From positions 1 through 64,000 of the forward strand of contig VXRD01000052.1 of the NCBI GenBank assembly GCA_009838845.1: a DNA stretch of 64,000 bases, in the 5' to 3' direction. Within the stretch, counting starts at the first letter, position 1, and each line of letters begins with the position of its first letter. This DNA is from Gemmatimonadota bacterium. Lineage in GTDB: Bacteria; Latescibacterota; UBA2968. Position numbers and translations under genes: made by a program. Positions 1 through 64,000 of this stretch are shown one piece after another. The notes beneath the pieces were generated by a model. The model was not told the origin of the DNA, did no database searches, and saw nothing but the letters and a program-made list of their open reading frames with translations.

Positions 1-54
1 AGAGAAATTATATACACCTCGTTAAATATTATTCGCATTGATAATTATTACAAA

Positions 55-85
55 AAAGAAGCCGCGAAAAAAACGCGGCTTCTTT
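55..85 (-). terminator. Rho-independent terminator of the TonB-dependent receptor gene
   Basis: A perfect 12-bp stem (AAAGAAGCCGCG, 55-66, against 74-85) closes a 7-base loop. On the minus strand it is followed by a run of T (complement of the A run 52-57). It lies about 30 bases beyond the stop of the minus-strand receptor gene, so it most likely ends that transcript. The remaining bases 1-54 are AT-rich and show nothing else. Confidence 0.85.
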
Positions 86-117
86 GCTATTGGATGAACA
101 ATCCTTTGAACTACGAC

Positions 118-2847
118 CTAAAAGCCGAAGTGGTATTTGGCGTACCAGAATGCGCCGCTAAAACCAAATGGGCTGTACTGGCTGTATAAATGCCCCGAAC
201 CGCTCGTTGCACTGGGATTGATATCGGGATAGATATCGAGAATGTTCTGACCGCCAACAGTTACTGTTGAGTGGTCGGCAATGGTATAACTAACTTCGGC
301 GTCCAGTACCCATTCGTCACCATAAACGAAGTCATCTTCTTGATCGTACCACGAACTGTAATACCGGAGGCGTCCCAGTACCTCAAGCATATCGTTCAAC
401 GGTTTGACTACCGTCAGATTCCCGCGGTGTTTGGGAAGACCCTCTTGCAATTCTCGAATCCTTTGAGCGCCCAGGGTCTCCAGATTGTGTTTGGTCACTT
501 CGGTATTCGTCAAGTTATACGCCAGACTCAGCAGGCCATCACACCACACCGGAGCCGTGAGCACGACGTCAATACCCTGGGTTTTGGTGTCAAAGTCATT
601 GACGAAAAATTTGAAATTTGTAATAAAATTCGCAGCCGTGATACCCGCCTTGAGCAGTTCATCGACTTCTGCTGGGGTCAGGGAGAAATTTTGTGAGAGC
701 GTCAAGCGTCCCTTCACCAAAATGTGGAAATAGTCCACCGTAATATTGACAGGGGGAATACCGGTATCCACGGGAAAAACGGGAATTTCAAAAACAATAC
801 CAGCCGAGATATTGGTCGATTTTTCGGAATCGAGCGGTTCACCACCCTTGGATTCTGCAACGGGATTGTTTGACGGAATTGTGCCGTCATTTGTCAAATC
901 ACCGATTGTGGGATCGAAGATCGTGGATACGTTAAAGGCATTTTGTTGCCCCGGCGTGGGTGCTCTAAAGCCCGTGCTAAAACTGCCGCGCACTTTTGTA
1001 TTCTCGTTAAGCCCGTAATTGGTCGCCAGCTTGAAGTTGGTCGTGGATCCAAAATCATCAAAATTTTCAAAGCGCAGTGCTGCGCCGAGCAACCAGTCTT
1101 CCTGCGGGATAAATTCGGCGTCACCATAAACCGCCCAGTTGGAGCGGCTCCAGGTGCCTGCGGCAATTTCGCCAAAGCCCGAGAACCCGTTGGACGCAAC
1201 CGTAAATCCGTATTCTGCCAGCGGACCTTTAACCCAGGATTCTCGTTGCCCCTGTACGATTTCAAAATTTTCCGTGCGGTATTCAAGACCGGCGGCAAAG
1301 AAAAATTGCTCGCTAAACGGATAGGTGATATCGAAGTTGAAGTTGGTATCGGTCTGGATATAGGTTCCCGGATCAAAATACGGTGCATCTTCGTGACTTG
1401 GATCAACTTGTGGTCCATTGGGCCAGGGTTGGTTGGGACCCAAGGAGGAATTCACGGTATTGAAGATGAAGTAATCGGCTTCGTTGCGCCCATAAGACGC
1501 GCTGAGATCCCATGTCATCAGCCCTTGCGATCCCCTAATACCCGCCAGAAAGGCGCGGTCGTCCATAAACGCGCCAAATCGGGGTGTGAAGCCACCGGGG
1601 AAAAATTCCTGGAAGGTGAACCAATCGGGGTCGTCAAAAACGCGTTGTAAGGCTGCGGCATCCGGCTCACTGCAGCTAATGGCCACGATGAACTCCTGGG
1701 GAATTCTAAGACCAGTATCTTCGGACGGTTCGAGAACCTGTCTCAGATTGCCGGTGAGCAATGTTGCTACCAGATGCCCGTTTACGCCATCGACAATACC
1801 GAGTTCAGCAGCTTTGCCCGGATCATAATAAGTGGTGCCGTCGGACATCACTACAGGCCCCTTGAATACGCCACCTCGCGTATTGGGATTGCGGAAGTAG
1901 AAACCGCCTTCGACTTCTTTGCTGGCGTAATTCCCATGGCCGTATAATTTGACATTGTCGTTGATGTTTATGCCGTAGTTGACAAAGAATTTCAGGTCGT
2001 CTCTGATGTAGGGTTGTCCCCAAATTTGTGCGGGATTTTCCACACGGTTATTGCCCACGCGTATCAAACGCGCGGCATCGTCGCGTTGTACGGAACGGTC
2101 GGTTTCATCCTCGTTGCCATATTCCGCGCTGAAGTTGACCCAGGCATCTGGCGTACCCAGACCGATATTGCCGGCAAAAGCATAGGCGAAACCATCGCCT
2201 TGCTGAAAAATACCTGGCTTGACCTCAAAAGAACCGCCTTTGTAATTGTCTTTAAGCTCAAAATTCAACACGCCGGCAATGGCGTCAGAGCCGTACTGCG
2301 CAGACGCGCCATCGCGCAGGACTTCCACGCGCTTGATGGCAATAGAGGGGATGGGGGCTATGTCTGGCCCCTGGGCGCCGTCGGCAACACCATTGGTTAT
2401 CCAGTGAATAACAGCGGCGCGATGGCGGCGTTTGCCATTGATGAGGACCAGCGTGTGGTCGGGAGCCAAGCCTCGCATGCTGGGCGGTCGCACGACGGTG
2501 GAGGCATCGCTAATCGGGTTTGTATTCACGTTGTAGGATGGCACCATATCTCTCAGGAGATTTTGTACATCCGTATCGCCTTGCTTGACAAAATCTTCAC
2601 CGGTAACAACATCGATGGGCACTGCGGATTCCGCTACAGAACGCGGTTGTGCGCGTGAACCGATAACCACCAATTCTTCGAGGATCACCACTTCTTCGAG
2701 GATGTCAGTGAGTGGGGGTAAGGTAGCTGTTGTGTCCGCGCTTTCGGTACGCGGCTTTTCCTCTTCCTGTGATATGGCAATCCCGCTCATTGCGAGTAGA
2801 ACAGCAATGCCAAGGACGAGGGAATTAAAATGCGTCTTAGATTTCAT
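118..2847 (-). CDS. TonB-dependent outer-membrane receptor
   Basis: A 909-residue outer-membrane beta-barrel receptor that would import an unknown ligand with energy from TonB. The start at 2847 is preceded by AAGGAG and begins a clear signal peptide (about residues 1-26, ending in ISQ). An earlier in-frame start would place 38 non-signal-like residues before it. A TonB-box-like stretch (EELVVIGSR) leads into a plug domain (QNLLRDMVPSYNV, then a VEVLRDGASAQYGSDA segment). The rest is barrel-like and ends in an aromatic residue (Phe), as outer-membrane proteins usually do. Nothing identifies the substrate; no siderophore or vitamin genes are adjacent. A tonB gene lies at 37461-38147. Family is secure, ligand unknown. 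Confidence 0.93.
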   Translation of the reverse strand: MKSKTHFNSLVLGIAVLLAMSGIAISQEEEKPRTESADTTATLPPLTDILEEVVILEELVVIGSRAQPRSVAESAVPIDVVTGEDFVKQGDTDVQNLLRDMVPSYNVNTNPISDASTVVRPPSMRGLAPDHTLVLINGKRRHRAAVIHWITNGVADGAQGPDIAPIPSIAIKRVEVLRDGASAQYGSDAIAGVLNFELKDNYKGGSFEVKPGIFQQGDGFAYAFAGNIGLGTPDAWVNFSAEYGNEDETDRSVQRDDAARLIRVGNNRVENPAQIWGQPYIRDDLKFFVNYGININDNVKLYGHGNYASKEVEGGFYFRNPNTRGGVFKGPVVMSDGTTYYDPGKAAELGIVDGVNGHLVATLLTGNLRQVLEPSEDTGLRIPQEFIVAISCSEPDAAALQRVFDDPDWFTFQEFFPGGFTPRFGAFMDDRAFLAGIRGSQGLMTWDLSASYGRNEADYFIFNTVNSSLGPNQPWPNGPQVDPSHEDAPYFDPGTYIQTDTNFNFDITYPFSEQFFFAAGLEYRTENFEIVQGQRESWVKGPLAEYGFTVASNGFSGFGEIAAGTWSRSNWAVYGDAEFIPQEDWLLGAALRFENFDDFGSTTNFKLATNYGLNENTKVRGSFSTGFRAPTPGQQNAFNVSTIFDPTIGDLTNDGTIPSNNPVAESKGGEPLDSEKSTNISAGIVFEIPVFPVDTGIPPVNITVDYFHILVKGRLTLSQNFSLTPAEVDELLKAGITAANFITNFKFFVNDFDTKTQGIDVVLTAPVWCDGLLSLAYNLTNTEVTKHNLETLGAQRIRELQEGLPKHRGNLTVVKPLNDMLEVLGRLRYYSSWYDQEDDFVYGDEWVLDAEVSYTIADHSTVTVGGQNILDIYPDINPSATSGSGHLYSQYSPFGFSGAFWYAKYHFGF

Positions 2848-2939
2848 AAAAAAACTCCTTTGAGAAAATGGAGGAGAAGTGTGATGTGCGGGAAAATGAG
2901 GGAGAAACGAGGTTTTACATTTTAAAGCGGTCCGAGTAT

Positions 2940-2968
2940 AAAATAACTTTATATATATCATGCGTCAA
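2940..2968 (-). promoter_or_regulatory. Putative sigma-70-type promoter of the TonB-dependent receptor
   Basis: On the minus strand a TTGACG -35 (complement of 2963-2968) is separated by exactly 17 bases from a TATTTT -10 (complement of 2940-2945). It would give a 5' leader of about 85 bases before the receptor start at 2847. The surrounding DNA is strongly AT-rich. No operator palindrome was recognised. Confidence 0.45.
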
Positions 2969-3097
2969 CACATATTTTAACGGCAGATGTAAATGTGTGC
3001 ATATGTCAATTTGCAATTAAGGGCTTATTTATATATATTTTTCCCTTTCATGTGTGAGATGAAAGACCCGCCAGATTTAATTGAAGGAGGTTGCGTT

Positions 3098-3259
3098 TTG
3101 AAGTCCAGTTATGTAAATAAAGACCTTGAGGAAACCAGACGCCTACTTACGCGGGTGAGGCAGGGTGGCAAGCGGGGCAAAAAGGCGCGTAAGAAATTGG
3201 AAGCCAAAGGCATCAGATATTACACATCTGAAGAAGCCGAAAGTCTCGGTATTGAGTAA
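3098..3259 (+). CDS. Small basic protein of unknown function, TTG start
   Basis: Not recognised. A 53-residue protein rich in Lys and Arg (QGGKRGKKARKKLEAKG) with an acidic C-terminus (SEEAESLGIE). I chose the TTG at 3098 because a strong ribosome-binding site AAGGAGG (3084-3090) sits 7 bases upstream; the longer frame starting near 2993 adds a hydrophobic, uncharacteristic stretch without such a site. It ends 31 bases before the MobA-like gene and may be cotranscribed. The basic stretch could bind nucleic acid, but no fold is visible. Confidence 0.55.
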   Translation: MKSSYVNKDLEETRRLLTRVRQGGKRGKKARKKLEAKGIRYYTSEEAESLGIE

Positions 3260-3290
3260 AAAAAAGGCGTGTGAAAGCGGCTTTTTTGCT

Positions 3291-3896
3291 ATGAATGACT
3301 CTGGAATCATCCTTACAGGCGGTGAAAGCAGGCGAATGGGCACCCCCAAGTATAGCTTGCCTTTTGGCGATGAAACCCTGCTTCAGCGAAGTATAAGAAA
3401 TCTGAGAGGATCTGTTTATCCAATTGCGGTCGTGGGTGCGCCCGGACAAAACTTGCCAGACATACCCCATGTTTTATCTATATGTGATCCCGTTGCCAAT
3501 CAAGGTCCATTAATGGGACTCATGGCAGGATTAAAACATGTCGAAGGCGTCTCTGAATGGGCATTGGGAACAGGTTGTGACATGCCATTTATCAGCAATG
3601 AATTGATCCAATGCCTCAAATCGCACAGGACAACAGATTCAGAGATCGTCATTCCCTGTATAAATGGGCAGTTTTATCCTTTGTGCGCGCTTTATCGAAC
3701 TGCTCTCTGGCGAAAGGCCGAATTGCTACTCGAAAAAGGGGAACGACGGCTTTTGACATTGGTCGATGTATGCCGCGTTCAGACCGTTGAACAAGACGCA
3801 CTCGCACGGATTGATCCCGATCTACGATTTCTGATGAATATCAATACGCCTCAATGTTATCAAAGTGCCCTTGAATTGGCTGGTTTGCGGCAGTGA
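3291..3896 (+). CDS. mobA: MobA-like molybdenum cofactor guanylyltransferase
   Basis: A 201-residue nucleotidyltransferase of the MobA family, which attaches GMP from GTP to molybdopterin to make the guanine dinucleotide cofactor. The N-terminus has the family's nucleotide-binding pattern (ILTGGESRRMGTPKYSLPFG, about residues 6-25), followed by a GCDMPF segment with the metal-binding Asp. The start at 3291 fits the conserved N-terminus; upstream in-frame codons overlap the preceding small gene. The usual first glycine-rich loop is LAGG; here it is LTGG, a common variant. FdhD (60508) and a MOSC protein (53019) in the same window also belong to molybdenum-enzyme biology. A related sugar or cofactor nucleotidyltransferase cannot be fully excluded. 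Confidence 0.8.
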   Translation: MNDSGIILTGGESRRMGTPKYSLPFGDETLLQRSIRNLRGSVYPIAVVGAPGQNLPDIPHVLSICDPVANQGPLMGLMAGLKHVEGVSEWALGTGCDMPFISNELIQCLKSHRTTDSEIVIPCINGQFYPLCALYRTALWRKAELLLEKGERRLLTLVDVCRVQTVEQDALARIDPDLRFLMNINTPQCYQSALELAGLRQ

Positions 3897-3920
3897 GGTT
3901 AGGCGGATAGCTGACCGCTG

Positions 3921-3948
3921 TTGACGACATTCTTTTTTCGCTTATATT
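3921..3948 (+). promoter_or_regulatory. Putative sigma-70-type promoter before the pterin dehydratase
   Basis: TTGACG (3921-3926) and TATATT (3943-3948) are separated by 16 bases. The pair lies 40 bases before the start codon at 3988, and an AAGGAG ribosome-binding site follows. Position and both hexamers are convincing, but nothing tests use. Confidence 0.5.
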
Positions 3949-3987
3949 GCCGAGTATCCATTTACTCATCACCAAGGAGTTATCACA

Positions 3988-4290
3988 ATGGCTATTGAAG
4001 ACAAAACCCTACTGACTGAAGATGAGATTCGCGCAGAGGTTGCCGATCTCGAAGGGTGGGAATATTTGGAAGACACAAAAGAATTGCAACGCGTTTGGCA
4101 TTTTGAGAAATTTGTGCCGACTATGGCTTTTGTACGCAGGCTGACAGAGATTATGGATGAAAATAATCACCATTCGGATATCGGCCTCAACAGCCGAACA
4201 AAAACCCTCACAGTGACGGTGACGACCCACAGCGAAAATGCTGTTACCCGCGCAGATCTCGACTTTGCCGGAGCGGTAAATAGAGGGTAA
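3988..4290 (+). CDS. Pterin-4a-carbinolamine dehydratase
   Basis: A 100-residue 4a-hydroxytetrahydrobiopterin dehydratase (PCD/DCoH family), which recycles the pterin carbinolamine made by aromatic amino acid hydroxylases. The family signature is visible as ENNHHSDI (about residues 53-60, where many members read ENHHPD), after a typical WEYLEDTKELQRVWHFEKF N-terminal half. Length is normal. The start has AAGGAG 8 bases upstream. No hydroxylase gene lies beside it; stand-alone copies like this are common and some act in molybdopterin-related or unknown pterin chemistry. The MobA-like gene just upstream is suggestive only. Confidence 0.9.
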   Translation: MAIEDKTLLTEDEIRAEVADLEGWEYLEDTKELQRVWHFEKFVPTMAFVRRLTEIMDENNHHSDIGLNSRTKTLTVTVTTHSENAVTRADLDFAGAVNRG

Positions 4291-4321
4291 AGTTCAGCAA
4301 AACAAGCAATTTGGAGGTGGG

Positions 4322-5674
4322 ATGAAGGTGAATGTCAATATTCAGCCTGGCGATCTAAAAGCCAGGCTGAATCGTTTTTTTGAACTGGCTGCACAGAAAA
4401 TTCGCAGTATCGATTCGACGTGGGATCCAGGCCAGGGGACGCCGGTATTTACAGCAGGTGGCAAATACACCACGCGCGGATGGACCGAATGGACGCAGGG
4501 ATTTCAATTTGGATGCGCCATTCTGGGATATGAAATTACGGGGGAGAAAGACCTGCTACAGATTGGGCGCAAGGGCACGCTCGATCGCATGGCGTCTCAT
4601 GTGACGCATATAGGAGTACACGATCACGGTTTTAACAATGTATCGACCTATGGCAATTTGCGGCGATTAATGCGAGAAGGTATAATTCCAGAAAATGAAT
4701 GGGAGCAGCACTTTTATGAACTCGCGCTCAAAGCATCTGGCGCTGTTCAGGCTGCTCGCTGGACGACCATTGGCGATGGGAAAGGGTATATTCATTCATT
4801 TAATGGACCACACTCCCTGTTTTCAGACACGATCAGGTCGTGTCGCGCATTGGCTGTGGCACACGATCTCGGTCACGTTTTGATGGGGGAGAATGACCTC
4901 GCAATTTCGCTGCTCGAGCGCTTGATCCACCACGCCGAGACGACCGCGCAGTTCAATGTGTATTACGGCGAAGGGCGCGATCGATACGATGTGCGGGGAC
5001 GGGTTGTACACGAGTCCATTTTTAATGTCAACGACGGTAATTACCGCTGCCCGAGTACGCAGCAGGGTTATTCACCGTTTTCGACGTGGACCCGGGGGTT
5101 AGCCTGGATTGTGACGGGCTATGCCGAATTGCTCGAATATGTGGAGCACCTGTCAGATGACGCGCTCGATCTTTACGGTGGCAGGGATGCGATCAATGGC
5201 TGGATGCTCAAAGCGGCCTGTGCAACAGCAGATTATTATATCGATAGTATCACATCTACCGATGGTATTCCGTTATGGGATGCGGGCGCGCCGGGCTTGA
5301 TTGAGGGTTATGGCGATAAAATATCGGATCCCTACAATACAAGCGAACCCGTGGATAGTTCTGCTGCTGCCATTGCAGCGCAAGGGCTTTACCGTTTGGG
5401 CAAATATATGGACGATGCGCGTTATCGGCAGGCGGCACTAACCGTGGCCCATACGCTATTTGATGCACCCTATTTGTCCGAAGACGAAGAACACCAGGGT
5501 CTTATTCTCCATTCTATTTATCACAATCCCAATGGGTGGGACTATGTGCCCGGTGGGCAAAAAGTCGCATGCGGAGAGTCTTCGATGTGGGGAGATTATC
5601 ACGCGATGGAATTGGCGGTTTTGCTCCAGCGGGAGATGGATAACGCGCCGTATCTGACGTTTTTTGATCAATGA
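4322..5674 (+). CDS. GH88-like glycosyl hydrolase
   Basis: A 450-residue (alpha/alpha)6-barrel protein resembling family 88 unsaturated glucuronyl hydrolases, which cleave unsaturated uronic acids from oligosaccharides made by polysaccharide lyases. Matching segments are HDHGF (residues 100-104, near the catalytic Asp region), STWTRGLAW (254-262, cf. the family's WxRGxAW) and DSSAAAIAAQGLYRL (345-359). No signal peptide, which fits a cytoplasmic GH88 enzyme. The start has GGAGGTG just upstream. The stop overlaps the next start (ATGA), so it is translationally coupled to the DUF547 gene. Family assignment is fairly firm; the substrate is not. Confidence 0.78.
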   Translation: MKVNVNIQPGDLKARLNRFFELAAQKIRSIDSTWDPGQGTPVFTAGGKYTTRGWTEWTQGFQFGCAILGYEITGEKDLLQIGRKGTLDRMASHVTHIGVHDHGFNNVSTYGNLRRLMREGIIPENEWEQHFYELALKASGAVQAARWTTIGDGKGYIHSFNGPHSLFSDTIRSCRALAVAHDLGHVLMGENDLAISLLERLIHHAETTAQFNVYYGEGRDRYDVRGRVVHESIFNVNDGNYRCPSTQQGYSPFSTWTRGLAWIVTGYAELLEYVEHLSDDALDLYGGRDAINGWMLKAACATADYYIDSITSTDGIPLWDAGAPGLIEGYGDKISDPYNTSEPVDSSAAAIAAQGLYRLGKYMDDARYRQAALTVAHTLFDAPYLSEDEEHQGLILHSIYHNPNGWDYVPGGQKVACGESSMWGDYHAMELAVLLQREMDNAPYLTFFDQ

Positions 5675-6456
5675 ATAAAGTCATTGCCTTGATAATCGGC
5701 CTCTTATTCGCTGGATTCGCGTCTCAAAGTGGAGCCGAGACATTTAATTATACACCGCTCAACCGCACGCTCGGTCGCGTTGTAAATGCACAGGGGCGCG
5801 TGGATTACGAGGCTGTAAAAACAGATGCGGATTTGCGGGCTTTTGTAGATCAACTCGCGCAGATCAGTCCGAATACGCATCCCGCGCTTTTTCCCAGCCG
5901 CGCAGACAGTCTTGCTTTCTGGATCAATGCGTACAATGCCTGTGTACTTGCGGGAGTCGCAAAAGCCTATCCCATTTCTTCTGTCACAGAAATCGCGCCT
6001 GCTTTTGGCTTTTTTAAGAAATACCGATTTGTCGTTGGCGGGCGTCGGTTCACATTGGACCAAATTGAACACGAGATTATTCGCCCGCAGTTTGCCGATC
6101 CGCGCATTCACGCTGCAATCAATTGCGCGGCAGTGAGTTGTCCGCGTCTTCTAAATAAAGTATTTACGCCCGATGAATTGGATGACCAACTCAATGCGGT
6201 TATGCGAGACATGATTCGCAACCCGATGCACGTTCAGATTGATCGGCAGACGGGAGTTGTGAGTCTATCTGCGATTTTCGATTGGTTTTCCTCTGATTTT
6301 ACATCCTATGTGCAAGCGCATGAGGTCGGTGAGACTGTGTTGGATTATATCTCTTTGTTTTTGTCGAAAGACGATACCCTGTATTTACAAAATCACCCCG
6401 ATCTTCAAATTGTGTTTTTAGATTACGATTGGTCTTTGAATAGCCAGGAAAAATGA
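5671..6456 (+). CDS. DUF547 domain protein, exported
   Basis: A 261-residue DUF547 family protein of unknown biochemical role. Residues 1-22 form a signal peptide ending in GAE, so it should be periplasmic or outer-membrane associated. Typical family stretches are present: FWINAYNACVLAGV, the FTLDQIEHEIIRP segment, and HAAINCAAVSCPRL with its conserved Cys pair (CAAVSC). It overlaps the upstream hydrolase and the downstream isomerase by four bases each (ATGA), so the three are one transcript. DUF547 contains a papain-like fold in some analyses, but I see no basis for naming a substrate here. Confidence 0.88.
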   Translation: MNKVIALIIGLLFAGFASQSGAETFNYTPLNRTLGRVVNAQGRVDYEAVKTDADLRAFVDQLAQISPNTHPALFPSRADSLAFWINAYNACVLAGVAKAYPISSVTEIAPAFGFFKKYRFVVGGRRFTLDQIEHEIIRPQFADPRIHAAINCAAVSCPRLLNKVFTPDELDDQLNAVMRDMIRNPMHVQIDRQTGVVSLSAIFDWFSSDFTSYVQAHEVGETVLDYISLFLSKDDTLYLQNHPDLQIVFLDYDWSLNSQEK

Positions 6457-8150
6457 GTACCTCAGATATACAAGTGTCTTTGGGCGCTTACCAGTCCGCC
6501 GTTGATCGCGCTTTGAAAACATGGTCGGCAAATGGCAATACAGCACGGCTGTGGCACGGCGATGCCACACTCTGGTCGGGGGCAGACGAGGCAAACTGGC
6601 TGGGATGGCTCAATATCGCGCCTCAAATGCGCGATCAGGTAGATGCCCTATGCGCTTTTGCACAGCAGGTACGCGATAGGGGGATAACGGATATCCTGCT
6701 TTTGGGAATGGGCGGTAGCAGTTTGTGCCCCGAAGTGCTGGCGATGACTTTTGGCTGTCGGGAGAATTGGCCCAGGTTGCATGTGCTGGACTCTACAGTT
6801 CCCGCGCAGGTGCAGCGGTTTGCCGATGCCGTAAATTTAGAGACGACACTTTGCATTGTCGCCAGCAAATCTGGAACGACAACCGAACCCCACGCATTTT
6901 GCGAGTTCTTCTGGGCAAAAATGCAGGGAACTATTGGCGATACAGCGGGTCAACATTTTATAGCTATTACAGATCCGGGTTCTGATCTGGAGACGCTTGC
7001 CAGAGAACGGGGCTTTCTATCTGTGTTTCACGGTTTGCCAGAGATTGGCGGCAGGTTTTCTGCGCTTTCAAATTTTGGGATGGTGCCCGCGGCGTTGATC
7101 GGCATTGATGTGCGAGGATTATTAGTACGCGCAGTGGCGATGGGAAATCGGTGCAAAATATCAGATGACCAGAACCCCGGCCTTTTGCTGGGCCTTTTGC
7201 TGGGTGAGTTGGCAAAAGCCGGGCGAGATAAAGTGACGCTTGTAACGTCTCCTAAATTGTGGGGCTTGGGGGCATGGTTGGAGCAACTTTTAGCCGAAAG
7301 CACGGGGAAAAAGGGTCTGGGTCTCATACCTGTTGATTTAGAGGCGGTTGCTGAGTCCGATATGTATGGTGAAGATCGAATATTTGTCTATATTCGACTG
7401 AAGGACGATGCGGACGCTGGACAGGATGTGGATATAGAAAATCTGAGAGAGGCTCAGTTTCCAGTTATTCAGATCGATGTGGCAGAGCCATTAGACCTGG
7501 GAGCAGAGTTTTTCAGGTGGGAATACGCAACCGTGGTCGCTGGCGCGGTTTTGGATATCAATCCCTTTGACCAACCCAATGTGCAGGAGAGCAAAGATTT
7601 TACGGCAGAATTGACACAGGCTTATGAAAAAGAGGGCGTATTGCCAGTTCAAAAGCCGTTTTTTGTAGATGATGACGTCGTGGTTTATGCCGATGAGGCC
7701 AATGCACAGACGTTGGGAACAATTGAGAACCTCAATAGTTGTATTGCTGGGCTACTCAATCAGATTCGGACGGGTGATTATGTCGCTTTGTGCGCTTATC
7801 TCGATATGAATGAAGATAATATCACCGCTTTACAGGCTCTAAGGCATTGGATACGCAATGTATATCGGGTGGCTACTACATTGGGATTTGGTCCGCGATT
7901 CTTGCATTCTACGGGACAGTTGCACAAGGGAGGACCAAATAATGTGGTGGTTGTGCAACTGACAAGCGACGATGTGACAGATGTAGATATTCCGGGACGT
8001 GCGTTCTCTTTTGGCGTACTCAAACAAGCACAGGCTCTCGGCGATGCCCGTGCGCTTTCGAGTCGAAATAGACGGGCGATTCGCATTCATTTTAAAAAAG
8101 ATATAATTGCTGGCATCCATCGGGTGAAGCAAGCGGTTAGAGAGGATTGA
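6453..8150 (+). CDS. pgi: Phosphoglucose isomerase of the transaldolase-fusion type, stand-alone
   Basis: A 565-residue glucose-6-phosphate isomerase (glucose-6-P to fructose-6-P). The SIS-type phosphosugar-binding motifs are clear: GMGGSS (85-90) and SKSGTTTEP (138-146). The sequence resembles the PGI half of bifunctional transaldolase/PGI proteins more than classic E. coli Pgi, but no transaldolase domain precedes it: the gene starts four bases inside the DUF547 gene. Length fits one PGI domain. It is followed 2 bases later by the radical SAM gene, so these form one run from 4322 to 9151. Function is well supported by family, though unusual substrate preference is possible. Confidence 0.85.
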   Translation: MSTSDIQVSLGAYQSAVDRALKTWSANGNTARLWHGDATLWSGADEANWLGWLNIAPQMRDQVDALCAFAQQVRDRGITDILLLGMGGSSLCPEVLAMTFGCRENWPRLHVLDSTVPAQVQRFADAVNLETTLCIVASKSGTTTEPHAFCEFFWAKMQGTIGDTAGQHFIAITDPGSDLETLARERGFLSVFHGLPEIGGRFSALSNFGMVPAALIGIDVRGLLVRAVAMGNRCKISDDQNPGLLLGLLLGELAKAGRDKVTLVTSPKLWGLGAWLEQLLAESTGKKGLGLIPVDLEAVAESDMYGEDRIFVYIRLKDDADAGQDVDIENLREAQFPVIQIDVAEPLDLGAEFFRWEYATVVAGAVLDINPFDQPNVQESKDFTAELTQAYEKEGVLPVQKPFFVDDDVVVYADEANAQTLGTIENLNSCIAGLLNQIRTGDYVALCAYLDMNEDNITALQALRHWIRNVYRVATTLGFGPRFLHSTGQLHKGGPNNVVVVQLTSDDVTDVDIPGRAFSFGVLKQAQALGDARALSSRNRRAIRIHFKKDIIAGIHRVKQAVRED

Positions 8151-8152
8151 AT

Positions 8153-9151
8153 ATGGCACTGGCAGCGATGGATTTGATGCAAATTGTGGGCGACGATTAC
8201 AAGACTGATTTTGCGAGCAAGCTTCGCGATGAACAATTGGAACTCACGCGCAATCGATTGGATATTTTGCAGGTCAATGTCGGCAAATTGTGCAATCAAG
8301 CGTGTCATCACTGTCATGTGGATGCCAGCCCGATCCGCACAGAGATCATGACCCGAGAGACCATTAATCGCATCCTGTCATTTCTCGATACATCCGATAT
8401 TCAGACGGTTGACATAACGGGTGGCGCACCTGAATTGATTCCAGATTTTCGCTATTTTGTCGAACAAATACGCGAGCAAGGTCGTCGCGTGATGGTGCGC
8501 TGCAATTTAACCGTGATTTTTGAACCCGGACAAGAAGACTTACCTGAATTTTATCGCGAGCACGAAGTTGCATTGGTGTGTTCGCTGCCGTGTTATCTCG
8601 AAGAAAATGTGGATGAACAACGCGGGCGCGGTGTTTTTACCAAAAGCATACGGGCATTGCAGATTCTCAACAAAATTGGATATGGGCGTCCTGGCACGGG
8701 CTTGGAACTCGATCTGGTCTATAATCCTGTCGGCGCGTCTTTGCCCCCTCCGCAGACCGAACTCGAAGCCGATTACAAAGAAGAGCTAAAAGCCCGCTAC
8801 AATATCGATTTTAATAAGCTCTACACCATTACCAATATGCCCATTAGCCGGTTTGAAGAATTTCTAAAACGCAGGGGCATTTACGACAGCTATATGCAGA
8901 CTTTGCAGGATAATTTTAATCCGCATACAGTCGATAATTTGATGTGTCGTTCTCTAATTAGCGTTGGATGGCAGGGCGAGGTTTACGATTGTGATTTTAA
9001 TCAAATGCTCGATATGCATTCTTTTGGGCGCGAAGTCAAACTCTGGGAACTGTCCGTTGAAGATCTGATTGGATGCAATGTGTGGGTGCGAGACCACTGC
9101 TTTGGATGCACTGCGGGTGCGGGAAGCAGTTGTGGGGGAGAGCTTGTGTAG
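8153..9151 (+). CDS. arsS: ArsS-like radical SAM / Cys-rich protein
   Basis: A 332-residue radical SAM enzyme of the ArsS type, associated with arsenosugar biosynthesis. The CxxxCxxC cluster ligand motif is CNQACHHC (residues 47-54), followed by a VDITGGAPEL segment that binds SAM. The C-terminal part carries the family's Cys-rich end (HCFGCTAGAGSSCGG), probably binding auxiliary clusters. I chose the ATG at 8153 (AGAGG 7 bases upstream) over an in-frame TTG at 8147 that overlaps the preceding stop. No arsenite methyltransferase (ArsM), arsenic efflux gene or ArsR is nearby, and the actual substrate is uncertain. It closes the plus-strand run and is followed by a terminator. Confidence 0.8.
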   Translation: MALAAMDLMQIVGDDYKTDFASKLRDEQLELTRNRLDILQVNVGKLCNQACHHCHVDASPIRTEIMTRETINRILSFLDTSDIQTVDITGGAPELIPDFRYFVEQIREQGRRVMVRCNLTVIFEPGQEDLPEFYREHEVALVCSLPCYLEENVDEQRGRGVFTKSIRALQILNKIGYGRPGTGLELDLVYNPVGASLPPPQTELEADYKEELKARYNIDFNKLYTITNMPISRFEEFLKRRGIYDSYMQTLQDNFNPHTVDNLMCRSLISVGWQGEVYDCDFNQMLDMHSFGREVKLWELSVEDLIGCNVWVRDHCFGCTAGAGSSCGGELV

Positions 9152-9230
9152 GAAGATGTACAACTGGTCGCAGTCCAGACCAGTTCACGATGAAGTGTGA
9201 AGGACCACTAAAACTCAATCGCTGCAAGAG

Positions 9231-9254
9231 GGCACCGAGATAGGTGCCTTTTTA
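9231..9254 (+). terminator. Rho-independent terminator after arsS-like gene
   Basis: GGCACC (9231-9236) pairs with GGTGCC (9243-9248) across a 6-base loop and is followed by TTTTTATTTTAT. It lies between convergent genes. A second inverted repeat without a T run (AACTGGTC 9162-9169 with GACCAGTT 9178-9185) lies just upstream. Confidence 0.8.
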
Positions 9255-11543
9255 TTTTATATTTAGTGCTATACGCTGTGTTTGTGGTGACAGGCATCGC
9301 GTGCTGTCGCATGCTTGATATGTGAGTAATAGCGAGAGGGTTTGTGGTCGGGTTTTGAATGATAGAGTGAGGGGTACATTGAGACTGTCTATATAAACGG
9401 CAATGGCGCGCTCAGCAAAGGGGAATTGTAAATCCTCGGCTTGTGGATAGTCGATTTGGGTGATTTCGGCAATATCCGTATCCAGTGAGAGGCGCGTGGG
9501 GATCAAATAATCGTCGGTGGGATTAGATGCTTGAATATGCCAGCCTGAAGCGATAACCAGGCGTACGTTCACTTTGAGGGTATTCGCGCTATCGGGGGGC
9601 AAGGTTGTCGCGGACGCAGTGACGAGGCTATCGGGTGAAAGCGTTGCGATGGGAGAGGATGTCATCATTGTGCCGTGAATAAAGTGCAGGAGCGCGCCCG
9701 GCGTATTCTCTGCGAGGGGAGCAAAGCTGTTGGTGAGTGCGAGCGCGCGTTGGGCATACAAGGGGTTCTGTGTCAATGTCCGAAGTTCCCACAAAACGTG
9801 CAGGGCAACGGCATTGCCAGAAGGCAGGGCACTGTCGTAAAAGCTCTTGGTACGCACAATCATCTCATTTTGATTCTGCGTAAAAAAAAAGCCGCCACTA
9901 AGGGTATCCCAAAATGCGGTGTGCATTCGTTCTGAAAGCGATAGAGCGTCCTGGAGGTAGCGGGCAGAATGCGTTGCGCGGTAGAGATGGAGGAGGCCGT
10001 CGATTAAAAAAGCGTAATCTTCCTGATAGGCTTCGCCTTTGCGCTGTCCTTCGCGGTAGATGCGATACAGGTCGCCGTTTGCGTTGCGGAGATTGTCGCG
10101 GATAAAATCGGCGGCTTTTTGTGCGACCTTCAAGTATCCGGGATGACCGAGGACTTCATAGGCACGGGCATACGCCCCGATCATGAGGCCATTCCACGCT
10201 GTGATAATTTTGTCGTCGAGGAGGGGGCGGATGCGTTGGCTACGAGCGTTCAGTAGTTTTTCTTTAAGTGGAGACAGACGCGCGTGCAGGGTTGCGGTGT
10301 CAGTTTGATGGCGGACTGATAGCGCACTGTCTGTATCGGCTTTATAGATGACGCTGGCCGAACCTTCGGGCATGGGCGCGAGCGCGTAACACGAGAGAAA
10401 GAAGTCGGCATCTTTCTTGAGAGTTTGACGAATCTCTTGCTCTGTCCAAGTATAATACGCGCCTTCTTCTGCTTCGGTTTCTGCGTCAATAGCAGAGTAA
10501 AATCCGCCTTTAGAGTCTGTCATTTCACGTGAGACAAAGTCCAGAATTTCCTCTGCCGCAATGCGATAGGCCGTTTTATTGGTGATCTGATAAGCACGGA
10601 GAAAGTTGTGGGTAAGGAGGGCCTGGTTGTAGAGCATTTTTTCAAAGTGCGGCACGCGCCATTGTGCATCTGTCGCATAGCGATGAAAACCACCTCCGAG
10701 GTGATCGCGGATGCCGCCCAGTGCTATGTGATCCAGTGTTTGCCCGACCATAGCGAGATATTTTGCCTGAGGATTTTGCCGATATGCCGTCAGTAACAGG
10801 TTGAGCGCGTGATCGGGTGGAAATTTTGGGGCTGTGCCCAAACCGCCGTTGACGGGATCAAAGCGATTTTCTATGTGGTCAATCGCCTTGCCAATCAGGT
10901 CTCTTTCCACTTTCTCTGAAGCGGTGCCTGTCGTGTGAATGCGCGCGATGGATTGCGATATCTGATCGGCCTGCTTTTCGAGTTCCTGTCTCTTTTCCTG
11001 CCAGGCAACATGCAGTGCTTGAATCACGCGCGGAAAGCCCGGACGCCCATGCGAATCTTCGGGAGGAAAGTACGTACCGGCAAAAAAGGGTTTGAGATCT
11101 GGCGTGAGAAAAACAGAGTTGGGCCATCCGCCGTGCCCGGTCATGAGTTGGGTAGCCGTCATGTAAATTTCGTCGATATCGGGACGTTCTTCTCGGTCAA
11201 CCTTGATGTTGACAAAAAACTGATTCATTAAGTGGGCAATATCCGGATCTGAAAATACCAGCCGTTCCATGACATGGCACCAATAGCAACTCGAATATCC
11301 CACGGATAGAAAAATCGGTTTGTCCTCACGACGCGCTTTTGCGAGTGCTTCTTCACCCCAGGGATACCAATCAACGGGATTGTGTGCATGAAGGCGCAAA
11401 TAGGGACTGAGTTCTCGGCTGAGGCGATTTTGCGTGGGGGTGGGGGCGGAGGGATTTTTTGAAGAATAAACACCCCACCAATAACCCGCAGCAATAGCGA
11501 GAAGAATGATGGGGATGAATAGGAGGCGTTTGGCGATTGCCAT
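9252..11543 (-). CDS. Membrane-anchored DUF255 thioredoxin-like protein with C-terminal DsbD-N-like domain
   Basis: A 763-residue protein of the YyaL/SPATA20 (DUF255) family. A single hydrophobic segment (about 6-26) anchors it with the bulk outside the cytoplasm. Residues 37-200 form the thioredoxin-like DUF255 domain with CYWC (86-89) and the family's [14 protein letters not shown] and GGWPNSVFL stretches. The middle is a six-hairpin-glycosidase-like alpha barrel. The last about 110 residues ([18 protein letters not shown] onwards) resemble the N-terminal domain of DsbD, a redox-partner module. The fusion suggests extracytoplasmic thiol-disulfide exchange, but the biological role of this family is poorly known. 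It lies 12 bases after the DegT gene, probably in one operon. Confidence 0.85.
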
Positions 11544-11555
11544 GTCATAAGCCTC

Positions 11556-12788
11556 TCAAGCAGCAAACGCGCGTTTGATTTTGGCGACAGCTGTTAAAAT
11601 ATCGTCCATATCTTCCCGTTCTCCCAGCAGCATATTTTGCAAGAACCAGACACTGGAGGCGCATATTGCTTCCACATGGGGACACGGCAAACGGCGAATC
11701 AGGTGTGGATGTCTGTCCATCACGGTTTTGAGGCCGCCTTCATCGGTTAAGGGCCGCTGATAGCCCGGCGTGCAGGGAATGCCTTCGGCCTGTAAAGCCG
11801 CGATAAATTCGTCGCGTATTTTCCCTCCAAATGCCTCGCTGTTGTAGCGCATCATATACAGATGATAGCCGTGCTGCGTGACCCAGGGATGCCATCGGGG
11901 TGGTTCCAGTCCGCCAATTTCGTCCAGGCCCTTGCTGAGATAAGCCGCATTTTTATTGCGTAAGTCGATTTGAGGTTCGAGTTTGGGGAGCCGTTTTAAC
12001 AGAATGCCTGCCAGATACTCAGAGGTGCGATAATTCCAACCCAGGCGGGGATATTCCCATCGCTCACCTCCAGGTCGCCGCCCTACATCTCGGAATGCCC
12101 ATGCCCGATCTCTAAGGTCTCGATCATTGGTGAGAAGACACCCGCCTTCGCCCGAGGTCAAGTTTTTGCTCGACTGAAAGCTGAATGCGCCCACATGGCC
12201 TAAAGAACCTACTTTGCGGCCTTTGTGCTCGGCGCCGTGCGCTTGAGCGCAGTCTTCGATGACTTTGAGGTTGTGTTTACTCGCAATGTCATTGAGTGCA
12301 TCCATATCGGCCGGGTGTCCCCCCAGGTGAACGGGAAGGAGCGCAACGGTCTGATCTGTGATGGCAGCTTCGACAGCTTCTGGCGACATGGTAAAACTCA
12401 CCGGATCAATATCGACCAGAGCCAGAGAGCACCGCACCGAGAGGGGCGCACTTGCAGTCGCAATAAAAGTGTAATTGGGAATGATGACTTCGCCGCCATC
12501 GACGAGGCCATCGAGGTCGAGTGCGGCGGATAATCCAGCCGCAATAGATGTGGTACCGCTGGGCATCATCACGCCATAAGCCGCATCGCAATAGGCGGCA
12601 AATGCCTGACCAAAGCGGTGCCCCACAGGTGCGGGGAGACCTTCGGTTTGATCGAGATAGACTTCTTTGAGGATGGGAACGATTTCTTCTTCCCATTCTC
12701 GTTCTGTGTTATCCGGCCATGTCGGCCACTGCGACGCTTCGGTATCGCGCACGGGAACACCACCATCTATTGCGAGTGTTTCTGACAT
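11556..12788 (-). CDS. DegT/DnrJ/EryC1/StrS family aminotransferase
   Basis: A 410-residue PLP-dependent sugar aminotransferase-like protein. The PLP lysine is Lys208 in SFQSSKNLTSGEGG, and the cofactor-binding Asp lies in VIEDCAQAHG (about 179). Family members transaminate keto-sugar nucleotides or make aminodeoxy scyllo-inosose. The start has an AAGGAG-like site (complement of agctcctt) upstream. No nucleotide-sugar synthesis gene is adjacent, so the substrate cannot be named. Close homologues without sugar context are frequent in this kind of genome. Confidence 0.88.
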   Translation of the reverse strand: MSETLAIDGGVPVRDTEASQWPTWPDNTEREWEEEIVPILKEVYLDQTEGLPAPVGHRFGQAFAAYCDAAYGVMMPSGTTSIAAGLSAALDLDGLVDGGEVIIPNYTFIATASAPLSVRCSLALVDIDPVSFTMSPEAVEAAITDQTVALLPVHLGGHPADMDALNDIASKHNLKVIEDCAQAHGAEHKGRKVGSLGHVGAFSFQSSKNLTSGEGGCLLTNDRDLRDRAWAFRDVGRRPGGERWEYPRLGWNYRTSEYLAGILLKRLPKLEPQIDLRNKNAAYLSKGLDEIGGLEPPRWHPWVTQHGYHLYMMRYNSEAFGGKIRDEFIAALQAEGIPCTPGYQRPLTDEGGLKTVMDRHPHLIRRLPCPHVEAICASSVWFLQNMLLGEREDMDDILTAVAKIKRAFAA

Positions 12789-12814
12789 GTAAAGCTCCTT
12801 AGTTGGGCAGTGGA

Positions 12815-12838
12815 GACTACGCGCCTTGACCCGTAGTC
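12815..12838. promoter_or_regulatory. Inverted repeat between divergent genes, possible operator
   Basis: GACTACG (12815-12821) and CGTAGTC (12832-12838) form a perfect 7-bp inverted repeat with a 10-base spacer in the 136-base region between the divergent DegT and FAD-oxidoreductase genes. No T run follows, so a regulator-binding site is as likely as an RNA hairpin. Confidence 0.35.
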
Positions 12839-12924
12839 AGGCGGGATGTATATTTAATTTGCAATCCAATTCAAGGTACGATTTATAGATTGATTGTCAA
12901 GTTATCAAGAGAGGATGATTGACG

Positions 12925-15786
12925 ATGAACCTCGCAGGAATGTTGATGCAAAAAGTTGAGGGCGAAGTCCGTTTTGATAAGATGTCGCGCATTCTTTACA
13001 GCACTGATGCAAGCATGTATCAAATTGAACCCGTTGGCGTTGTTTTGCCCAAACACCAGCAGGATGTTTTGCATGTCATCAATCTCGCCAATGAACACGA
13101 GGCCCCGATCATTCCCCGAGGCGGTGGCACCGGGCTTGCCGGCGGCGTGGTGGGAAGCGGTATTGTGATGGATATGTCGAAATACATGAATCGCATTCTC
13201 GACTTCAATGCCGAAGAAGGTTGGGTCAGGGTCGAGCCTGGCGTGATACTCGATGAACTCAATGCATTTCTCAAACCGCACGGATTGCAATTTGCGCCCG
13301 ATGTGGCGACCAGCAGCCGCGCGACAATCGGGGGTATGGTGGCCAATAATTCTGCGGGCGCGCATTCGGTTATTTACGGTAAGACCATAGATCACGTTTT
13401 AGAACTCGATTTGGTCTTGTCCGATGGTACAGAAATAATGGTGGGGGAGTTAGACGAGCCTGCTGTGCAACAAAAATGCGAGCAACAAGACCTCGAAGGT
13501 CAGACGTATCGGGAGGTAATCCGCATAGCGAGAGAGAATGCGGAAGAAATTGAGCGGCGATATCCCAAAATTTTGCGGCGAGTCGGCGGATACAATCTCG
13601 ATGAATTTATCAAAAAACAACCTTTTAATCTCGCGCGCATGGTCATTGGGTCTGAGGGGACTCTGGCGACCGTTGTCGGGGCAAAGCTCAAGGTAATTCC
13701 ACTGCCGCAGGCAAAGGCGCTGGGCATTGTTCAATTTAACGACCTGATTGCGTCTATGAAGGCTGTTGCGCCGATTTTAGAAACGGCTCCGGCCGCAGTA
13801 GAGCTGATAGATAAGATGATTCTCGATCAGACCAAAGGTTCTATGGAACTGTCCAGAATGCGTTCGTGGGTACAGGGGGATCCAGAAGCTGTGCTGGCGG
13901 TTGAATACTACGGAGATTCAGTAGGTGAACTGGCCTCTAAGCTGGACGAACTCGAAGCGCTGTTGGGCAATCAGAATCTCGAATATACTTTTTCTCGTGC
14001 TGTTTCCGATGCCGAACAGGCCAATGTTTGGAATGTGCGCAAGGCAGGGCTGGGTTTGCTCATGGGCGTAAAAGGCGATTCCAAACCCATTGCTTTTGTC
14101 GAAGACGCCGCGGTTCCACCGGAAAGGCTACCCGATTATATTTCCGAGTTTGGCGCGCTGGTGAAATCTCTCAACACGCGTGCGGGTTATTATGCACACG
14201 CCAGTGTGGGTTTGCTACACGTTCGGCCGATGGTCAATCTCAAAGAGGCCGACGAGATCGCCAAAATGCGATTTATCGCTGAATCTGTACGCGATCTGGT
14301 AATGAAATACGGCGGTGCAGTGAGCGGAGAACACGGCGATGGCCTGGTTCGGAGTTGTTGGAACGAAACGTTCTTTGGCACGACGCTTTACGAGGCTTTT
14401 CGGGAGGTCAAACGCGCTTTTGACCCCAAAGGGCTGATGAATCCCGGCAAAATTGTCGATGCGCCGATGATGACCGAAAATTTGCGTTATGGGGCAGATT
14501 ATCGCACGCACGAGATAAATACCCACTTCGATTTTTCTGCCGATGGGGGATTTCACCGCGCTGTTGAAATGTGCAATGGAGTGGGTGAGTGTCGCAAAAA
14601 GCTGGTGGGCACGATGTGTCCGTCTTATATGGCAACGCTGGAAGAAGAACATTCGACGCGCGGGCGGGCAAACGCGCTTCGAGCGGCGATTTCGGGACGG
14701 TGGGAAGGCGGGCTTACGGATCATCGCATCAATGATGTGCTCGCGCTTTGTCTGGAATGTAAGGCATGCAAAGCCGAGTGCCCATCCAATGTGGATATGG
14801 CAAAAATTAAGTATGAATTTAAGGCGCATTATTACGCCAAACACGGACGGCCATTGCGATCTCTTTTATTTGGCAATGTGGAATTGATGGGCAAACTCGG
14901 ATGCCTCGTTGCCCCCCTTGCCAATCGTCTGTCCAGGACGGGTATTTCAAAGTGGATGATGAAACGCCTCGGGATCGCGCCTGCGCGGTCACTGCCGCCA
15001 TTTGCTCGTCAGACATTTACACACTGGTTCGCCAGTCGCAATGCGCCTTCAAAAAATAAACGCGTTGTGTTTTTTGCCGATACGTATATGATCTACAACT
15101 ATCCCGAAATTGGCAAGGCAGCCACGGCCTTGTTTGAAGCAGCGGGTTATGAGGTGATTTTGGCCGTAAAGCGATGTTGTGGCCGGCCGATGCTTTCGAG
15201 CGGTTATATCGACCGCGTAAAAGAAAACGCCCTGTTTAATATTGAAAATCTCTATCAATATACCGAGCAGGGGTATCCCATTGTGGGATTTGAACCGTCG
15301 TGTGTCTCGATGTTCACGGATGAATACGGCGATTTAATTGACGATCCGCGCGTGCGTGCCGTAGCCGACAATATTTATACCTTCGAAGCATTTGTGCAGA
15401 CGTTTTCCGAACGGGGTGAATTTTCCGTGCCATTTACCGATCTGAAAAAAGACATCTTGCTCCACGGCCACTGCCACCAGAAGGCTCTTTGGGGGATAGG
15501 ACCGTCTGAGGCTGCGTTGGGAATGCCCGAGGGCTTTTCCGTGACGCCCATTCAGTCGGGTTGTTGCGGCATGGCGGGTTCTTTCGGCTATGAAGCCGAG
15601 CACTACGACGTATCGCTCAAAGTGGGCGAGTCGCGGCTGCTTCAGGTGGTTCGCGACGCAGATGACACAACCGAGATTGCCGCAGCGGGGTTGTCGTGCA
15701 GGCAGCAGATTGCACACGCTACAGGTCGCACTGCCCGTCATCCCGCTGAGGTATTAGCAGACGCCCTGGATAAGGGCGATGGGTAA
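12925..15786 (+). CDS. GlcD-GlcF fusion: FAD-binding and Fe-S oxidoreductase
   Basis: A 953-residue flavoprotein joining an FAD-binding oxidase of the D-lactate/glycolate type (residues 1 to about 530) to an Fe-S region. The FAD site shows PRGGGTGLAGG (about 68-78). The Fe-S region has MCPSYM after an upstream Cys group, then CLECKACKAECP, and two CCG motifs (KRCCGRPM, SGCCGMAG) typical of GlcF/GlpC/HdrB-like subunits. Such enzymes oxidise 2-hydroxy acids and pass electrons to the quinone pool or another carrier. I prefer the ATG at 12925, 9 bases after AGAGAGG, to the TTG at 12919. It overlaps the acylphosphatase gene by 8 bases. Substrate unknown. Confidence 0.9.
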   Translation: MNLAGMLMQKVEGEVRFDKMSRILYSTDASMYQIEPVGVVLPKHQQDVLHVINLANEHEAPIIPRGGGTGLAGGVVGSGIVMDMSKYMNRILDFNAEEGWVRVEPGVILDELNAFLKPHGLQFAPDVATSSRATIGGMVANNSAGAHSVIYGKTIDHVLELDLVLSDGTEIMVGELDEPAVQQKCEQQDLEGQTYREVIRIARENAEEIERRYPKILRRVGGYNLDEFIKKQPFNLARMVIGSEGTLATVVGAKLKVIPLPQAKALGIVQFNDLIASMKAVAPILETAPAAVELIDKMILDQTKGSMELSRMRSWVQGDPEAVLAVEYYGDSVGELASKLDELEALLGNQNLEYTFSRAVSDAEQANVWNVRKAGLGLLMGVKGDSKPIAFVEDAAVPPERLPDYISEFGALVKSLNTRAGYYAHASVGLLHVRPMVNLKEADEIAKMRFIAESVRDLVMKYGGAVSGEHGDGLVRSCWNETFFGTTLYEAFREVKRAFDPKGLMNPGKIVDAPMMTENLRYGADYRTHEINTHFDFSADGGFHRAVEMCNGVGECRKKLVGTMCPSYMATLEEEHSTRGRANALRAAISGRWEGGLTDHRINDVLALCLECKACKAECPSNVDMAKIKYEFKAHYYAKHGRPLRSLLFGNVELMGKLGCLVAPLANRLSRTGISKWMMKRLGIAPARSLPPFARQTFTHWFASRNAPSKNKRVVFFADTYMIYNYPEIGKAATALFEAAGYEVILAVKRCCGRPMLSSGYIDRVKENALFNIENLYQYTEQGYPIVGFEPSCVSMFTDEYGDLIDDPRVRAVADNIYTFEAFVQTFSERGEFSVPFTDLKKDILLHGHCHQKALWGIGPSEAALGMPEGFSVTPIQSGCCGMAGSFGYEAEHYDVSLKVGESRLLQVVRDADDTTEIAAAGLSCRQQIAHATGRTARHPAEVLADALDKGDG

Positions 15787-16063
15787 TATCAAGCGCATTC
15801 GCGTGATAATCAGCGGACGGGTTCAGGGCGTTGGGTTCCGCTATTTCACACAGCGAGAAGGCGAGCGCCACGGGCTGGTCGGATGGGTAAAAAATTTATC
15901 CAATGGCGATGTTGAGGCTGAAGCAGAGGGGGATGAAGCTCACGTTGATGCATTTGTAGAAGTGATAAGACGAGGACCTCCTGCGTCTCGCGTCCTGGAT
16001 TTTAAGATCGCCGAGATACCTGCGAACCACAGGGATGCTGCGTTTGATATAACGTTTTTTTAA
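15779..16063 (+). CDS. acyP: Acylphosphatase
   Basis: A 94-residue acylphosphatase, which hydrolyses acyl phosphates. The signature is complete: RVIISGRVQGVGFR (about 8-21, with the phosphate-binding loop and catalytic Arg) and GWVKNLSNGDVEAEAEG with the catalytic Asn. Length is normal. It begins inside the end of the preceding oxidoreductase (8-base overlap) and lies 21 bases before apt. Confidence 0.93.
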   Translation: MGNIKRIRVIISGRVQGVGFRYFTQREGERHGLVGWVKNLSNGDVEAEAEGDEAHVDAFVEVIRRGPPASRVLDFKIAEIPANHRDAAFDITFF

Positions 16064-16084
16064 TAAATTTTAGGGGAGAAAATA

Positions 16085-16597
16085 GTGGACTTAAAAGAAT
16101 TTATTCGCGAGGTGCCGGACTTTCCCAAAGCGGGTATCTTGTTCAAAGATATTACGACTCTGATTGCCGATGCGGACGCGCTTCGCGCATCGATAGAAAA
16201 ACTCGCACAACCCTATCGCAATGGGGCTGTCGATCTCGTTGTGGGAATTGAGTCGCGTGGATTTATTTTTGGTACCGCACTCGCGCGAGAACTCGGTGTG
16301 GGCTTTGTGCCGATCCGCAAACCCGGCAAGCTACCGGCAGACGCGATCTCTGCGGAATACGAATTGGAATACGGAACAGATAAGATTGAGATCCATACAG
16401 ACGCAATCGCCAAAGGACAAAAGGTCGCTATTGTGGATGATTTACTCGCAACTGGTGGCACAATGGCTGCTGCGTGTCAGCTCGTATCTGAACTCAAAGG
16501 GAAAATCGTCGGTATCTCTTTTGTCATTGAGCTGGACTTTTTAAACGGACGAGAAAAACTCGAAAATTGGCCCATTCACACGCTGATTCACTATTGA
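16085..16597 (+). CDS. apt: Adenine phosphoribosyltransferase
   Basis: A 170-residue purine-salvage enzyme (adenine plus PRPP to AMP). It has the FPKAGILFKDITTL N-terminal stretch, the GIESRGFIFG motif, the KPGKLP loop, and the PRPP-binding signature VAIVDDLLATGGTM. The start is GTG at 16085 after GGGGAG; there is no in-frame ATG nearby, and the N-terminus aligns well with family members from this codon. Confidence 0.95.
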   Translation: MDLKEFIREVPDFPKAGILFKDITTLIADADALRASIEKLAQPYRNGAVDLVVGIESRGFIFGTALARELGVGFVPIRKPGKLPADAISAEYELEYGTDKIEIHTDAIAKGQKVAIVDDLLATGGTMAAACQLVSELKGKIVGISFVIELDFLNGREKLENWPIHTLIHY

Positions 16598-16605
16598 TAT
16601 TATGT

Positions 16606-16678
16606 GCCCCTGTAGCTCAGAGGATAGAGTAGCGGATTCCTAATCCGTTGGCCGCAGGTTCGAGTCCTGCCAGGGGCA
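16606..16678 (+). tRNA. tRNA-Arg (anticodon CCT)
   Basis: A full cloverleaf can be drawn: acceptor GCCCCTG/CAGGGGC, D stem GCTC/GAGT, anticodon stem GCGGA/TCCGT with loop TTCCTAA (anticodon CCT at 16639-16641) and T arm GCAGG-TTCGAGT-CCTGC. CCA is not encoded. It sits 8 bases after apt and is immediately followed by the accessory island; tRNA 3' ends are common integration sites, but I found no second copy of its 3' end inside the window. Confidence 0.95.
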
Positions 16679-16717
16679 CTTAAAAAAATACATGTCCACA
16701 CAGCTAAGGATTGACAG

Positions 16718-17842
16718 ATGAAACGCGTTCTGACCATCTCCAAATTTGATCCAAACGAGAAAGCGTGCGATCATGCGCGACATCAAATGGAACAGGAATT
16801 TCAGGAGCGTGTCGTAAAGATAGAGCCTCCAAAACGTCACTTCGTATTTCTGATTGCACCTGACGGTTCTATGCTCGGCCTTGATGAAAGTAACGAACTC
16901 GCCTTGCACGACGAAGCCGACGATCGTGTGATCTGGGATCGCACACCAGAAGGCATAAAGCACGTGGCAACCGGTAAAGATGTATCCACAGATATCGATG
17001 AGGATGTCTGCACATTGTCTGTCGGTTCAGACGAGATGACCTTCACCACCTATCACGGCCCTGAAAAATTGCCGTCTGAATATCTCGAACACTTAAAGCG
17101 CGAAGGGTGGGTCTGTCTGACCTGTATTCTGCCGCCAGACATTTTAGAAGATATGGAACGCGTCGCCGGTACAGATCGTTACGAACACCTGGAAATGAAC
17201 ACCGACATACCCAGGATCTGTCAGAGTGTCTCTGTTGCCAGAGCAACCATTGAGCCCATCTCCATTTGGTTGGCCAGGCAGTATATGGGATCCCCCGATT
17301 TACACCTCTCGCATCCACCCGGTTTTAGAATCGAGTACCCGGATGATGGCAAAAGAAAACTGGGCGGTTGGCACTCTGATTTTCCCTATTCGGCGTCAAC
17401 CGGTGGCAATGAGCCTCCCGACAGAAAGGGCCCCATTAAGGCCATGCAACGCAATGTCTGTGTGTCTGACTTTACCAAGATTCGCGGTGCAACAGCATTT
17501 AAACTGGGCTCACATCTATCAGACACACCCCCACCACCAGAGTGGAACGACACACAAGCGAGTCGCTTTCCCTATCACGGCCCTGAAGTCGATGTGATAG
17601 AAGCGCCCGGTGGTAGCGTCATCCTCTACGATGCCAGGATGTGGCATCGAGCAGGCATCAACCGCAGCCAGCAGAAAAGAGCTGCAATGCTACAATCGTT
17701 CCAAGCACCAGATGTTCTACCCAAAAACGACACCACAGCCACGTATGAACGCCTCGTGGAGAGTCCCATTTTCAATGAACTAAATGATAGAGAACAGAAG
17801 GATATAACAGCACTGCTGACCAACAAGCCAACAATCGCCTGA
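16718..17842 (+). CDS. PhyH-like Fe(II)/2-oxoglutarate dioxygenase with extra N-terminal domain
   Basis: A 374-residue protein whose second half (about 115-335) looks like a phytanoyl-CoA-dioxygenase-type oxygenase: HxD metal ligands in GWHSDF (His219, Asp221), a distal His in MWHRAG (His310), and a downstream Arg likely to bind 2-oxoglutarate. The first 110 residues are an additional domain I do not recognise, with a strand-rich stretch HFVFLIAPDGSMLGLD. AAGGA lies 8 bases before the start. First gene of the island; the TIM-barrel gene follows 40 bases later. Substrate unknown. Confidence 0.72.
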   Translation: MKRVLTISKFDPNEKACDHARHQMEQEFQERVVKIEPPKRHFVFLIAPDGSMLGLDESNELALHDEADDRVIWDRTPEGIKHVATGKDVSTDIDEDVCTLSVGSDEMTFTTYHGPEKLPSEYLEHLKREGWVCLTCILPPDILEDMERVAGTDRYEHLEMNTDIPRICQSVSVARATIEPISIWLARQYMGSPDLHLSHPPGFRIEYPDDGKRKLGGWHSDFPYSASTGGNEPPDRKGPIKAMQRNVCVSDFTKIRGATAFKLGSHLSDTPPPPEWNDTQASRFPYHGPEVDVIEAPGGSVILYDARMWHRAGINRSQQKRAAMLQSFQAPDVLPKNDTTATYERLVESPIFNELNDREQKDITALLTNKPTIA

Positions 17843-17881
17843 GGTTATTATACTTCAGGACAAACAATCTAAGGACATGCC

Positions 17882-18715
17882 ATGCAAGTAGGAATAATGT
17901 CAGGTACCTTCGCCCGACCCTCTCTTGAGGAATCACTCGATACCATACTTGAGCACGACCTCAGGCATCTTCAATTCAATCTGGGAACACTCAATGTGGA
18001 AGGTTCGCTATCTGATAAACTCGCCAAAGCACCTGTAGCGCGAGCCGAAATCGAAAAACGTGGCATGGTCATCTCTGCTCTGGGTGGCCCAGCCAATATG
18101 GTTGACCCTAACGAAGAAAAGCGTCAAGAAGCGATCGAGCGCCTCAAATCGCTCATCGGGACGTGTGACGCAATAGGCACCTCAGTAATCGCCACCTGCA
18201 CTGGCTCTCGCGATCCCGAAAACATGTGGAAGAAACATCCAGACAATGAATCCGACGAAGCCTGGCAGGTCCTCCTCAGTACTTTAGAACAGGTTCTACC
18301 CGTTGCCGAAGCAGCTGGCGTCACCATCGCCTTTGAACCCGAGATAAACAATGTCGCCAGCACCGTGCATAAAAGCCGAAAACTGATTGACGAAGTGCGT
18401 TCACCAAATCTGAAAGTTGTGATGGATGCGGCCAACATTTTTGGCGCAAATGATTTGCCTCGTATGAAGGAGGTCTTAGACGAGGCTTTCGATCTTTTAG
18501 GTGATCACATTGCCATTGCCCATGGCAAGGATCTTGATCACGGCGGCGATGCAGGGCATCTTGCCGCAGGCACCGGCAAACTCGATTACGCGCATTACGT
18601 CTCGTTACTCTGTGCACTTCCCTTCGACGTGTCGGTCATTCTGCATGGTCTCAAAGAAGATCAGGTAGATGAAAGTGTGGCGATGCTCCGAGGCCATGCC
18701 GCAGCACATCAATAA
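17882..18715 (+). CDS. Sugar phosphate isomerase/epimerase-like TIM-barrel protein
   Basis: A 277-residue xylose-isomerase-like TIM barrel. Candidate metal ligands lie at the expected strand ends: Glu in FEPEINN, Asp in VVMDAANIFG, His in AIAHGKD. Family members interconvert keto and aldo sugars or sugar acids (hydroxypyruvate isomerase, tagatose epimerase and relatives). Since a four-carbon acid sugar kinase and a class II aldolase lie in the same island (31585, 32864), an OtnI-like isomerase role is a reasonable guess, but residues do not decide it. It ends 9 bases before a Gfo/Idh pseudogene, a common partner of such barrels. Confidence 0.78.
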   Translation: MQVGIMSGTFARPSLEESLDTILEHDLRHLQFNLGTLNVEGSLSDKLAKAPVARAEIEKRGMVISALGGPANMVDPNEEKRQEAIERLKSLIGTCDAIGTSVIATCTGSRDPENMWKKHPDNESDEAWQVLLSTLEQVLPVAEAAGVTIAFEPEINNVASTVHKSRKLIDEVRSPNLKVVMDAANIFGANDLPRMKEVLDEAFDLLGDHIAIAHGKDLDHGGDAGHLAAGTGKLDYAHYVSLLCALPFDVSVILHGLKEDQVDESVAMLRGHAAAHQ

Positions 18716-18724
18716 GAAAAATAT

Positions 18725-19696
18725 ATGAAAGCCAAACTCGCCATCGTCGGTTGCGGAAACCCAGCGCAAAAATGGCATCTGCCAACCCTGCACATCCTCG
18801 CCAAACATGGCGAACTCGATTTTGTCGCGCTCTGCGACATGAATGAGCCGTTCGAGGTTGCAGAAAATTACTTTCGTATGCCAAAACAGCGCATGATCAT
18901 CAAACTCATTAAAGAAGGCATTCTGGGTGATATCGTGCGTGTGTACTTCATAGAGCCCAAACGACAGGACCCCTTTGAGCCAACCGTGACACATAAGGGT
19001 TTGGGTCGCCCAATCTCAGGCTTTGGGCGCACATCAGGCATGTGCCTGGACATGGGCGCACATCTGTTGTCATAGTTGCGTTTGTACGCGCAAAGCGAAC
19101 CTGTTCAGATTGCGGGAACAGTGAGAAAATACCGCTCAGACCCCAAAAGCATCCACGAAGACTGGGCACATGCGCTCATCGATTTTGAAAGCGGTGCCGT
19201 GGGCATCTATGAAACATCACGACTTGGTGAAGCACAAAAGTACTGCCAGATTACCGGCACCCTTGGCAACATTCTCGACAATGACTACTTCGGTCCAGAA
19301 ATCCCTCTACGCTCGCTGATTGGCGAAGAGATGCAAGACATTCCTGTCGAAACCTTGCGTCGCAATATCGACGGCGTGGATGTACTCCAACGCATCATCG
19401 TACACACCGATCCAAAGATCGTTTATGAAAATCCATTCCGCGACTACCCCATCGACGACTGGTGTGTTGGTCACGCTTCCGAAATCATGAGCCTCGCCAA
19501 CACGGCGTTAAACGACGAGCCTCCCGAATACGGTCTCGGCGGTCGCAAAGACGTTGAAATGACGATGGCAATTTATGAATCTTCCCTCAACAACATGACC
19601 CCCATTGAGTTGCCCATCAAAGACATGACCTCATACGAGCAAATGGTTCACGAAGATTATCGCGAAAAATTCAGTCGCCCTATCGACCAGTTCTAA
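18725..19696 (+). pseudogene. Gfo/Idh/MocA oxidoreductase, broken by internal deletion and amber codon
   Basis: The start (KLAIVGCGNPAQKWHLP) is the Rossmann dinucleotide loop of an NAD(P)-dependent sugar dehydrogenase, and the end (from ICETSRLG-like EIYETSRLG region to EKFSRPIDQF) is the substrate domain. Near residue 50 the reading jumps from the second Rossmann strand (AENYFRMP) to a helix normally 70-90 residues further on (IKLIKEGILGDIV), so the segment with the catalytic EKP motif is missing. In addition TAG at 19073-19075 stops the frame, which otherwise continues without shift to 19696. Both defects together indicate a decaying gene. The flanking genes are intact. Confidence 0.8.
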
Positions 19697-19728
19697 GCAG
19701 GTGTTAGAAGGCGTTTACAGGAGTTGTA

Positions 19729-21180
19729 ATGGCCAACCAAAAACCACTGAATTTCATATTTTTTCAGCCCGACGAAATGCGAGCCGAAAGTCTGGCATGT
19801 TATGGTCATCCATTGATCAAAACCCCAAATTACGATCGCCTCGCAGCAGAAGGTGTTCGCTTTGATCAATGCCATGTGCAAAATGCCCAGTGTACGCCTT
19901 CCAGAGTTTCGATGATGACGGGGCTTTATCCTCACTGTGCCGGACATCGCTCCATGTGGCATCTGATAAGGCCTCACGAACCCCATCTTTTTAAATATCT
20001 CCATGAAGCTGGCTACGACATTCACTGGTTTGGCAAAAACGATATGCTTGCACCAGGAAGTTTGTCCTGCATCAAAGAATATTATGAACACAAAGACGAC
20101 AAAAGAAAGAACCGCTGGAAAAGCGGCGACAAAGAATTCTACAGCTTTGACTATCTGCCCTTAGACTGCGAAAGAGAAGAGGTTGCCGACTATGTGAAAG
20201 TCAAATCGGGAATCGATTTTTTGCGCAATCGCAATGACGATGACAATCCCTTCTTTTTATTTTTGCCACTTCTCCAACCCCATCCAAGTTATACCACCCA
20301 CCCTGATTTTTACGACATGTATGATCCCAAAGATATACCAGATTTGCGACCTCCAGACCTGGACAAAAAACCAGATTTCTACACGCTCATCAGGAAATAC
20401 CGTCGCCTTGATGAATTGTCAGATGCTTTCTTTCGAAAGTTGAATGCCGCTTATCTCGGCATGATCAGTTTTACCGACTGGCTTCTCGGAGAGCTGATGG
20501 CTGTTATGGAGGAGAAGGGCCTTTTTGAAAATACGGTTCTCATTGTTTCATCTGATCACGGTGACTGGGCAGGCGACTATGGCCTCGTTGAAAAATGGCC
20601 CAGTGATTACAGCGATACACTGACGCACGTACCGCTATTGGTCAAAGCACCCGGTAACAAAGCAGGTCATGTGGTTGAAGGCCCCGTTGAAATGTTTGAC
20701 CTCATGCCATCCGTTCTGGAACTGGCCGGTCTTTCGACCACACACACGCATTTCGCCAGATCCTTTGTGCCTCAACTCCACGGAGAAGCAGAAGACAAAA
20801 ACAGATTGGTATTCGCAGAAGGGGGCTATGAGACCCAAGAACCCCATGTGTTTGAAGGACGATGGAACTTGTGGAATAAGAATCCCGAGCAGGATAGCAT
20901 CTATTTGCCCAAAGGCAAATTGCAACAAGAAATACCCGAAAGTGTCTGCCGTACGACCATGATCAGGAGTTTGAATCACAAACTTATTCGACGCACAGCC
21001 GGTCAGGACGAATTATACGATCTGGAGAATGATCCCCGAGAGTTAGAAAATTTGATTGATGATTCTGGTATGCAAGAGACAAAATCAGACCTGGAAAGAG
21101 CCATGCTCGATTGGTTTATGAAAACCTCTGATACGGTTCCTGTGGGCGGAGATCCAAGAGGCTTTCCGCTTGAAAAATAG
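19729..21180 (+). CDS. Sulfatase (formylglycine type)
   Basis: A 483-residue type I sulfatase, hydrolysing sulfate esters through a formylglycine made from Cys55 in CTPSR (55-59, followed by VSMMTG). Other metal-site segments are FFQPDEMRAE near the N-terminus and SSDHGDWAGDYGL. The usual DD pair at the N-terminus is replaced by QPDE, seen in a subset of sulfatases. No signal peptide is visible, so it should act in the cytoplasm unless exported otherwise. No formylglycine-generating enzyme is in the window. GGAG lies 5 bases before ATG. A remnant of another sulfatase starts 9 bases after its stop. Confidence 0.9.
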   Translation: MANQKPLNFIFFQPDEMRAESLACYGHPLIKTPNYDRLAAEGVRFDQCHVQNAQCTPSRVSMMTGLYPHCAGHRSMWHLIRPHEPHLFKYLHEAGYDIHWFGKNDMLAPGSLSCIKEYYEHKDDKRKNRWKSGDKEFYSFDYLPLDCEREEVADYVKVKSGIDFLRNRNDDDNPFFLFLPLLQPHPSYTTHPDFYDMYDPKDIPDLRPPDLDKKPDFYTLIRKYRRLDELSDAFFRKLNAAYLGMISFTDWLLGELMAVMEEKGLFENTVLIVSSDHGDWAGDYGLVEKWPSDYSDTLTHVPLLVKAPGNKAGHVVEGPVEMFDLMPSVLELAGLSTTHTHFARSFVPQLHGEAEDKNRLVFAEGGYETQEPHVFEGRWNLWNKNPEQDSIYLPKGKLQQEIPESVCRTTMIRSLNHKLIRRTAGQDELYDLENDPRELENLIDDSGMQETKSDLERAMLDWFMKTSDTVPVGGDPRGFPLEK

Positions 21181-21189
21181 GAGAATGAA

Positions 21190-21299
21190 ATGTCGAAGGA
21201 CCGACCCAACCTGGTTGTCATTTACTGCGATGATTTAGGATACGGCGACTGATGGCTGACCTTCAATCGTGGGCAGAAGAAATGGATGTGGAAAAATGA
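21190..21299 (+). pseudogene. Remnant of a deleted sulfatase gene (both ends retained)
   Basis: An AGGAG ribosome-binding site and ATG at 21190 begin 20 codons reading MSKDRPNLVVIYCDDLGYGD, the canonical sulfatase N-terminus with its metal-binding DD pair, then TGA at 21250-21252. An ATG overlapping that stop opens a 15-residue frame (MADLQSWAEEMDVEK) that ends in an ATGA overlap with the next sulfatase. The simplest reading is an out-of-frame internal deletion that removed some 400 codons, leaving both ends of a former gene in the operon. That the second piece is the old C-terminus is inference. Confidence 0.65.
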
Positions 21300-23527
21300 T
21301 AGAATCAAATTTTCGTGGCAAGATAGGCATCTCCTACAAGGATTCGGAACCAGATTGGCTTTCCCCCCCATCGTCAGACGGTGCCCCAAACGTCCTTGTG
21401 ATTCTTCTGGATGACACCGGATTTGGCAACCTCGGTTGTTATGGTTCGACCATTGAAACGCCAAACATGGACGCGCTCTCAGAAAATGGACTGCGGTACA
21501 ATAACTTCCATGTTACGCCCCTGTGTTCTCCGACCCGAGCGTCGCTGTTGACAGGTCGTAACCATCATGCCGTTGGTATGTCGACCATTGTCGATGGTGG
21601 TGATGCTGGATTTCCCAACCGACGGAGTCGCGTTAGTCGGCACGCAGCTACCCTGGCAGAAATGCTGAGTGAAGAAGGGTTCGCCACCTTTGCCCTGGGC
21701 AAATGGCATCTCAACCCCAGTACACAAAACTCAGCTGGTGGATCTCGCGAAGAATGGCCATTACAGCGCGGGTTCGATCGCTTCTACGGTTTCCTGCCGG
21801 GTGCTACCGACCAGTTCTATCCAGAGCTGACCTATGACAATCACCCAGTGTCGCCTTCAAAAACACCAGAAGAGGGCTATCACCTCACAGAAGACCTGGT
21901 GGACCACGCCATCGAGTTTGTCAATGACCTCAAGGCCATGCGTCCAGAAACACCGTTCTTCATGTATTTTGCGCCCGGTGCTATGCATAACCCACATCAA
22001 GCGCCGAAAGAATACATCAAAAAATACCGCAGTCGTTTTGACGAAGGGTGGGACGTTATCCGTGAGCGCTATTTTCAAAAGCAAACCAAACTTGGGATTA
22101 TTCCCGACGGCACTCGCCTGCCACCAAGGAATCCCGGAGTACAGCCGTGGGAAACACTGAGCCAGAATGAGAAAAATTTCGTGTGTCGATTGCAAGAGAC
22201 CTGGGCAGGTTTCCTCGAACATACAGATGCACAGATCGGACGCTTGATCGAACATCTGCGCGCCATTGACCAGTTGGACAACACACTCCTGATCCTCACC
22301 GCCGACAACGGCACCAGCCAAAACGGTGGTCCTTATGGTGTTATGAATATCGGACCCAGCCCCCTCCGAAATGCCACAAACGATGGACAGACCGTAGGCG
22401 GGAAAACCAGTCGCGCTTTACCAGAAGAAGACTTTGATGCCATACAGGAAAAGCTGGATGATATCGGGAGCCCACACAGCTACACCGATATCCCCTGGGG
22501 TTGGGCTCAGGTGGGCAACACACCCTTGCCTTGGTATAAACAGGATACACACGCAGGGGGTGTACGGGTGCCGATGATCATTCACTATCCCCCAGCTATA
22601 AAAGATGCTGGCGGTGTAAGGGGACAGTTCCACTTCGTTTCGGATCTCACACCGACAATACTTGAAGTACTCAATTTACAACCTCGGTCGTGCTACCGCG
22701 GATACGATCAGATGCCTATTACGGGAACGAGCATGGCCTACACTTTTGACGACAGAGATTGCCCTACGCAAAAACCTGTTCAGTATTTTGAAATGATGGG
22801 CAACCGTGCGCTCTGGCTCGACGGCTGGATGGCCGTTACCAGACACGATCCAGACGACGATTACAATGATGACGAATGGGAATTGTATTATCTCGATGAA
22901 GATTTCTCGCAATCCAATAACCTCGCAAAGGCCGAGCCGGATCAACTGAAAAAGCTGATTGAAAGATGGTGGGTAGAAGCCGGACGCTATGGCGTCTTGC
23001 CTCTGCGCTCTGGGCTGCCACCGCGCCCCACCACTGCGGAACCCGATTCGCTGACGTATCATTTTGTTCCGCCAATGGCTCGCATTGCATCAAAACAATC
23101 GCCCGCACTGGAACAGGGAAACTGGTCATTAACTGCCGAAGTTGAGATCCTGCCAGAAACCGAAGGCGTCATCTATGCCCAGGGAAAATCCCTCGATGGA
23201 TTTTCTTTATTCATACAGAATGGCACACTGTGCTTTGTGTATAACGCGCTGGGTCAAACAATCTCAGGTCGTTCCACAACGACGCTTCCCAATGGTCGTA
23301 TTACCGTGGGCGCTGCGTTCAAACCAGCCGACGATGGCACAGGAACCATCACTCTCACGGGAGATGGCGAGACAATCGGTTTGATCCAAATTCCAGACGC
23401 CACACGCAGGTCAAAGATGCGCGGTGTAGAAGTCGGTCGCAACCGACATTCACCCATCGCGAGCGTTTCACCTTTTGAATTCACTGGCGTTATCCATTTT
23501 GTAGATATATGCGTAGAACTCAGGTGA
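21296..23527 (+). CDS. AtsA-type arylsulfatase, long form
   Basis: A 743-residue sulfatase of the roughly 750-780 residue arylsulfatase group. The catalytic motif is CSPTRASLLTG (Cys77 to formylglycine), with LLDDTGFG at the metal site and GKWHL and TADNGTS further on. After the alpha/beta core (to about 590) come some 150 residues of beta-sandwich-like sequence (LTAEVEILPETEGVIYAQG onwards) resembling a laminin-G/lectin-type module. No signal peptide. I chose ATG 21296, coupled by ATGA to the remnant upstream; a GTG at 21269 is possible. It is a clear paralogue of the next gene, collinear over its full length. Confidence 0.88.
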   Translation: MIESNFRGKIGISYKDSEPDWLSPPSSDGAPNVLVILLDDTGFGNLGCYGSTIETPNMDALSENGLRYNNFHVTPLCSPTRASLLTGRNHHAVGMSTIVDGGDAGFPNRRSRVSRHAATLAEMLSEEGFATFALGKWHLNPSTQNSAGGSREEWPLQRGFDRFYGFLPGATDQFYPELTYDNHPVSPSKTPEEGYHLTEDLVDHAIEFVNDLKAMRPETPFFMYFAPGAMHNPHQAPKEYIKKYRSRFDEGWDVIRERYFQKQTKLGIIPDGTRLPPRNPGVQPWETLSQNEKNFVCRLQETWAGFLEHTDAQIGRLIEHLRAIDQLDNTLLILTADNGTSQNGGPYGVMNIGPSPLRNATNDGQTVGGKTSRALPEEDFDAIQEKLDDIGSPHSYTDIPWGWAQVGNTPLPWYKQDTHAGGVRVPMIIHYPPAIKDAGGVRGQFHFVSDLTPTILEVLNLQPRSCYRGYDQMPITGTSMAYTFDDRDCPTQKPVQYFEMMGNRALWLDGWMAVTRHDPDDDYNDDEWELYYLDEDFSQSNNLAKAEPDQLKKLIERWWVEAGRYGVLPLRSGLPPRPTTAEPDSLTYHFVPPMARIASKQSPALEQGNWSLTAEVEILPETEGVIYAQGKSLDGFSLFIQNGTLCFVYNALGQTISGRSTTTLPNGRITVGAAFKPADDGTGTITLTGDGETIGLIQIPDATRRSKMRGVEVGRNRHSPIASVSPFEFTGVIHFVDICVELR

Positions 23528-23549
23528 GGAACTAATCAGGGAATGATAT

Positions 23550-25793
23550 ATGGAACATGACAGGCATTTCAATGGGACCATCGGTCGGACCTTTGAAGAC
23601 TCAACTGCATCATGGATCACGAAACCGACTGAGTTAAAACAGTCGCCCAACATCGTGATGATTGTGTTAGACGATGTCGGGTATTCACAATTGGGCTGTT
23701 ATGGTTCTGACATTGAGACACCTGCGCTGGACAGTTTGGCAGAAGATGGCTTGCGATATGCCAATTTCCATGTAACCCCACTGTGTTCCCCTACCCGCAC
23801 TTGCTTGTTGACGGGTCGAAACCATCATAGTGTTGGTATGGGCCGCGTGACTGAGATGAACAACGGCTTTCCCAATACACGCGGTTTTATTTCCAAAGAA
23901 GCCGCCAATCTGGCTGAACTATTGCGCCCCCATGGCTATCAGACCCTCGCTGCAGGCAAATGGCACTTGAATGCCATCGATGACACGAGTCCGGCAGGGT
24001 CCTATGATCACTGGCCTTTACAACGTGGCTTTGACCGCTTCTATGGTTTCCTGGCTGGCGAGACCAACCAGTGGCATCCCGAACTCGTCATGGGCAACGA
24101 GCGCATTGAACAGCCATCCACCGAGGACTATCACCTGTCGGAAGATATCGTTGACCAATCTTGCAAATGGCTTCGGCAGTTGGTTTCGGCAGACCCCGAC
24201 AAACCCTTCTTTCTGTACCTGGCATTTGCGGCTGGTCATTCACCCCACCACGTGCCACGAGAATTTGCAGACAAATACAAAGGTCGGTTTGACGATGGCT
24301 GGGATGTTGCGCGTGACAAAATCCTAACTCGCCAGAAAGCATCCGGTCTATTGCCTGATGATCAACGTCTCGCCTCGCGGAATGATGGTGTACAACCCTG
24401 GGACGAACTGAGCGCAGATGAGCAACGCCTTGCAACCAGGTTCAAGGAAGTCTTTGCTGGCTTTATGGAACACACCGATGTTCAAATCACCCGTTTGCTC
24501 GCCGAGTTGGATGCACTCGGTAAACGCGACGACACAATTGTGATCGCCCTTTCTGACAATGGCGCAGCATCTCTGGGTGGTCCTCACGGTAGCTACCATC
24601 ATCTGCGTTCTCGCATAGGAGATCCACCCACAGTTGAGGAAAATCTCGCCCACATTGATGACCTCGGCGGTCCTCTAAGCTATCCCATTTATCCTTTCGG
24701 CTGGGCGATGGCGGGCAACACGCCGTTCAAACGCTATAAAGGAAATACCTATGCAGGCGGTGTCCGCGCACCACTGCTCATCCGTTGGCCAGCGGGTATC
24801 CAGGCCAAAGGCGAAACGCGGCGACAGTTTTATCATGTGGTGGATATAACCCCGACCCTGTTAGACCTTCTGGGGCTGGATCTGCCCAATCAGGTGAACG
24901 GCATAGAACAAATCCCTTTGCATGGTACGTCGATGGCTCACACACTGAATGACAATACGGCGGATACCCGAAAAAAAATCCAGTATTTCGAAACGACTGG
25001 TCAAAGAGCGATCTGGCACGAAGGCTGGAAAGCCGTGACCTTCCACACCAGAGGCACCGACTTCGATACAGACGAATGGGAGCTTTATCATTTGGATCAG
25101 GACCTGGCCGAGATAGACAACCTGGCAGATCAGCATCCTGAAAAATTAAGAGAAATGATCGACCTCTGGTGGCGTGAAGCGGAGCAATACGGCGTCTTAC
25201 CTCTGGATGATATAGGTGGCAGAAATGGTGTGGGCTGGTGGCCTGAACCCAAGGATCGCTGGGTATTATACCAGGATGCGGTACTGCCCCACCATTTTAA
25301 ATCCGGCCCAAGAGTGCTCGGTCTCTCACATCGCATTACCGCACGCATTGAACGTAAATCAACGGACGTCGAAGGTACTATTGTCGCCGATGGTGGTCGA
25401 TTTGGTGGCTGGAGCTTATTCATCCACGACAATCGCCTGCACTATACAAACAACCACTCCGGCGATCAAAAACGCATCTCATCATCAGTGACAATTCCAC
25501 CGGGCAATGTAACACTTCGTCTTGATGTGGTGAAAACCGGAGAAGATGAAGGGCGTGCACGTTTCTTTGTAAATGACCAGCCTGCGGGCGAAGGTCTTAT
25601 ATCACCATTTCGCCAATATAACTTTGTCAACGAACCCTTTGAAGTGGGGCGAGATAGCCAGACACCCGTTGACGATCACTACAACGCCCCGTTTGTATTC
25701 TCAGGCCAAATCGTCAATGTGGTGATTGAGGCCGTAGGTGAAGAGATCGTGGATCAAAATACCCTGCTTGAAGAACTGATGAGTAGTCAATAG
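23550..25793 (+). CDS. AtsA-type arylsulfatase, tandem paralogue
   Basis: A 747-residue paralogue of the preceding sulfatase with the same order of domains. The nucleophile motif is CSPTRTCLLTG (Cys79), the N-terminal metal site VLDDVGYS, and the HGWK/DGWMAV region before the DTDEWELYHLDQDL stretch is shared. A C-terminal beta-sandwich (about 600-747) contains DGGRFGGWSLFIHDNRLHY. No signal peptide is seen, so both long sulfatases appear cytoplasmic. Divergence between the two copies is large at the DNA level, so the duplication is old. The gene ends 9 bases before the NIPSNAP-like gene with a shared AGGAGG. Confidence 0.88.
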   Translation: MEHDRHFNGTIGRTFEDSTASWITKPTELKQSPNIVMIVLDDVGYSQLGCYGSDIETPALDSLAEDGLRYANFHVTPLCSPTRTCLLTGRNHHSVGMGRVTEMNNGFPNTRGFISKEAANLAELLRPHGYQTLAAGKWHLNAIDDTSPAGSYDHWPLQRGFDRFYGFLAGETNQWHPELVMGNERIEQPSTEDYHLSEDIVDQSCKWLRQLVSADPDKPFFLYLAFAAGHSPHHVPREFADKYKGRFDDGWDVARDKILTRQKASGLLPDDQRLASRNDGVQPWDELSADEQRLATRFKEVFAGFMEHTDVQITRLLAELDALGKRDDTIVIALSDNGAASLGGPHGSYHHLRSRIGDPPTVEENLAHIDDLGGPLSYPIYPFGWAMAGNTPFKRYKGNTYAGGVRAPLLIRWPAGIQAKGETRRQFYHVVDITPTLLDLLGLDLPNQVNGIEQIPLHGTSMAHTLNDNTADTRKKIQYFETTGQRAIWHEGWKAVTFHTRGTDFDTDEWELYHLDQDLAEIDNLADQHPEKLREMIDLWWREAEQYGVLPLDDIGGRNGVGWWPEPKDRWVLYQDAVLPHHFKSGPRVLGLSHRITARIERKSTDVEGTIVADGGRFGGWSLFIHDNRLHYTNNHSGDQKRISSSVTIPPGNVTLRLDVVKTGEDEGRARFFVNDQPAGEGLISPFRQYNFVNEPFEVGRDSQTPVDDHYNAPFVFSGQIVNVVIEAVGEEIVDQNTLLEELMSSQ

Positions 25794-25802
25794 GAGGATT
25801 GA

Positions 25803-26477
25803 ATGATCTATACCATCCGCACATTTCACGTTCACCGCAAAGACTACGCCGAATTTGTTCGCTTTAGCGAAGAACAGATCTGGCCAGCCATCGAAGAAAA
25901 AGGAGCGCGTGCACTCGGCCTCTGGGTCGTTGCCATAGGTGGCCCCGAACGCATCTTTCTCATGACGCGATACGACAGCCATGGTCATTGGGAAGAAACC
26001 CGAAACTGGGACAATCTCGCCAATGAAGGCAGAGGACGTACCGCACTCGTACACGAAACCGAATGTATTTCCCTCTTGCCCCTCACGCAAAGACAGCCCG
26101 ACAGCGACGCCCCCGAAAAAAAGCCTGGCATTTATACTCTGCGCTCATTCAAAGTCGCGCCTACCGACGTTTCGCGTTTTGTCGACTTGTCAGAAAATCA
26201 GTGGTGGCCCTGGGTCACCCGAGGCGAAGGTGTGCGCCCCATTGGTCAATGGATAACCAAATCAGCACCCGAAGACCGCATCTACATGATGACGCGATAC
26301 GACAGCCTGTATCATTGGGAAGGCCATCACAGCAATGTCGGCACCATCGCACAACCCGATGATCCCGAAATGGGCAAAGTCTGGGAAATCGGCCAAAAAG
26401 CCATTCAAGAGCGCAAAAAAATCACCATCGATACCAACGTCAAAGTTCTGCGTCCCATCACCAGCAGAAGACCATAA
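25803..26477 (+). CDS. Two-domain NIPSNAP-like protein
   Basis: A 224-residue protein made of two tandem dimeric-alpha/beta-barrel units of the NIPSNAP type. Unit 1 (about 1-85) starts MIYTIRTFHV and has IFLMTRYDSHGHWE; unit 2 (about 108-200) starts GIYTLRSFKV and has IYMMTRYDSLYHWE. The internal duplication is obvious by eye. Such folds bind small hydrophobic or haem-like ligands or act as minor catabolic enzymes; no catalytic residues can be named. AGGAGG lies upstream. It lies 12 bases before the ThDP enzyme gene, suggesting a shared pathway. Confidence 0.75.
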   Translation: MIYTIRTFHVHRKDYAEFVRFSEEQIWPAIEEKGARALGLWVVAIGGPERIFLMTRYDSHGHWEETRNWDNLANEGRGRTALVHETECISLLPLTQRQPDSDAPEKKPGIYTLRSFKVAPTDVSRFVDLSENQWWPWVTRGEGVRPIGQWITKSAPEDRIYMMTRYDSLYHWEGHHSNVGTIAQPDDPEMGKVWEIGQKAIQERKKITIDTNVKVLRPITSRRP

Positions 26478-26489
26478 CAGGAGGCCCCA

Positions 26490-28163
26490 ATGCCCCAAAT
26501 GACAGGTGCACGATTTCTCGCAGAAACCGTGCATGACCACGGAATAGACACCGTCTTTTTTATGCCCTACATCGCGCCCCGAGCATTGATGGAAATGGAA
26601 AATCTCGGCATGAAACGCGTGCAAACCCACGGAGAAAAAGCCGCCGCGTACATGGCCGATGCGTATGCGCGCATCAGACGCGGTCCAGGTCTTTGTATGG
26701 CCCAATCCGTTGGTGCCGTTAACCTCGCTGCTGGTCTTCAAGACGCATATCTTGCCTGCTCGCCTGTTATCGCAATCACAGGCAAAGAAAGCCATGTCAA
26801 TCAGCTCCGCCATGCCTATCAGGAAGTCGATCACCGAAACCCGTTTGGTGCAGTTACAAAATACACCGCTGATGTCCACGCCGTCGATCTGTTGCCCGTG
26901 TATTTGCGGCAGGCTTTTCGATCAGCCACCACAGGCACACCCGGTCCCGTACATCTCGATCTACAAGGTCTTGCCGGTCAAGTCGTCGTTGAAGCCGAAG
27001 CCGATTTTGAAGTCGTCATCGAATCTGCCTTTTCCCAGATTCCACCTTTTCGTCCGACTGCCGAACCCGAATTGATCACCGAAGCCCTCAGCCTTCTATC
27101 TCAAGCCAAAAAGCCGATTATCATGGCCGGTGGCGGTGTGACCACATCCGATGCCAGCGCCGAACTCATCACCCTTGCCGAGAAGCTTTCTATCCCCGTT
27201 GCCACATCCCTCAATGCCAAAGCCATGTTTCCCGCCGATCACGAACTCGCTATCGGCACACCCGGTTCATACTCACGCGCCTGTGCCAATCAGGCCATGT
27301 TTGAAACCGATCTGGTTTTCTTCATCGGCAGTCATACGGGCGGGCAGGTTACCAATGGGTATAAAGTGCCGCCACAAGGCACGCCCATCATTCAACTCGA
27401 CATCAATGCCGAAGAATTGGGTCGCAACTATCCCCTCACCCTCGGCCTTCAAGGCGACGTGCGAAACACATTGCGCCTCATGATTGATCAGGCCAGCAAA
27501 GCAGAGCCTCGCACCCAATGGATCGCCCGCATCCACGAACTCGTCAACGCATGGAAAGAAGACATGGCCAAACATGTCAACTCCGACACCGAACCCATGC
27601 GTCCCGAACGCCTCTGCAAAGAACTGTCTGACTTTCTTCCTTCCGATGCCATACTCGTCTCCGACACAGGCCACTCCGGCATCTGGACCGGCACCATGCT
27701 CGACTTCAAATATCCCACACAATCTTATATCCGCTGTTCTGGTTCACTCGGCTGGGGTTTCCCTGCAGCCCTCGGTGCCAAATGCGCCGCACCAGACCGT
27801 CCCGTCATTTGCTTCACTGGCGATGGGGGCATCTGGTATCACATGACCGAACTCGACACCGCCATGAAATCCGAAATCAACACCGTCACCGTCATCAACA
27901 ACAACCATTCGCTGAACCAGGAACAAGGTGGTGTAGAACACACCTATGGCGGTCGTACCAAAGGCTCTGATGAACTCTGGCTCTTCCCAGACGCAGACTT
28001 TGCCAAAATGGCCGAAGCTATGGGATGCTTTGGCATCACCGTCAACAAAATCAGCGAGCTGCAAAGTGCTCTTGAGCAAGCCCTCAACGCAGGCAAACCC
28101 GCCGTCGTCGATGTCAAAACCCATCTCGAAGGCATTGCTGCAAAAGCCTGGATGCCAGCCTAA
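26490..28163 (+). CDS. Thiamine diphosphate-dependent enzyme, acetolactate synthase-like
   Basis: A 557-residue ThDP enzyme of the acetolactate synthase / benzoylformate decarboxylase superfamily. The ThDP-activating Glu is in THGEKAAAYMADAYAR (Glu49); the central domain has PIIMAGGGV; the metal/ThDP motif is GDGGIW (near 444) running to INNNHS. The family covers acetolactate synthases, oxalyl-CoA decarboxylase, sulfopyruvate and sulfoacetaldehyde-type enzymes, so the substrate is open. No regulatory ilvN-like subunit follows, making a biosynthetic acetolactate synthase unlikely. AGGAGG precedes the start. It lies in the sulfatase/PhyH island and presumably handles a 2-keto acid. Confidence 0.87.
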   Translation: MPQMTGARFLAETVHDHGIDTVFFMPYIAPRALMEMENLGMKRVQTHGEKAAAYMADAYARIRRGPGLCMAQSVGAVNLAAGLQDAYLACSPVIAITGKESHVNQLRHAYQEVDHRNPFGAVTKYTADVHAVDLLPVYLRQAFRSATTGTPGPVHLDLQGLAGQVVVEAEADFEVVIESAFSQIPPFRPTAEPELITEALSLLSQAKKPIIMAGGGVTTSDASAELITLAEKLSIPVATSLNAKAMFPADHELAIGTPGSYSRACANQAMFETDLVFFIGSHTGGQVTNGYKVPPQGTPIIQLDINAEELGRNYPLTLGLQGDVRNTLRLMIDQASKAEPRTQWIARIHELVNAWKEDMAKHVNSDTEPMRPERLCKELSDFLPSDAILVSDTGHSGIWTGTMLDFKYPTQSYIRCSGSLGWGFPAALGAKCAAPDRPVICFTGDGGIWYHMTELDTAMKSEINTVTVINNNHSLNQEQGGVEHTYGGRTKGSDELWLFPDADFAKMAEAMGCFGITVNKISELQSALEQALNAGKPAVVDVKTHLEGIAAKAWMPA

Positions 28164-28218
28164 CAGGATATAAGATCGCAAAAAACCACTTCAACATCAT
28201 TTTTTTGGAGGAGCAACA

Positions 28219-28965
28219 ATGTCAATTGAGCAATTACAAGAAAATGGCCTAACCGGCCCTTTTGAGTTGGCAGACAAATCCCTCGTCGATGCCGTATGTG
28301 AGGTCGGGATAGAACTACAAGCGCTACAACGCCAGGAAAATATCGTGCGCCAGTTGGCAGGACAAGAACGCCAATTTAGAACGAAGATCGATAGACACAT
28401 GGAATTCAAGGTGATGAGAGACCTCTGTCTCGATGACAATGTGAAGTCCGTGGTGTCCGAACATTTCGGCAATGATCTTTTCATTTGGGGTAGCGTCTTT
28501 CAATTGAAATCTGAAGGCGTGTCAGAAAATATATGGCACCACGATCGCGCATACGAAAATGGCCGCGATCAAGTCAATCTCTATGATACCAGCAATCACT
28601 TCTCTATTCTGTTCGCGCTGACCGACATTGGCTACGGCGCTGGCCGCATTGAATATGTGAAGGGATCTCATCAACCCATTGATGGGTGGAACAGAGATAT
28701 GCGATTTGTAAAAGAAGTGCCAAAACTCGTCCATGATAGGATCGGCACACTCACAATGGAAAGAGGCCAGTTCACGGTGTTTCATTCTCAAATCATGCAT
28801 CGCAGCCTGCCTTTTGAGTATGGCGAGCCAAGAATCTCATTGGCCGTCAGACTCGCGAGGAAGGGCACACAAATCCCCGATTATTATCCACAAAATCCAA
28901 ATCCAGCCGCAGAAACACAAGGAATCGCCCGTTTCAATCCGTCCGCGACGTTTTCTTTCGACTAA
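28219..28965 (+). CDS. PhyH-like Fe(II)/2-oxoglutarate dioxygenase
   Basis: A 248-residue oxygenase of the phytanoyl-CoA dioxygenase family. Metal ligands are His107 and Asp109 in WHHDR and His194 in QIMHRS; Arg205 in EPRISLAVRL likely binds 2-oxoglutarate. Length is at the family norm, without the extra domain seen in the 16718 gene. GGAGGAG precedes the start. It is only distantly similar to the other two PhyH-like proteins here, so they probably act on different substrates. Confidence 0.82.
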   Translation: MSIEQLQENGLTGPFELADKSLVDAVCEVGIELQALQRQENIVRQLAGQERQFRTKIDRHMEFKVMRDLCLDDNVKSVVSEHFGNDLFIWGSVFQLKSEGVSENIWHHDRAYENGRDQVNLYDTSNHFSILFALTDIGYGAGRIEYVKGSHQPIDGWNRDMRFVKEVPKLVHDRIGTLTMERGQFTVFHSQIMHRSLPFEYGEPRISLAVRLARKGTQIPDYYPQNPNPAAETQGIARFNPSATFSFD

Positions 28966-29056
28966 CTTCGACTGCCAGTTCGTCTCGCAGAACATCCCGG
29001 CAACAATTGAAGATGCCATCTATAATTGCTTCTTAAACTGAAAGCAGAACACAATC

Positions 29057-30412
29057 ATGAACGTTATACACATCATATCAGACACATTTAGACGCGATAA
29101 TCTGAAAGTATTCGGGGGAAGAGGCCACGCACCGTTTCTCGATGCTTTTGCCGAGAAATGCGTCCTGTTCGACCGTGCCTACGTGTGCAGTTTTCCCACC
29201 GTACCCATTCGAGGTGAACTGGTCACCGGCCAGGTTGGTATGTGCAGGAGAGGCTGGGAACCGCTCAAGCGGGACATTCCCGTAATAGCAGATTCGCTTT
29301 CAGATGCGGGTGTCGTATCCATGATGATTGCAGATACACCTCATCATCTTAATAACGGGTTCAACTACAATCGGGGGTTCACAGGATGGGAGTGGATTCG
29401 AGGTCAAGAGTCCGATCATTTGAGGACTCAGCCCTTTGACTACTATGGAGATGCCGCAAGACGCTTTCGCACACATACGCGGACCCATCCCGAGCAACTT
29501 CCGCTGGGATTGGCCAATCATTTGAGAAACACGGCCTTTCGGCAGAAAGAGGAAGATACATTTGTCGCCACGACAATGCGCAGCGCAACACGATGGTTGG
29601 AGCAGAACTACCAGCACGAAAGCTTTTATCTTATGGTCGACACGTTCGATCCACATGAGCCCTGGGATCCGCCGGATTGGTACGTTCGGCGATTCCAGAA
29701 GGAAGACTACGAGGGTCCTGAACCCATCTATCCGCCTTACGGATCGAATCCAATGGACGAGAAGACCACAAAGCGAGCAGAAGTGCTTTACCGTGCAGAA
29801 GCCTGCCTCGTCGACACGTGGATTGGTCACCTGTTGAAGAAAATAGATAATATGGGACTGATGGATTCGACCATGATTATCTTCATGGCCGATCATGGAT
29901 TTCTTCTGGGTGAGCATGGTCTGGTGGCGAAGAACTTTGATATGTATGAGGAAGTCGCTCACATTCCGCTGATGATCTATTATCCAGAAGCCACGCCCAG
30001 GAGAACGCCGGCATTAACCAGCATCATTGATATTCCACCGACCATTCTGGACGTCTTCAACACGGAGCATTCTGGGCCGGTTGAGGGCAATTCCCTTTTG
30101 CCCATCGTGTTGGATGGCGGCGACCAAAATCACGATTACGCCATCACGCATGGCGCGTGGGTCGGCGGCTGGAGTCCCGATGGTGGCAATCCCCAGGGCC
30201 AGGTAACTGACGGCGAATGGACGCTTCTGCTCGAGAACCAGGGTCCGCCCAACAAGCTTTACCATCTGCCTTCCGATCCAGGTCAAAACGAGAATCGGTT
30301 CGACTCGAGCGCCTATGAAGTTCGAAGACTCTACGACGCATTTCTTAACTTCATCGGTCAGAATGGTGGGCCTCCCGAAATGGTGGAATCCTTTCGCAAT
30401 AGAATGCCCTAG
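29057..30412 (+). CDS. Sulfatase-like hydrolase with Thr at the formylglycine position
   Basis: A 451-residue member of the alkaline phosphatase superfamily with sulfatase layout: IISDTFRRDN at the N-terminal metal site (Asp9), FMADHGFLLGEHG and VDTFDPHEPWDPP further on. The nucleophile region reads SFPTVPIRGELVTG: in the C/S-x-P-x-R frame the residue is Thr48 (TVPIR, 48-52), which formylglycine-generating enzymes do not convert. Cys44 is four residues early and out of register. It may therefore use Thr directly, like phosphodiesterases of the superfamily, or be specialised in some other way. No signal peptide. Calling it a sulfatase is by fold, not chemistry. Confidence 0.8.
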   Translation: MNVIHIISDTFRRDNLKVFGGRGHAPFLDAFAEKCVLFDRAYVCSFPTVPIRGELVTGQVGMCRRGWEPLKRDIPVIADSLSDAGVVSMMIADTPHHLNNGFNYNRGFTGWEWIRGQESDHLRTQPFDYYGDAARRFRTHTRTHPEQLPLGLANHLRNTAFRQKEEDTFVATTMRSATRWLEQNYQHESFYLMVDTFDPHEPWDPPDWYVRRFQKEDYEGPEPIYPPYGSNPMDEKTTKRAEVLYRAEACLVDTWIGHLLKKIDNMGLMDSTMIIFMADHGFLLGEHGLVAKNFDMYEEVAHIPLMIYYPEATPRRTPALTSIIDIPPTILDVFNTEHSGPVEGNSLLPIVLDGGDQNHDYAITHGAWVGGWSPDGGNPQGQVTDGEWTLLLENQGPPNKLYHLPSDPGQNENRFDSSAYEVRRLYDAFLNFIGQNGGPPEMVESFRNRMP

Positions 30413-30446
30413 TCCTTAGCAGTGCCGAACCAGAAAGAGGCCAGTT

Positions 30447-31592
30447 ATGAAACACACACGCTCAGACGGTCCAACCGAACTCACCCTCGAGCAAAAACGC
30501 GCTTTCTATCGAGATGGGTACATTATCCTCAAAAACATCGTGCCCAAAGAGCTGACCCAACGTGCCCGGCGGCTGGTCAACATCACCGCAGGTAAAATCC
30601 TGAACGGCACAATGGATCCGCCCAAAAGAAGAAACCGTTATGTCGGCTGTGAAGATGCCATCACAGACCTCATTAATAAAACAGCGCTGACCGACATCCT
30701 CACCAACACGATGGGGCCATTCGATCCTCCGACACACGGCTTTTCACCGGTCCTGTATCCGCGCGAGCCATCCAGAGAAATCGGCAACCACGGTCTGCCC
30801 GACGATGAAGTGCCCAATCACGCCTTCTTCCCGCACATTGATGGCCAGTGGTCTGGAGCCATTCCCAAAACAGCGGACGAAGTGGACGATTGGCATGTGC
30901 CCAAAACGCCACACTTTGGAGATCGCAGTGCCAACGTGCTCGGGGTAAACGGTACGCCTTTGTTTCAGAATCCAGATTGCACGCTCTCCCTCGGCAGTTT
31001 TACATGCTTTGCCGTTGTTGTCCTCAGCGATCAATCCAAATTTGGCTATGGCAACTTTGCCGTCCTTCGGGGTGCCCATCATCACACGGCTGAATTCTTC
31101 AGGCAGCAACGCGACCAAGGTGGCGTCATCGGCCCTGAAGGCCATGGTTGGCCACGTTTAAAGCGTGTTGGTGACAAGGGTGTTGGTATCAATACGCTTC
31201 CAGAATGGATCGCCAATCATTATCGTGAGGGCGCGCAGTTCACACCTGATGGCCTTATGTGGCCTGAGCCTACCCCTGTGCTCGCTGAAGAAGGCGATGC
31301 CTTTATTTCGGTTCACGGTATTCCTCATTGCGGTACCCGCAACGATTTGGGCGCAGACCCACGCATCAGTGCCTACTATCGATTGCGTCGCCATCGTCCC
31401 GGTGGTGCCAAAGTGCGAGGAGACAGCGATCACCCCGACCGCGGTTGGGAAGGCGAATTTCTCGACTATCCCGAAGGTTATGATCCATGGCAAATTTCTA
31501 TCGATAAACTGTGTGATCCTTGGAGTGAGTGGGATGGCATGCAGGAAGTCGTTGCTGAGGCACAAAATTCGAGAGATCAAAACGATGCTTGA
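30447..31592 (+). CDS. PhyH-like Fe(II)/2-oxoglutarate dioxygenase, long form
   Basis: A 381-residue member of the phytanoyl-CoA dioxygenase family. It starts with the family's LTLEQKRAFYRDGYIILKN segment, has HxD in FFPHIDGQW (His130, Asp132) and a distal His in GIPHCGTRN (His294) with Arg306 beyond. The long insert between the ligands (about 140-280) is larger than in typical members. AGAGG precedes the start. The stop overlaps the acid sugar kinase start by 8 bases, so the two are translationally linked and probably act in one pathway. Confidence 0.82.
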   Translation: MKHTRSDGPTELTLEQKRAFYRDGYIILKNIVPKELTQRARRLVNITAGKILNGTMDPPKRRNRYVGCEDAITDLINKTALTDILTNTMGPFDPPTHGFSPVLYPREPSREIGNHGLPDDEVPNHAFFPHIDGQWSGAIPKTADEVDDWHVPKTPHFGDRSANVLGVNGTPLFQNPDCTLSLGSFTCFAVVVLSDQSKFGYGNFAVLRGAHHHTAEFFRQQRDQGGVIGPEGHGWPRLKRVGDKGVGINTLPEWIANHYREGAQFTPDGLMWPEPTPVLAEEGDAFISVHGIPHCGTRNDLGADPRISAYYRLRRHRPGGAKVRGDSDHPDRGWEGEFLDYPEGYDPWQISIDKLCDPWSEWDGMQEVVAEAQNSRDQNDA

Positions 31593-32853
31593 ACTTGGTG
31601 TGATCGCAGATGATCTCACAGGTGGGATGATGGTCGCGAGTTTGCTCGAAAGAGAAGGCGTGCGTTGTCCACTGGTAACATCTGGTGATGCACTCAATAC
31701 ACTCGACGACGATGCACAAGCTGTGGTCGTTGGACGAAAACTCCTGATCCAACCCCCTGACGATGCCCGTGCCGATGCAAAACGCACGGCTGAAGCTCTG
31801 CTCGCCAAAGGTACGAAACAGATATACTACAAATACAGTGCGCTCTTTTCATCTACAGCACGTGGCAATATCGGGCCTGTGGCAGAAACGTTGATGGACT
31901 TGACCCAGGCCGACCACGTATTTTTTTGTCCCATCTGGAAAAACACAACAATCTATCAAGGGCGGTTGTTTCTCGGGTCGATCATGCTACACGAATCACC
32001 GAGACGCAATGATCCTGTAACACCGATGACCAATTCCAATCTTGTTGAAGTACTACAGAAACAAAGTCAGGTCAAGGTAGGTCTTTTGCCATATCAAATT
32101 GTGGCGTCAGGAACAGACGCTTGCGAGAACTACATTTCAGAGCAGAAGACCCTGGGCGTAAAGTTTTTTATTGTCGACGTGATTGACGAGTCGAATCTTG
32201 AGCAATTGGCAACACTGTCCAAGGATTTGCCATTGAGCACTGGCGCAGATCTACTCCCTGTGATGCTTGCGCGCAACTGGCAGAGGGACAAAAAGAGCCA
32301 ACCGAAAACATTACTGCCGCCTGCACCTGGTTATGAAGCCGTTATTTCTGGGAGTTGCACGGGAAAATCAGTCCGGCAACTTGCGCATTTCGAGCAAACG
32401 CATCCGGTGTTTCGCATTGACCTTTTAGAAGCAGCTCAAGACGCCAACATGGTTGACCACATTGTCGAATGGGCAAAAGACCGATTAGAAAAAGGGCCTG
32501 TAGGTGTGGGTACCTCAACGGATCCTGAAGGCGTAAAAAGAGCCCAGGCGGAGCTCGGCCGCGAAGGCGCTGCAACACTTGCCGATAAGCTTCTGTCCAG
32601 TGTTGCCCAGCATTTCTATCAGCACGGTGTACGTAAATTTGTTGTGATGGGGGGAGAAACATCAGGGGCCGTCATGGCATCTTTAGGTATAGAGCAAGTT
32701 TCGGTGGCGACATTCGACGTTCTCAACGGTGGTTATTGTCATAGTTCAGGGAGCGATCCATTGTCGTTGGTACTGAAAGCGGGCGGTGTTGGTGAAGACA
32801 ATTTTATTCATACCGCCCTGGAGCAGATGCGTAAAGCAGATAAAAACCAATAA
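31585..32853 (+). CDS. Four-carbon acid sugar kinase family protein (OtnK-like)
   Basis: A 422-residue kinase of the DUF1537 group, which phosphorylates 3-oxo-tetronates or related four-carbon acid sugars. The N-terminal domain opens with GVIADDLTGGMMVASLL, the family's substrate-site signature. The C-terminal nucleotide-binding part has GPVGVGTST and FVVMGGETSGAVM. I chose the ATG at 31585 because the family N-terminus begins there; the same frame stays open upstream as a shadow of the PhyH gene. It is followed 10 bases later by a class II aldolase-like gene, as in otnK-otnC pairs. Confidence 0.86.
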   Translation: MLELGVIADDLTGGMMVASLLEREGVRCPLVTSGDALNTLDDDAQAVVVGRKLLIQPPDDARADAKRTAEALLAKGTKQIYYKYSALFSSTARGNIGPVAETLMDLTQADHVFFCPIWKNTTIYQGRLFLGSIMLHESPRRNDPVTPMTNSNLVEVLQKQSQVKVGLLPYQIVASGTDACENYISEQKTLGVKFFIVDVIDESNLEQLATLSKDLPLSTGADLLPVMLARNWQRDKKSQPKTLLPPAPGYEAVISGSCTGKSVRQLAHFEQTHPVFRIDLLEAAQDANMVDHIVEWAKDRLEKGPVGVGTSTDPEGVKRAQAELGREGAATLADKLLSSVAQHFYQHGVRKFVVMGGETSGAVMASLGIEQVSVATFDVLNGGYCHSSGSDPLSLVLKAGGVGEDNFIHTALEQMRKADKNQ

Positions 32854-32863
32854 AGGAATACAT

Positions 32864-33523
32864 ATGGAAGATGATCCCGTTTATGAAATGGCCTTACGCG
32901 AGCAATTGGTTTTTTATTATAAAAAAGTTGGAGAGCTTGGCTTAAACGAAATGTCCTCTGGCAATCTGAGCGTCCGATTTGGCGACAAAATGCTCATCTC
33001 TCCCAACCACGCAACCGCAGACAATATTACCACAGAAACGATTGTCAAAGCCACCTTCGACGGTGAGTATGAAGGCGACCGCAAACCATCTTCGGAATCG
33101 CCCATGCATGGTGCCATCTATAAAAAGCACCCCAAAGCCGGAGCAGTGGTTCACACCCACTCCGATTACTGCGTTGCGGTATCGTGCCATGTGATGACCC
33201 TACCGGGCTTTCACTACCTTATGGGTGTGTTTGGCGGTAACGATGTACCCTGTGTCCCTTATTCCACATTTGGCAGCCAATCGCTTGCCGAAGACGCATC
33301 CGAAGCGCTCTATGACCGCACCGCGTGTCTCCTCGGAAACCACGGCATGGTCTGCCACGGACCAACCTTAAAACGCGCTGTCAACCAGGCCCACCGTCTG
33401 GAAATCATGTGCCGACAATACGTGCTTTCCCGTCAGCTTGGCGAACCAAAATATCTGACCGATGACGATTGGTACGCGTTTCACAACAGAGGCGTGGAAA
33501 ACCAATACGGCAAAAACGGTTAA
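32864..33523 (+). CDS. Class II aldolase/decarboxylase (OtnC/FucA-like)
   Basis: A 219-residue zinc enzyme of the class II aldolase/adducin family. Catalytic Glu78 lies in SSESPMHG, zinc ligands His97 and His99 in VVHTHSDYC, and a third His in LLGNHGMVCHG. The start at 32864 follows AAAGGAA. Next to an OtnK-like kinase the most likely role is 3-oxo-tetronate 4-phosphate decarboxylase, giving dihydroxyacetone phosphate; fuculose-phosphate-type aldol cleavage is the alternative. Confidence 0.85.
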   Translation: MEDDPVYEMALREQLVFYYKKVGELGLNEMSSGNLSVRFGDKMLISPNHATADNITTETIVKATFDGEYEGDRKPSSESPMHGAIYKKHPKAGAVVHTHSDYCVAVSCHVMTLPGFHYLMGVFGGNDVPCVPYSTFGSQSLAEDASEALYDRTACLLGNHGMVCHGPTLKRAVNQAHRLEIMCRQYVLSRQLGEPKYLTDDDWYAFHNRGVENQYGKNG

Positions 33524-33535
33524 GAGAGAACGCAA

Positions 33536-33697
33536 ATGACCAAATACAAGATGCACTTTGACACACCCGAAGAAGCCTACTTTGAATTTTACAAAGCCGA
33601 CGCATCTCAAAATGTTACAAAACCTGAAATTGGTATCACCAGCATTAGACGCCCGTGGTCAAGAGACCGCCATCCACCGGTAGGGAGGCACCGGTAA
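33536..33697 (+). pseudogene. Truncated ORF at the right edge of the island
   Basis: ATG at 33536, 12 bases after the aldolase stop, opens 53 codons (MTKYKMHFDTPEEAYFEFYK...). The first 40 codons look like real coding sequence in the C/A-rich style of the island. From about 33650 the frame runs antisense through the 3' end of the minus-strand SDR gene (WSRDRHPPVGRHR) and stops. This looks like a gene cut off by a rearrangement joined to the SDR gene. The family is not recognised; it is too short to call. Confidence 0.45.
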
Positions 33698-34412
33698 TAT
33701 TACCGGCCGCGGGCGAGCAGAGAAAGGCAACGGCTCGTCCGATGTCTTCGGGGGTGCCGCGGCGCTGCAAGGGTATATTGGCTTTGAGGTTGTCGGACGC
33801 GCTACCTACAGACGGAGCCTGAGTGCCAAAAACATGGGTCAGGTCCATATATCCCGGCATTACGGCGTTGCAGCGGATATTGTGGGGACCTAAGTCCACA
33901 GCCATGCTCTCGGTGAGACGTAGCACACCCGCTTTGGCCACTCCGTAGGCCGTATCTTCGGGCCAGGCGCGATAGGCATGGACTGAAGAAGTACTGACAA
34001 TGCAGCCACCCCCGCCCTGTTGTACCATGATGCGGGCGGCCTGCTGGCTACAAAGAAAAAAGCCTTTGAGACATACGTCCAGAGTCAAATCCCAGTTTTC
34101 TTCGGTGATTTCGAGGAAGGTAGCCCCGCTTCCGGCATAGGGGTTGTTGACCAGGATATCGAGGCGGTTAAAACGAGCTATGTAGGCGGTGAACATTGCT
34201 TCTACCTGTGCACTGTCGGATATATCAGCCTGAAAGAAGTCGGCTTCGCGCCCCTGATCCCGGATCAGTTCCAGGGTCCTGTCGGCATCGGTATCTCGTT
34301 CCAGGTCGTTGATGCCCACATCACAGCCTGCCTGAGCCAGAGCAAGGGCAATGCCGCGACCGATATTGCGGCGTCCACCAGTGACGAGAGCCTTTTTTCC
34401 ATCGAGTGACAT
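33645..34412 (-). CDS. Short-chain dehydrogenase/reductase
   Basis: A 255-residue SDR with TGGRRNIG (11-18) for NAD(P), catalytic Ser in VSTSS (about 139-142) and YGVAK (Tyr155, Lys159). The usual NNAG is NNPYAG, an insertion seen in some FabG-like enzymes. It ends with GGLLTTGV. I chose the start at 34412 with AAGGGAGA upstream rather than an ATG 18 codons earlier. Substrate unknown. Its 3' end abuts the truncated ORF, marking the island's right boundary. Confidence 0.9.
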   Translation of the reverse strand: MSLDGKKALVTGGRRNIGRGIALALAQAGCDVGINDLERDTDADRTLELIRDQGREADFFQADISDSAQVEAMFTAYIARFNRLDILVNNPYAGSGATFLEITEENWDLTLDVCLKGFFLCSQQAARIMVQQGGGGCIVSTSSVHAYRAWPEDTAYGVAKAGVLRLTESMAVDLGPHNIRCNAVMPGYMDLTHVFGTQAPSVGSASDNLKANIPLQRRGTPEDIGRAVAFLCSPAAGNITGASLPVDGGLLTTGV

Positions 34413-34537
34413 AGTGCGATCTCCCTTTTGGCGTAGTAGTACAAGACTATTATTTGCAAATTTCAATATACACCAAAAACAGTGCGATGCGATAGAGAAA
34501 GCATGGCTACATCAAACCCCGTGTATTATCTTAAAAA

Positions 34538-34566
34538 TTGCTTTCAATGATAAGGTGTGTTATCAT
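34538..34566 (+). promoter_or_regulatory. Putative sigma-70-type promoter of the CYTH-CHAD-ParA operon
   Basis: TTGCTT (34538-34543) and TATCAT (34561-34566) are separated by 17 bases, 70 bases before the CYTH start. The hexamers are acceptable but not perfect. A small CCCC/GGGG hairpin lies between promoter and gene. Confidence 0.4.
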
Positions 34567-34635
34567 TACTATTCCCCGATTACTGGGGATAAAGCATCCG
34601 CCCTGCTTTTCTCATCTGGGAACTCGCGTTTTGTT

Positions 34636-35112
34636 ATGACCAAAGAAATTGAACGAAAGTTTTGCGTGCGAAAGATGCCAGATCTAACGGTCTGTACAGG
34701 AGTAGAAATCTCACAGGGCTATATTTCAGTAGGCGAGAATGGTCCAGAGGTCCGCTTGCGTCACAAGGGCAAGCGATTTTATCAGACTGTGAAAATTGGT
34801 GAGGGTGTGCAACGGACGGAAGTTGAGGTGGAATTGAGCCGAGCGCAATTTGATACCCTCTGGCCTTTAACTGAGGGCAGGCGGGTCGAAAAAGTGCGTT
34901 ATGAGATAGCCGAAGGAATATGGACGATTGAACTGGATGTGTACCGCGGCCGCCTGAAGGGCCTGGTAGTGGCCGAAGTCGAGTTTGAGACCATAGACGA
35001 AAGTTCGCGCTTTGTCCCGCCCCCCTGGTTCGGACGAGAAGTGACCGATGATAGTCATTATAAAAATGCCTATCTGGCATTGATGGGAATTTCAAATGAT
35101 CACGCGCTGTGA
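34636..35112 (+). CDS. CYTH domain protein (triphosphate tunnel enzyme family)
   Basis: A 158-residue CYTH protein with the N-terminal ExExK signature (Glu4, Glu6, Lys8 in KEIERKF) and alternating charged strands (VRLRHKGKRFYQTVKIG, RTEVEVEL, VEKVRYEI, IELDVYRG, VAEVEFE) that line the tunnel. Members hydrolyse inorganic or organic triphosphates. The CHAD-domain gene starts 17 bases inside its 3' end. Together with that partner a role in polyphosphate or tripolyphosphate metabolism is likely. Confidence 0.88.
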   Translation: MTKEIERKFCVRKMPDLTVCTGVEISQGYISVGENGPEVRLRHKGKRFYQTVKIGEGVQRTEVEVELSRAQFDTLWPLTEGRRVEKVRYEIAEGIWTIELDVYRGRLKGLVVAEVEFETIDESSRFVPPPWFGREVTDDSHYKNAYLALMGISNDHAL

Positions 35113-36619
35113 AACTTATGTCTTACGCGAGCCTGCTGGTTCGGATCTAATAGAAACACTTGGGCTTGAATACAGTAAATCTCTGCCTGAGAAAGAGGAA
35201 ATTATTCAGTATTACGATACATTTGACTGGCGTTTGTATCAGAAGGGACTCGCGCTGATACAAACGGGAAATGCGGTGTATTTGCAACGAATTTCAGATG
35301 GTGCATACCCGCACGATCAGATCGAAATGAAACAACATCTGGAAGGTCGCTTCTGGTGGATGTTCCCAGAGGGCGAATTGCGCGACACATTGCGGGGGGC
35401 GCTCTCTGTTCGGACGCTGTTACTCCGAGCACAGGTGAGGCAGAAGGTTTGCGAATTTGGCGTTTTAAATGCAGATGAAAAGACGGTTGTTCGGTTGTTT
35501 ATCACGCATACCAGCACAGAAAATGGACACATTGCGACTTTGACTTGCCGAAGCGTGCGGGGATATGAGCGCGATTTTGAGAATTTACGCCGTCGTTTCC
35601 GAAAATTGGATGTGGCACATGTGGCAGAAGATGTATTTGAACGCGTGATGGATCTCGCTGGGTGTGTGCCGGGCGATTATTCTTCAAAGCTGAATCTCGA
35701 CCTGAATCACGAGGCGAGTGGGCGTGAAGCAACATGTGAGATTTTGAGATGTCTGAACGATGTGATGCGCCAAAATGAAACGGGCATTCGCACGGATTGG
35801 GATACGGAATTTCTGCACGATTTTCGGGTTGCGATTCGGCGCACGCGGTCGGCGCTGAGTCAAATCAAAGGCGTTTTGCCCGAAGGTGCTGTAGCACATT
35901 TTAAGGATGAGTTTCGGCAATTGGGCAGATCGACCAATCGGTTGCGCGATCTGGATGTGTATTTGCTCGATGAAGAGACTTATCGCGCGATGTTGCCCCG
36001 GTCACTACAACCCGGGCTGGATGCCGTGTTTTCGCGCTTAAAAAGTGAGCGACGGCGCGCCCTTAACGATATGGTACAGATTCTCGATGCACCTGAATAT
36101 CTGGACCTGATGGATTCATGGGCGGCTTTTTTGCAGGGGGCACAGTCTCAGAGGGGGAGAGATTCCGCTGTGCCGGCTATAGCCCTTGCGCGAAAATTTA
36201 TTTTTAAGCGTTTTAAGCTGGTGCTCAAAAGGGGCAAGGCGATAGGAGACCATACGCCCGACGAGGCATTGCACGATTTGCGAATCGACTGCAAGAAATT
36301 GCGATATTTGTTAGAATTTTTTGCCTCTTTTTTTCCTAAAGATAAGATGGATAAACTCATCGGGTCTATGAAGAAATTGCAGGATAATCTGGGAGATTTT
36401 AACGATTTATCGGTACAACAGTGGGAATTGACGACCTATTTAAACGAAGTATTGCCCCGCAGCCGGCGTGCGGACCGCCTGCTTTGTGCCGCGGCTATTG
36501 GCGGGCTTATTGCGCGTTTGCACGACCAGCAGCAAGCTGTTCGGCACGAATTTGCCAGTGCGTTTGCCGTTTATGCAAAAAAGAAAAATGTTCGTTTGTA
36601 CCGCGATTTATTTGGATAG
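35096..36619 (+). CDS. CHAD domain protein with degenerate CYTH-like N-terminus
   Basis: A 507-residue protein. Residues 1 to about 200 look like a diverged CYTH-type beta domain (HDQIEMKQHLEGRFWWMFPEG, VRQKVCEFGVLNADEKTVVRL) lacking the ExExK motif. The rest is a CHAD helical domain: HDFRVAIRRTRSALSQIKG, RDLDVYLLD, and a second repeat LHDLRIDCKKLRYLLEFF. CHAD domains carry conserved His and basic residues that bind polyphosphate and can target proteins to polyphosphate granules. It overlaps the CYTH gene and is followed 22 bases later by a ParA-like gene. Confidence 0.87.
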   Translation: MITRCETYVLREPAGSDLIETLGLEYSKSLPEKEEIIQYYDTFDWRLYQKGLALIQTGNAVYLQRISDGAYPHDQIEMKQHLEGRFWWMFPEGELRDTLRGALSVRTLLLRAQVRQKVCEFGVLNADEKTVVRLFITHTSTENGHIATLTCRSVRGYERDFENLRRRFRKLDVAHVAEDVFERVMDLAGCVPGDYSSKLNLDLNHEASGREATCEILRCLNDVMRQNETGIRTDWDTEFLHDFRVAIRRTRSALSQIKGVLPEGAVAHFKDEFRQLGRSTNRLRDLDVYLLDEETYRAMLPRSLQPGLDAVFSRLKSERRRALNDMVQILDAPEYLDLMDSWAAFLQGAQSQRGRDSAVPAIALARKFIFKRFKLVLKRGKAIGDHTPDEALHDLRIDCKKLRYLLEFFASFFPKDKMDKLIGSMKKLQDNLGDFNDLSVQQWELTTYLNEVLPRSRRADRLLCAAAIGGLIARLHDQQQAVRHEFASAFAVYAKKKNVRLYRDLFG

Positions 36620-36641
36620 TGAATCTCATTGAGGAGCGGGT

Positions 36642-37382
36642 GTGAGTATCTTTGCTTTATACAGCATGAAAGGTGGCGTAGGGAAGACCGCCGCCGCTGT
36701 GAATCTGGCTTATGAAGCGGTCCGTTCTGGTGCGACTGCGTTGCTGTGCGATTTAGACCCTCAAGGGGCTGCGGCTTTTAATTTTCGCATTCGAGCCAAA
36801 AAAAAGTTTGGGCGCAAGCGTTTCTTGAAGGGCGGTAAGCACTTAGACAATAATATTCGAGGGACGGACTTTGAAGGTCTGGACTTATTGCCTTCGGCCA
36901 TGTCTTTTCGCAATATGGATTTGGGGTTGGACGAGCGGGCAAAAAACAAAAGCTATTTGAAGCGTCTGTTGACGCCGATGCGGAAAGATTACGATTATAT
37001 TTTTTTCGATTGCCCGCCCAATCTGACGCTCCTTGCCGAGCATGTTTTCAGGGCAGCCGATTATGTGGTTGTTCCGTGTATTCCGACAACTCTGTCGATG
37101 TTGACGCATCAAAAACTGGTAGAGTTCTTTAAAAAAAATAAATTAAAGCGCAAAAAAATGGTGTCGTTTTTTTCAATGGTTGAACAGCGCAAGACAATGC
37201 ACAGGGAAATGATCGCACAGGTGGGCGAGCGCGAGGGAAAATTTTTGAACGCGCAAATTCCTTACACGACAGATGTAGAACAGATGGGATGGGCGAGACA
37301 ACCCGTGGCATGCTTCAAGCCGCATTCAAAGGCAACTCAGGCGTATCGAGAACTGTGGGCAGAATTGCAAATGCTTAGATGA
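36642..37382 (+). CDS. ParA/MinD-like partition ATPase
   Basis: A 246-residue ATPase with the deviant Walker A KGGVGKT (residues 10-16), a LLCDLDPQGAAAF Walker A'-type segment, and IFFDCPPNL (Walker B). Start is GTG at 36642, after GAGGAG. Basic stretches (KKKFGRKRFLKGGKH, FKKNKLKRKKM) could give nonspecific DNA binding. No parB or parS is visible, so it is probably not the chromosome partition ParA; such orphans position cytoplasmic cargo. Its place behind CYTH and CHAD genes suggests polyphosphate granules as cargo, which is inference. A strong terminator follows. Confidence 0.85.
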   Translation: MSIFALYSMKGGVGKTAAAVNLAYEAVRSGATALLCDLDPQGAAAFNFRIRAKKKFGRKRFLKGGKHLDNNIRGTDFEGLDLLPSAMSFRNMDLGLDERAKNKSYLKRLLTPMRKDYDYIFFDCPPNLTLLAEHVFRAADYVVVPCIPTTLSMLTHQKLVEFFKKNKLKRKKMVSFFSMVEQRKTMHREMIAQVGEREGKFLNAQIPYTTDVEQMGWARQPVACFKPHSKATQAYRELWAELQMLR

Positions 37383-37412
37383 GTGGTGTGCAACAGCAAT
37401 GTCTAAAAATAA

Positions 37413-37444
37413 CCAACCCCCCGATAAACTTGTCGGGGGGTTGG
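37413..37444. terminator. Bidirectional terminator between parA-like and tonB genes
   Basis: A perfect 12-bp stem (CCAACCCCCCGA, 37413-37424, with 37433-37444) closes an 8-base loop between two convergent genes. T-rich sequence follows on the minus strand (complement of ctaaaaataa) and TGTTTG on the plus strand. Confidence 0.85.
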
Positions 37445-37460
37445 TGTTTGCGTTCGTAAA

Positions 37461-38147
37461 TTATCGAGTAATTCGGAAACGTATGGGTATGACGAGATAG
37501 ACTTTAACAGGTCTATCATTTTGACGGGCTGGCTTAAAACGGTATTGATTAACGGACTGAAGGGCCGCTTTGTAAAAAATTTCTTTGCCTTTGACAGCAT
37601 TGGCCTGTTCGACTACTCCGGCTTTGTCAACCAGTATTTTCAAGTGAACGGTGCCTTCAATACCCGCCTTGAGAGCGACCGGGGGATATACTGGTGCTAC
37701 GCGATGGATGAGCACGGGTTTTTCTTCGACCATAAAATATTCGAGTATCTCTTCTTCTGGTTCTTCTATTACAGTAGTCTCACCAGGGGGTGGGGGCACA
37801 TGGAGATCGACCTTATCGAAATCGAGGTCGGTAGTTTCAATAGTGACGTCGTCGGGCACATCCTCGCTTTCGGTTGCAATGGGAATAGACGGCCGTGGCG
37901 GTGGCGGCGCGCGGTGAATTTGACGGGTTTCCGGTATATCGACGGTCTCGATGATGATGGTGCGTCGCTCTATTTTGCGCGTGCCAGATGTGAATGTGGG
38001 AAACATAAGCCCTATGCCCACATGCAAGATAAATGCAATCACCATGCTGATGCGAAATACGTGCTTGTACGTGCGTTTAAGATCACAGGCTGGATTTTTA
38101 ATACGCGGGATTTCAGGCGTAATCCACGGATCTGATTTTTTATTCAT
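37461..38147 (-). CDS. tonB: TonB energy transducer
   Basis: A 228-residue TonB: a short cytoplasmic N-terminus, one membrane helix (about 30-49), a proline-rich and acidic periplasmic linker (HRAPPPPRPSIP, VPPPPGETTVIEEPEEE), and a C-terminal TonB domain (YPPVALKAGIEGTVHLKILV ... AALQSVNQYRFKPA). It passes proton-motive force from ExbB/ExbD to outer-membrane receptors; no exbBD genes are in the window. The only receptor here is at 118-2847. Monocistronic, between two terminator or spacer regions. Confidence 0.93.
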   Translation of the reverse strand: MNKKSDPWITPEIPRIKNPACDLKRTYKHVFRISMVIAFILHVGIGLMFPTFTSGTRKIERRTIIIETVDIPETRQIHRAPPPPRPSIPIATESEDVPDDVTIETTDLDFDKVDLHVPPPPGETTVIEEPEEEILEYFMVEEKPVLIHRVAPVYPPVALKAGIEGTVHLKILVDKAGVVEQANAVKGKEIFYKAALQSVNQYRFKPARQNDRPVKVYLVIPIRFRITR

Positions 38148-38375
38148 GGTTCATCTCGGCAGAAAGAATTGCGGGCTTATGCGATTGAGCTTTCGGCTTG
38201 TTTTGCTGACTGCTGACGGCTTTTACTTACCTGCTTTATAAATTTTAACACCGCTGTAATAGAAAGGCAAGGTATTTTTGCAAGCCCTTGTTCGACAAAA
38301 CTACTTGTTTATCCATGGTTCATATCAATATATTGAAGCCTGTTAATCAATTATCACCTTTCTCGTGGTACAAAA

Positions 38376-39917
38376 ATGGGAAACCGCTTCTCTCATTTGC
38401 TATTTATGTGTGCTATGGGCCTTCTGATTGGATGTTATAACCCCCAAAGAGATCTGAGCATAGACCCATACAATACACCGCTTATCCACATTCTCGATGC
38501 CTCCTATAATGTTGAGGAGAACACCTGGGGAGTGGTCACTGTGCAGTGGGAGTATCTCGGGCAGAAGCGCGTTGAGAACTTTGTCCTCCAGCGTCGAGAT
38601 ATTTCCGATTTTAGAAATATTGAGCTTTCTTCCGGTGCCGATGACAATGGTAAATACGCGACTGTGGGTGCGTTTCGAGACGAAAAACTGATTGCTGGCG
38701 AGCGCCTGCAATACCGCGTGGTTGCCGAACACAGTGAGGGTGGCCTGGTGAGTACTTCTGCTGTTGAAGTCCCTATCCCCGGTGCTGGTTTACGCGAAAT
38801 TCGGCGCGACCCCGTTGCTCTTGCTGTGCAGCTCGTCTGGCATGATGAGGGAAACACGGCGAGAAGTTATGAAATTCTGAGGACGCCTGAAGGTGGTGAT
38901 AAAAAAATTCTTGCAGTCATACAAAGCCGTGCACAGACCTCCTTTTGGGATCGGTCGATTTCCGACAACCGCTCTTATACTTATGCCATAAGGTCTATGC
39001 GTGTCTCAAGGTCTCCCCTTTCGACGGATGTGCGGCTCACAAGTCGCAGTGTGAGTGTGCAATTTTACCGCGAAGTGGGGCGACACATCGTAGAGGCTCT
39101 AAGCGGAACGAATGAGCGGATGAGGCTTGCAGCAGCAGATTCCGATGGCGAAGCCGACATGCTCGCCCTGATTGTTCGCCCCAATCAGATTTCGCTTTCT
39201 CGCCTGCGACATACCCTGAGTGTCGATATTCCCAACGCGCTATCACGCCACCTGGTCGGGACTTCTTTTCCGCGATTGAACGACCTCGTGTCGCAATCGG
39301 TGGATCTGGCTGGACCTTCGCTTGCTGGGCAGGGGGCTTTTCAACGCGCTTATATCGGGGGTCTGGATCGGTCAGGGCGCGTTGTAGTAGTGGGTATCGA
39401 ACTGATAAATAATAACACGGTGTGGCGTATTCCCGACAATTGGGTAAGCGCGTCTTCGCATGTGCGATTGGCCCAGGACGATCAACAGCGGATTTATATT
39501 GCGACAGGCGGGCAATTACGCGTCTATTCTGCCGCGGGTTCTCCTGTGGGCACTTTCGATCTCGAAGAGGATCCCGTGGATATCGCAGTTCACAATGGTG
39601 TTATCTGGGCCGCCTGGGCAAATCGAGTTCAACGAGGGGTTTTGCGCTTTTCTGGAGAAGTGCTCAACAATATTGCGTGGGAGGTTGTGCTGCATACTCA
39701 GATCGAACCGCGCGCTTTAACGCTCAATGCCGCAGGGCAAATTTTTGTATTGGATCGCAGGCAGGTGCGCGTGTTTCAGACAGATGGGACACCACTTCTC
39801 TTATGGGCACTGCCTTCGAGCGCATTCTCAGCAGGTGATCTAACTATCGGTGGATCAGCCAGAAATTTTGTCCATCTTTCAGATGAAAGTGGGGGAGTCA
39901 TAACGTATGTACCGTAG
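38376..39917 (+). CDS. Lipoprotein with fibronectin-like and beta-propeller-like segments
   Basis: A 513-residue predicted lipoprotein: signal peptide with lipobox LIGC (Cys20). The first third after the signal looks like two fibronectin-III-like units (VQWEYLGQKRVENFVLQRRD; LVWHDEGNTARSYEILRTPEGG). The later part (about 310-513) has repeated short strands reminiscent of a beta-propeller (RIYIATGGQLRVYSAAGSPVG, QIFVLDRRQVRVFQTDGTPLL). No enzyme residues are evident. It overlaps the next gene by 11 bases, so lipoprotein, membrane protein and GWxTD protein are probably made together at the cell envelope. Confidence 0.7.
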   Translation: MGNRFSHLLFMCAMGLLIGCYNPQRDLSIDPYNTPLIHILDASYNVEENTWGVVTVQWEYLGQKRVENFVLQRRDISDFRNIELSSGADDNGKYATVGAFRDEKLIAGERLQYRVVAEHSEGGLVSTSAVEVPIPGAGLREIRRDPVALAVQLVWHDEGNTARSYEILRTPEGGDKKILAVIQSRAQTSFWDRSISDNRSYTYAIRSMRVSRSPLSTDVRLTSRSVSVQFYREVGRHIVEALSGTNERMRLAAADSDGEADMLALIVRPNQISLSRLRHTLSVDIPNALSRHLVGTSFPRLNDLVSQSVDLAGPSLAGQGAFQRAYIGGLDRSGRVVVVGIELINNNTVWRIPDNWVSASSHVRLAQDDQQRIYIATGGQLRVYSAAGSPVGTFDLEEDPVDIAVHNGVIWAAWANRVQRGVLRFSGEVLNNIAWEVVLHTQIEPRALTLNAAGQIFVLDRRQVRVFQTDGTPLLLWALPSSAFSAGDLTIGGSARNFVHLSDESGGVITYVP

Positions 39918-40683
39918 TCTATTCGTCTGGGTGTGGTTCTGTCTGGCGATAGGTTCGGCTTGGGCGGATGATCGGGGAATTATTGAAAGAGCACAGGCCG
40001 CCTATCGCGCAGGGGATTATGCTACCGCATTTGAGACGCTCTCTCATCTTCCGAGCTTGTTGGGCGTGGTGCCTTTGTTAGATAGACCTCAGCAGAGTCG
40101 GAGAGCCGAGATCTTTTTTGATCTGGGGCGCATTCACATGGCTTCTGGCGATACGGCTCGTGCGCGTCTGGCACTTGTTGAAGTACTTCACCTGGATCCA
40201 GAGACCAACAAGGGGATTATGGACATCCCCCCCGATCAAGCACTTGTAGATACGCGAGCATTGTTTTTGGACATGCGCCGTAAAACAGTGCGACAAACCC
40301 TTAAAGGAACTACATTTTGGGGGGCTGCCGGTCGTTCGCTTCTCTTGCCAGGGTGGGGACAATTGTACCGCGGACACAAAAAACGAGGATATGGCTTTAT
40401 GGGGGCTTCAGCGGTGCTCGCTGCGGCCTGGCTTGTGACCGATATATCCTATCGCAGTGCATATAATACCTATCGCGGTACGCGTTTGAATGATTTGCAA
40501 CTGGGTCAACGCATAGCAGGTACGGATTCCGATGCATTTACGCGCAATTTTGAACGCGTGGAATCTCGCGCGGGACGGGCCAATCTATTCCTGGGCTTGC
40601 TCGCGGCGGTCTGGTTATCCAGTGTATTGGATCATCTGGTGATTGGGCCAGCTCAAGTTTCCCTGTCAGTGTCCATAAATTGA
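39907..40683 (+). CDS. Exported TPR / DUF5683-like membrane protein
   Basis: A 258-residue protein with a signal peptide (about 1-20, ending AWA). Residues 22-110 form TPR-like helices (IIERAQAAYRAGDYATAFETL; IFFDLGRIHMASGDTARARLAL). Then comes GRSLLLPGWGQLYRGHKKRGYGF followed by a hydrophobic helix and a second one near 230-245, the layout of DUF5683-type proteins. Function unknown. Overlapping its upstream gene by 11 bases and lying 12 bases before the GWxTD gene, it is probably part of one envelope complex. Confidence 0.72.
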   Translation: MYRSLFVWVWFCLAIGSAWADDRGIIERAQAAYRAGDYATAFETLSHLPSLLGVVPLLDRPQQSRRAEIFFDLGRIHMASGDTARARLALVEVLHLDPETNKGIMDIPPDQALVDTRALFLDMRRKTVRQTLKGTTFWGAAGRSLLLPGWGQLYRGHKKRGYGFMGASAVLAAAWLVTDISYRSAYNTYRGTRLNDLQLGQRIAGTDSDAFTRNFERVESRAGRANLFLGLLAAVWLSSVLDHLVIGPAQVSLSVSIN

Positions 40684-40695
40684 GGGAGGCCGGGT

Positions 40696-43600
40696 TTGAG
40701 GCTATTGTTGAGGCGACAAATATTCTATCTGGCATGTCTTTATGTACTGACAGCGTTTCTGTTGCCTGTCAGTGCTTTTTCTCAGCCGCCTGCCACCTTC
40801 CGATTGGCAATCGCGCCCTTTTATTCTCCTTACAATGGCGATTATGGCGTCTATATGGCCGATCGCATCGCCTATGAACTCCATCGCCGTGCTTATGTGC
40901 CAGCTCTGGGAAGGGCGCGGTTTGTTTTAATAGAAACCGATGTGCTGATGGGGGAAATAGATCAGACAGATAGACAGCTTTCTCCCGATCTACGCGAGTT
41001 CCTTAGCAAAAGGGTTCCCGCCTCTTATCTCTTGACGGGTTCTGTAGCGTTTACAGGGATTTATTTGATCAAACTCAAACTCATTGATCTTCGGACGGGT
41101 ATGATTGTCTGGACTGGCGATGTGCGGGACAATCCGGCCTGGGTTTGGACGCGAGCGCATCGATCTGTGGGAGAGATTCCCGCTGCCGAAGTGCGGTCTT
41201 CGCTTGGATTTGGCGCAGTGGAAACACCTGTACCAGCGCCAGAGGCTGAGCATTTGCCACATCATATCCTCCTGCAACCGCTTCATACCACGGATTATTT
41301 ACCTCTTGCTGCCGATTGTGAAATGCACCTCAAAAATGCGATTCAGCGCGATGGCCTGTTTTCTCTCGTACCAGGGGCATTAAAAGGAAGACAGGAGCAC
41401 GGGCGGTTTTCTCGCATCAGTCCCGATTTGCGCCGGGAAGCATCAGAAACAACGCTTGCGGAGGCCATCCTGACGGGTAGCTTGCTCGTGCTGGGCAAAG
41501 ATGGCGCAACAGACAATATCGGTCTGGTGTTGCGTTTGATTGAAGTAGAGACCGGGCAAATTCTCTGGATGGGGTCTTCAACCGGGCGAAGGGTCTGGCG
41601 ATGGGACAAAATGGCGGATATTGTATCTGCGACCATGGGGCGGCTCGGTGAAGACCTTTCGCAGTATGGGGCAGGGGCAGCAGAAACGCAGATTGCAGCG
41701 TTGCGCGACCTGGCAAAAGATGGGAAATCGTGGAGTGTGCTCGGTCATGCCTATCTCGAGCGGGGATTGCTCAAGCAGGCTGAAGAAGCATTTGAAAAAG
41801 CTATGATTTTTCCCGATGCGCCGGCACAGGCGCGCGCGGGAAAAGGGCTGGTACTGCTGAGGCGGGGCGGGTATTTCGATGACGGGGTGCAAGCACTCAG
41901 ATCTGCAATTCGATCTGATCCAGATTATCTGGATGCGTACAGCTTTTTAGCACAGGCTCTTCTCGACCAGGGGATGGTCGATGGGGTTAAAATTGCCGAA
42001 AACGCCATTCGGCGCGATTCGACATATCTCCCGCCATACCGCGTGCTGGGCGATTGGTATGCCGACAGCGAAGACCATCAAAGGGCACGGGCGTTTTACC
42101 AGGTTTATTTGGCGCACGACCCCGACGACGAAGTCGCTGAGTGGATGGGTAGAAGTCTGTTGCAATTAAAAAATTATCGGGATATCGACCGTTTTGTCGC
42201 ACCCATCGCACGCGAAAAACCCGAAGCCTCGCATTTGTTGCCCATTATGGCAATCAAAGCACTACGGGTGAAGCGCTACGGGGAATCGACCCAATTATTC
42301 GAGCGATTCCTCGCGCAAATTGACGCGCGTGAACGCCAGCTTTACGATGATATTCGGGTACTATTGTCAGGGGAGGAAATAGAGATTTACCACGCGCTTG
42401 ACGATGTAGAAAAGAAAAAGTATGTGGCGCGGTTTTGGCGTGCAAAAAATCCGAATTTGTCCAGCGCGTACAACGAGCGCCAACTGGCGCACTACGAACG
42501 GGTCTGGACAGCGCGCTGGGCATTTGGGCGGGAAAATTATCCCTGGGATCGACGTGGTGAAGTCTATATCCGCTATGGTGAACCCGATTACCGCGCCCGA
42601 TCGGGATGGGTTTCCTCGCTGCCTTCAACGCGCGTGCAGGAAGTGAAGGAAAAGGTGTACCGAGAATTGTATCGGGATCCCAATGACAGTGAATTGATTG
42701 GTCCGGTTTTTCCCATTCGGAGCGATCGCGGGTTTGCTGCTGAACGCGAAAGGCAGGTAATCGATATTCCCGATCAGAGTACCTTTGGCCCGGTTGAAGG
42801 ACGCCGCGAAGAAACCACTCGCAGCGACCCTTCTCAGGAAGCTTATGCGCCTGTTACCATGCAACACGACCGCAGTATCGTGCCCTGGGAGTCGTGGGTC
42901 TATACCGAGGTAGATGGCGGTATAGTCATCGATTTTACACGCGAATTGGGTGGTGTCTCCGGGTTTGATTTCGCCCCTATTCCGCCCATTCCTCCCACTA
43001 TGCTCAGAGACAATATTCGCATTGCCGAACACGCTCCGGCAATTCGCTACAAAAATGCTACCGTGAACCAGCCCGACGAATTTCGCAGAGCACCTCGTTT
43101 GTCGCTGGGCACTTTTTACTTTGATCTGGCGGACTTTCGAGGCAATGCAGGCAAAACCCGCGTGGATGTTATGTATGGCATACCGCTTGAAAATTTGCTC
43201 GTCGTTACAGATGGGCAACAGCCCCAGGTGGTGCTCGAACACGCGGTTGCGCTGGCCGATTCAGCATATCGCGTGGTGTATCGAAACACGCAAAAAGTGC
43301 AACATTTTGTAGATACTTCAATTGTCGTTACTCAGGAAGTCGTGGATATCACGCGCCAGGACGTACCCGCAGGGATGTATCATCTTGCACTGACCGTTAC
43401 CGATGTTATGACCGCGCGGCAAGGAGTACTCGCGCTCGATGTAGCGATTGATGACTACGGTAAAGAACAGCTTCATATCAGCGATCTCATGCTTGTTAAG
43501 AGTCTATCGGATACGCTGCGCGCTGCGCGATTTCGACGGGGAAATTGGCAGGTTGTTCCCAATCCTCGGAGGACTGTTCGTGCGCCCAATCCACTCGCGT

Positions 43601-43893
43601 TTTATTGCGAAGTGTACAATTTGGCGAAAGACGACTTTGGGCAGACCCGCTATCGCGTGACAACCGCAGTCAAGGCAGCGGAAACAGAGCAGAGGCGTAC
43701 GCCGGGTACTGTTGACCAACCCGAGATCGCGCTGTCCTATACACAGGTGGGCAATAGCGATTGGGAACGGTTGCCCCTTGAAGTCCATCTCGAACACGCA
43801 CAGGTAGGACAAAATCGTCTCTTTGTGATTATTGAGGATCTCGTTGCGGGAACACAGGTGGCAAAGGATACTTTTTTTCAGTATATTCGATGA
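40696..43893 (+). CDS. GWxTD-domain protein with TPR region
   Basis: A 1065-residue exported protein, with a signal peptide to about residue 29. Residues 30-330 hold two copies of a CsgG/LpoB-like module (IAPFYSPYNGDYGVYMADRI ... LLTGSVAFTG; LLQPLHTTDYLPLAAD ... ILTGSLLVLG). TPR-like helices follow (about 340-520). The GWxTD-type region around 590-680 contains WDRRGEVYIRYGEPDYR. A C-terminal beta-rich part follows. TTG at 40696 is chosen as start because GAGGGAGG lies 6 bases upstream. GWxTD proteins are of unknown function and are frequent in Latescibacterota, Acidobacteria and similar phyla. Confidence 0.82.
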   Translation: MRLLLRRQIFYLACLYVLTAFLLPVSAFSQPPATFRLAIAPFYSPYNGDYGVYMADRIAYELHRRAYVPALGRARFVLIETDVLMGEIDQTDRQLSPDLREFLSKRVPASYLLTGSVAFTGIYLIKLKLIDLRTGMIVWTGDVRDNPAWVWTRAHRSVGEIPAAEVRSSLGFGAVETPVPAPEAEHLPHHILLQPLHTTDYLPLAADCEMHLKNAIQRDGLFSLVPGALKGRQEHGRFSRISPDLRREASETTLAEAILTGSLLVLGKDGATDNIGLVLRLIEVETGQILWMGSSTGRRVWRWDKMADIVSATMGRLGEDLSQYGAGAAETQIAALRDLAKDGKSWSVLGHAYLERGLLKQAEEAFEKAMIFPDAPAQARAGKGLVLLRRGGYFDDGVQALRSAIRSDPDYLDAYSFLAQALLDQGMVDGVKIAENAIRRDSTYLPPYRVLGDWYADSEDHQRARAFYQVYLAHDPDDEVAEWMGRSLLQLKNYRDIDRFVAPIAREKPEASHLLPIMAIKALRVKRYGESTQLFERFLAQIDARERQLYDDIRVLLSGEEIEIYHALDDVEKKKYVARFWRAKNPNLSSAYNERQLAHYERVWTARWAFGRENYPWDRRGEVYIRYGEPDYRARSGWVSSLPSTRVQEVKEKVYRELYRDPNDSELIGPVFPIRSDRGFAAERERQVIDIPDQSTFGPVEGRREETTRSDPSQEAYAPVTMQHDRSIVPWESWVYTEVDGGIVIDFTRELGGVSGFDFAPIPPIPPTMLRDNIRIAEHAPAIRYKNATVNQPDEFRRAPRLSLGTFYFDLADFRGNAGKTRVDVMYGIPLENLLVVTDGQQPQVVLEHAVALADSAYRVVYRNTQKVQHFVDTSIVVTQEVVDITRQDVPAGMYHLALTVTDVMTARQGVLALDVAIDDYGKEQLHISDLMLVKSLSDTLRAARFRRGNWQVVPNPRRTVRAPNPLAFYCEVYNLAKDDFGQTRYRVTTAVKAAETEQRRTPGTVDQPEIALSYTQVGNSDWERLPLEVHLEHAQVGQNRLFVIIEDLVAGTQVAKDTFFQYIR

Positions 43894-43902
43894 AGATGTA
43901 TG

Positions 43903-43924
43903 AAAACAATTCGCTTGTTTTTTT
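43903..43924 (+). terminator. Weak terminator after the GWxTD gene
   Basis: AAAACAA (43903-43909) pairs with TTGTTTT (43915-43921) over a 5-base loop and continues into TTT. The stem is AT-rich and may be inefficient. A TTGACA hexamer at 43936 with TAAGTT 17 bases later could start the next transcript. Confidence 0.5.
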
Positions 43925-43982
43925 AAGCCGATTGATTGACAGAAATGCGTGCATTGCTTAAGTTTGCTTGAAGGAGAGAAAA

Positions 43983-44330
43983 ATGGAAAAGCCAGATTTT
44001 AGCGAAGATGAGCGCATATTGGCCGTTTTGACGGACAATACCGATATTGAAGCGTTTAACAATCTGATGGAACACGCACATGAGCAGGGGATCAGTGCGG
44101 CTGATTTTATTCGCGAAGAACCCAGACGCACCTCTCGAAAACGCATTCGCAAGCTCTGCCTGAAAAATCGCAAGCGATCCCTGCAGGTGATGTTCCAATC
44201 CATTATAAAATCGCTGTGGGATCGCCCTGTTACTGACACATCAGCTGTTGAATCCCTGTATGGGATGCCTCCTCAATTTGGCAAACCCCACCGCAATGGT
44301 CATACCAACAAAAGGAATAAGGGTGAATAA
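43983..44330 (+). CDS. Small basic protein of unknown function
   Basis: Not recognised. 115 residues, acidic at the N-terminus (FSEDERILAVLTDNTDIEAF) and strongly basic in the middle (RRTSRKRIRKLCLKNRKR). AAGGAG lies 8 bases before the start. A TTGACA-N17-TAAGTT promoter candidate lies at 43936-43964. It overlaps the next small gene by 8 bases and precedes ruvX, so it may be translated with that group. Confidence 0.6.
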   Translation: MEKPDFSEDERILAVLTDNTDIEAFNNLMEHAHEQGISAADFIREEPRRTSRKRIRKLCLKNRKRSLQVMFQSIIKSLWDRPVTDTSAVESLYGMPPQFGKPHRNGHTNKRNKGE

Positions 44331-44499
44331 TCCACTGATCCTTCGGGCGCATATTGACGAAATAGAAGCTCTCAGAGACGATTTGCTGCCCTCTGCAAAA
44401 CGCGGACAGGTCGATGCACGCGAACTCGCGGTTGCCCTACACAAAGTTGCAATGGAAAAACGCGATCGTTTGCGAGGCCATACTGACGGACAACCCTGA
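44323..44499 (+). CDS. Small helical protein before ruvX, GTG start
   Basis: Not recognised. 58 residues (VNNPLILRAHIDEIEALRDDLL...), probably one or two helices with a charged face. I chose GTG at 44323 because AAAGGAATAAG lies just before it and the codon overlaps the stop of the preceding gene; a longer frame from 44248 would run inside that gene. It ends 2 bases before ruvX, indicating coupling. Confidence 0.55.
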   Translation: MNNPLILRAHIDEIEALRDDLLPSAKRGQVDARELAVALHKVAMEKRDRLRGHTDGQP

Positions 44500-44501
44500 T
44501 T

Positions 44502-44912
44502 ATGGCGCGGATTCTATCCGTTGACTTTGGGAGGCGACGAATTGGACTTGCGGTATGCGACGAATTGCAAATTTCCGTTCGTGGATTGCCCACGCTCAAA
44601 GTCCGCAATTTCAATGATAGTGTGGCGCAGGTTGCACAGATCGCAGGGGATCAGGCAGCAGGGGAAGTGGTGGTTGGCTTGCCCTTAAACATGGATGGCA
44701 GTCGTGGGGAAATGGCGAGTGCTGTAGAAAATTTCGCTTCCCAACTGGCAGTTTTGAGCAACAAGCCAGTTCGCACGTTTGATGAACGGCTTTCATCGGT
44801 GGGTGCAAAACGCGAATTGGATGCCATGCAGGCAAAGAAACGCAAAGGAGAAATAGATCGCATGGCTGCTGTATTAATCCTCGAAACCTATTTGCAGCAC
44901 AAAGGGAGATAG
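44502..44912 (+). CDS. ruvX: RuvX/YqgF Holliday-junction resolvase-like nuclease
   Basis: A 136-residue RNase H-fold protein with the family motifs SVDFGRRRIGLAVCD (Asp8), VVVGLPLNMDGSRG, FDERLSS and a C-terminal IDRMAAVLILETYL with the last catalytic Asp. YqgF proteins act in pre-16S rRNA 5'-end maturation and may resolve Holliday junctions. Length is normal. It lies 6 bases before mltG, an arrangement seen in several phyla. Confidence 0.93.
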   Translation: MARILSVDFGRRRIGLAVCDELQISVRGLPTLKVRNFNDSVAQVAQIAGDQAAGEVVVGLPLNMDGSRGEMASAVENFASQLAVLSNKPVRTFDERLSSVGAKRELDAMQAKKRKGEIDRMAAVLILETYLQHKGR

Positions 44913-44918
44913 CCCCTC

Positions 44919-45944
44919 ATGAAACGGTTTCTCTTTATTTTGAGTATTGTGCCAATTGTGTGCTTTTTGGGTGCTTGCACGGGGATTTTTATTTTTAATC
45001 GGCCAACGGGAGTGGGGAAGAAAGAGGTCGAGATTCGACATGGAGCAACCGTTAAACAAATCAGCCAGCAACTCTATCAGAAACGCCTGATCCACAGCCC
45101 GCGCCTACTACAGTATCTCGCACAGCTCAATGGAAGCAGCCGTCGCCTGAAGGCTGGCATTCATCCCCTCGACGGTCAGATGACGACCTGGGAGGTTTTG
45201 CTCGAGTTGGAGCGTTCACGCGATGTCACGCAAAATGTCACTGTTCCCGAGGGTTTAGAAAAAAAACAAATTGCGACGATCCTATCTGAGAAATTGAATC
45301 TCGACCAGAAAAAGTTGCTGTTGCTAATGAATAGTGCTGCTTTTTGTATAACTCTTTCTGTGCAGGCCAAAGACCTGGAAGGCTATTTATTCCCCGAAAC
45401 CTATAATTTTCCGACAACAGTATCAGAACAACAGGTACTGCGCAGGATGGTTGAGCATTGTCAGGCTGTTTTTGATGAACGGCTTCAAAGACGCGCACAT
45501 GAACTCGGAATGAGTATTCACGAAGTGATTACCTTCGCATCTATTATCGAAGGGGAAACCAGTTGGGATTCCGAGCGAGATACGATTGCGGCGGTCTATC
45601 ACAATCGCCTTAAAAAAGGCATGCGTCTGCAAGCCGACCCCACGGTGCAATATGCTCTTCCCGGTGAACCTCGACGACTATTTTATAAGGATTATGACTA
45701 CGATTCGCCCTATAATACTTACCGCCATTCGGGATTGCCACCCGGGCCGATTAACAGTCCTGGACGGGCGTCTATTGTGGCTGCACTTTTTCCCGCTGAT
45801 GTCGATTATTTGTATTTTGTCGCTACCGGCGAAGGCGGCCATGTCTTTACACATTCTTTGCAAGAACACGCGGCTGCAAAAAAAAGGACCGCGGCTGCAC
45901 GAAAAAATACCTGGCAAAAAAAGAAACTGGTAACAGGGGATTAG
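44919..45944 (+). CDS. mltG: Endolytic murein transglycosylase MltG
   Basis: A 341-residue membrane-anchored lytic transglycosylase that cuts nascent peptidoglycan. A single N-terminal hydrophobic segment (about 4-27) is followed by a LysM-like part (VKQISQQLYQKRLI) and the YceG catalytic domain: EGYLFPETYNFP, catalytic Glu in FASIIEGET, YHNRLKKGMRLQADPTVQYAL, and NTYRHSGLPPGPINSPG. GGGAG precedes the start. The C-terminus is unusually lysine-rich (AAAKKRTAAARKNTWQKKK). Confidence 0.95.
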   Translation: MKRFLFILSIVPIVCFLGACTGIFIFNRPTGVGKKEVEIRHGATVKQISQQLYQKRLIHSPRLLQYLAQLNGSSRRLKAGIHPLDGQMTTWEVLLELERSRDVTQNVTVPEGLEKKQIATILSEKLNLDQKKLLLLMNSAAFCITLSVQAKDLEGYLFPETYNFPTTVSEQQVLRRMVEHCQAVFDERLQRRAHELGMSIHEVITFASIIEGETSWDSERDTIAAVYHNRLKKGMRLQADPTVQYALPGEPRRLFYKDYDYDSPYNTYRHSGLPPGPINSPGRASIVAALFPADVDYLYFVATGEGGHVFTHSLQEHAAAKKRTAAARKNTWQKKKLVTGD

Positions 45945-45971
45945 AGGCCTGAACACCTTGACAATGAATTT

Positions 45972-48134
45972 ATGTCAATTCTCGATGGATTAAATGATGC
46001 ACAACGCAAAGCCGTACAGGCCGTAGATGGTCCCGTGCTCGTTCTCGCGGGGGCCGGTTCTGGTAAAACGCGCGTTTTGACACGGCGCATCGCCTATTTG
46101 TTGAGTGAATGCGGCGTTGACCCGCGTCAGATTCTGGCGATGACCTTTACCAATAAGGCCGCAGGAGAAATGCGCGAGCGGGTCGAAGACTTGCTTCATC
46201 GCTCTTGCAAAACCATGTGGATTGGCACGTTCCACAGTTTATGTGCGCGTTTTTTGCGGTCACAGGCCGAACGCGTAGGACTGAGGTCCAATTTTACGAT
46301 TTACGATGCAACAGATCAACTCGCACTTCTGCGGCGGGTGATTGCCGACGAGGAACTTTCTGAACGCGACTTTCCAGCGCGTTTGATTCGTACGCGGATC
46401 AGCCAGGCAAAAAACCAGATGGTGGGCATCGGTGTATTTGCCCAGCGAGCGAGCACATTTCGAGAGCAAATAATTGCGCGAATTTTTCGCCACTATCAGG
46501 ATGCCCTGAAGCAGAATAATGCCGTTGACTTTGACGATTTGTTGACATTGAGCGTGGAGTTGATCCGCGATCACGAAGATGTGCGCCAAACCTATCAGAC
46601 ACAGTTTTCACATATTTTAATCGACGAATACCAGGATACCAATCGTCCGCAATACCTCTTTGCGCGTTATCTGGCTGAAGTGCATCAAAATATATGTGTT
46701 GTTGGCGATGACGACCAGAGTATCTATGCGTGGCGCGGTGCAGATATTCGCAATATTCTCGATTTTGAAGCCGATTATCCCAACGCGCTTGTCGTGCGCC
46801 TGGAGCAAAATTACCGTTCCACGCAGGTTATTCTGGATGCTGGCAATGCCCTGATTCGCAACAACGCGGGGCGCAAGGGAAAGGAACTGTGGACGGATCG
46901 CGCTCGGGGCGAAAAAATCCGTTTGAAAAGATGTGCCGATGAAGCAGAAGAGGCCCGCTGGATCGCCGGGGTAGCACGAGATTTTAAGCGCGCGCATACC
47001 TACCGGGATATGGCAGTGCTCTATCGCACCAATGCACAGTCTCGCGCCCTTGAAGAAGGATTTAGACGCGCCAATATTCCGTATCAAATCGTGGGAGATG
47101 TGCGATTTTACGAGCGCAAAGAGGTCAAGGATGTGCTCGCATATCTCAAATTGGTAGTCAATCCGCGCGATTCCATCAGTTTTTGGCGCGTGATTAACAC
47201 GCCGCGCCGCGGCATTGGGACAACATCTGCTGGACGGCTCGATGAGTTTGCCATGCGCGAGGGGCTTGCGCCCTATGAGGCACTTGCACATTGCATTGAT
47301 ACAATTCCGAAGCGCACAGCCCACGCGATGCAGCGGTTTTACGACATGGTCGAGGGTTTTCGCCTGGATATGGAGACGATACCTGCGGATGAACTCGCGG
47401 CAAACATTGTCGATGAAACTGGATATTTGGGCGATTTTGAGAAACTTCTGCCAGAAGAACGGATGTCGCGAAGGGATCATGTCGCGGAATTGTTGGCAGA
47501 TATTAAGATTTTTGTCGAACAGTCGGACGACATCTCTTTAGAGGCGTATTTGCGGAAAGTTTCGCTGGTGACAGATGTAGATCAGTGGGAAAACGCCGCA
47601 GATGCGGTTACACTGATGACCCTGCACAGCGCTAAGGGACTGGAATTTCCCATTGTGTTTGTTACCGGTCTCGAAGATGGGCTGTTTCCAATTATGCGAC
47701 CCGCTGGCGACGATAGCAATATGGAAGATGCGTTAGAGGAGGAGCGCCGTCTTTTCTATGTAGGTATTACCCGCGCCCAGGATCGGCTCTTTTTGTCCTA
47801 TGCGATGCGGCGGCAACGATACGGCGGTGCGGTGACCTCTTCGGCGTCGCAGTTTTTGTCCGAAATCCCCGAAGATCTGCTTGATGCCGGTTTTAAGATT
47901 AGCGAGGTTAGCAGTGCTCCAGGTCGAAAATCGGGCAGAGAAACAGCCCGACGGGTCAATCCGGGAGAACCGTTTTTAATGGATGTCGGATCGTGGGTCG
48001 TGCATCCCGCCTGGGGCCGTGGACAGATTCAAAGCCGCGCGGGATCGGGACAAACAGCCAGACTGAAAGTGCGATTCGACGGCGGAGCCGTCAAGACCCT
48101 CATGGTCAAATTTGCCAATCTTCAGCCAGGATAG
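45972..48134 (+). CDS. UvrD/PcrA-type superfamily 1A DNA helicase
   Basis: A 720-residue 3'-5' helicase of repair and replication. Motifs: LNDAQRKAV (Q motif), GAGSGKT (26-32, Walker A), ILIDEYQDTNRPQY (Walker B), VGDDDQSIYAWRGA (motif III), QNYRST (motif IV), LMTLHSAKGLEFPIVFVTG (motif V) and LFYVGITRAQDRLFL (motif VI). Length and C-terminal PcrA-like end (WVVHPAWGRGQI, a Tudor-like domain) support the PcrA group. The start has a weak ribosome-binding site. It lies 8 bases before gatC. Confidence 0.94.
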   Translation: MSILDGLNDAQRKAVQAVDGPVLVLAGAGSGKTRVLTRRIAYLLSECGVDPRQILAMTFTNKAAGEMRERVEDLLHRSCKTMWIGTFHSLCARFLRSQAERVGLRSNFTIYDATDQLALLRRVIADEELSERDFPARLIRTRISQAKNQMVGIGVFAQRASTFREQIIARIFRHYQDALKQNNAVDFDDLLTLSVELIRDHEDVRQTYQTQFSHILIDEYQDTNRPQYLFARYLAEVHQNICVVGDDDQSIYAWRGADIRNILDFEADYPNALVVRLEQNYRSTQVILDAGNALIRNNAGRKGKELWTDRARGEKIRLKRCADEAEEARWIAGVARDFKRAHTYRDMAVLYRTNAQSRALEEGFRRANIPYQIVGDVRFYERKEVKDVLAYLKLVVNPRDSISFWRVINTPRRGIGTTSAGRLDEFAMREGLAPYEALAHCIDTIPKRTAHAMQRFYDMVEGFRLDMETIPADELAANIVDETGYLGDFEKLLPEERMSRRDHVAELLADIKIFVEQSDDISLEAYLRKVSLVTDVDQWENAADAVTLMTLHSAKGLEFPIVFVTGLEDGLFPIMRPAGDDSNMEDALEEERRLFYVGITRAQDRLFLSYAMRRQRYGGAVTSSASQFLSEIPEDLLDAGFKISEVSSAPGRKSGRETARRVNPGEPFLMDVGSWVVHPAWGRGQIQSRAGSGQTARLKVRFDGGAVKTLMVKFANLQPG

Positions 48135-48142
48135 GACTTCCT

Positions 48143-48430
48143 ATGCCTGTCTCAAAAGATGATGTACGAAAAGTGGCGCAACTTGCGCGCCTGGATTTCG
48201 CGCCGGAAGAAGAGGCGCAACTAATCGAAGATCTGAACCGCATGCTCGAATATGTTGCGGCACTTGATCAACTCGATACAACAGAGGTCTCCCCAACAGC
48301 GCATGTACTCCCCCTGGAAAATGCGTTTCGGGACGATGTAATGGGACGTTCATTGGATCGGTCAGATGCGCTGGCGAATGCCCCGCTTTCTGGGCATGGT
48401 CACTTCCGCGTCCCCAGAGTAATTGAATAA
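48143..48430 (+). CDS. gatC: Aspartyl/glutamyl-tRNA amidotransferase subunit C
   Basis: A 95-residue GatC, the small clamp subunit that stabilises GatA in Glu-tRNA(Gln)/Asp-tRNA(Asn) amidotransferase. It has the family's VRKVAQLARLDFAPEEEA N-terminus and a C-terminal LSGHGHFRVPRVIE. gatA and gatB are not adjacent, which happens in many genomes. A terminator follows. Confidence 0.92.
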   Translation: MPVSKDDVRKVAQLARLDFAPEEEAQLIEDLNRMLEYVAALDQLDTTEVSPTAHVLPLENAFRDDVMGRSLDRSDALANAPLSGHGHFRVPRVIE

Positions 48431-48439
48431 GCACAGGTG

Positions 48440-48469
48440 TCGGCGGTAAACTCCCGCCGATTTTCTTTT
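48440..48469 (+). terminator. Rho-independent terminator after gatC
   Basis: TCGGCGG (48440-48446) pairs with CCGCCGA (48454-48460) over a 7-base loop, followed by TTTTCTTTT. It separates the ruvX-gatC run from pyrG. Confidence 0.75.
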
Positions 48470-48493
48470 GTCGAACACAGATGGAGGCACATT

Positions 48494-50275
48494 GTGAAAA
48501 AACATGATCGCGAGCCAAAATACATCGTGGTTGCCGGGGGGGTGATCAGTGGCGTAGGGAAAGGACTCGCCACGGCTTCTATCGGTAAAATTTTGCAGTA
48601 TTACGGCTATAAAACCACGGCTATAAAAATTGATCCCTATTTGAATTACGATGCCGGAACACTCAGACCTACGGAACACGGCGAGGTGTGGGTCACGGAT
48701 GACGGGGGCGAGATCGATCTCGATTTGGGAAACTACGAGCGGTTTCTCGGCCTGGATTTGCCCCGCACAAACAATCTTACAACTGGACAAATTTACCACG
48801 CGGTTATCGAGCGCGAGCGGCGGGGAGAATATCTCGGACAGACTGTTCAGCCGATTCCACACATTACTGACGAGATCAAGAATCGAGTTCAGCAGGCTGC
48901 ACAGGGGTCTGATATCGCGCTGGTCGAAATTGGCGGCACCATTGGCGACGATGAAAATATCCCATTTTTCTTTGCAATGAAGGGCCTGGAGCGGGAAATT
49001 GGCGAGGCCAATATTATGTATGTGCTGGTTAGCTATTTGCCCGTACCCGATCATATCAACGAGATGAAGACCAAACCCACGCAACACGCGGTCAAATTGC
49101 TCAGCGGGCATGGCATGGTGCCCGACTTTATTATTTGCCGTGCCACGCGACCAGTTGATGAGGTGCGAAAACGCAAAATTGAGGTTTCTGCCAATATTCC
49201 AAAAGATCGCATTATTTCTGCGCCAGATTTGGATATTGTGTATCAGGTTCCGATACATTATGAAAGCGAGCAGGTAGGTGTTAAAATGCTCGCACATCTG
49301 GGGCTAAAACCGAAAAAAGAACCCGACTGGACGCGGTGGATGCATCTGGTGCAGAAGATTCGTCGGCCTTCACAGACGGTTAAAGTGGCGATGGTTGGAA
49401 AATACGTCGAGATTGGCGATTACGAATTTACAGATTCGTACATTTCAGTGAACCAATCTCTCGAACACGCCGGTGCCAATTTAGACACGCGCATCGATAT
49501 TTCCTGGATTGATTCGGCCAGCCTTGAAATGGGAGGGGTCGAAGATGTGCTTGGAGAATTTGATGGCATTATTGTCCCGGGGGCCTTTGGCGAAGGAGGA
49601 GCCGAAGGCGTGATTGAGGCCATTCGCTATGCGCGTGAAAATGGCCTGCCATTTCTCGGGCTGTGTTATGGGCTTCAGATGGCCATTGTTGAATATGCGC
49701 GAAACGTCGTAGGATTGGAAGATGCCAATTCGGCTGAAAATGATCCCGACACGCCCCATGCTGTGATCGATATTCAAATGAGCCAACGGGAAATTATTGA
49801 AGAAAGTCGTTTTGGCGGCACGATGCGTCTGGGAGGATATGTAGCTGTACTCCGCCGTGAGAGTGTCGTACTCGATCTGTATGAGCGCACGGGGCGCCTG
49901 GAAGAAGACGCCTGGCGCATCGATCAACTGAGAAAGAATCCGGCTGAGGCTTTCCGTCTGGGTGTTCTTCTCGAAAGCGAGCGCTGTGTGATTGAACGCC
50001 ATCGCCATCGCTATGAAGTATCGCCCAAGTTCGTCGATTTGCTCGATGAATTTGGCCTGATTTTTTCCGGGTATCACCGGCGAGAGGACGGCACCAAACT
50101 CATGGAATTTATCGAGTTACCCGATCATCCTTTTTTTGTGGCTACGCAAGCCCATCCCGAATTTAAGTCGCGCCTCGAACAGCCCGCCCCTTTGTTTTAC
50201 GGTTTTGTAGAATCTGTTGTCGCTCATACAAAGGAACGAGTTGGTGATGCGTCGGTTTCTGAAAAAAGCGTCTGA
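48494..50275 (+). CDS. pyrG: CTP synthase
   Basis: A 593-residue CTP synthase (UTP plus glutamine to CTP). The synthetase part opens with YIVVAGGVISGVGKGL and KIDPYLNYDAGT; the glutaminase part has GLCYGLQMA with the catalytic Cys, and the ERHRHRYEV and QAHPEF motifs. About 25 more residues than E. coli PyrG lie between GTMRLGGY and ERHRHRYEV, and the C-terminus is longer. Start is GTG at 48494 after GGAGG; an upstream in-frame extension would run through the gatC terminator. Confidence 0.95.
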   Translation: MKKHDREPKYIVVAGGVISGVGKGLATASIGKILQYYGYKTTAIKIDPYLNYDAGTLRPTEHGEVWVTDDGGEIDLDLGNYERFLGLDLPRTNNLTTGQIYHAVIERERRGEYLGQTVQPIPHITDEIKNRVQQAAQGSDIALVEIGGTIGDDENIPFFFAMKGLEREIGEANIMYVLVSYLPVPDHINEMKTKPTQHAVKLLSGHGMVPDFIICRATRPVDEVRKRKIEVSANIPKDRIISAPDLDIVYQVPIHYESEQVGVKMLAHLGLKPKKEPDWTRWMHLVQKIRRPSQTVKVAMVGKYVEIGDYEFTDSYISVNQSLEHAGANLDTRIDISWIDSASLEMGGVEDVLGEFDGIIVPGAFGEGGAEGVIEAIRYARENGLPFLGLCYGLQMAIVEYARNVVGLEDANSAENDPDTPHAVIDIQMSQREIIEESRFGGTMRLGGYVAVLRRESVVLDLYERTGRLEEDAWRIDQLRKNPAEAFRLGVLLESERCVIERHRHRYEVSPKFVDLLDEFGLIFSGYHRREDGTKLMEFIELPDHPFFVATQAHPEFKSRLEQPAPLFYGFVESVVAHTKERVGDASVSEKSV

Positions 50276-50780
50276 GGTTCTGTTGTGTACCCTGTGCGCC
50301 TGCGCTCCTGCTGACCGGGTAGAGCAAGCAGTGGAAGAAACACCGGTTAACCGAGAAATGTGGCACTGGTCCACGCGGATTACAGATCGTGGCAAATCCC
50401 GAGCGCAGGTTCGGGCTGGCTCTTTTCAACAGGTGTCGGAAAATGAACCCGCTCGCTTTTTCGATGGGGTTCGGGTTGTATTTTTTAATTCCCAGGGCGA
50501 TACAGTTTCCACGCTGAGTGCTGAAAGGGGCGAAATTAACGCATCGGGCGACGATATGAAAGTATTTGGATCTGTCGTTGTCGTGGCACGAGACCGCACG
50601 CAGTTACAAACGGATTCGCTGCGCTGGCAGCGCGATGAGGATCGCATTATGGGCGAGGGCCATGTGGTGATTTCTCGGCCCGATGGCACGGAGACGGGGG
50701 TGGGTTTTAATGCCTCGTCAGATCTGAAACAGTGGACGCTTTTGTTTGTAAATACGCAGATGAGACGCAAAAAGCCGTGA
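50247..50780 (+). CDS. lptC: LptC-like LPS export protein, probable lipoprotein
   Basis: A 177-residue LptC-family protein. It starts with a short signal ending in a lipobox-like LCAC (Cys18), unlike the membrane-anchored LptC of enterics. The body shows the LptC fold (ARFFDGVRVVFFNSQGDTVSTLSAERGEIN; MKVFGSVVVVARDRTQLQTDSLRW; RIMGEGHVVISRPDGTETG). It hands lipopolysaccharide from LptB2FG to LptA. The start at 50247 follows AAGGA; a GTG one codon earlier is possible. The repeat element follows, then the OstA-like gene. Confidence 0.82.
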   Translation: MRRFLKKASEVLLCTLCACAPADRVEQAVEETPVNREMWHWSTRITDRGKSRAQVRAGSFQQVSENEPARFFDGVRVVFFNSQGDTVSTLSAERGEINASGDDMKVFGSVVVVARDRTQLQTDSLRWQRDEDRIMGEGHVVISRPDGTETGVGFNASSDLKQWTLLFVNTQMRRKKP

Positions 50781-50786
50781 ATAAAA

Positions 50787-50913
50787 ATCTACGAATCTAC
50801 GAATCTACGAATCTGCGAATCAGGACTAGTAAAATCTTTGGGTGGCGAGGAGGAATGAACTGCTGGCGCAGTTGTACACCGCTTCGTCTATTCGTCTATT
50901 CGTCTATTCGTCT
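50787..50913. repeat. Paired-arm 8-bp repeat element, copy 1
   Basis: Left arm: three exact ACGAATCT units (50791-50814) plus GCGAATCA (50815-50822). Right arm: CTTCGTCT then three ATTCGTCT units (50882-50913). ACGAAT and ATTCGT are reverse complements while CT keeps its orientation, so folding gives 6-bp helices separated by CT/CT internal loops. The 59-base centre carries a further small hairpin (AACTGC/GCAGTT). The right arm ends one base before the ATG of the OstA-like gene. A second copy is at 55067-55181. Confidence 0.8.
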
Positions 50914-50914
50914 T

Positions 50915-52204
50915 ATGTTGCGATCAGAACTCCGGGGCTTTCTCGGAGTTTTGCTTATATGCACCTGCTCGGGAGTAAATGCCGAGCAGAGGCTCAGTGC
51001 AGATTGGGTGAAAACGCTGCTCTTGAACGACCAGACGCAGCGCAATTACCGCGGGAGCGTGGTGTATGAAGACAGCTTGCGCCAACTCACTGTAAAAGCC
51101 GATTCTGCACATGTACGCGTTGGAGATGCGATTTATCTTTTTGTACATCAAGTGAGTTACAAAGACACGGTGAGGGAAATTCGCGCTGATACACTCGTGT
51201 TTCAAGACCGCAAAGACCGCGCGACATTTCGAGGACACGTCTTTCTAAGCGATGATCAGCGCACGCTTGAGGCGCATATCGTGCAATTTTTAAGTAAAGA
51301 AGATTCGCTTATTGCCGAGGGTGATGTCATCCTTCTGTTGCCCGAAGGCCGAAGTCTGCGCGCTTCCCAATTGCGCTACGATTTGATCCGCGAGCGCGGA
51401 AATCTGCAGGGCCAGACGCAGTTACAGATAGTAGGGGAATACGGCGATACCCTTGAGGCTCAGTCCGATTCCATTGCCTTTGTCAATCGCGGGCAAGAAC
51501 TCTTGCTCAATGGCAACCTCATCTTGCGTCAGGGACACACGCGCGGCAAAGCCATGTCTGGCGCGTATGCGGATTCTGCAATCGTCCTTTCTGGGAGGCC
51601 ATTGATGACCTGGACCAATCCCAGCAGGCGCGATTCCGTTTCAGCACAAGGCACAAAAATTCTTATGGATGTGTCTGATCAGATCATCAATGCGATGGTG
51701 CTTTCAGATAGCACACGCATCCATGCTATGGCTCTTGCCAATGGTCATGCACAAAAAATACGCTCAGATTCTGCTCGGATTGTCTTTCGTGACGAAACCC
51801 CACAGCGCATGCACGCCTGGGGAAATGTGATACTCAATCTGAGCGAGCGGGATACGTCGCGTGCGGTGCTGTCTGGCGACGATCTCAAAGTGGCCTATAG
51901 AGATGGGAAATTGGATAGTTTGACGCTGTCTGGTGACTGTATCGGTTCTTATATTGCCCAGGACAGCCTATCGGAAAGCCGCCTGAGGGGCAAAAAATTT
52001 GTATTGTGGTTTTCCAACGGTGAGTTAGCCCAGATGACGATTTCCGATGAAGCACATTGCACGCGGACCACGCGAGATAACGACGATGTGACGGTTTCTG
52101 GGGATTATCTCCTTTTGAAATTTACTCCCGGTCAGTTGTCATCTATCCGAGCTGAAGGGGCTGTGCGAGGGCACTATACCGCTGAGTTGGAGGATGTGCC
52201 GTGA
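50915..52204 (+). CDS. OstA/LptA-like periplasmic LPS-transport protein, large
   Basis: A 429-residue exported protein with repeated OstA/LptA beta-jellyroll strands (LRQLTVKADSAHVRVGDAIYLF; ADTLVFQDRKDRATFRGHVFL; SQLRYDLIRERGNLQGQTQLQ; LTLSGDCIGSYIAQDSL). LptA proteins are usually near 180 residues, so this is more than double and may form a longer bridge or include an LptD-like N-terminal portion. ATG 50915 starts a signal peptide (to about NAE, residue 23); an earlier ATG at 50855 sits too close to GGAGG. It overlaps lptB (GTGA). Confidence 0.8.
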   Translation: MLRSELRGFLGVLLICTCSGVNAEQRLSADWVKTLLLNDQTQRNYRGSVVYEDSLRQLTVKADSAHVRVGDAIYLFVHQVSYKDTVREIRADTLVFQDRKDRATFRGHVFLSDDQRTLEAHIVQFLSKEDSLIAEGDVILLLPEGRSLRASQLRYDLIRERGNLQGQTQLQIVGEYGDTLEAQSDSIAFVNRGQELLLNGNLILRQGHTRGKAMSGAYADSAIVLSGRPLMTWTNPSRRDSVSAQGTKILMDVSDQIINAMVLSDSTRIHAMALANGHAQKIRSDSARIVFRDETPQRMHAWGNVILNLSERDTSRAVLSGDDLKVAYRDGKLDSLTLSGDCIGSYIAQDSLSESRLRGKKFVLWFSNGELAQMTISDEAHCTRTTRDNDDVTVSGDYLLLKFTPGQLSSIRAEGAVRGHYTAELEDVP

Positions 52205-52926
52205 ACCTGAGAGCCGAGGGATTGGTCAAAAAATACGCACGGCGCCTGGTTGTCAATCAGGTCAACTTAATTGTCAATCCCGGTGAAATTGTCGGCCTAT
52301 TAGGGCCTAATGGCGCGGGAAAAACCACCTGTTTTTACCTCATTGTCGGCGCAATTTCGTCAAATGCTGGACACATTTTTTTAGGTGACCGAGACATCAC
52401 TGCATTGCCCATGTATCGCCGCGCACGCCTGGGCATTGGTTATTTGGCACAGGAATCAACGGTTTTTAGGAAGATGTCCGTGTTGGAAAATGTACTGTCC
52501 GTGCTCGAATACGAGAAAATAGGTAAGGCAGAACGGTTAGATCGCGCCCACAAGGTATTGGAAGATCTGGGAGTAGGACATTTATCGCACCAACGCGCAG
52601 ATAGTTTGTCGGGGGGAGAAACGCGCCGGCTGGAAATTGCGCGGGCACTCTCTCGGGATCCGCTTTTTATGCTGCTTGACGAACCTTTTGCCGGCGTGGA
52701 CCCGCGTGCAGTTGAAGATATTCAGAATATTATTGCCGAACTGAAACGCCTGAATATTGGCGTTTTGATTACTGATCACAATGTGCGAGAAACTCTAGCG
52801 ATTACAGATCGCTCCTATTTGCTCTCCGAAGGGAAAATTCTCCTATCAGGTACATCCCAGGCATTGGCAGCAAGCGACGAAGCGCGTCGCATCTATCTGG
52901 GTGACCGGTTTCGCCTCGATTCGTGA
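52201..52926 (+). CDS. lptB: LPS export ABC transporter ATP-binding protein LptB
   Basis: A 241-residue ABC ATPase powering lipopolysaccharide extraction with LptFG. Walker A GPNGAGKT, Q-loop LAQESTVFRKMSVLENV, signature LSGGETRRLEIAR, Walker B LMLLDEPFAGVDP and ITDHNVRE are all in place and read as LptB. Start is GTG at 52201, four bases inside the OstA-like gene. lptF and lptG are not in this window. Confidence 0.95.
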   Translation: MNLRAEGLVKKYARRLVVNQVNLIVNPGEIVGLLGPNGAGKTTCFYLIVGAISSNAGHIFLGDRDITALPMYRRARLGIGYLAQESTVFRKMSVLENVLSVLEYEKIGKAERLDRAHKVLEDLGVGHLSHQRADSLSGGETRRLEIARALSRDPLFMLLDEPFAGVDPRAVEDIQNIIAELKRLNIGVLITDHNVRETLAITDRSYLLSEGKILLSGTSQALAASDEARRIYLGDRFRLDS

Positions 52927-53018
52927 CAAATTGGGAAAAGGGTTTACAATCCTCTTCGTTATTTGTTATTTTATTTAAAGTTGCCTTTTCTCTTTATCGA
53001 ACACCAATGAGGACAAGA

Positions 53019-53573
53019 ATGAAACATGTAACGATGGCAGAGTTGGAAGCTGGATTAAAAAATATCCGTCAGTCGCCCACAGATGCGGGTGTGTTAGCAT
53101 TGATTGTGCGACGGCCGCAAGTTGAGGCGCGGGAGGTCCTGGAAGTGGGCGAACTCGATCTGTTTGAAGGACTCGTGGGAGACAACTGGAAAACACGCGG
53201 CAGTTCTCAAACGGCAGACGGGTCAGCCCATCCAGACATGCAACTCAACATCATGAACGCCCGCGTGATTGCCCTGTTGGCGCAGCAAAAGGAGCGTTGG
53301 GCACTGGCGGGGGATCAGTTGTATATGGATTTCGATTTAAGTGCAGAGAATGTGCCACCGGGTACCAGACTGAGTCTGGGAGAAGCGGTGATCGAGGTGA
53401 CAGATCAACCTCACACGGGCTGTAAAAAATTTGCTGCGCGTTTTGGGCTGGACGCGCTGAAATTTATCAGTTCTCCCGTGGGAAAACAGCTTCAGTTGCG
53501 CGGAATAAATGCAAAGGTCATTCGCTCTGGCGCGATACGGATAGGTGACACTGTGAAGAAAGTTAAACTATGA
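53019..53573 (+). CDS. MOSC domain protein
   Basis: A 184-residue protein of the MOSC superfamily (molybdenum cofactor sulfurase C-terminal-like), whose members carry sulfur or handle molybdopterin. The conserved Cys lies in PHTGCKKFAARFG, following the family's GDQLYMDFDLSAENVPPGTRL stretch. I chose 53019 with GAGGA 6 bases upstream; longer frames extend into the lptB end. It ends in an ATGA overlap with rpoN, so it is translationally tied to it. This is an unexpected gene inside the lpt-rpoN locus. Confidence 0.82.
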   Translation: MKHVTMAELEAGLKNIRQSPTDAGVLALIVRRPQVEAREVLEVGELDLFEGLVGDNWKTRGSSQTADGSAHPDMQLNIMNARVIALLAQQKERWALAGDQLYMDFDLSAENVPPGTRLSLGEAVIEVTDQPHTGCKKFAARFGLDALKFISSPVGKQLQLRGINAKVIRSGAIRIGDTVKKVKL

Positions 53574-55057
53574 TTGGTCTTGATCATACACAATCTCAGA
53601 TGCTCCAGCAAAAACTGGCACCGCAACTTATCCAATCTTTGCACTTGCTCCAAATGCCAACTCTGGAATTAGCGGAGTTAATTCGACAAGAATTGGAGAT
53701 CAATCCGCTTCTGGAAATTGATGAAGACGCTACTCTGGATTTGGAACAAGAAGAACCTGAATTCGAACAGGACGACGAAACCGAGGATGAAGATCGGGAT
53801 GAGGAACCCGTTGAGGAATTGGAGTTTGAAGAAGCGGATTTAAACACAATCGATACAGACATATTCGATGAGCATGACTGGGACCACTACCTAAATGAAT
53901 CCGGGTATGCCAGCCCGCGTGAAGAATTTGAATCCAATGAAGACTGGCACAACGACAGCACCACCCAAAAAACACTTCGAGATTCACTTTTAGAACAGGT
54001 GGCAGTTACGGATCTTTCACCGAGTGATCGCATCATCGCCGAATATTTAATTTGCAATATTGACGAAGACGGATTTCTGGGATGTTCGACAGGAGAAGTG
54101 GCTGATGAGCTTGGGGTCAACCAAGATAACGTGGAATGCATTTTGGGCATTATCCAGACATTTGACCCAGTAGGTGTTGGTGCACGAAACCTACAAGAGT
54201 GTTTGTTGATTCAGTTAAAAGAAAAAAATATCACAAACGGTTTGGTTGCAAAGGTGGTACGCAATCACCTCGACGATTGGATCAAACGCCGGTTTGGGCA
54301 GATCAGCCAGGCACTCGATACAAGCGTGGATGATATGCGCGTTGTCGAAGAAGTCCTCGCATCGCTCAATCCCAAACCCAATATTGAATCGGAACCCGCA
54401 TTGAATCTCAATCACGTCATTCCCGACCTCGAAGTTCAAAAGATTGGTGACGAGTACGTCGTTTCCCTGACTGATCGCACGCTGCCCGAATTGCGTGTCA
54501 GTCCAGTTTATCGCACTTTGCTCAGACAATCTGACAAATCTGGACGAGGTGACCCAAAATTGCGAGAGACCAAAAAATTTGTCGTTGAAAAACTCAATTC
54601 TGCGCGCTGGTTTATCAATGCGATTCACCAAAGACGCGCAACCATGTTAAAGGTCATGCGATGTATTGTCGAAAATCAGATTGATTTTTTTGACCGAGGT
54701 CCTGGTTTTCTCAAACCGATGGTACTTCAAGAAGTAGCTGATCTGGTGCAGATGCACATTTCGACCATCAGCCGTGTGAGCAATGGCAAATACGTGCAAA
54801 CATCGCATGGCGTTTATGAGTTGAAATATTTTTTTGATGGAGGATTGAGTCGATACGATGACGACGATATATCTGCCAGAAGTGTAAAAGAAAAAATTGC
54901 AATGCTCATTCATGATGAAGACGTACAGAATCCGTTGAGCGATCAACACATATCAGATATGCTAAGAGAAGAAGGCATTAATATCGCGCGGCGCACAGTA
55001 GCCAAATATCGAGATCAACTCAATATTAGCTCTGCGCGACTTCGGAAGGCGCTTTAG
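53570..55057 (+). CDS. rpoN: RNA polymerase sigma-54 factor
   Basis: A 495-residue sigma-54. The Q-rich activator-contact region (MLQQKLAPQLIQSLHLLQMPTLELAELI) is followed by a very acidic linker (about 50-95), a core-binding domain, the HTH region, and the RpoN box ARRTVAKYR near the C-terminus. It directs transcription from -24/-12 promoters with enhancer-binding ATPases. The lptB-rpoN proximity is widespread. A matching -24/-12 promoter lies 1.1 kb downstream at 56187-56202. Confidence 0.96.
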   Translation: MIGLDHTQSQMLQQKLAPQLIQSLHLLQMPTLELAELIRQELEINPLLEIDEDATLDLEQEEPEFEQDDETEDEDRDEEPVEELEFEEADLNTIDTDIFDEHDWDHYLNESGYASPREEFESNEDWHNDSTTQKTLRDSLLEQVAVTDLSPSDRIIAEYLICNIDEDGFLGCSTGEVADELGVNQDNVECILGIIQTFDPVGVGARNLQECLLIQLKEKNITNGLVAKVVRNHLDDWIKRRFGQISQALDTSVDDMRVVEEVLASLNPKPNIESEPALNLNHVIPDLEVQKIGDEYVVSLTDRTLPELRVSPVYRTLLRQSDKSGRGDPKLRETKKFVVEKLNSARWFINAIHQRRATMLKVMRCIVENQIDFFDRGPGFLKPMVLQEVADLVQMHISTISRVSNGKYVQTSHGVYELKYFFDGGLSRYDDDDISARSVKEKIAMLIHDEDVQNPLSDQHISDMLREEGINIARRTVAKYRDQLNISSARLRKAL

Positions 55058-55066
55058 AAAGAATCA

Positions 55067-55181
55067 ACGAATCAGCGAATCTACGAATCTACGAATCCAC
55101 GATAGCAGTTGGGGGGTTGAGCGGGGTTCGTCTATTCGTCTATTCGTCTATTCGTCTATTCGTCTATTCGTCTATTCGCTT
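55067..55181. repeat. Paired-arm 8-bp repeat element, copy 2
   Basis: Left arm, partly decayed: ACGAATCA, GCGAATCT, ACGAATCT, ACGAATCC, ACGATAGC (55067-55106). Right arm: GTTCGTCT, five exact ATTCGTCT units (55134-55173), ATTCGCTT (55174-55181). Only 19 bases separate the arms, against 59 in copy 1. It lies between rpoN and the convergent minus-strand gene, and its last base is the first base of that gene's stop codon on the map. Confidence 0.8.
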
Positions 55182-55957
55182 CAGTCTGTCTGCTGAGTGC
55201 TGATTTCGTCTTCTGAGATTTTGTGTACACTTTTGGGATTGAAGGTCTGCTGGGTATTGATGCGGAGTGCAACTTCAATCCGTCCGCCAGTTAGCACAAA
55301 AAACTGAATCAGAAACCCGCCACCTTGCATGGTTTCAACCTGGTAAGCGTCGGTGTCTAATCCGTCGAGCAATTGGGGAAGGGTGGTTTCAAATCGTGGA
55401 TGTTGTGTAATATCGGGAGGCAATGCCATAATCAGGGTTCCCGGTTCTGTATTGAGATAACCTCCGATGCGTTGTCGCGTGCTAACCATGTGGGAAATAA
55501 TCCTGCAGGCATAATCGAATTCATCGCCGCCATTTCGATCTGGCGGCACTATCCCCCAGGTCAGGTGGTGGATAAAGGGATTGCCGTATCCCTGCCCAAG
55601 CATCTGATCAAGCGCGGGTTGGTCAACGGGATGAACCACTGCGACATAGTGAAACCAGCCACGTGCGAGAGCAGGATGCCCGAACGGCAAACCCGATGGC
55701 ACGTTGATATAATCCTGTTCATCGACGGGTGAGGGATAACACCTGGTGTCCCAACCCGCAATATAACCCATCGTTTTTAGAGGTCCCGCGACGAGGTACG
55801 GTGGATCTGTAAAGATCGCTGCGTGGTCCATGTTGGGATACAATTTGACGCCAGCAGCAGAAATTTTTTCGGCGACTTGCAAGGCTTCATCAAAGCGTTC
55901 AGACGCATTCTCTATTTGGAGAACTGCGTGAAAGTCTTCGGGTAATTTACAGTCCAT
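55181..55957 (-). CDS. Conserved-looking protein of unknown function
   Basis: Not recognised with confidence. 258 residues, no signal peptide or membrane helix. The layout of short strand-helix units (FHAVLQIENASERFDEALQVAEKI; RGWFHYVAVVHPVDQPALDQML; NPFIHHLTWGIVPP) recalls VOC/glyoxalase-type folds, and two His sit in FIHHLTWG, but no metal triad is clear. AATAGGAGG lies before the start at 55957. Its 3' end abuts the repeat element, and the last residues (KISEDEISTQQTD) may be an extension created there. Confidence 0.6.
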   Translation of the reverse strand: MDCKLPEDFHAVLQIENASERFDEALQVAEKISAAGVKLYPNMDHAAIFTDPPYLVAGPLKTMGYIAGWDTRCYPSPVDEQDYINVPSGLPFGHPALARGWFHYVAVVHPVDQPALDQMLGQGYGNPFIHHLTWGIVPPDRNGGDEFDYACRIISHMVSTRQRIGGYLNTEPGTLIMALPPDITQHPRFETTLPQLLDGLDTDAYQVETMQGGGFLIQFFVLTGGRIEVALRINTQQTFNPKSVHKISEDEISTQQTD

Positions 55958-56030
55958 AGTATCATCCTCCTATTGGTTAAAAGATACAACCAATAAGAGA
56001 CTTTTTCGATATACGTCAAGAAAAAATACC

Positions 56031-56061
56031 CCCCGGTCACTTTAGTGGCTGGGGATTTTTT
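56031..56061. terminator. Terminator-like hairpin in the divergent intergenic region
   Basis: CCCCGGTCAC (56031-56040) pairs with GTGGCTGGGG (56045-56054, two wobbles) over TTTA and is followed by ATTTTTTAG on plus; on minus a TATTTTTTC run follows. It lies 74 bases upstream of the minus-strand gene at 55957 and before the sigma-54 promoter. It could insulate the divergent genes or attenuate the minus gene. Confidence 0.5.
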
Positions 56062-56121
56062 AGTGAAAAATTTGATTCATTTATTTTCGAAAATTGAACG
56101 ATTCGTACTCTCAAGGAGTTT

Positions 56122-56133
56122 GGTTATATAACC
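56122..56133. promoter_or_regulatory. 12-bp palindrome, possible enhancer-binding site
   Basis: GGTTATATAACC is a perfect palindrome centred about 85 bases before the expected start point of the sigma-54 promoter at 56187-56202. That is the usual distance for an activator site of sigma-54 promoters. Only one copy is seen, so the assignment is tentative. Confidence 0.35.
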
Positions 56134-56186
56134 TTTCAGGAGCATAACTCACTGATTTAATGTCTCTTGCGGCATTTTTCAGATTT

Positions 56187-56202
56187 TGGCACGCGTTTTG
56201 CA
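56187..56202 (+). promoter_or_regulatory. Sigma-54 (-24/-12) promoter of the lamin-tail repeat gene
   Basis: TGGCACG (56187-56193), four bases, TTGCA (56198-56202) matches the consensus TGGCACG-N4-TTGCW completely, with GG and GC the required 12 bases apart. Transcription would begin near 56213, 25 bases before the ATG at 56238, which also argues against the earlier in-frame ATG at 56160. Confidence 0.75.
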
Positions 56203-56237
56203 GATGTCATGATCAAAAAACATTGCGCGAGGTCAAT

Positions 56238-59200
56238 ATGGTGAGATACGGGATTGGTATTGTAATATCAGGAATGCTTTTTTTTGCACAAGTTTTGCAC
56301 ACTGAATCGGCTGTCGTAATCAATGAGATCCTTGCAGATCCGCCATCGGGAGATAGAGGCGATGCCAATAGGGATGGAATCCGAGACGGAAATAAGGACG
56401 AATTTATAGAAATACTGAATACTGGACCGGAGTCTATTGATATCGGTGGATGGCAATTGTCAGACTTGAAACCCGGTTCAAAAGGACCGTTCACTTTTCC
56501 TGAAAACACCCGGATTGATCCGGGCGAATACATCGTACTTTTTGGCGGCGGGACGCCGACCGGGTTTGAAGGCAAAGTTTTTGTTGATGATGGCAGAATC
56601 GGTGGGGGATTGAGCAATTCGGGAGATGCGGTGTTTCTGATCAATCCAACTTCAGGCGATACGATTGCAAGCGCGGAATGGGGAAGTGAGGGGGGCAAGG
56701 ATCAATCTCTGGTGCGGTATCCGGAAGGAACTGGCAGGTGGGTGTTGCACAGTGCTTCCCCTGGAAGAGGGTTGTTTTCGCCGGGTAAACCACGGTCGCT
56801 TTTTGATAAACTCGAGTCCCTTCCCGAATATGTGGACCTGATAGCAGGAGAATACGTTTATCTGATCCCAGCGATTTATAGCCACGAAACTGGGGAAACA
56901 AGGCGGATTGAGGATGAGGTTTTATGGGTATCGTGGGATACCACTATCGTGCGAATTGAACAGAGCAACAAGGTGGTTGCTGTGCGTGCTGGAGAGACAA
57001 AGGTCGGGTTTTTATGGAATGGTCGCGAGAGCCTTCACACATATATCCGGGTGTTGGAAAAGGAAAAACCGCCATTGGTGATCTCGGAGGTGCATCCCAA
57101 TCCCGCCTGGGGGAACGCGGGTGATACCAATGGCGATGGGGTGCGGCACACCTATCAGGACGAGTTTATCGAAGTGGCGAATCTGAGCGAGAATCCCATT
57201 GACATTGGCGGCTATTTTCTCGGTGATGACGATGTGCCTGTAAAAAAGCTTTTTCGATTTCCCGATAACACAGTGCTCGATACACAAGCAGTTGTCGTGC
57301 TCTTTGGCGGTGGGGATATGCCAGTTAGCGAACGGATATTTGCCGATGACGGTCGCATTGGCGATGGGCTGGCCAATGGAGGTGATACCGTGCAGTTATT
57401 GGCACCAGATAGTAGTACGGTGGTATTTTCAATGACGTATGAACACTCGACCAGAGGCGTATCCTATGCCAGAGATGAAGACGGCAATTATCTGTTACAC
57501 AACCAGATATACAAAGAAGAGCCTACTTCAGTCGGACGCTTAAGGCCTGGTGATGATCCGATTGAACCCGAAGGGTTGACTGAGGAGGTGACTGTCCCCG
57601 ATGGCCTGGTATTTTCCGAAATCTTGATGCTGCCGGAACAGGTGGATGCCAATAACGATGGGATTGTTGATCGAGATGAGGATACTTTTGTTGAATTGAC
57701 TAATATAGGTGCGGATACGCTCGACCTGAGCGGATGGCTACTCGGCGATGACTATATTATTGTCTCTAAGTTTTTCTCTTTTCCCGATAATGTCGTGCTC
57801 GTGCCCGGTGGTTATATCACCATTTTTGGTGGGGGAACGCCTTCAGGTATTCCCGGTCGCGTTTTGTCTGTGGGAGATCGAATCGGCAATGGCCTCGCTG
57901 ATGGCGGCGATGTCGTCCATCTAATCATGTCCGATGGTAAGACTGTGGCGCGGTCTGTGCGCGTACCAAAAGCTACACCAGACATTTCATGGCTATTTTC
58001 GCCCGATGATCCTCCAGAGTTACATCCCAAAATCCCCGGCAGGCACGCAATGTCGCCCGGTACATCACCAGATGGACAAGCGGCGGATTCCATAAATACA
58101 GCGACACTCGACATATTCCAACCTCCCGAAGGCCTGGTAATCTCTGAAGTCTATCCCAATCCCGCCGCAGGCGATGCAGGCGATACCAATGGCGATGGGG
58201 GGCGACACACCTATCAGGATGAGTTTGTAGAGATAGCGAATTTGGGTAGGCACCCCATTGATATTGGCGGCTATTACCTTGGTGATGACGATGTACCTGT
58301 GGAAAAATTTTTTCAATTTCCCGATAGCACAGTGCTCGATACGCAAGCAGTCGTCGTGCTCTTTGGTGGGGGAGATATGCCAGTTAGCGAGTGGATTTTT
58401 GCTGATGACGGTCGCATTGGCGATGGGCTGGCCAATGGAGGTGATACCGTGCAGTTACTGGCACCAGATGGAAGTACAGTGGTCTCTAAAATGACGTATG
58501 AGAACGCGCGCCAGGGCATATCCTTTGCGAGAGACGATGACGGAAATTATCTATTACACAATGAGATATACGAAGGGAAATCTATCTCTATCGGACGCTT
58601 AATGCCCGGCGATGATCCGATTGAGCCCGAGGGATTGACTGTTTCAGATGGCCTGGTATTTTCAGAAATCTTGATGCTGCCCGAACAGGTGGATGTCAAT
58701 AACGATGGAATTGTCGATCGGCATGCAGATGCTTTTGTCGAATTGACCAATATCGGTGCAGATACGCTCGACCTGAGCGGGTGGCTACTCGGCGATGACG
58801 ATATCGTAGTCTCTCGATTCTTTTTCTTTCCCGATGATATCGTGCTTGTGCCCGGCGGTTATGTCACCATTTTTGGTGGGGGAACGCCCGTGGATATCCC
58901 CGGTACTGTCTTGTCTGCTGAAGGTCAGATTGGCAATGGACTCAGTAGCGGGGGGGATGTCGTCCACCTTATCATGCCCGATAGCAAGACCGTGGTGCGG
59001 TCTGTGCGCGTACCAAAAGCTACCCCAGACGTTTCATGGCTATTATTGCCTGATGCCCCTCCAGAGTTACATCCCAAAATCTCCGGCAAACACGCAATGT
59101 CGCCCGGCACATCATCTATTTCGGAGGTGAAATCAGACACTCTGACTGGTGTGGGTGCCGTATCGGGAAAACCGATTGTTTTTGATGGTGAAGACCAGAC

Positions 59201-59525
59201 AGTTAATAGTCCTATTTCTGATAATTCCAAACCAGGTGAGGAGGAAGAGAATTACAAAGAGGGTATTTACCCATCACCCAATCCCTTCAATTCTACAACT
59301 GTATTGGGTTTTTACACTACAGGAGGCCCTGTTTATGTGACTATATACAATATTCTGGGACAACCTATCAGACGATTGGTTCAGCAGCATTTGCCAGCCG
59401 GATATTATCGGCGTATATGGGATGGTAAAAATGACTTTGGAGTATCTGTGAGTTCAGGAATTTATATCGTCCTTCTAAAAGACAAAGAAGCGACATTTAC
59501 CCAGCGCGTCGCGCTCTTGAAGTGA
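56238..59525 (+). CDS. Exported lamin-tail-domain repeat protein with FlgD-like C-terminus
   Basis: A 1095-residue exported protein. After a signal peptide (to about 24) come five lamin-tail-domain-like units: about 25-165, 281-420, 455-600, 631-780 and 800-950. Several start with Ca-binding-like Asp loops (DANRDGIRDGNKDE; DTNGDGVRHTYQDE; DANNDGIVDRDEDT) before the typical DIGGWQLSD / DLSGWLLGDD core. An Ig-like stretch (about 185-275) lies after unit 1. The end (about 1007-1095: YPSPNPFNSTTVLGF to GIYIVLLKD) is a FlgD-like domain used as a C-terminal sorting signal in FCB bacteria. Units 2-3 and 4-5 are a tandem duplication. Confidence 0.83.
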   Translation: MVRYGIGIVISGMLFFAQVLHTESAVVINEILADPPSGDRGDANRDGIRDGNKDEFIEILNTGPESIDIGGWQLSDLKPGSKGPFTFPENTRIDPGEYIVLFGGGTPTGFEGKVFVDDGRIGGGLSNSGDAVFLINPTSGDTIASAEWGSEGGKDQSLVRYPEGTGRWVLHSASPGRGLFSPGKPRSLFDKLESLPEYVDLIAGEYVYLIPAIYSHETGETRRIEDEVLWVSWDTTIVRIEQSNKVVAVRAGETKVGFLWNGRESLHTYIRVLEKEKPPLVISEVHPNPAWGNAGDTNGDGVRHTYQDEFIEVANLSENPIDIGGYFLGDDDVPVKKLFRFPDNTVLDTQAVVVLFGGGDMPVSERIFADDGRIGDGLANGGDTVQLLAPDSSTVVFSMTYEHSTRGVSYARDEDGNYLLHNQIYKEEPTSVGRLRPGDDPIEPEGLTEEVTVPDGLVFSEILMLPEQVDANNDGIVDRDEDTFVELTNIGADTLDLSGWLLGDDYIIVSKFFSFPDNVVLVPGGYITIFGGGTPSGIPGRVLSVGDRIGNGLADGGDVVHLIMSDGKTVARSVRVPKATPDISWLFSPDDPPELHPKIPGRHAMSPGTSPDGQAADSINTATLDIFQPPEGLVISEVYPNPAAGDAGDTNGDGGRHTYQDEFVEIANLGRHPIDIGGYYLGDDDVPVEKFFQFPDSTVLDTQAVVVLFGGGDMPVSEWIFADDGRIGDGLANGGDTVQLLAPDGSTVVSKMTYENARQGISFARDDDGNYLLHNEIYEGKSISIGRLMPGDDPIEPEGLTVSDGLVFSEILMLPEQVDVNNDGIVDRHADAFVELTNIGADTLDLSGWLLGDDDIVVSRFFFFPDDIVLVPGGYVTIFGGGTPVDIPGTVLSAEGQIGNGLSSGGDVVHLIMPDSKTVVRSVRVPKATPDVSWLLLPDAPPELHPKISGKHAMSPGTSSISEVKSDTLTGVGAVSGKPIVFDGEDQTVNSPISDNSKPGEEEENYKEGIYPSPNPFNSTTVLGFYTTGGPVYVTIYNILGQPIRRLVQQHLPAGYYRRIWDGKNDFGVSVSSGIYIVLLKDKEATFTQRVALLK
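57080..59105 (+). repeat. Tandem duplication of about 1.06 kb inside the lamin-tail gene
   Basis: The segment from about 57080 to 58065 recurs from about 58139 to 59105. The shared string cctatcagga starts at 57151 and at 58210, an offset of 1059 bases (353 codons). Long stretches are nearly identical, for example around the vcLFGGGDMPVSE-coding parts, while others have small in-frame differences. It is an in-frame duplication of a two-unit block, recent relative to the other units. Confidence 0.8.
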
Positions 59526-59576
59526 GAAGCGATATTATTTTTTACCTTTTACCAAATAGAAGGGAGGTGAAACAGG

Positions 59577-59858
59577 ATGGCACAACCCGAAATCACATTT
59601 CGTCATGGTCTGTGTAGTGCTTCGATTTTTGAAAATGAATACAAGCGCGGTGAAGAATCTTTCACTGTACGCACGGTTTCATTTCAGCGGAGTTATTTGG
59701 ACAAAGAGGGGAATTGGCAAACAACCAATAGCTTGAAGGTGAACGACATTCCCAAAGCCGTATTGGTGTTGAATAAAGCGTATGAGTTTTTGACATCAAA
59801 CAGTCAGGTTGAAGCAGAATCAGATGATGCGGCTACAATGGCAGATGAACAGGTTTGA
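59577..59858 (+). CDS. Conserved small protein of unknown function
   Basis: A 93-residue protein (FRHGLCSASIFENEYKRGEES ... SFQRSYLDKEGNWQTTNSLKVNDIPKAVLVLNKAYEFL). I recall similar short proteins as widespread hypotheticals in bacteria and archaea; no function is established to my knowledge. The mixed strand-helix pattern suggests a small compact domain. GGGAGGTGA lies upstream. A terminator follows 60 bases later. Confidence 0.75.
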   Translation: MAQPEITFRHGLCSASIFENEYKRGEESFTVRTVSFQRSYLDKEGNWQTTNSLKVNDIPKAVLVLNKAYEFLTSNSQVEAESDDAATMADEQV

Positions 59859-59917
59859 GGAATTGGCGCACTTATACCTCATACCCTTTCAGTTATCAGT
59901 TCGATAATTCAAATGAA

Positions 59918-59946
59918 AAAAGGTCCAGTAATTAGCTGGACCTTTT
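59918..59946 (+). terminator. Rho-independent terminator after the small protein
   Basis: AAAAGGTCCAG (59918-59928) pairs perfectly with CTGGACCTTTT (59936-59946) over a 7-base loop. With A on one side and T on the other it can work in both directions, but the convergent HU-like gene ends 110 bases away. Confidence 0.85.
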
Positions 59947-60054
59947 GTGTGTACCGGTTCATTTGTAAACCGCTTGTGGCGTAAACGTTTGTGTTTATGA
60001 CTTACTTCATTATGCTACCTGCCTGTTTCAGAAATATAGATAGTTAGACAATGC

Positions 60055-60351
60055 CTATGGGTCCAAAGGCTCGTGCAATGCTTTCTTGATCAGAACACCT
60101 GCTTTGAAATAGCTCTTTCGCCGCGCAGGAACATAGACAATCTCGCCTGTGCGGGGGTTGCGTGCAGCGGGTTTGGGCTTGGTCGGCTTGATACCCAGCA
60201 CACCAAATCCTCTGATTTCGATTCGATCACCGGCGATCAGGTTTTCGCGCATCGTGTTAAAAAGTGTATTTACAATCTCATAAGCGAGTTGTTTTTTGAT
60301 TCCCAGACGATCGGAAATTTTTAACGCGATGTCTTTTTTTGTCATCGTCAT
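60055..60351 (-). CDS. HU/IHF-family DNA-binding protein
   Basis: A 98-residue nucleoid protein. It has the family's helical N-terminus (TKKDIALKISDRLGIKKQLAYEIVNTLF), the IEIRGFGVLGI strand and the DNA-intercalating arm with ARNPRTGE. Pattern is closer to IHF than HU. The start at 60351 is chosen for GGGAGG 5 bases upstream; upstream in-frame codons add unlikely residues. IHF bends DNA at sigma-54 promoters, of interest given the promoter at 56187. Confidence 0.93.
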   Translation of the reverse strand: MTMTKKDIALKISDRLGIKKQLAYEIVNTLFNTMRENLIAGDRIEIRGFGVLGIKPTKPKPAARNPRTGEIVYVPARRKSYFKAGVLIKKALHEPLDP

Positions 60352-60507
60352 GCGGTCCTCCCATTTCACATATATTCTCAAGCCATTGGCTAATATAGCC
60401 CTAAACATCTAAGATGCAAGACAAAAATGTTTCATAGTGTCACAAAATTGAAAAATTGCATTTGTTCTATATGTCGCTTATTTTATTATTGTTAATGAGG
60501 ATAATAC

Positions 60508-61335
60508 ATGAGAGCAAAATCAGAAACCAGTGTAATACACCGCGTCACGCGGTATGATGGCTCTATTGGCAAATCCACAGATGATGTGCTGGTCGTAGAG
60601 GAGCCGCTTGAAATTCGTGTTGCCGGGGAATCCGTTGCCGTGACCATGCGAACGCCGGGGGACGACCGCGCCCTTGCGCTGGGATTTTTGTATGGCGAGG
60701 GGATCATTCGTGAAATTGGCGATGTCGGACGTGCGGAACACTGCGGTCGCCCGGGGACTCCTGAGTACGGAAATGTTATTGATGTTCTCCCACGTCCGGG
60801 CGAGATACTCGATCCCGAAAGGATTCGAGCGGGACGAAGAGGCACATTGACTTCATCGGCGTGTGGGGTATGTGGGCGCGAGCAGATAGAAGATATGATG
60901 CAACGGTGCCAGCCGATGGACGACAATCGCGCCGTTCGGACAGCGATGATTTTTTATGCACAAGAACAAATGCGTCAATCCCAGTACGTGTTTGCACAAA
61001 CAGGGGGTGTTCATGCTGCTGCCGCATTTTCAGAAACGGGAGATATGTATTGCTGTTTTGAAGATATTGGCCGACACAATGCAGTAGATAAGGTTGTAGG
61101 ACATTTGATCGAAACGCATAACATAGTAGAAGGAGAGGGAGTTCAGATACTCGCGGTAAGTAGCAGAGCGAGTTTTGAAATCGTGCAAAAGGCCGTTGTT
61201 GCGCGCATACCTGTCGTGGTTGCCGTATCTGCAGCGAGTTCATTGGCAGCAGATCTTGCACAGGCGATGGGAATAACTCTCATTGGTTTTGCACGCGACA
61301 AAAGGATGGTCATTTATACAGGGGCTGTGCAATAG
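60508..61335 (+). CDS. fdhD: Formate dehydrogenase accessory sulfurtransferase FdhD
   Basis: A 275-residue FdhD, which passes sulfur to the bis-MGD cofactor of formate dehydrogenase. The key Cys pair is CGVC (119-122) in SSACGVCGRE. Other family segments are DDRALALGFLYGEGII, AQTGGVHAAAAF, FEDIGRHNAVDKVVG and SSRASFEIVQKA. Length is normal. No formate dehydrogenase is in the window. A terminator follows. Confidence 0.95.
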   Translation: MRAKSETSVIHRVTRYDGSIGKSTDDVLVVEEPLEIRVAGESVAVTMRTPGDDRALALGFLYGEGIIREIGDVGRAEHCGRPGTPEYGNVIDVLPRPGEILDPERIRAGRRGTLTSSACGVCGREQIEDMMQRCQPMDDNRAVRTAMIFYAQEQMRQSQYVFAQTGGVHAAAAFSETGDMYCCFEDIGRHNAVDKVVGHLIETHNIVEGEGVQILAVSSRASFEIVQKAVVARIPVVVAVSAASSLAADLAQAMGITLIGFARDKRMVIYTGAVQ

Positions 61336-61366
61336 GGTGGGGTAAGAGATCTCGCATCCCCTATAG

Positions 61367-61400
61367 GCGGTTGGGCTGGTTGGCCCAACCGCTAAATTTT
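61367..61400 (+). terminator. Rho-independent terminator after fdhD
   Basis: GCGGTTGGGC (61367-61376) pairs perfectly with GCCCAACCGC (61383-61392) over a 6-base loop, followed by TAAATTTT. Confidence 0.8.
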
Positions 61401-61470
61401 GCCGTATATGGGAACACTATTTGCAAATTTCAGGTCTAATCGTTGGCAAAGCACAATGAGGGGCATATTG

Positions 61471-62364
61471 ATGGTTATTCGCATTTCAAACTTGACAAAA
61501 GTATATCGACGTGGCGCGGTTCCCGCCTTAGACGATGTCACATTGACCATTCCGCACGGAACATTTGGCCTATTGGGACCCAATGGTGCAGGCAAGACAA
61601 CGCTGATTAAAATTTTATCGACTCAGATGGACGCATCGAGTGGCAACGTGACCATGGATGAGTTCGACCTCGTAAAAGACCGCACTGAAATTCGCCGGCG
61701 CCTGGGATATTTGCCCCAGCATTTTGGGACCTATCCACAACTGACTGCCTGGGAATTTCTCGATTATATGGCTGTTTTAGGCGGCATGCATAATAGAAGT
61801 TCGCGTTTGAATCGCGTGGAGCAAGCTCTAAACGAAGTCGGATTGTACGAAGCGCGCAATCGGCGTTCGGGCACGTTTTCAGGTGGCATGATGCGTCGCC
61901 TTGGCATTGCACAGACCATTTTGACCGATCCAGAGTTTCTCATTGTCGATGAACCCACCGTGGGACTTGACCCGGAAGAGCGCATACGGTTTCGGGGTAT
62001 TTTGGGACGCTTGAGCAGCGATCGCGCAATTTTGATTTCCACGCATATTGTGGGCGATATTTCGAGTACCTGCGAAGATCTCGCGGTCCTGGATACCGGA
62101 CGGCTGATCTTCCGCGGTTCTCCCGGAGAACTCATTTCAAAAGCCGATGGCAAAACGTGGGAAGTACAGGTCGATGATGCTGGCTTTGAAATGCTGTCGC
62201 GCGTGTTTCGCGTAGTCACAGTAAATGTTGAGGGCGATTTGATGCGTCTGCGTATGGTGGGCGATGGCGAGCCTCCCGCTGATGCCGAAGCAGTCGCGCC
62301 CAATCTCGAAGATGCCTATGTCTATTTTGTCGGAGGCGATACCACAGGCGAAATCGCCGCGTAG
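61471..62364 (+). CDS. ABC transporter ATP-binding protein
   Basis: A 297-residue ABC ATPase: Walker A GLLGPNGAGKTTLIK, Q-loop LPQHFGTYPQLTAWEFLDYM, signature FSGGMMRRLGIAQ, Walker B LIVDEPTVGLDP, H-loop STHIVGDI. It is of the ABC-2 exporter type with a short C-terminal extension. I chose ATG 61471, after GAGGGG, where the domain begins. The partner permease starts 20 bases after its stop. Confidence 0.92.
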   Translation: MVIRISNLTKVYRRGAVPALDDVTLTIPHGTFGLLGPNGAGKTTLIKILSTQMDASSGNVTMDEFDLVKDRTEIRRRLGYLPQHFGTYPQLTAWEFLDYMAVLGGMHNRSSRLNRVEQALNEVGLYEARNRRSGTFSGGMMRRLGIAQTILTDPEFLIVDEPTVGLDPEERIRFRGILGRLSSDRAILISTHIVGDISSTCEDLAVLDTGRLIFRGSPGELISKADGKTWEVQVDDAGFEMLSRVFRVVTVNVEGDLMRLRMVGDGEPPADAEAVAPNLEDAYVYFVGGDTTGEIAA

Positions 62365-62384
62365 CCGCGTAAAGGATTAATGCC

Positions 62385-64000
62385 ATGTTATCTATTTTTT
62401 ACAATGTATGGGGCGTTGCGCGTTATGAGCGCAAAATGCTCTTGAGAACCACAAAATTCCGTATTTTGGGCGGTCTGGGCATGAGCATTCCCGTTTTGCT
62501 CGGCATCGGCTTTGCCATAGCAGAAGCCAACGGTGCTGAACTGCCCGTGGGAATCGATTCTTATGTTCCATTTTTAGTGTACAGTTTCTTGCAGACCATT
62601 GTCATAGCATTTATTGTGGGAGATTTTAGAGCAGCGGATGAACAGGCGCATATTTACGAAGTCGTGGCCGGACGTCCCATTTCCACTGCGGAACTGGTTG
62701 CGGGTAAGTATCTGGGCATTGTTAGCGCGCTTGTCTTTTTGAGCCTGGGCGTTCTGCTTTTAACCCTGAGTATCCAGGCTGCAAAAATCAGCATGACGGG
62801 TAATCCATTTACAATAAAACCCTATATCAGCTACCTCGTGCTCATGAACCTGCCCGCTCTCATTTTTATGTCTTCTGTGACATTTTTCCTGGGTGCAGTA
62901 TTGCGACGGCAAGCGGCAGTTGCTCTGATTGTGATCGGGTATTTGTTGGCCGTCCTGTTATTCCTGGGCAGGCGATATGACGGCATCTACGACTTTGGTG
63001 CTTTTTTTACGCCTCTGTATTATTCCGACCTGATTGGTCTGGCAGATATGACGCAAGTGGGGCTAAAGCGCCTGTTTTACATCTTGCTCGGCATTGGATT
63101 TTTTGGCTTTTCAATTGATTGGTATCCCCGTCTTGCACATTCTTTAGTCGCGCGGTGGTTTGGCCGAGGATGCGCGCTGACCGGTTTTGGCTTAGCCGTG
63201 GGGCTTTACTTTTATATGGATTCAGAAGCGCAAGATGGGAAAGCGTATCGCAGTTCGTTGCTCGAGCAACAGGAAGCGGTTGCGAATATTCCCGTTGCGG
63301 AAATAACCCATTACGATCTGGCATTGACGCTTTTGGAAGAGGAGCCGCTTGCCGTCTCTGGCACGATTAGATTGAAAAACCCCCATGAAGCGCCGCTTGA
63401 TACGCTGATACTTTTGCTCAATCCCGGATTTGAAATCCAGAGCCTGATGCGCGGCGATGGCGGCGCAATAATGTGGGAGCGTATGGGAAGCGTGATCCGC
63501 ATCATACCCGCTAACCCTCTGCAATCGGAGCACGAACTCGATCTGACATTGGCTTATGTGGGTGATATTAACACGGATGGTTTTGATCTCCAACGAGAAA
63601 AAGCGAGACCGAAGTTACGCAAACGCGACGGCATATTTAATAAGGGATCTGTAACGGCGTGGATTCGCGACAATTCCGTCTTTTTGCCTCCGCGCAGCCG
63701 ATGGTATCCCGTGACAGGCGTTGATTACGGCTATGAGGACACGCGTAAGGTCTCTTTTTCAACGGCAAATTTGCAAATAACATATCCGAAAGGCATCGAA
63801 GTCATTACTCAGGGGCAAGTCAGCAAGACCGATACGCTCGGTACACAGGTAACGCGTCAATGGATCGTCGAAAAACCCGTGCCTGTCCTATCGCTGAATG
63901 CGGGCGAATACCGCGTTTATCGCGCGACCATTCACGATGTCGAATGCGCCCTTTACGCCCACCCATCGCATCTGCGTCCGGTCCGATTTTTTGAAGGTGC
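62385..64000 (+). CDS. ABC-2 type permease fused to an M1-peptidase-like region (partial)
   Basis: The frame opens at ATG 62385 and is still open at the window end (538 codons read). Residues 1-280 contain six or so membrane helices of an ABC-2 permease (IVGDFRAADEQAHIYEVVAGRP; LVFLSLGVLLLTLSI; FLGAVLRRQAAVALIVIGYLLAVLLFLG). From about 290 a soluble part begins (NIPVAEITHYDLALTLLEEEPLAVSGTIRL), resembling the N-terminal domain of M1 aminopeptidases, with NSVFLPPRSRWYPVTG further on. The catalytic HExxH would lie beyond the end. Such permease-M1 fusions of about 1100 residues are known next to ABC ATPases. Confidence 0.82.
   Translation, partial: MLSIFYNVWGVARYERKMLLRTTKFRILGGLGMSIPVLLGIGFAIAEANGAELPVGIDSYVPFLVYSFLQTIVIAFIVGDFRAADEQAHIYEVVAGRPISTAELVAGKYLGIVSALVFLSLGVLLLTLSIQAAKISMTGNPFTIKPYISYLVLMNLPALIFMSSVTFFLGAVLRRQAAVALIVIGYLLAVLLFLGRRYDGIYDFGAFFTPLYYSDLIGLADMTQVGLKRLFYILLGIGFFGFSIDWYPRLAHSLVARWFGRGCALTGFGLAVGLYFYMDSEAQDGKAYRSSLLEQQEAVANIPVAEITHYDLALTLLEEEPLAVSGTIRLKNPHEAPLDTLILLLNPGFEIQSLMRGDGGAIMWERMGSVIRIIPANPLQSEHELDLTLAYVGDINTDGFDLQREKARPKLRKRDGIFNKGSVTAWIRDNSVFLPPRSRWYPVTGVDYGYEDTRKVSFSTANLQITYPKGIEVITQGQVSKTDTLGTQVTRQWIVEKPVPVLSLNAGEYRVYRATIHDVECALYAHPSHLRPVRFFEG

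Follow-up and report, generated by a model that had tools for sequence, protein, structure and literature searches.

A conserved CYTH–CHAD–ParA operon encodes a candidate module for positioning polyphosphate granules

The window analyzed here is the whole 64,000-nucleotide stretch of contig VXRD01000052.1, from a bacterium placed in Latescibacterota. It contains three consecutive genes encoding a CYTH protein, a CHAD protein, and an orphan ParA/MinD-type ATPase, arranged as follows:

34636–35112, + strand: CYTH gene; 158 aa, begins MTKEIERKF with ExExK intact; Pfam CYTH, E = 3e-7
35096–36619, + strand: gene for a CYTH-like plus CHAD protein; 507 aa; Pfam CHAD, E = 1e-60
36632–36637, + strand: GAGGAG, likely ribosome-binding site of the ParA gene, read from the sequence 5′ of the GTG
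36642–37382, + strand: gene for an orphan ParA/MinD-type ATPase; GTG start, 246 aa, KGGVGKT; Pfam AAA_31, E = 1e-34
37412–37445, no strand assigned: strong inverted repeat, a probable bidirectional terminator, between ParA and a convergent TonB gene

The CYTH and CHAD genes overlap by 17 nt and the CHAD and ParA genes are separated by 22 nt, confirming the three-gene layout given in the original prediction. The SDR gene upstream of CYTH is divergent, and a terminator scan of both strands identified 15 pairs in the hairpin at 37412–37445 (folding z = −6.9); together, these boundaries define CYTH, CHAD, and ParA as a bounded unit. The three genes are closely packed in one operon that a strong terminator closes. 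Elsewhere in the window, a gene for a DUF1537-type kinase (SBD_N/NBD_C) adjoins a class II aldolase gene (31165–33523; a probable sugar-acid catabolic pair), and the region past the convergent TonB-like gene (38376–43893) encodes a 513-aa protein with no Pfam match and then two TPR proteins, the first small and the second 1065 aa long. The CHAD gene of the operon is the only one in the source genome, and PPK1 is present as a single copy apart from the operon, on contig C126. The ATPase had been described as a ParA without ParB, and no ParB gene is adjacent to the locus; the sole ParB_N match in the genome adjoins a different, chromosomal Soj-type ParA (contig C170).

The original prediction named the second gene product simply as a CHAD protein. 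The CHAD assignment holds, but the AlphaFold (AF2) model (pLDDT 92.8, pTM 0.90) is two-domain, with a tunnel (CYTH/TTM-like) fold at residues ~1–195 and a long CHAD domain at residues ~196–505. For the C-terminal domain, Foldseek returned polyphosphate-bound 6QVA (TMt 0.95); for the N-terminal domain it returned tunnel enzymes, including thiamine triphosphatase, AtTTM3, and CyaB-like structures (TMt up to 0.67). The N-terminal domain is probably a degenerate, noncatalytic tunnel domain, because it lacks ExExK and its profile showed no significant match to that of the separate CYTH enzymes. The likeness to those enzymes is seen in the fold only. The domain order is that of YgiF, a TTM-CHAD tripolyphosphatase; the predicted difference is that the CHAD-fused tunnel domain is degenerate here and the active-looking CYTH is a separate protein.

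Among proteins of solved structure, CtCHAD (3E0S/6QV7/6QVA; phmmer E = 4e-63) is nearest to the window CHAD protein; it is a CHAD phosin of the same long-CHAD subfamily. The CtCHAD pore residues H253, R256, R260, R296, R418, and Y419 correspond to H241, R244, R248, R284, R403, and Y404 in the window protein, and all six are invariant in 41 family sequences. In its publication, CtCHAD is described as the CHAD domain alone, without the tunnel domain, with sub-micromolar to micromolar affinity for polyphosphate and a polyphosphate 9-mer bound in the central pore; no mention of ParA was found in the passages searched (PMC6537752). The expectation that the CHAD protein binds polyphosphate is therefore borne out for its subfamily, which includes CtCHAD, and by direct orthology the window protein would be expected to do the same.

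For the separate CYTH protein, the nearest solved structures are 3TYP and 2FBL (E about 1e-37, full length), and the protein is 47% identical to the product of the CYTH gene in the Nitrosomonas europaea operon. That gene overlaps parA at the 3′ end of the latter and is NE1496 (NeuTTM) itself, with identity across 151 residues; the window enzyme thus has its closest solved relative within the same operon in N. europaea. The window protein carries the ExExK motif as EIERK and groups with the NeuTTM tripolyphosphatases. We take NE1496 to be an inorganic tripolyphosphatase specific for tripolyphosphate. Because it is the closest characterized relative, clearing of short end-products is likelier than long-chain trimming, and the window enzyme may clear tripolyphosphate at the end of chain breakdown. 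The original prediction, in which this enzyme trims the polymer, is accordingly somewhat loose.

CYTH domains also occur in class IV adenylate cyclases, and the locus could in principle be a signaling unit in which polyphosphate regulates a cyclase through CHAD, with ParA as a bystander or cyclase localizer. A ppk-parA-CHAD cluster in Acidithiobacillus has been interpreted in this way (PMC6416229). The CHAD-fused CYTH-like domain lacks ExExK, most of the loci described below have no separate CYTH gene, and where one occurs in the window it matches NE1496, presumably a tripolyphosphatase, and not CyaB. We consider a signaling role very improbable.

The ATPase contains the signature lysine K10, the Walker lysine K15, D39, and D123, all kept in 134 of 134 aligned relatives, which places it in the ParA/MinD family; R90, H187, and E213 are invariants specific to this ParA. 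Inspection by eye revealed no C-terminal membrane helix, and none of the NCBIfam equivalog models gave a score above its cut-off. The protein shares its fold and Walker motifs with Soj/ParA of the Soj/ParA-Spo0J/ParB systems but falls in a separate clade, whose CHAD-linked members come from many phyla. This separate clade and the absence of a cognate ParB at the locus speak against a plasmid or chromosome partition ParA and place the protein outside ParABS. In fold searches, Soj, ParA, and McdA ranked above BcsQ, although BcsQ structures were also among the matches. The family is strongly basic (mean charge about +8, versus −8 for the Soj of the same genome). Two arginine positions of Soj, which we take to be its DNA-binding residues, were mapped onto the family; the first is generally retained and the second is D/E in most members. 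No natural CHAD-ParA fusions were seen. The single fusion found, in a MAG labeled Bacteroidetes (L059:5992–7677), joins ParA at its C terminus to a HAD-type phosphatase (S6PP/Hydrolase_3), with no CHAD gene nearby.

Conservation was examined first within the phylum, using a sample of 64 genomes. This ParA was found at high score in 15, and a long-type CHAD gene adjoins it in all 15; this ParA is missing from genomes whose CHAD genes are all short or low-scoring. The window's genus keeps the CYTH gene beside CHAD-ParA. A second family of the same order has CHAD-ParA without CYTH, and PPK1 is found a short distance downstream of ParA in four of the five genomes from that family, at one locus giving CHAD-ParA-PPK1 in a row with a ParA-PPK1 gap of 95 bp. 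At two loci from this order (L037 and L035), one relative's ParA has internal stop codons and another's CHAD gene is broken up, which may reflect a decaying system or faulty assemblies.

To extend the comparison beyond the phylum, 84,980 species genomes were searched with a ParA profile and the best 80 loci, from over a dozen phylum-level groups, were examined. A CHAD gene was nearby in 64 and lay directly upstream of ParA on the same strand (≤300 bp) in 61; the commonest junction was a 4-bp overlap. The groups represented include Chlorobi, Ignavibacteria, KSB1, Latescibacterota, Desulfobulbaceae and other deltaproteobacteria, Dadabacteria, Binatia, Verrucomicrobia (Cerasicoccus), Lentisphaerota, Actinomycetota, Dormibacterota, Alpha-, Beta-, and Gammaproteobacteria, and one MAG labeled Methanophagales. 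This last, nominally archaeal locus (L044) carries PPK1, PPX, CHAD, and ParA and represents either horizontal transfer or a misbinned contig. CYTH genes were present at about one-fifth of the best 80 loci (13 counted), on either side of the pair, and most loci are without a separate one. The full trio occurs in Nitrosomonas, Rhodobacterales, Cerasicoccus, Lentisphaerota, KSB1, Dadabacteria, and Colwellia. Conservation across phyla was the outcome on which the original prediction had been staked, and it is found for the CHAD-ParA pair, with the trio in several groups. The adjacency is not due to chance, because the genes adjoin in every ParA-bearing genome of the phylum sample and in 61 of the 80 relatives from the wider search. 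A lineage-specific accident is ruled out by this cross-phylum adjacency and by the distinct ParA clade.

Recurrent neighbors among the best 80 loci were genes for a PhoR-like kinase (12 loci), PPK1 (11), a SixA-type histidine phosphatase (11), PPX (6), NUDIX (6), and PhoU (3). The CHAD-ParA neighborhood is one of polyphosphate and phosphate control. One locus encodes a protein 100% identical to CtCHAD and was taken to be that of Chlorobaculum tepidum. Its gene order is PPK1-X-CHAD-ParA, the full CHAD protein is 522 aa, and ParA starts 2 bp downstream; the CHAD partner of the C. tepidum ParA is therefore exactly CtCHAD. The gene between PPK1 and CHAD (L176:9531–10352, − strand) has no Pfam match, and its relatives occur at four other Chlorobiaceae loci (L069, L071, L074, and L093).

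Co-occurrence was assessed in 299 Pseudomonadota genomes. CHAD was present in 49 of 56 genomes with this ParA, compared to 99 of 243 without it (Fisher p = 6e-11, relatedness ignored), and was not found in the other seven ParA-positive genomes. Among ParA-bearing genomes reached through the loci, all 16 contain CHAD, including cases where the genes are unlinked. Pairwise distances for ParA and CHAD are correlated (Mantel r 0.75; 0 of 2000 permutations), a correlation that shared ancestry alone can yield. Many gammaproteobacterial ParA relatives (L124–L143 and L148–L163) are solo, without adjacent CHAD. Most of their genomes lack PPK1 but encode PPK2 together with a short CHAD gene, which often diverges from PPK2; this rules out PPK1 as a required companion. 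The solo ParAs may act remotely on the same cargo or may have changed partner. They lie near truA, cysM, and uppP, and these neighbors, in mostly PPK1-less genomes, lend some weight to the alternative that ParA segregates DNA or other cargo and that CHAD adjacency reflects only shared regulation under phosphate stress. That explanation is improbable: it does not account for CHAD-ParA adjacency with 4-bp overlaps maintained across phyla, for the correlated distances, or for co-occurrence of unlinked CHAD; PPK1 or PPK2 is present in 53 of the 56 ParA-positive genomes; and the source genome has its own Soj-ParB pair.

In McdAB-like systems, the cargo partner has a positively charged, disordered N terminus (PMC10241942). 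A ParA-activating Lys/Arg-rich N-terminal peptide had been anticipated for the CHAD protein and was looked for, but it is absent; the first 25 residues of 71 CHAD partners have a mean net charge of +0.1, against a background of +0.5. If CHAD activates ParA, another surface must therefore serve. The CHAD-ParA pair from Methylotuvimicrobium buryatense was also modeled as one chain, with the stop read through under NCBI table 27. The AlphaFold model of this fusion gave a pTM of 0.80, without a negative control or inter-domain error, where roughly 0.65 would be expected for independently placed parts (estimated from the pTM definition). The model hints at a CHAD-ParA contact and is given little weight.

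The missing activator peptide and the acidic residue at one presumed Soj DNA-binding position would also fit a ParA that uses ATP to regulate the polyphosphate machinery or to help assemble it, much as BcsQ does for cellulose synthase, by loading or releasing CHAD/CYTH proteins or PPK and setting chain length or granule nucleation. Gene linkage fits this role equally, and BcsQ is the second-scoring NCBIfam model for the window ParA. The signature lysine, the ParA-type D39-P40-Q41, and the basic charge of the family instead fit a DNA-scaffolded ParA, and Soj, ParA, and McdA structures outrank those of BcsQ. On balance, we regard a regulatory role as rather unlikely.

Collectively, the data make it very probable that the CYTH-CHAD-ParA module serves polyphosphate. 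Positioning of polyphosphate granules by ParA through CHAD is the best explanation of its function, and one that we hold with about even confidence. In its favor are the CHAD-ParA adjacency, the polyphosphate-gene neighbors, the CtCHAD and NE1496 identities, CHAD co-occurrence, the correlated ParA and CHAD distances, the Soj/McdA-like fold, and the pTM of the fused model; weighing against it are the lack of a basic CHAD N terminus, the acidic residue at the presumed second Soj DNA-binding position, the solo gammaproteobacterial ParAs, and the seven ParA-positive genomes without CHAD. In the proposed mechanism, polymer would be made by PPK1, encoded elsewhere in the source genome and within the operon in relatives. 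The CHAD protein would coat polyphosphate via its basic pore, as shown for the C. tepidum relative, and ParA would cycle without ParB, its ATP-bound form residing on a scaffold within the cell (probably the nucleoid). At the granule, the CHAD protein would trigger release of ParA, either directly or via the degenerate tunnel domain, and the separate CYTH enzyme, if it acts like NE1496, would hydrolyze tripolyphosphate left from chain breakdown. Spacing of the granules and their distribution to both daughter cells would follow, in the way that McdA/McdB serve carboxysomes. That system likewise pairs a ParB-less ParA/MinD ATPase with a cargo-binding partner encoded beside it, a trait matched here by the conserved CHAD neighbor, and McdA is among the nearest folds. 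The module differs in its proposed cargo, the polyphosphate granule; in its partner, a CYTH-like/CHAD protein that is folded and has no basic, disordered N terminus; and in an ATPase that keeps the classical signature lysine. In Pseudomonas aeruginosa, polyphosphate granules are spaced on the nucleoid by AlgP, but this is a single histone H1-like protein and not an ATPase (PMC9239181).

The original prediction knew of no described system with these three genes. A literature search, with subscription papers and preprints mostly outside its scope, likewise found none, nor any paper joining the CtCHAD, NE1496, and ParA facts; it did find that local ppk-parA-CHAD clusters in Acidithiobacillus had already been noted, without a positioning interpretation and with the CYTH-CHAD protein viewed as a cyclase or copper-related (PMC6416229, PMC10892726). 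The CHAD-ParA module is real, widespread, and apparently undescribed as a system. A 2025 review of organelle positioning lists the component that spaces polyphosphate granules and its ATP dependence as unknown, and the granule-positioning proteins of Caulobacter as unidentified (PMC13052382). The locus offers a conserved candidate ATPase and partner for this process and links CtCHAD with NE1496, both of which already have solved structures. It also provides a likely cargo for a ParA class outside every NCBIfam equivalog model. We tentatively propose a widespread, unnamed ParA/MinD class dedicated to polyphosphate granules, in which a folded CYTH-like/CHAD protein takes the place of ParB, uses its pore to sense the polymer, and switches the ATPase through a mechanism that does not involve a peptide, so that granule placement would be ATP-driven in many phyla. 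Cultured bacteria carry the module, making the question directly testable.
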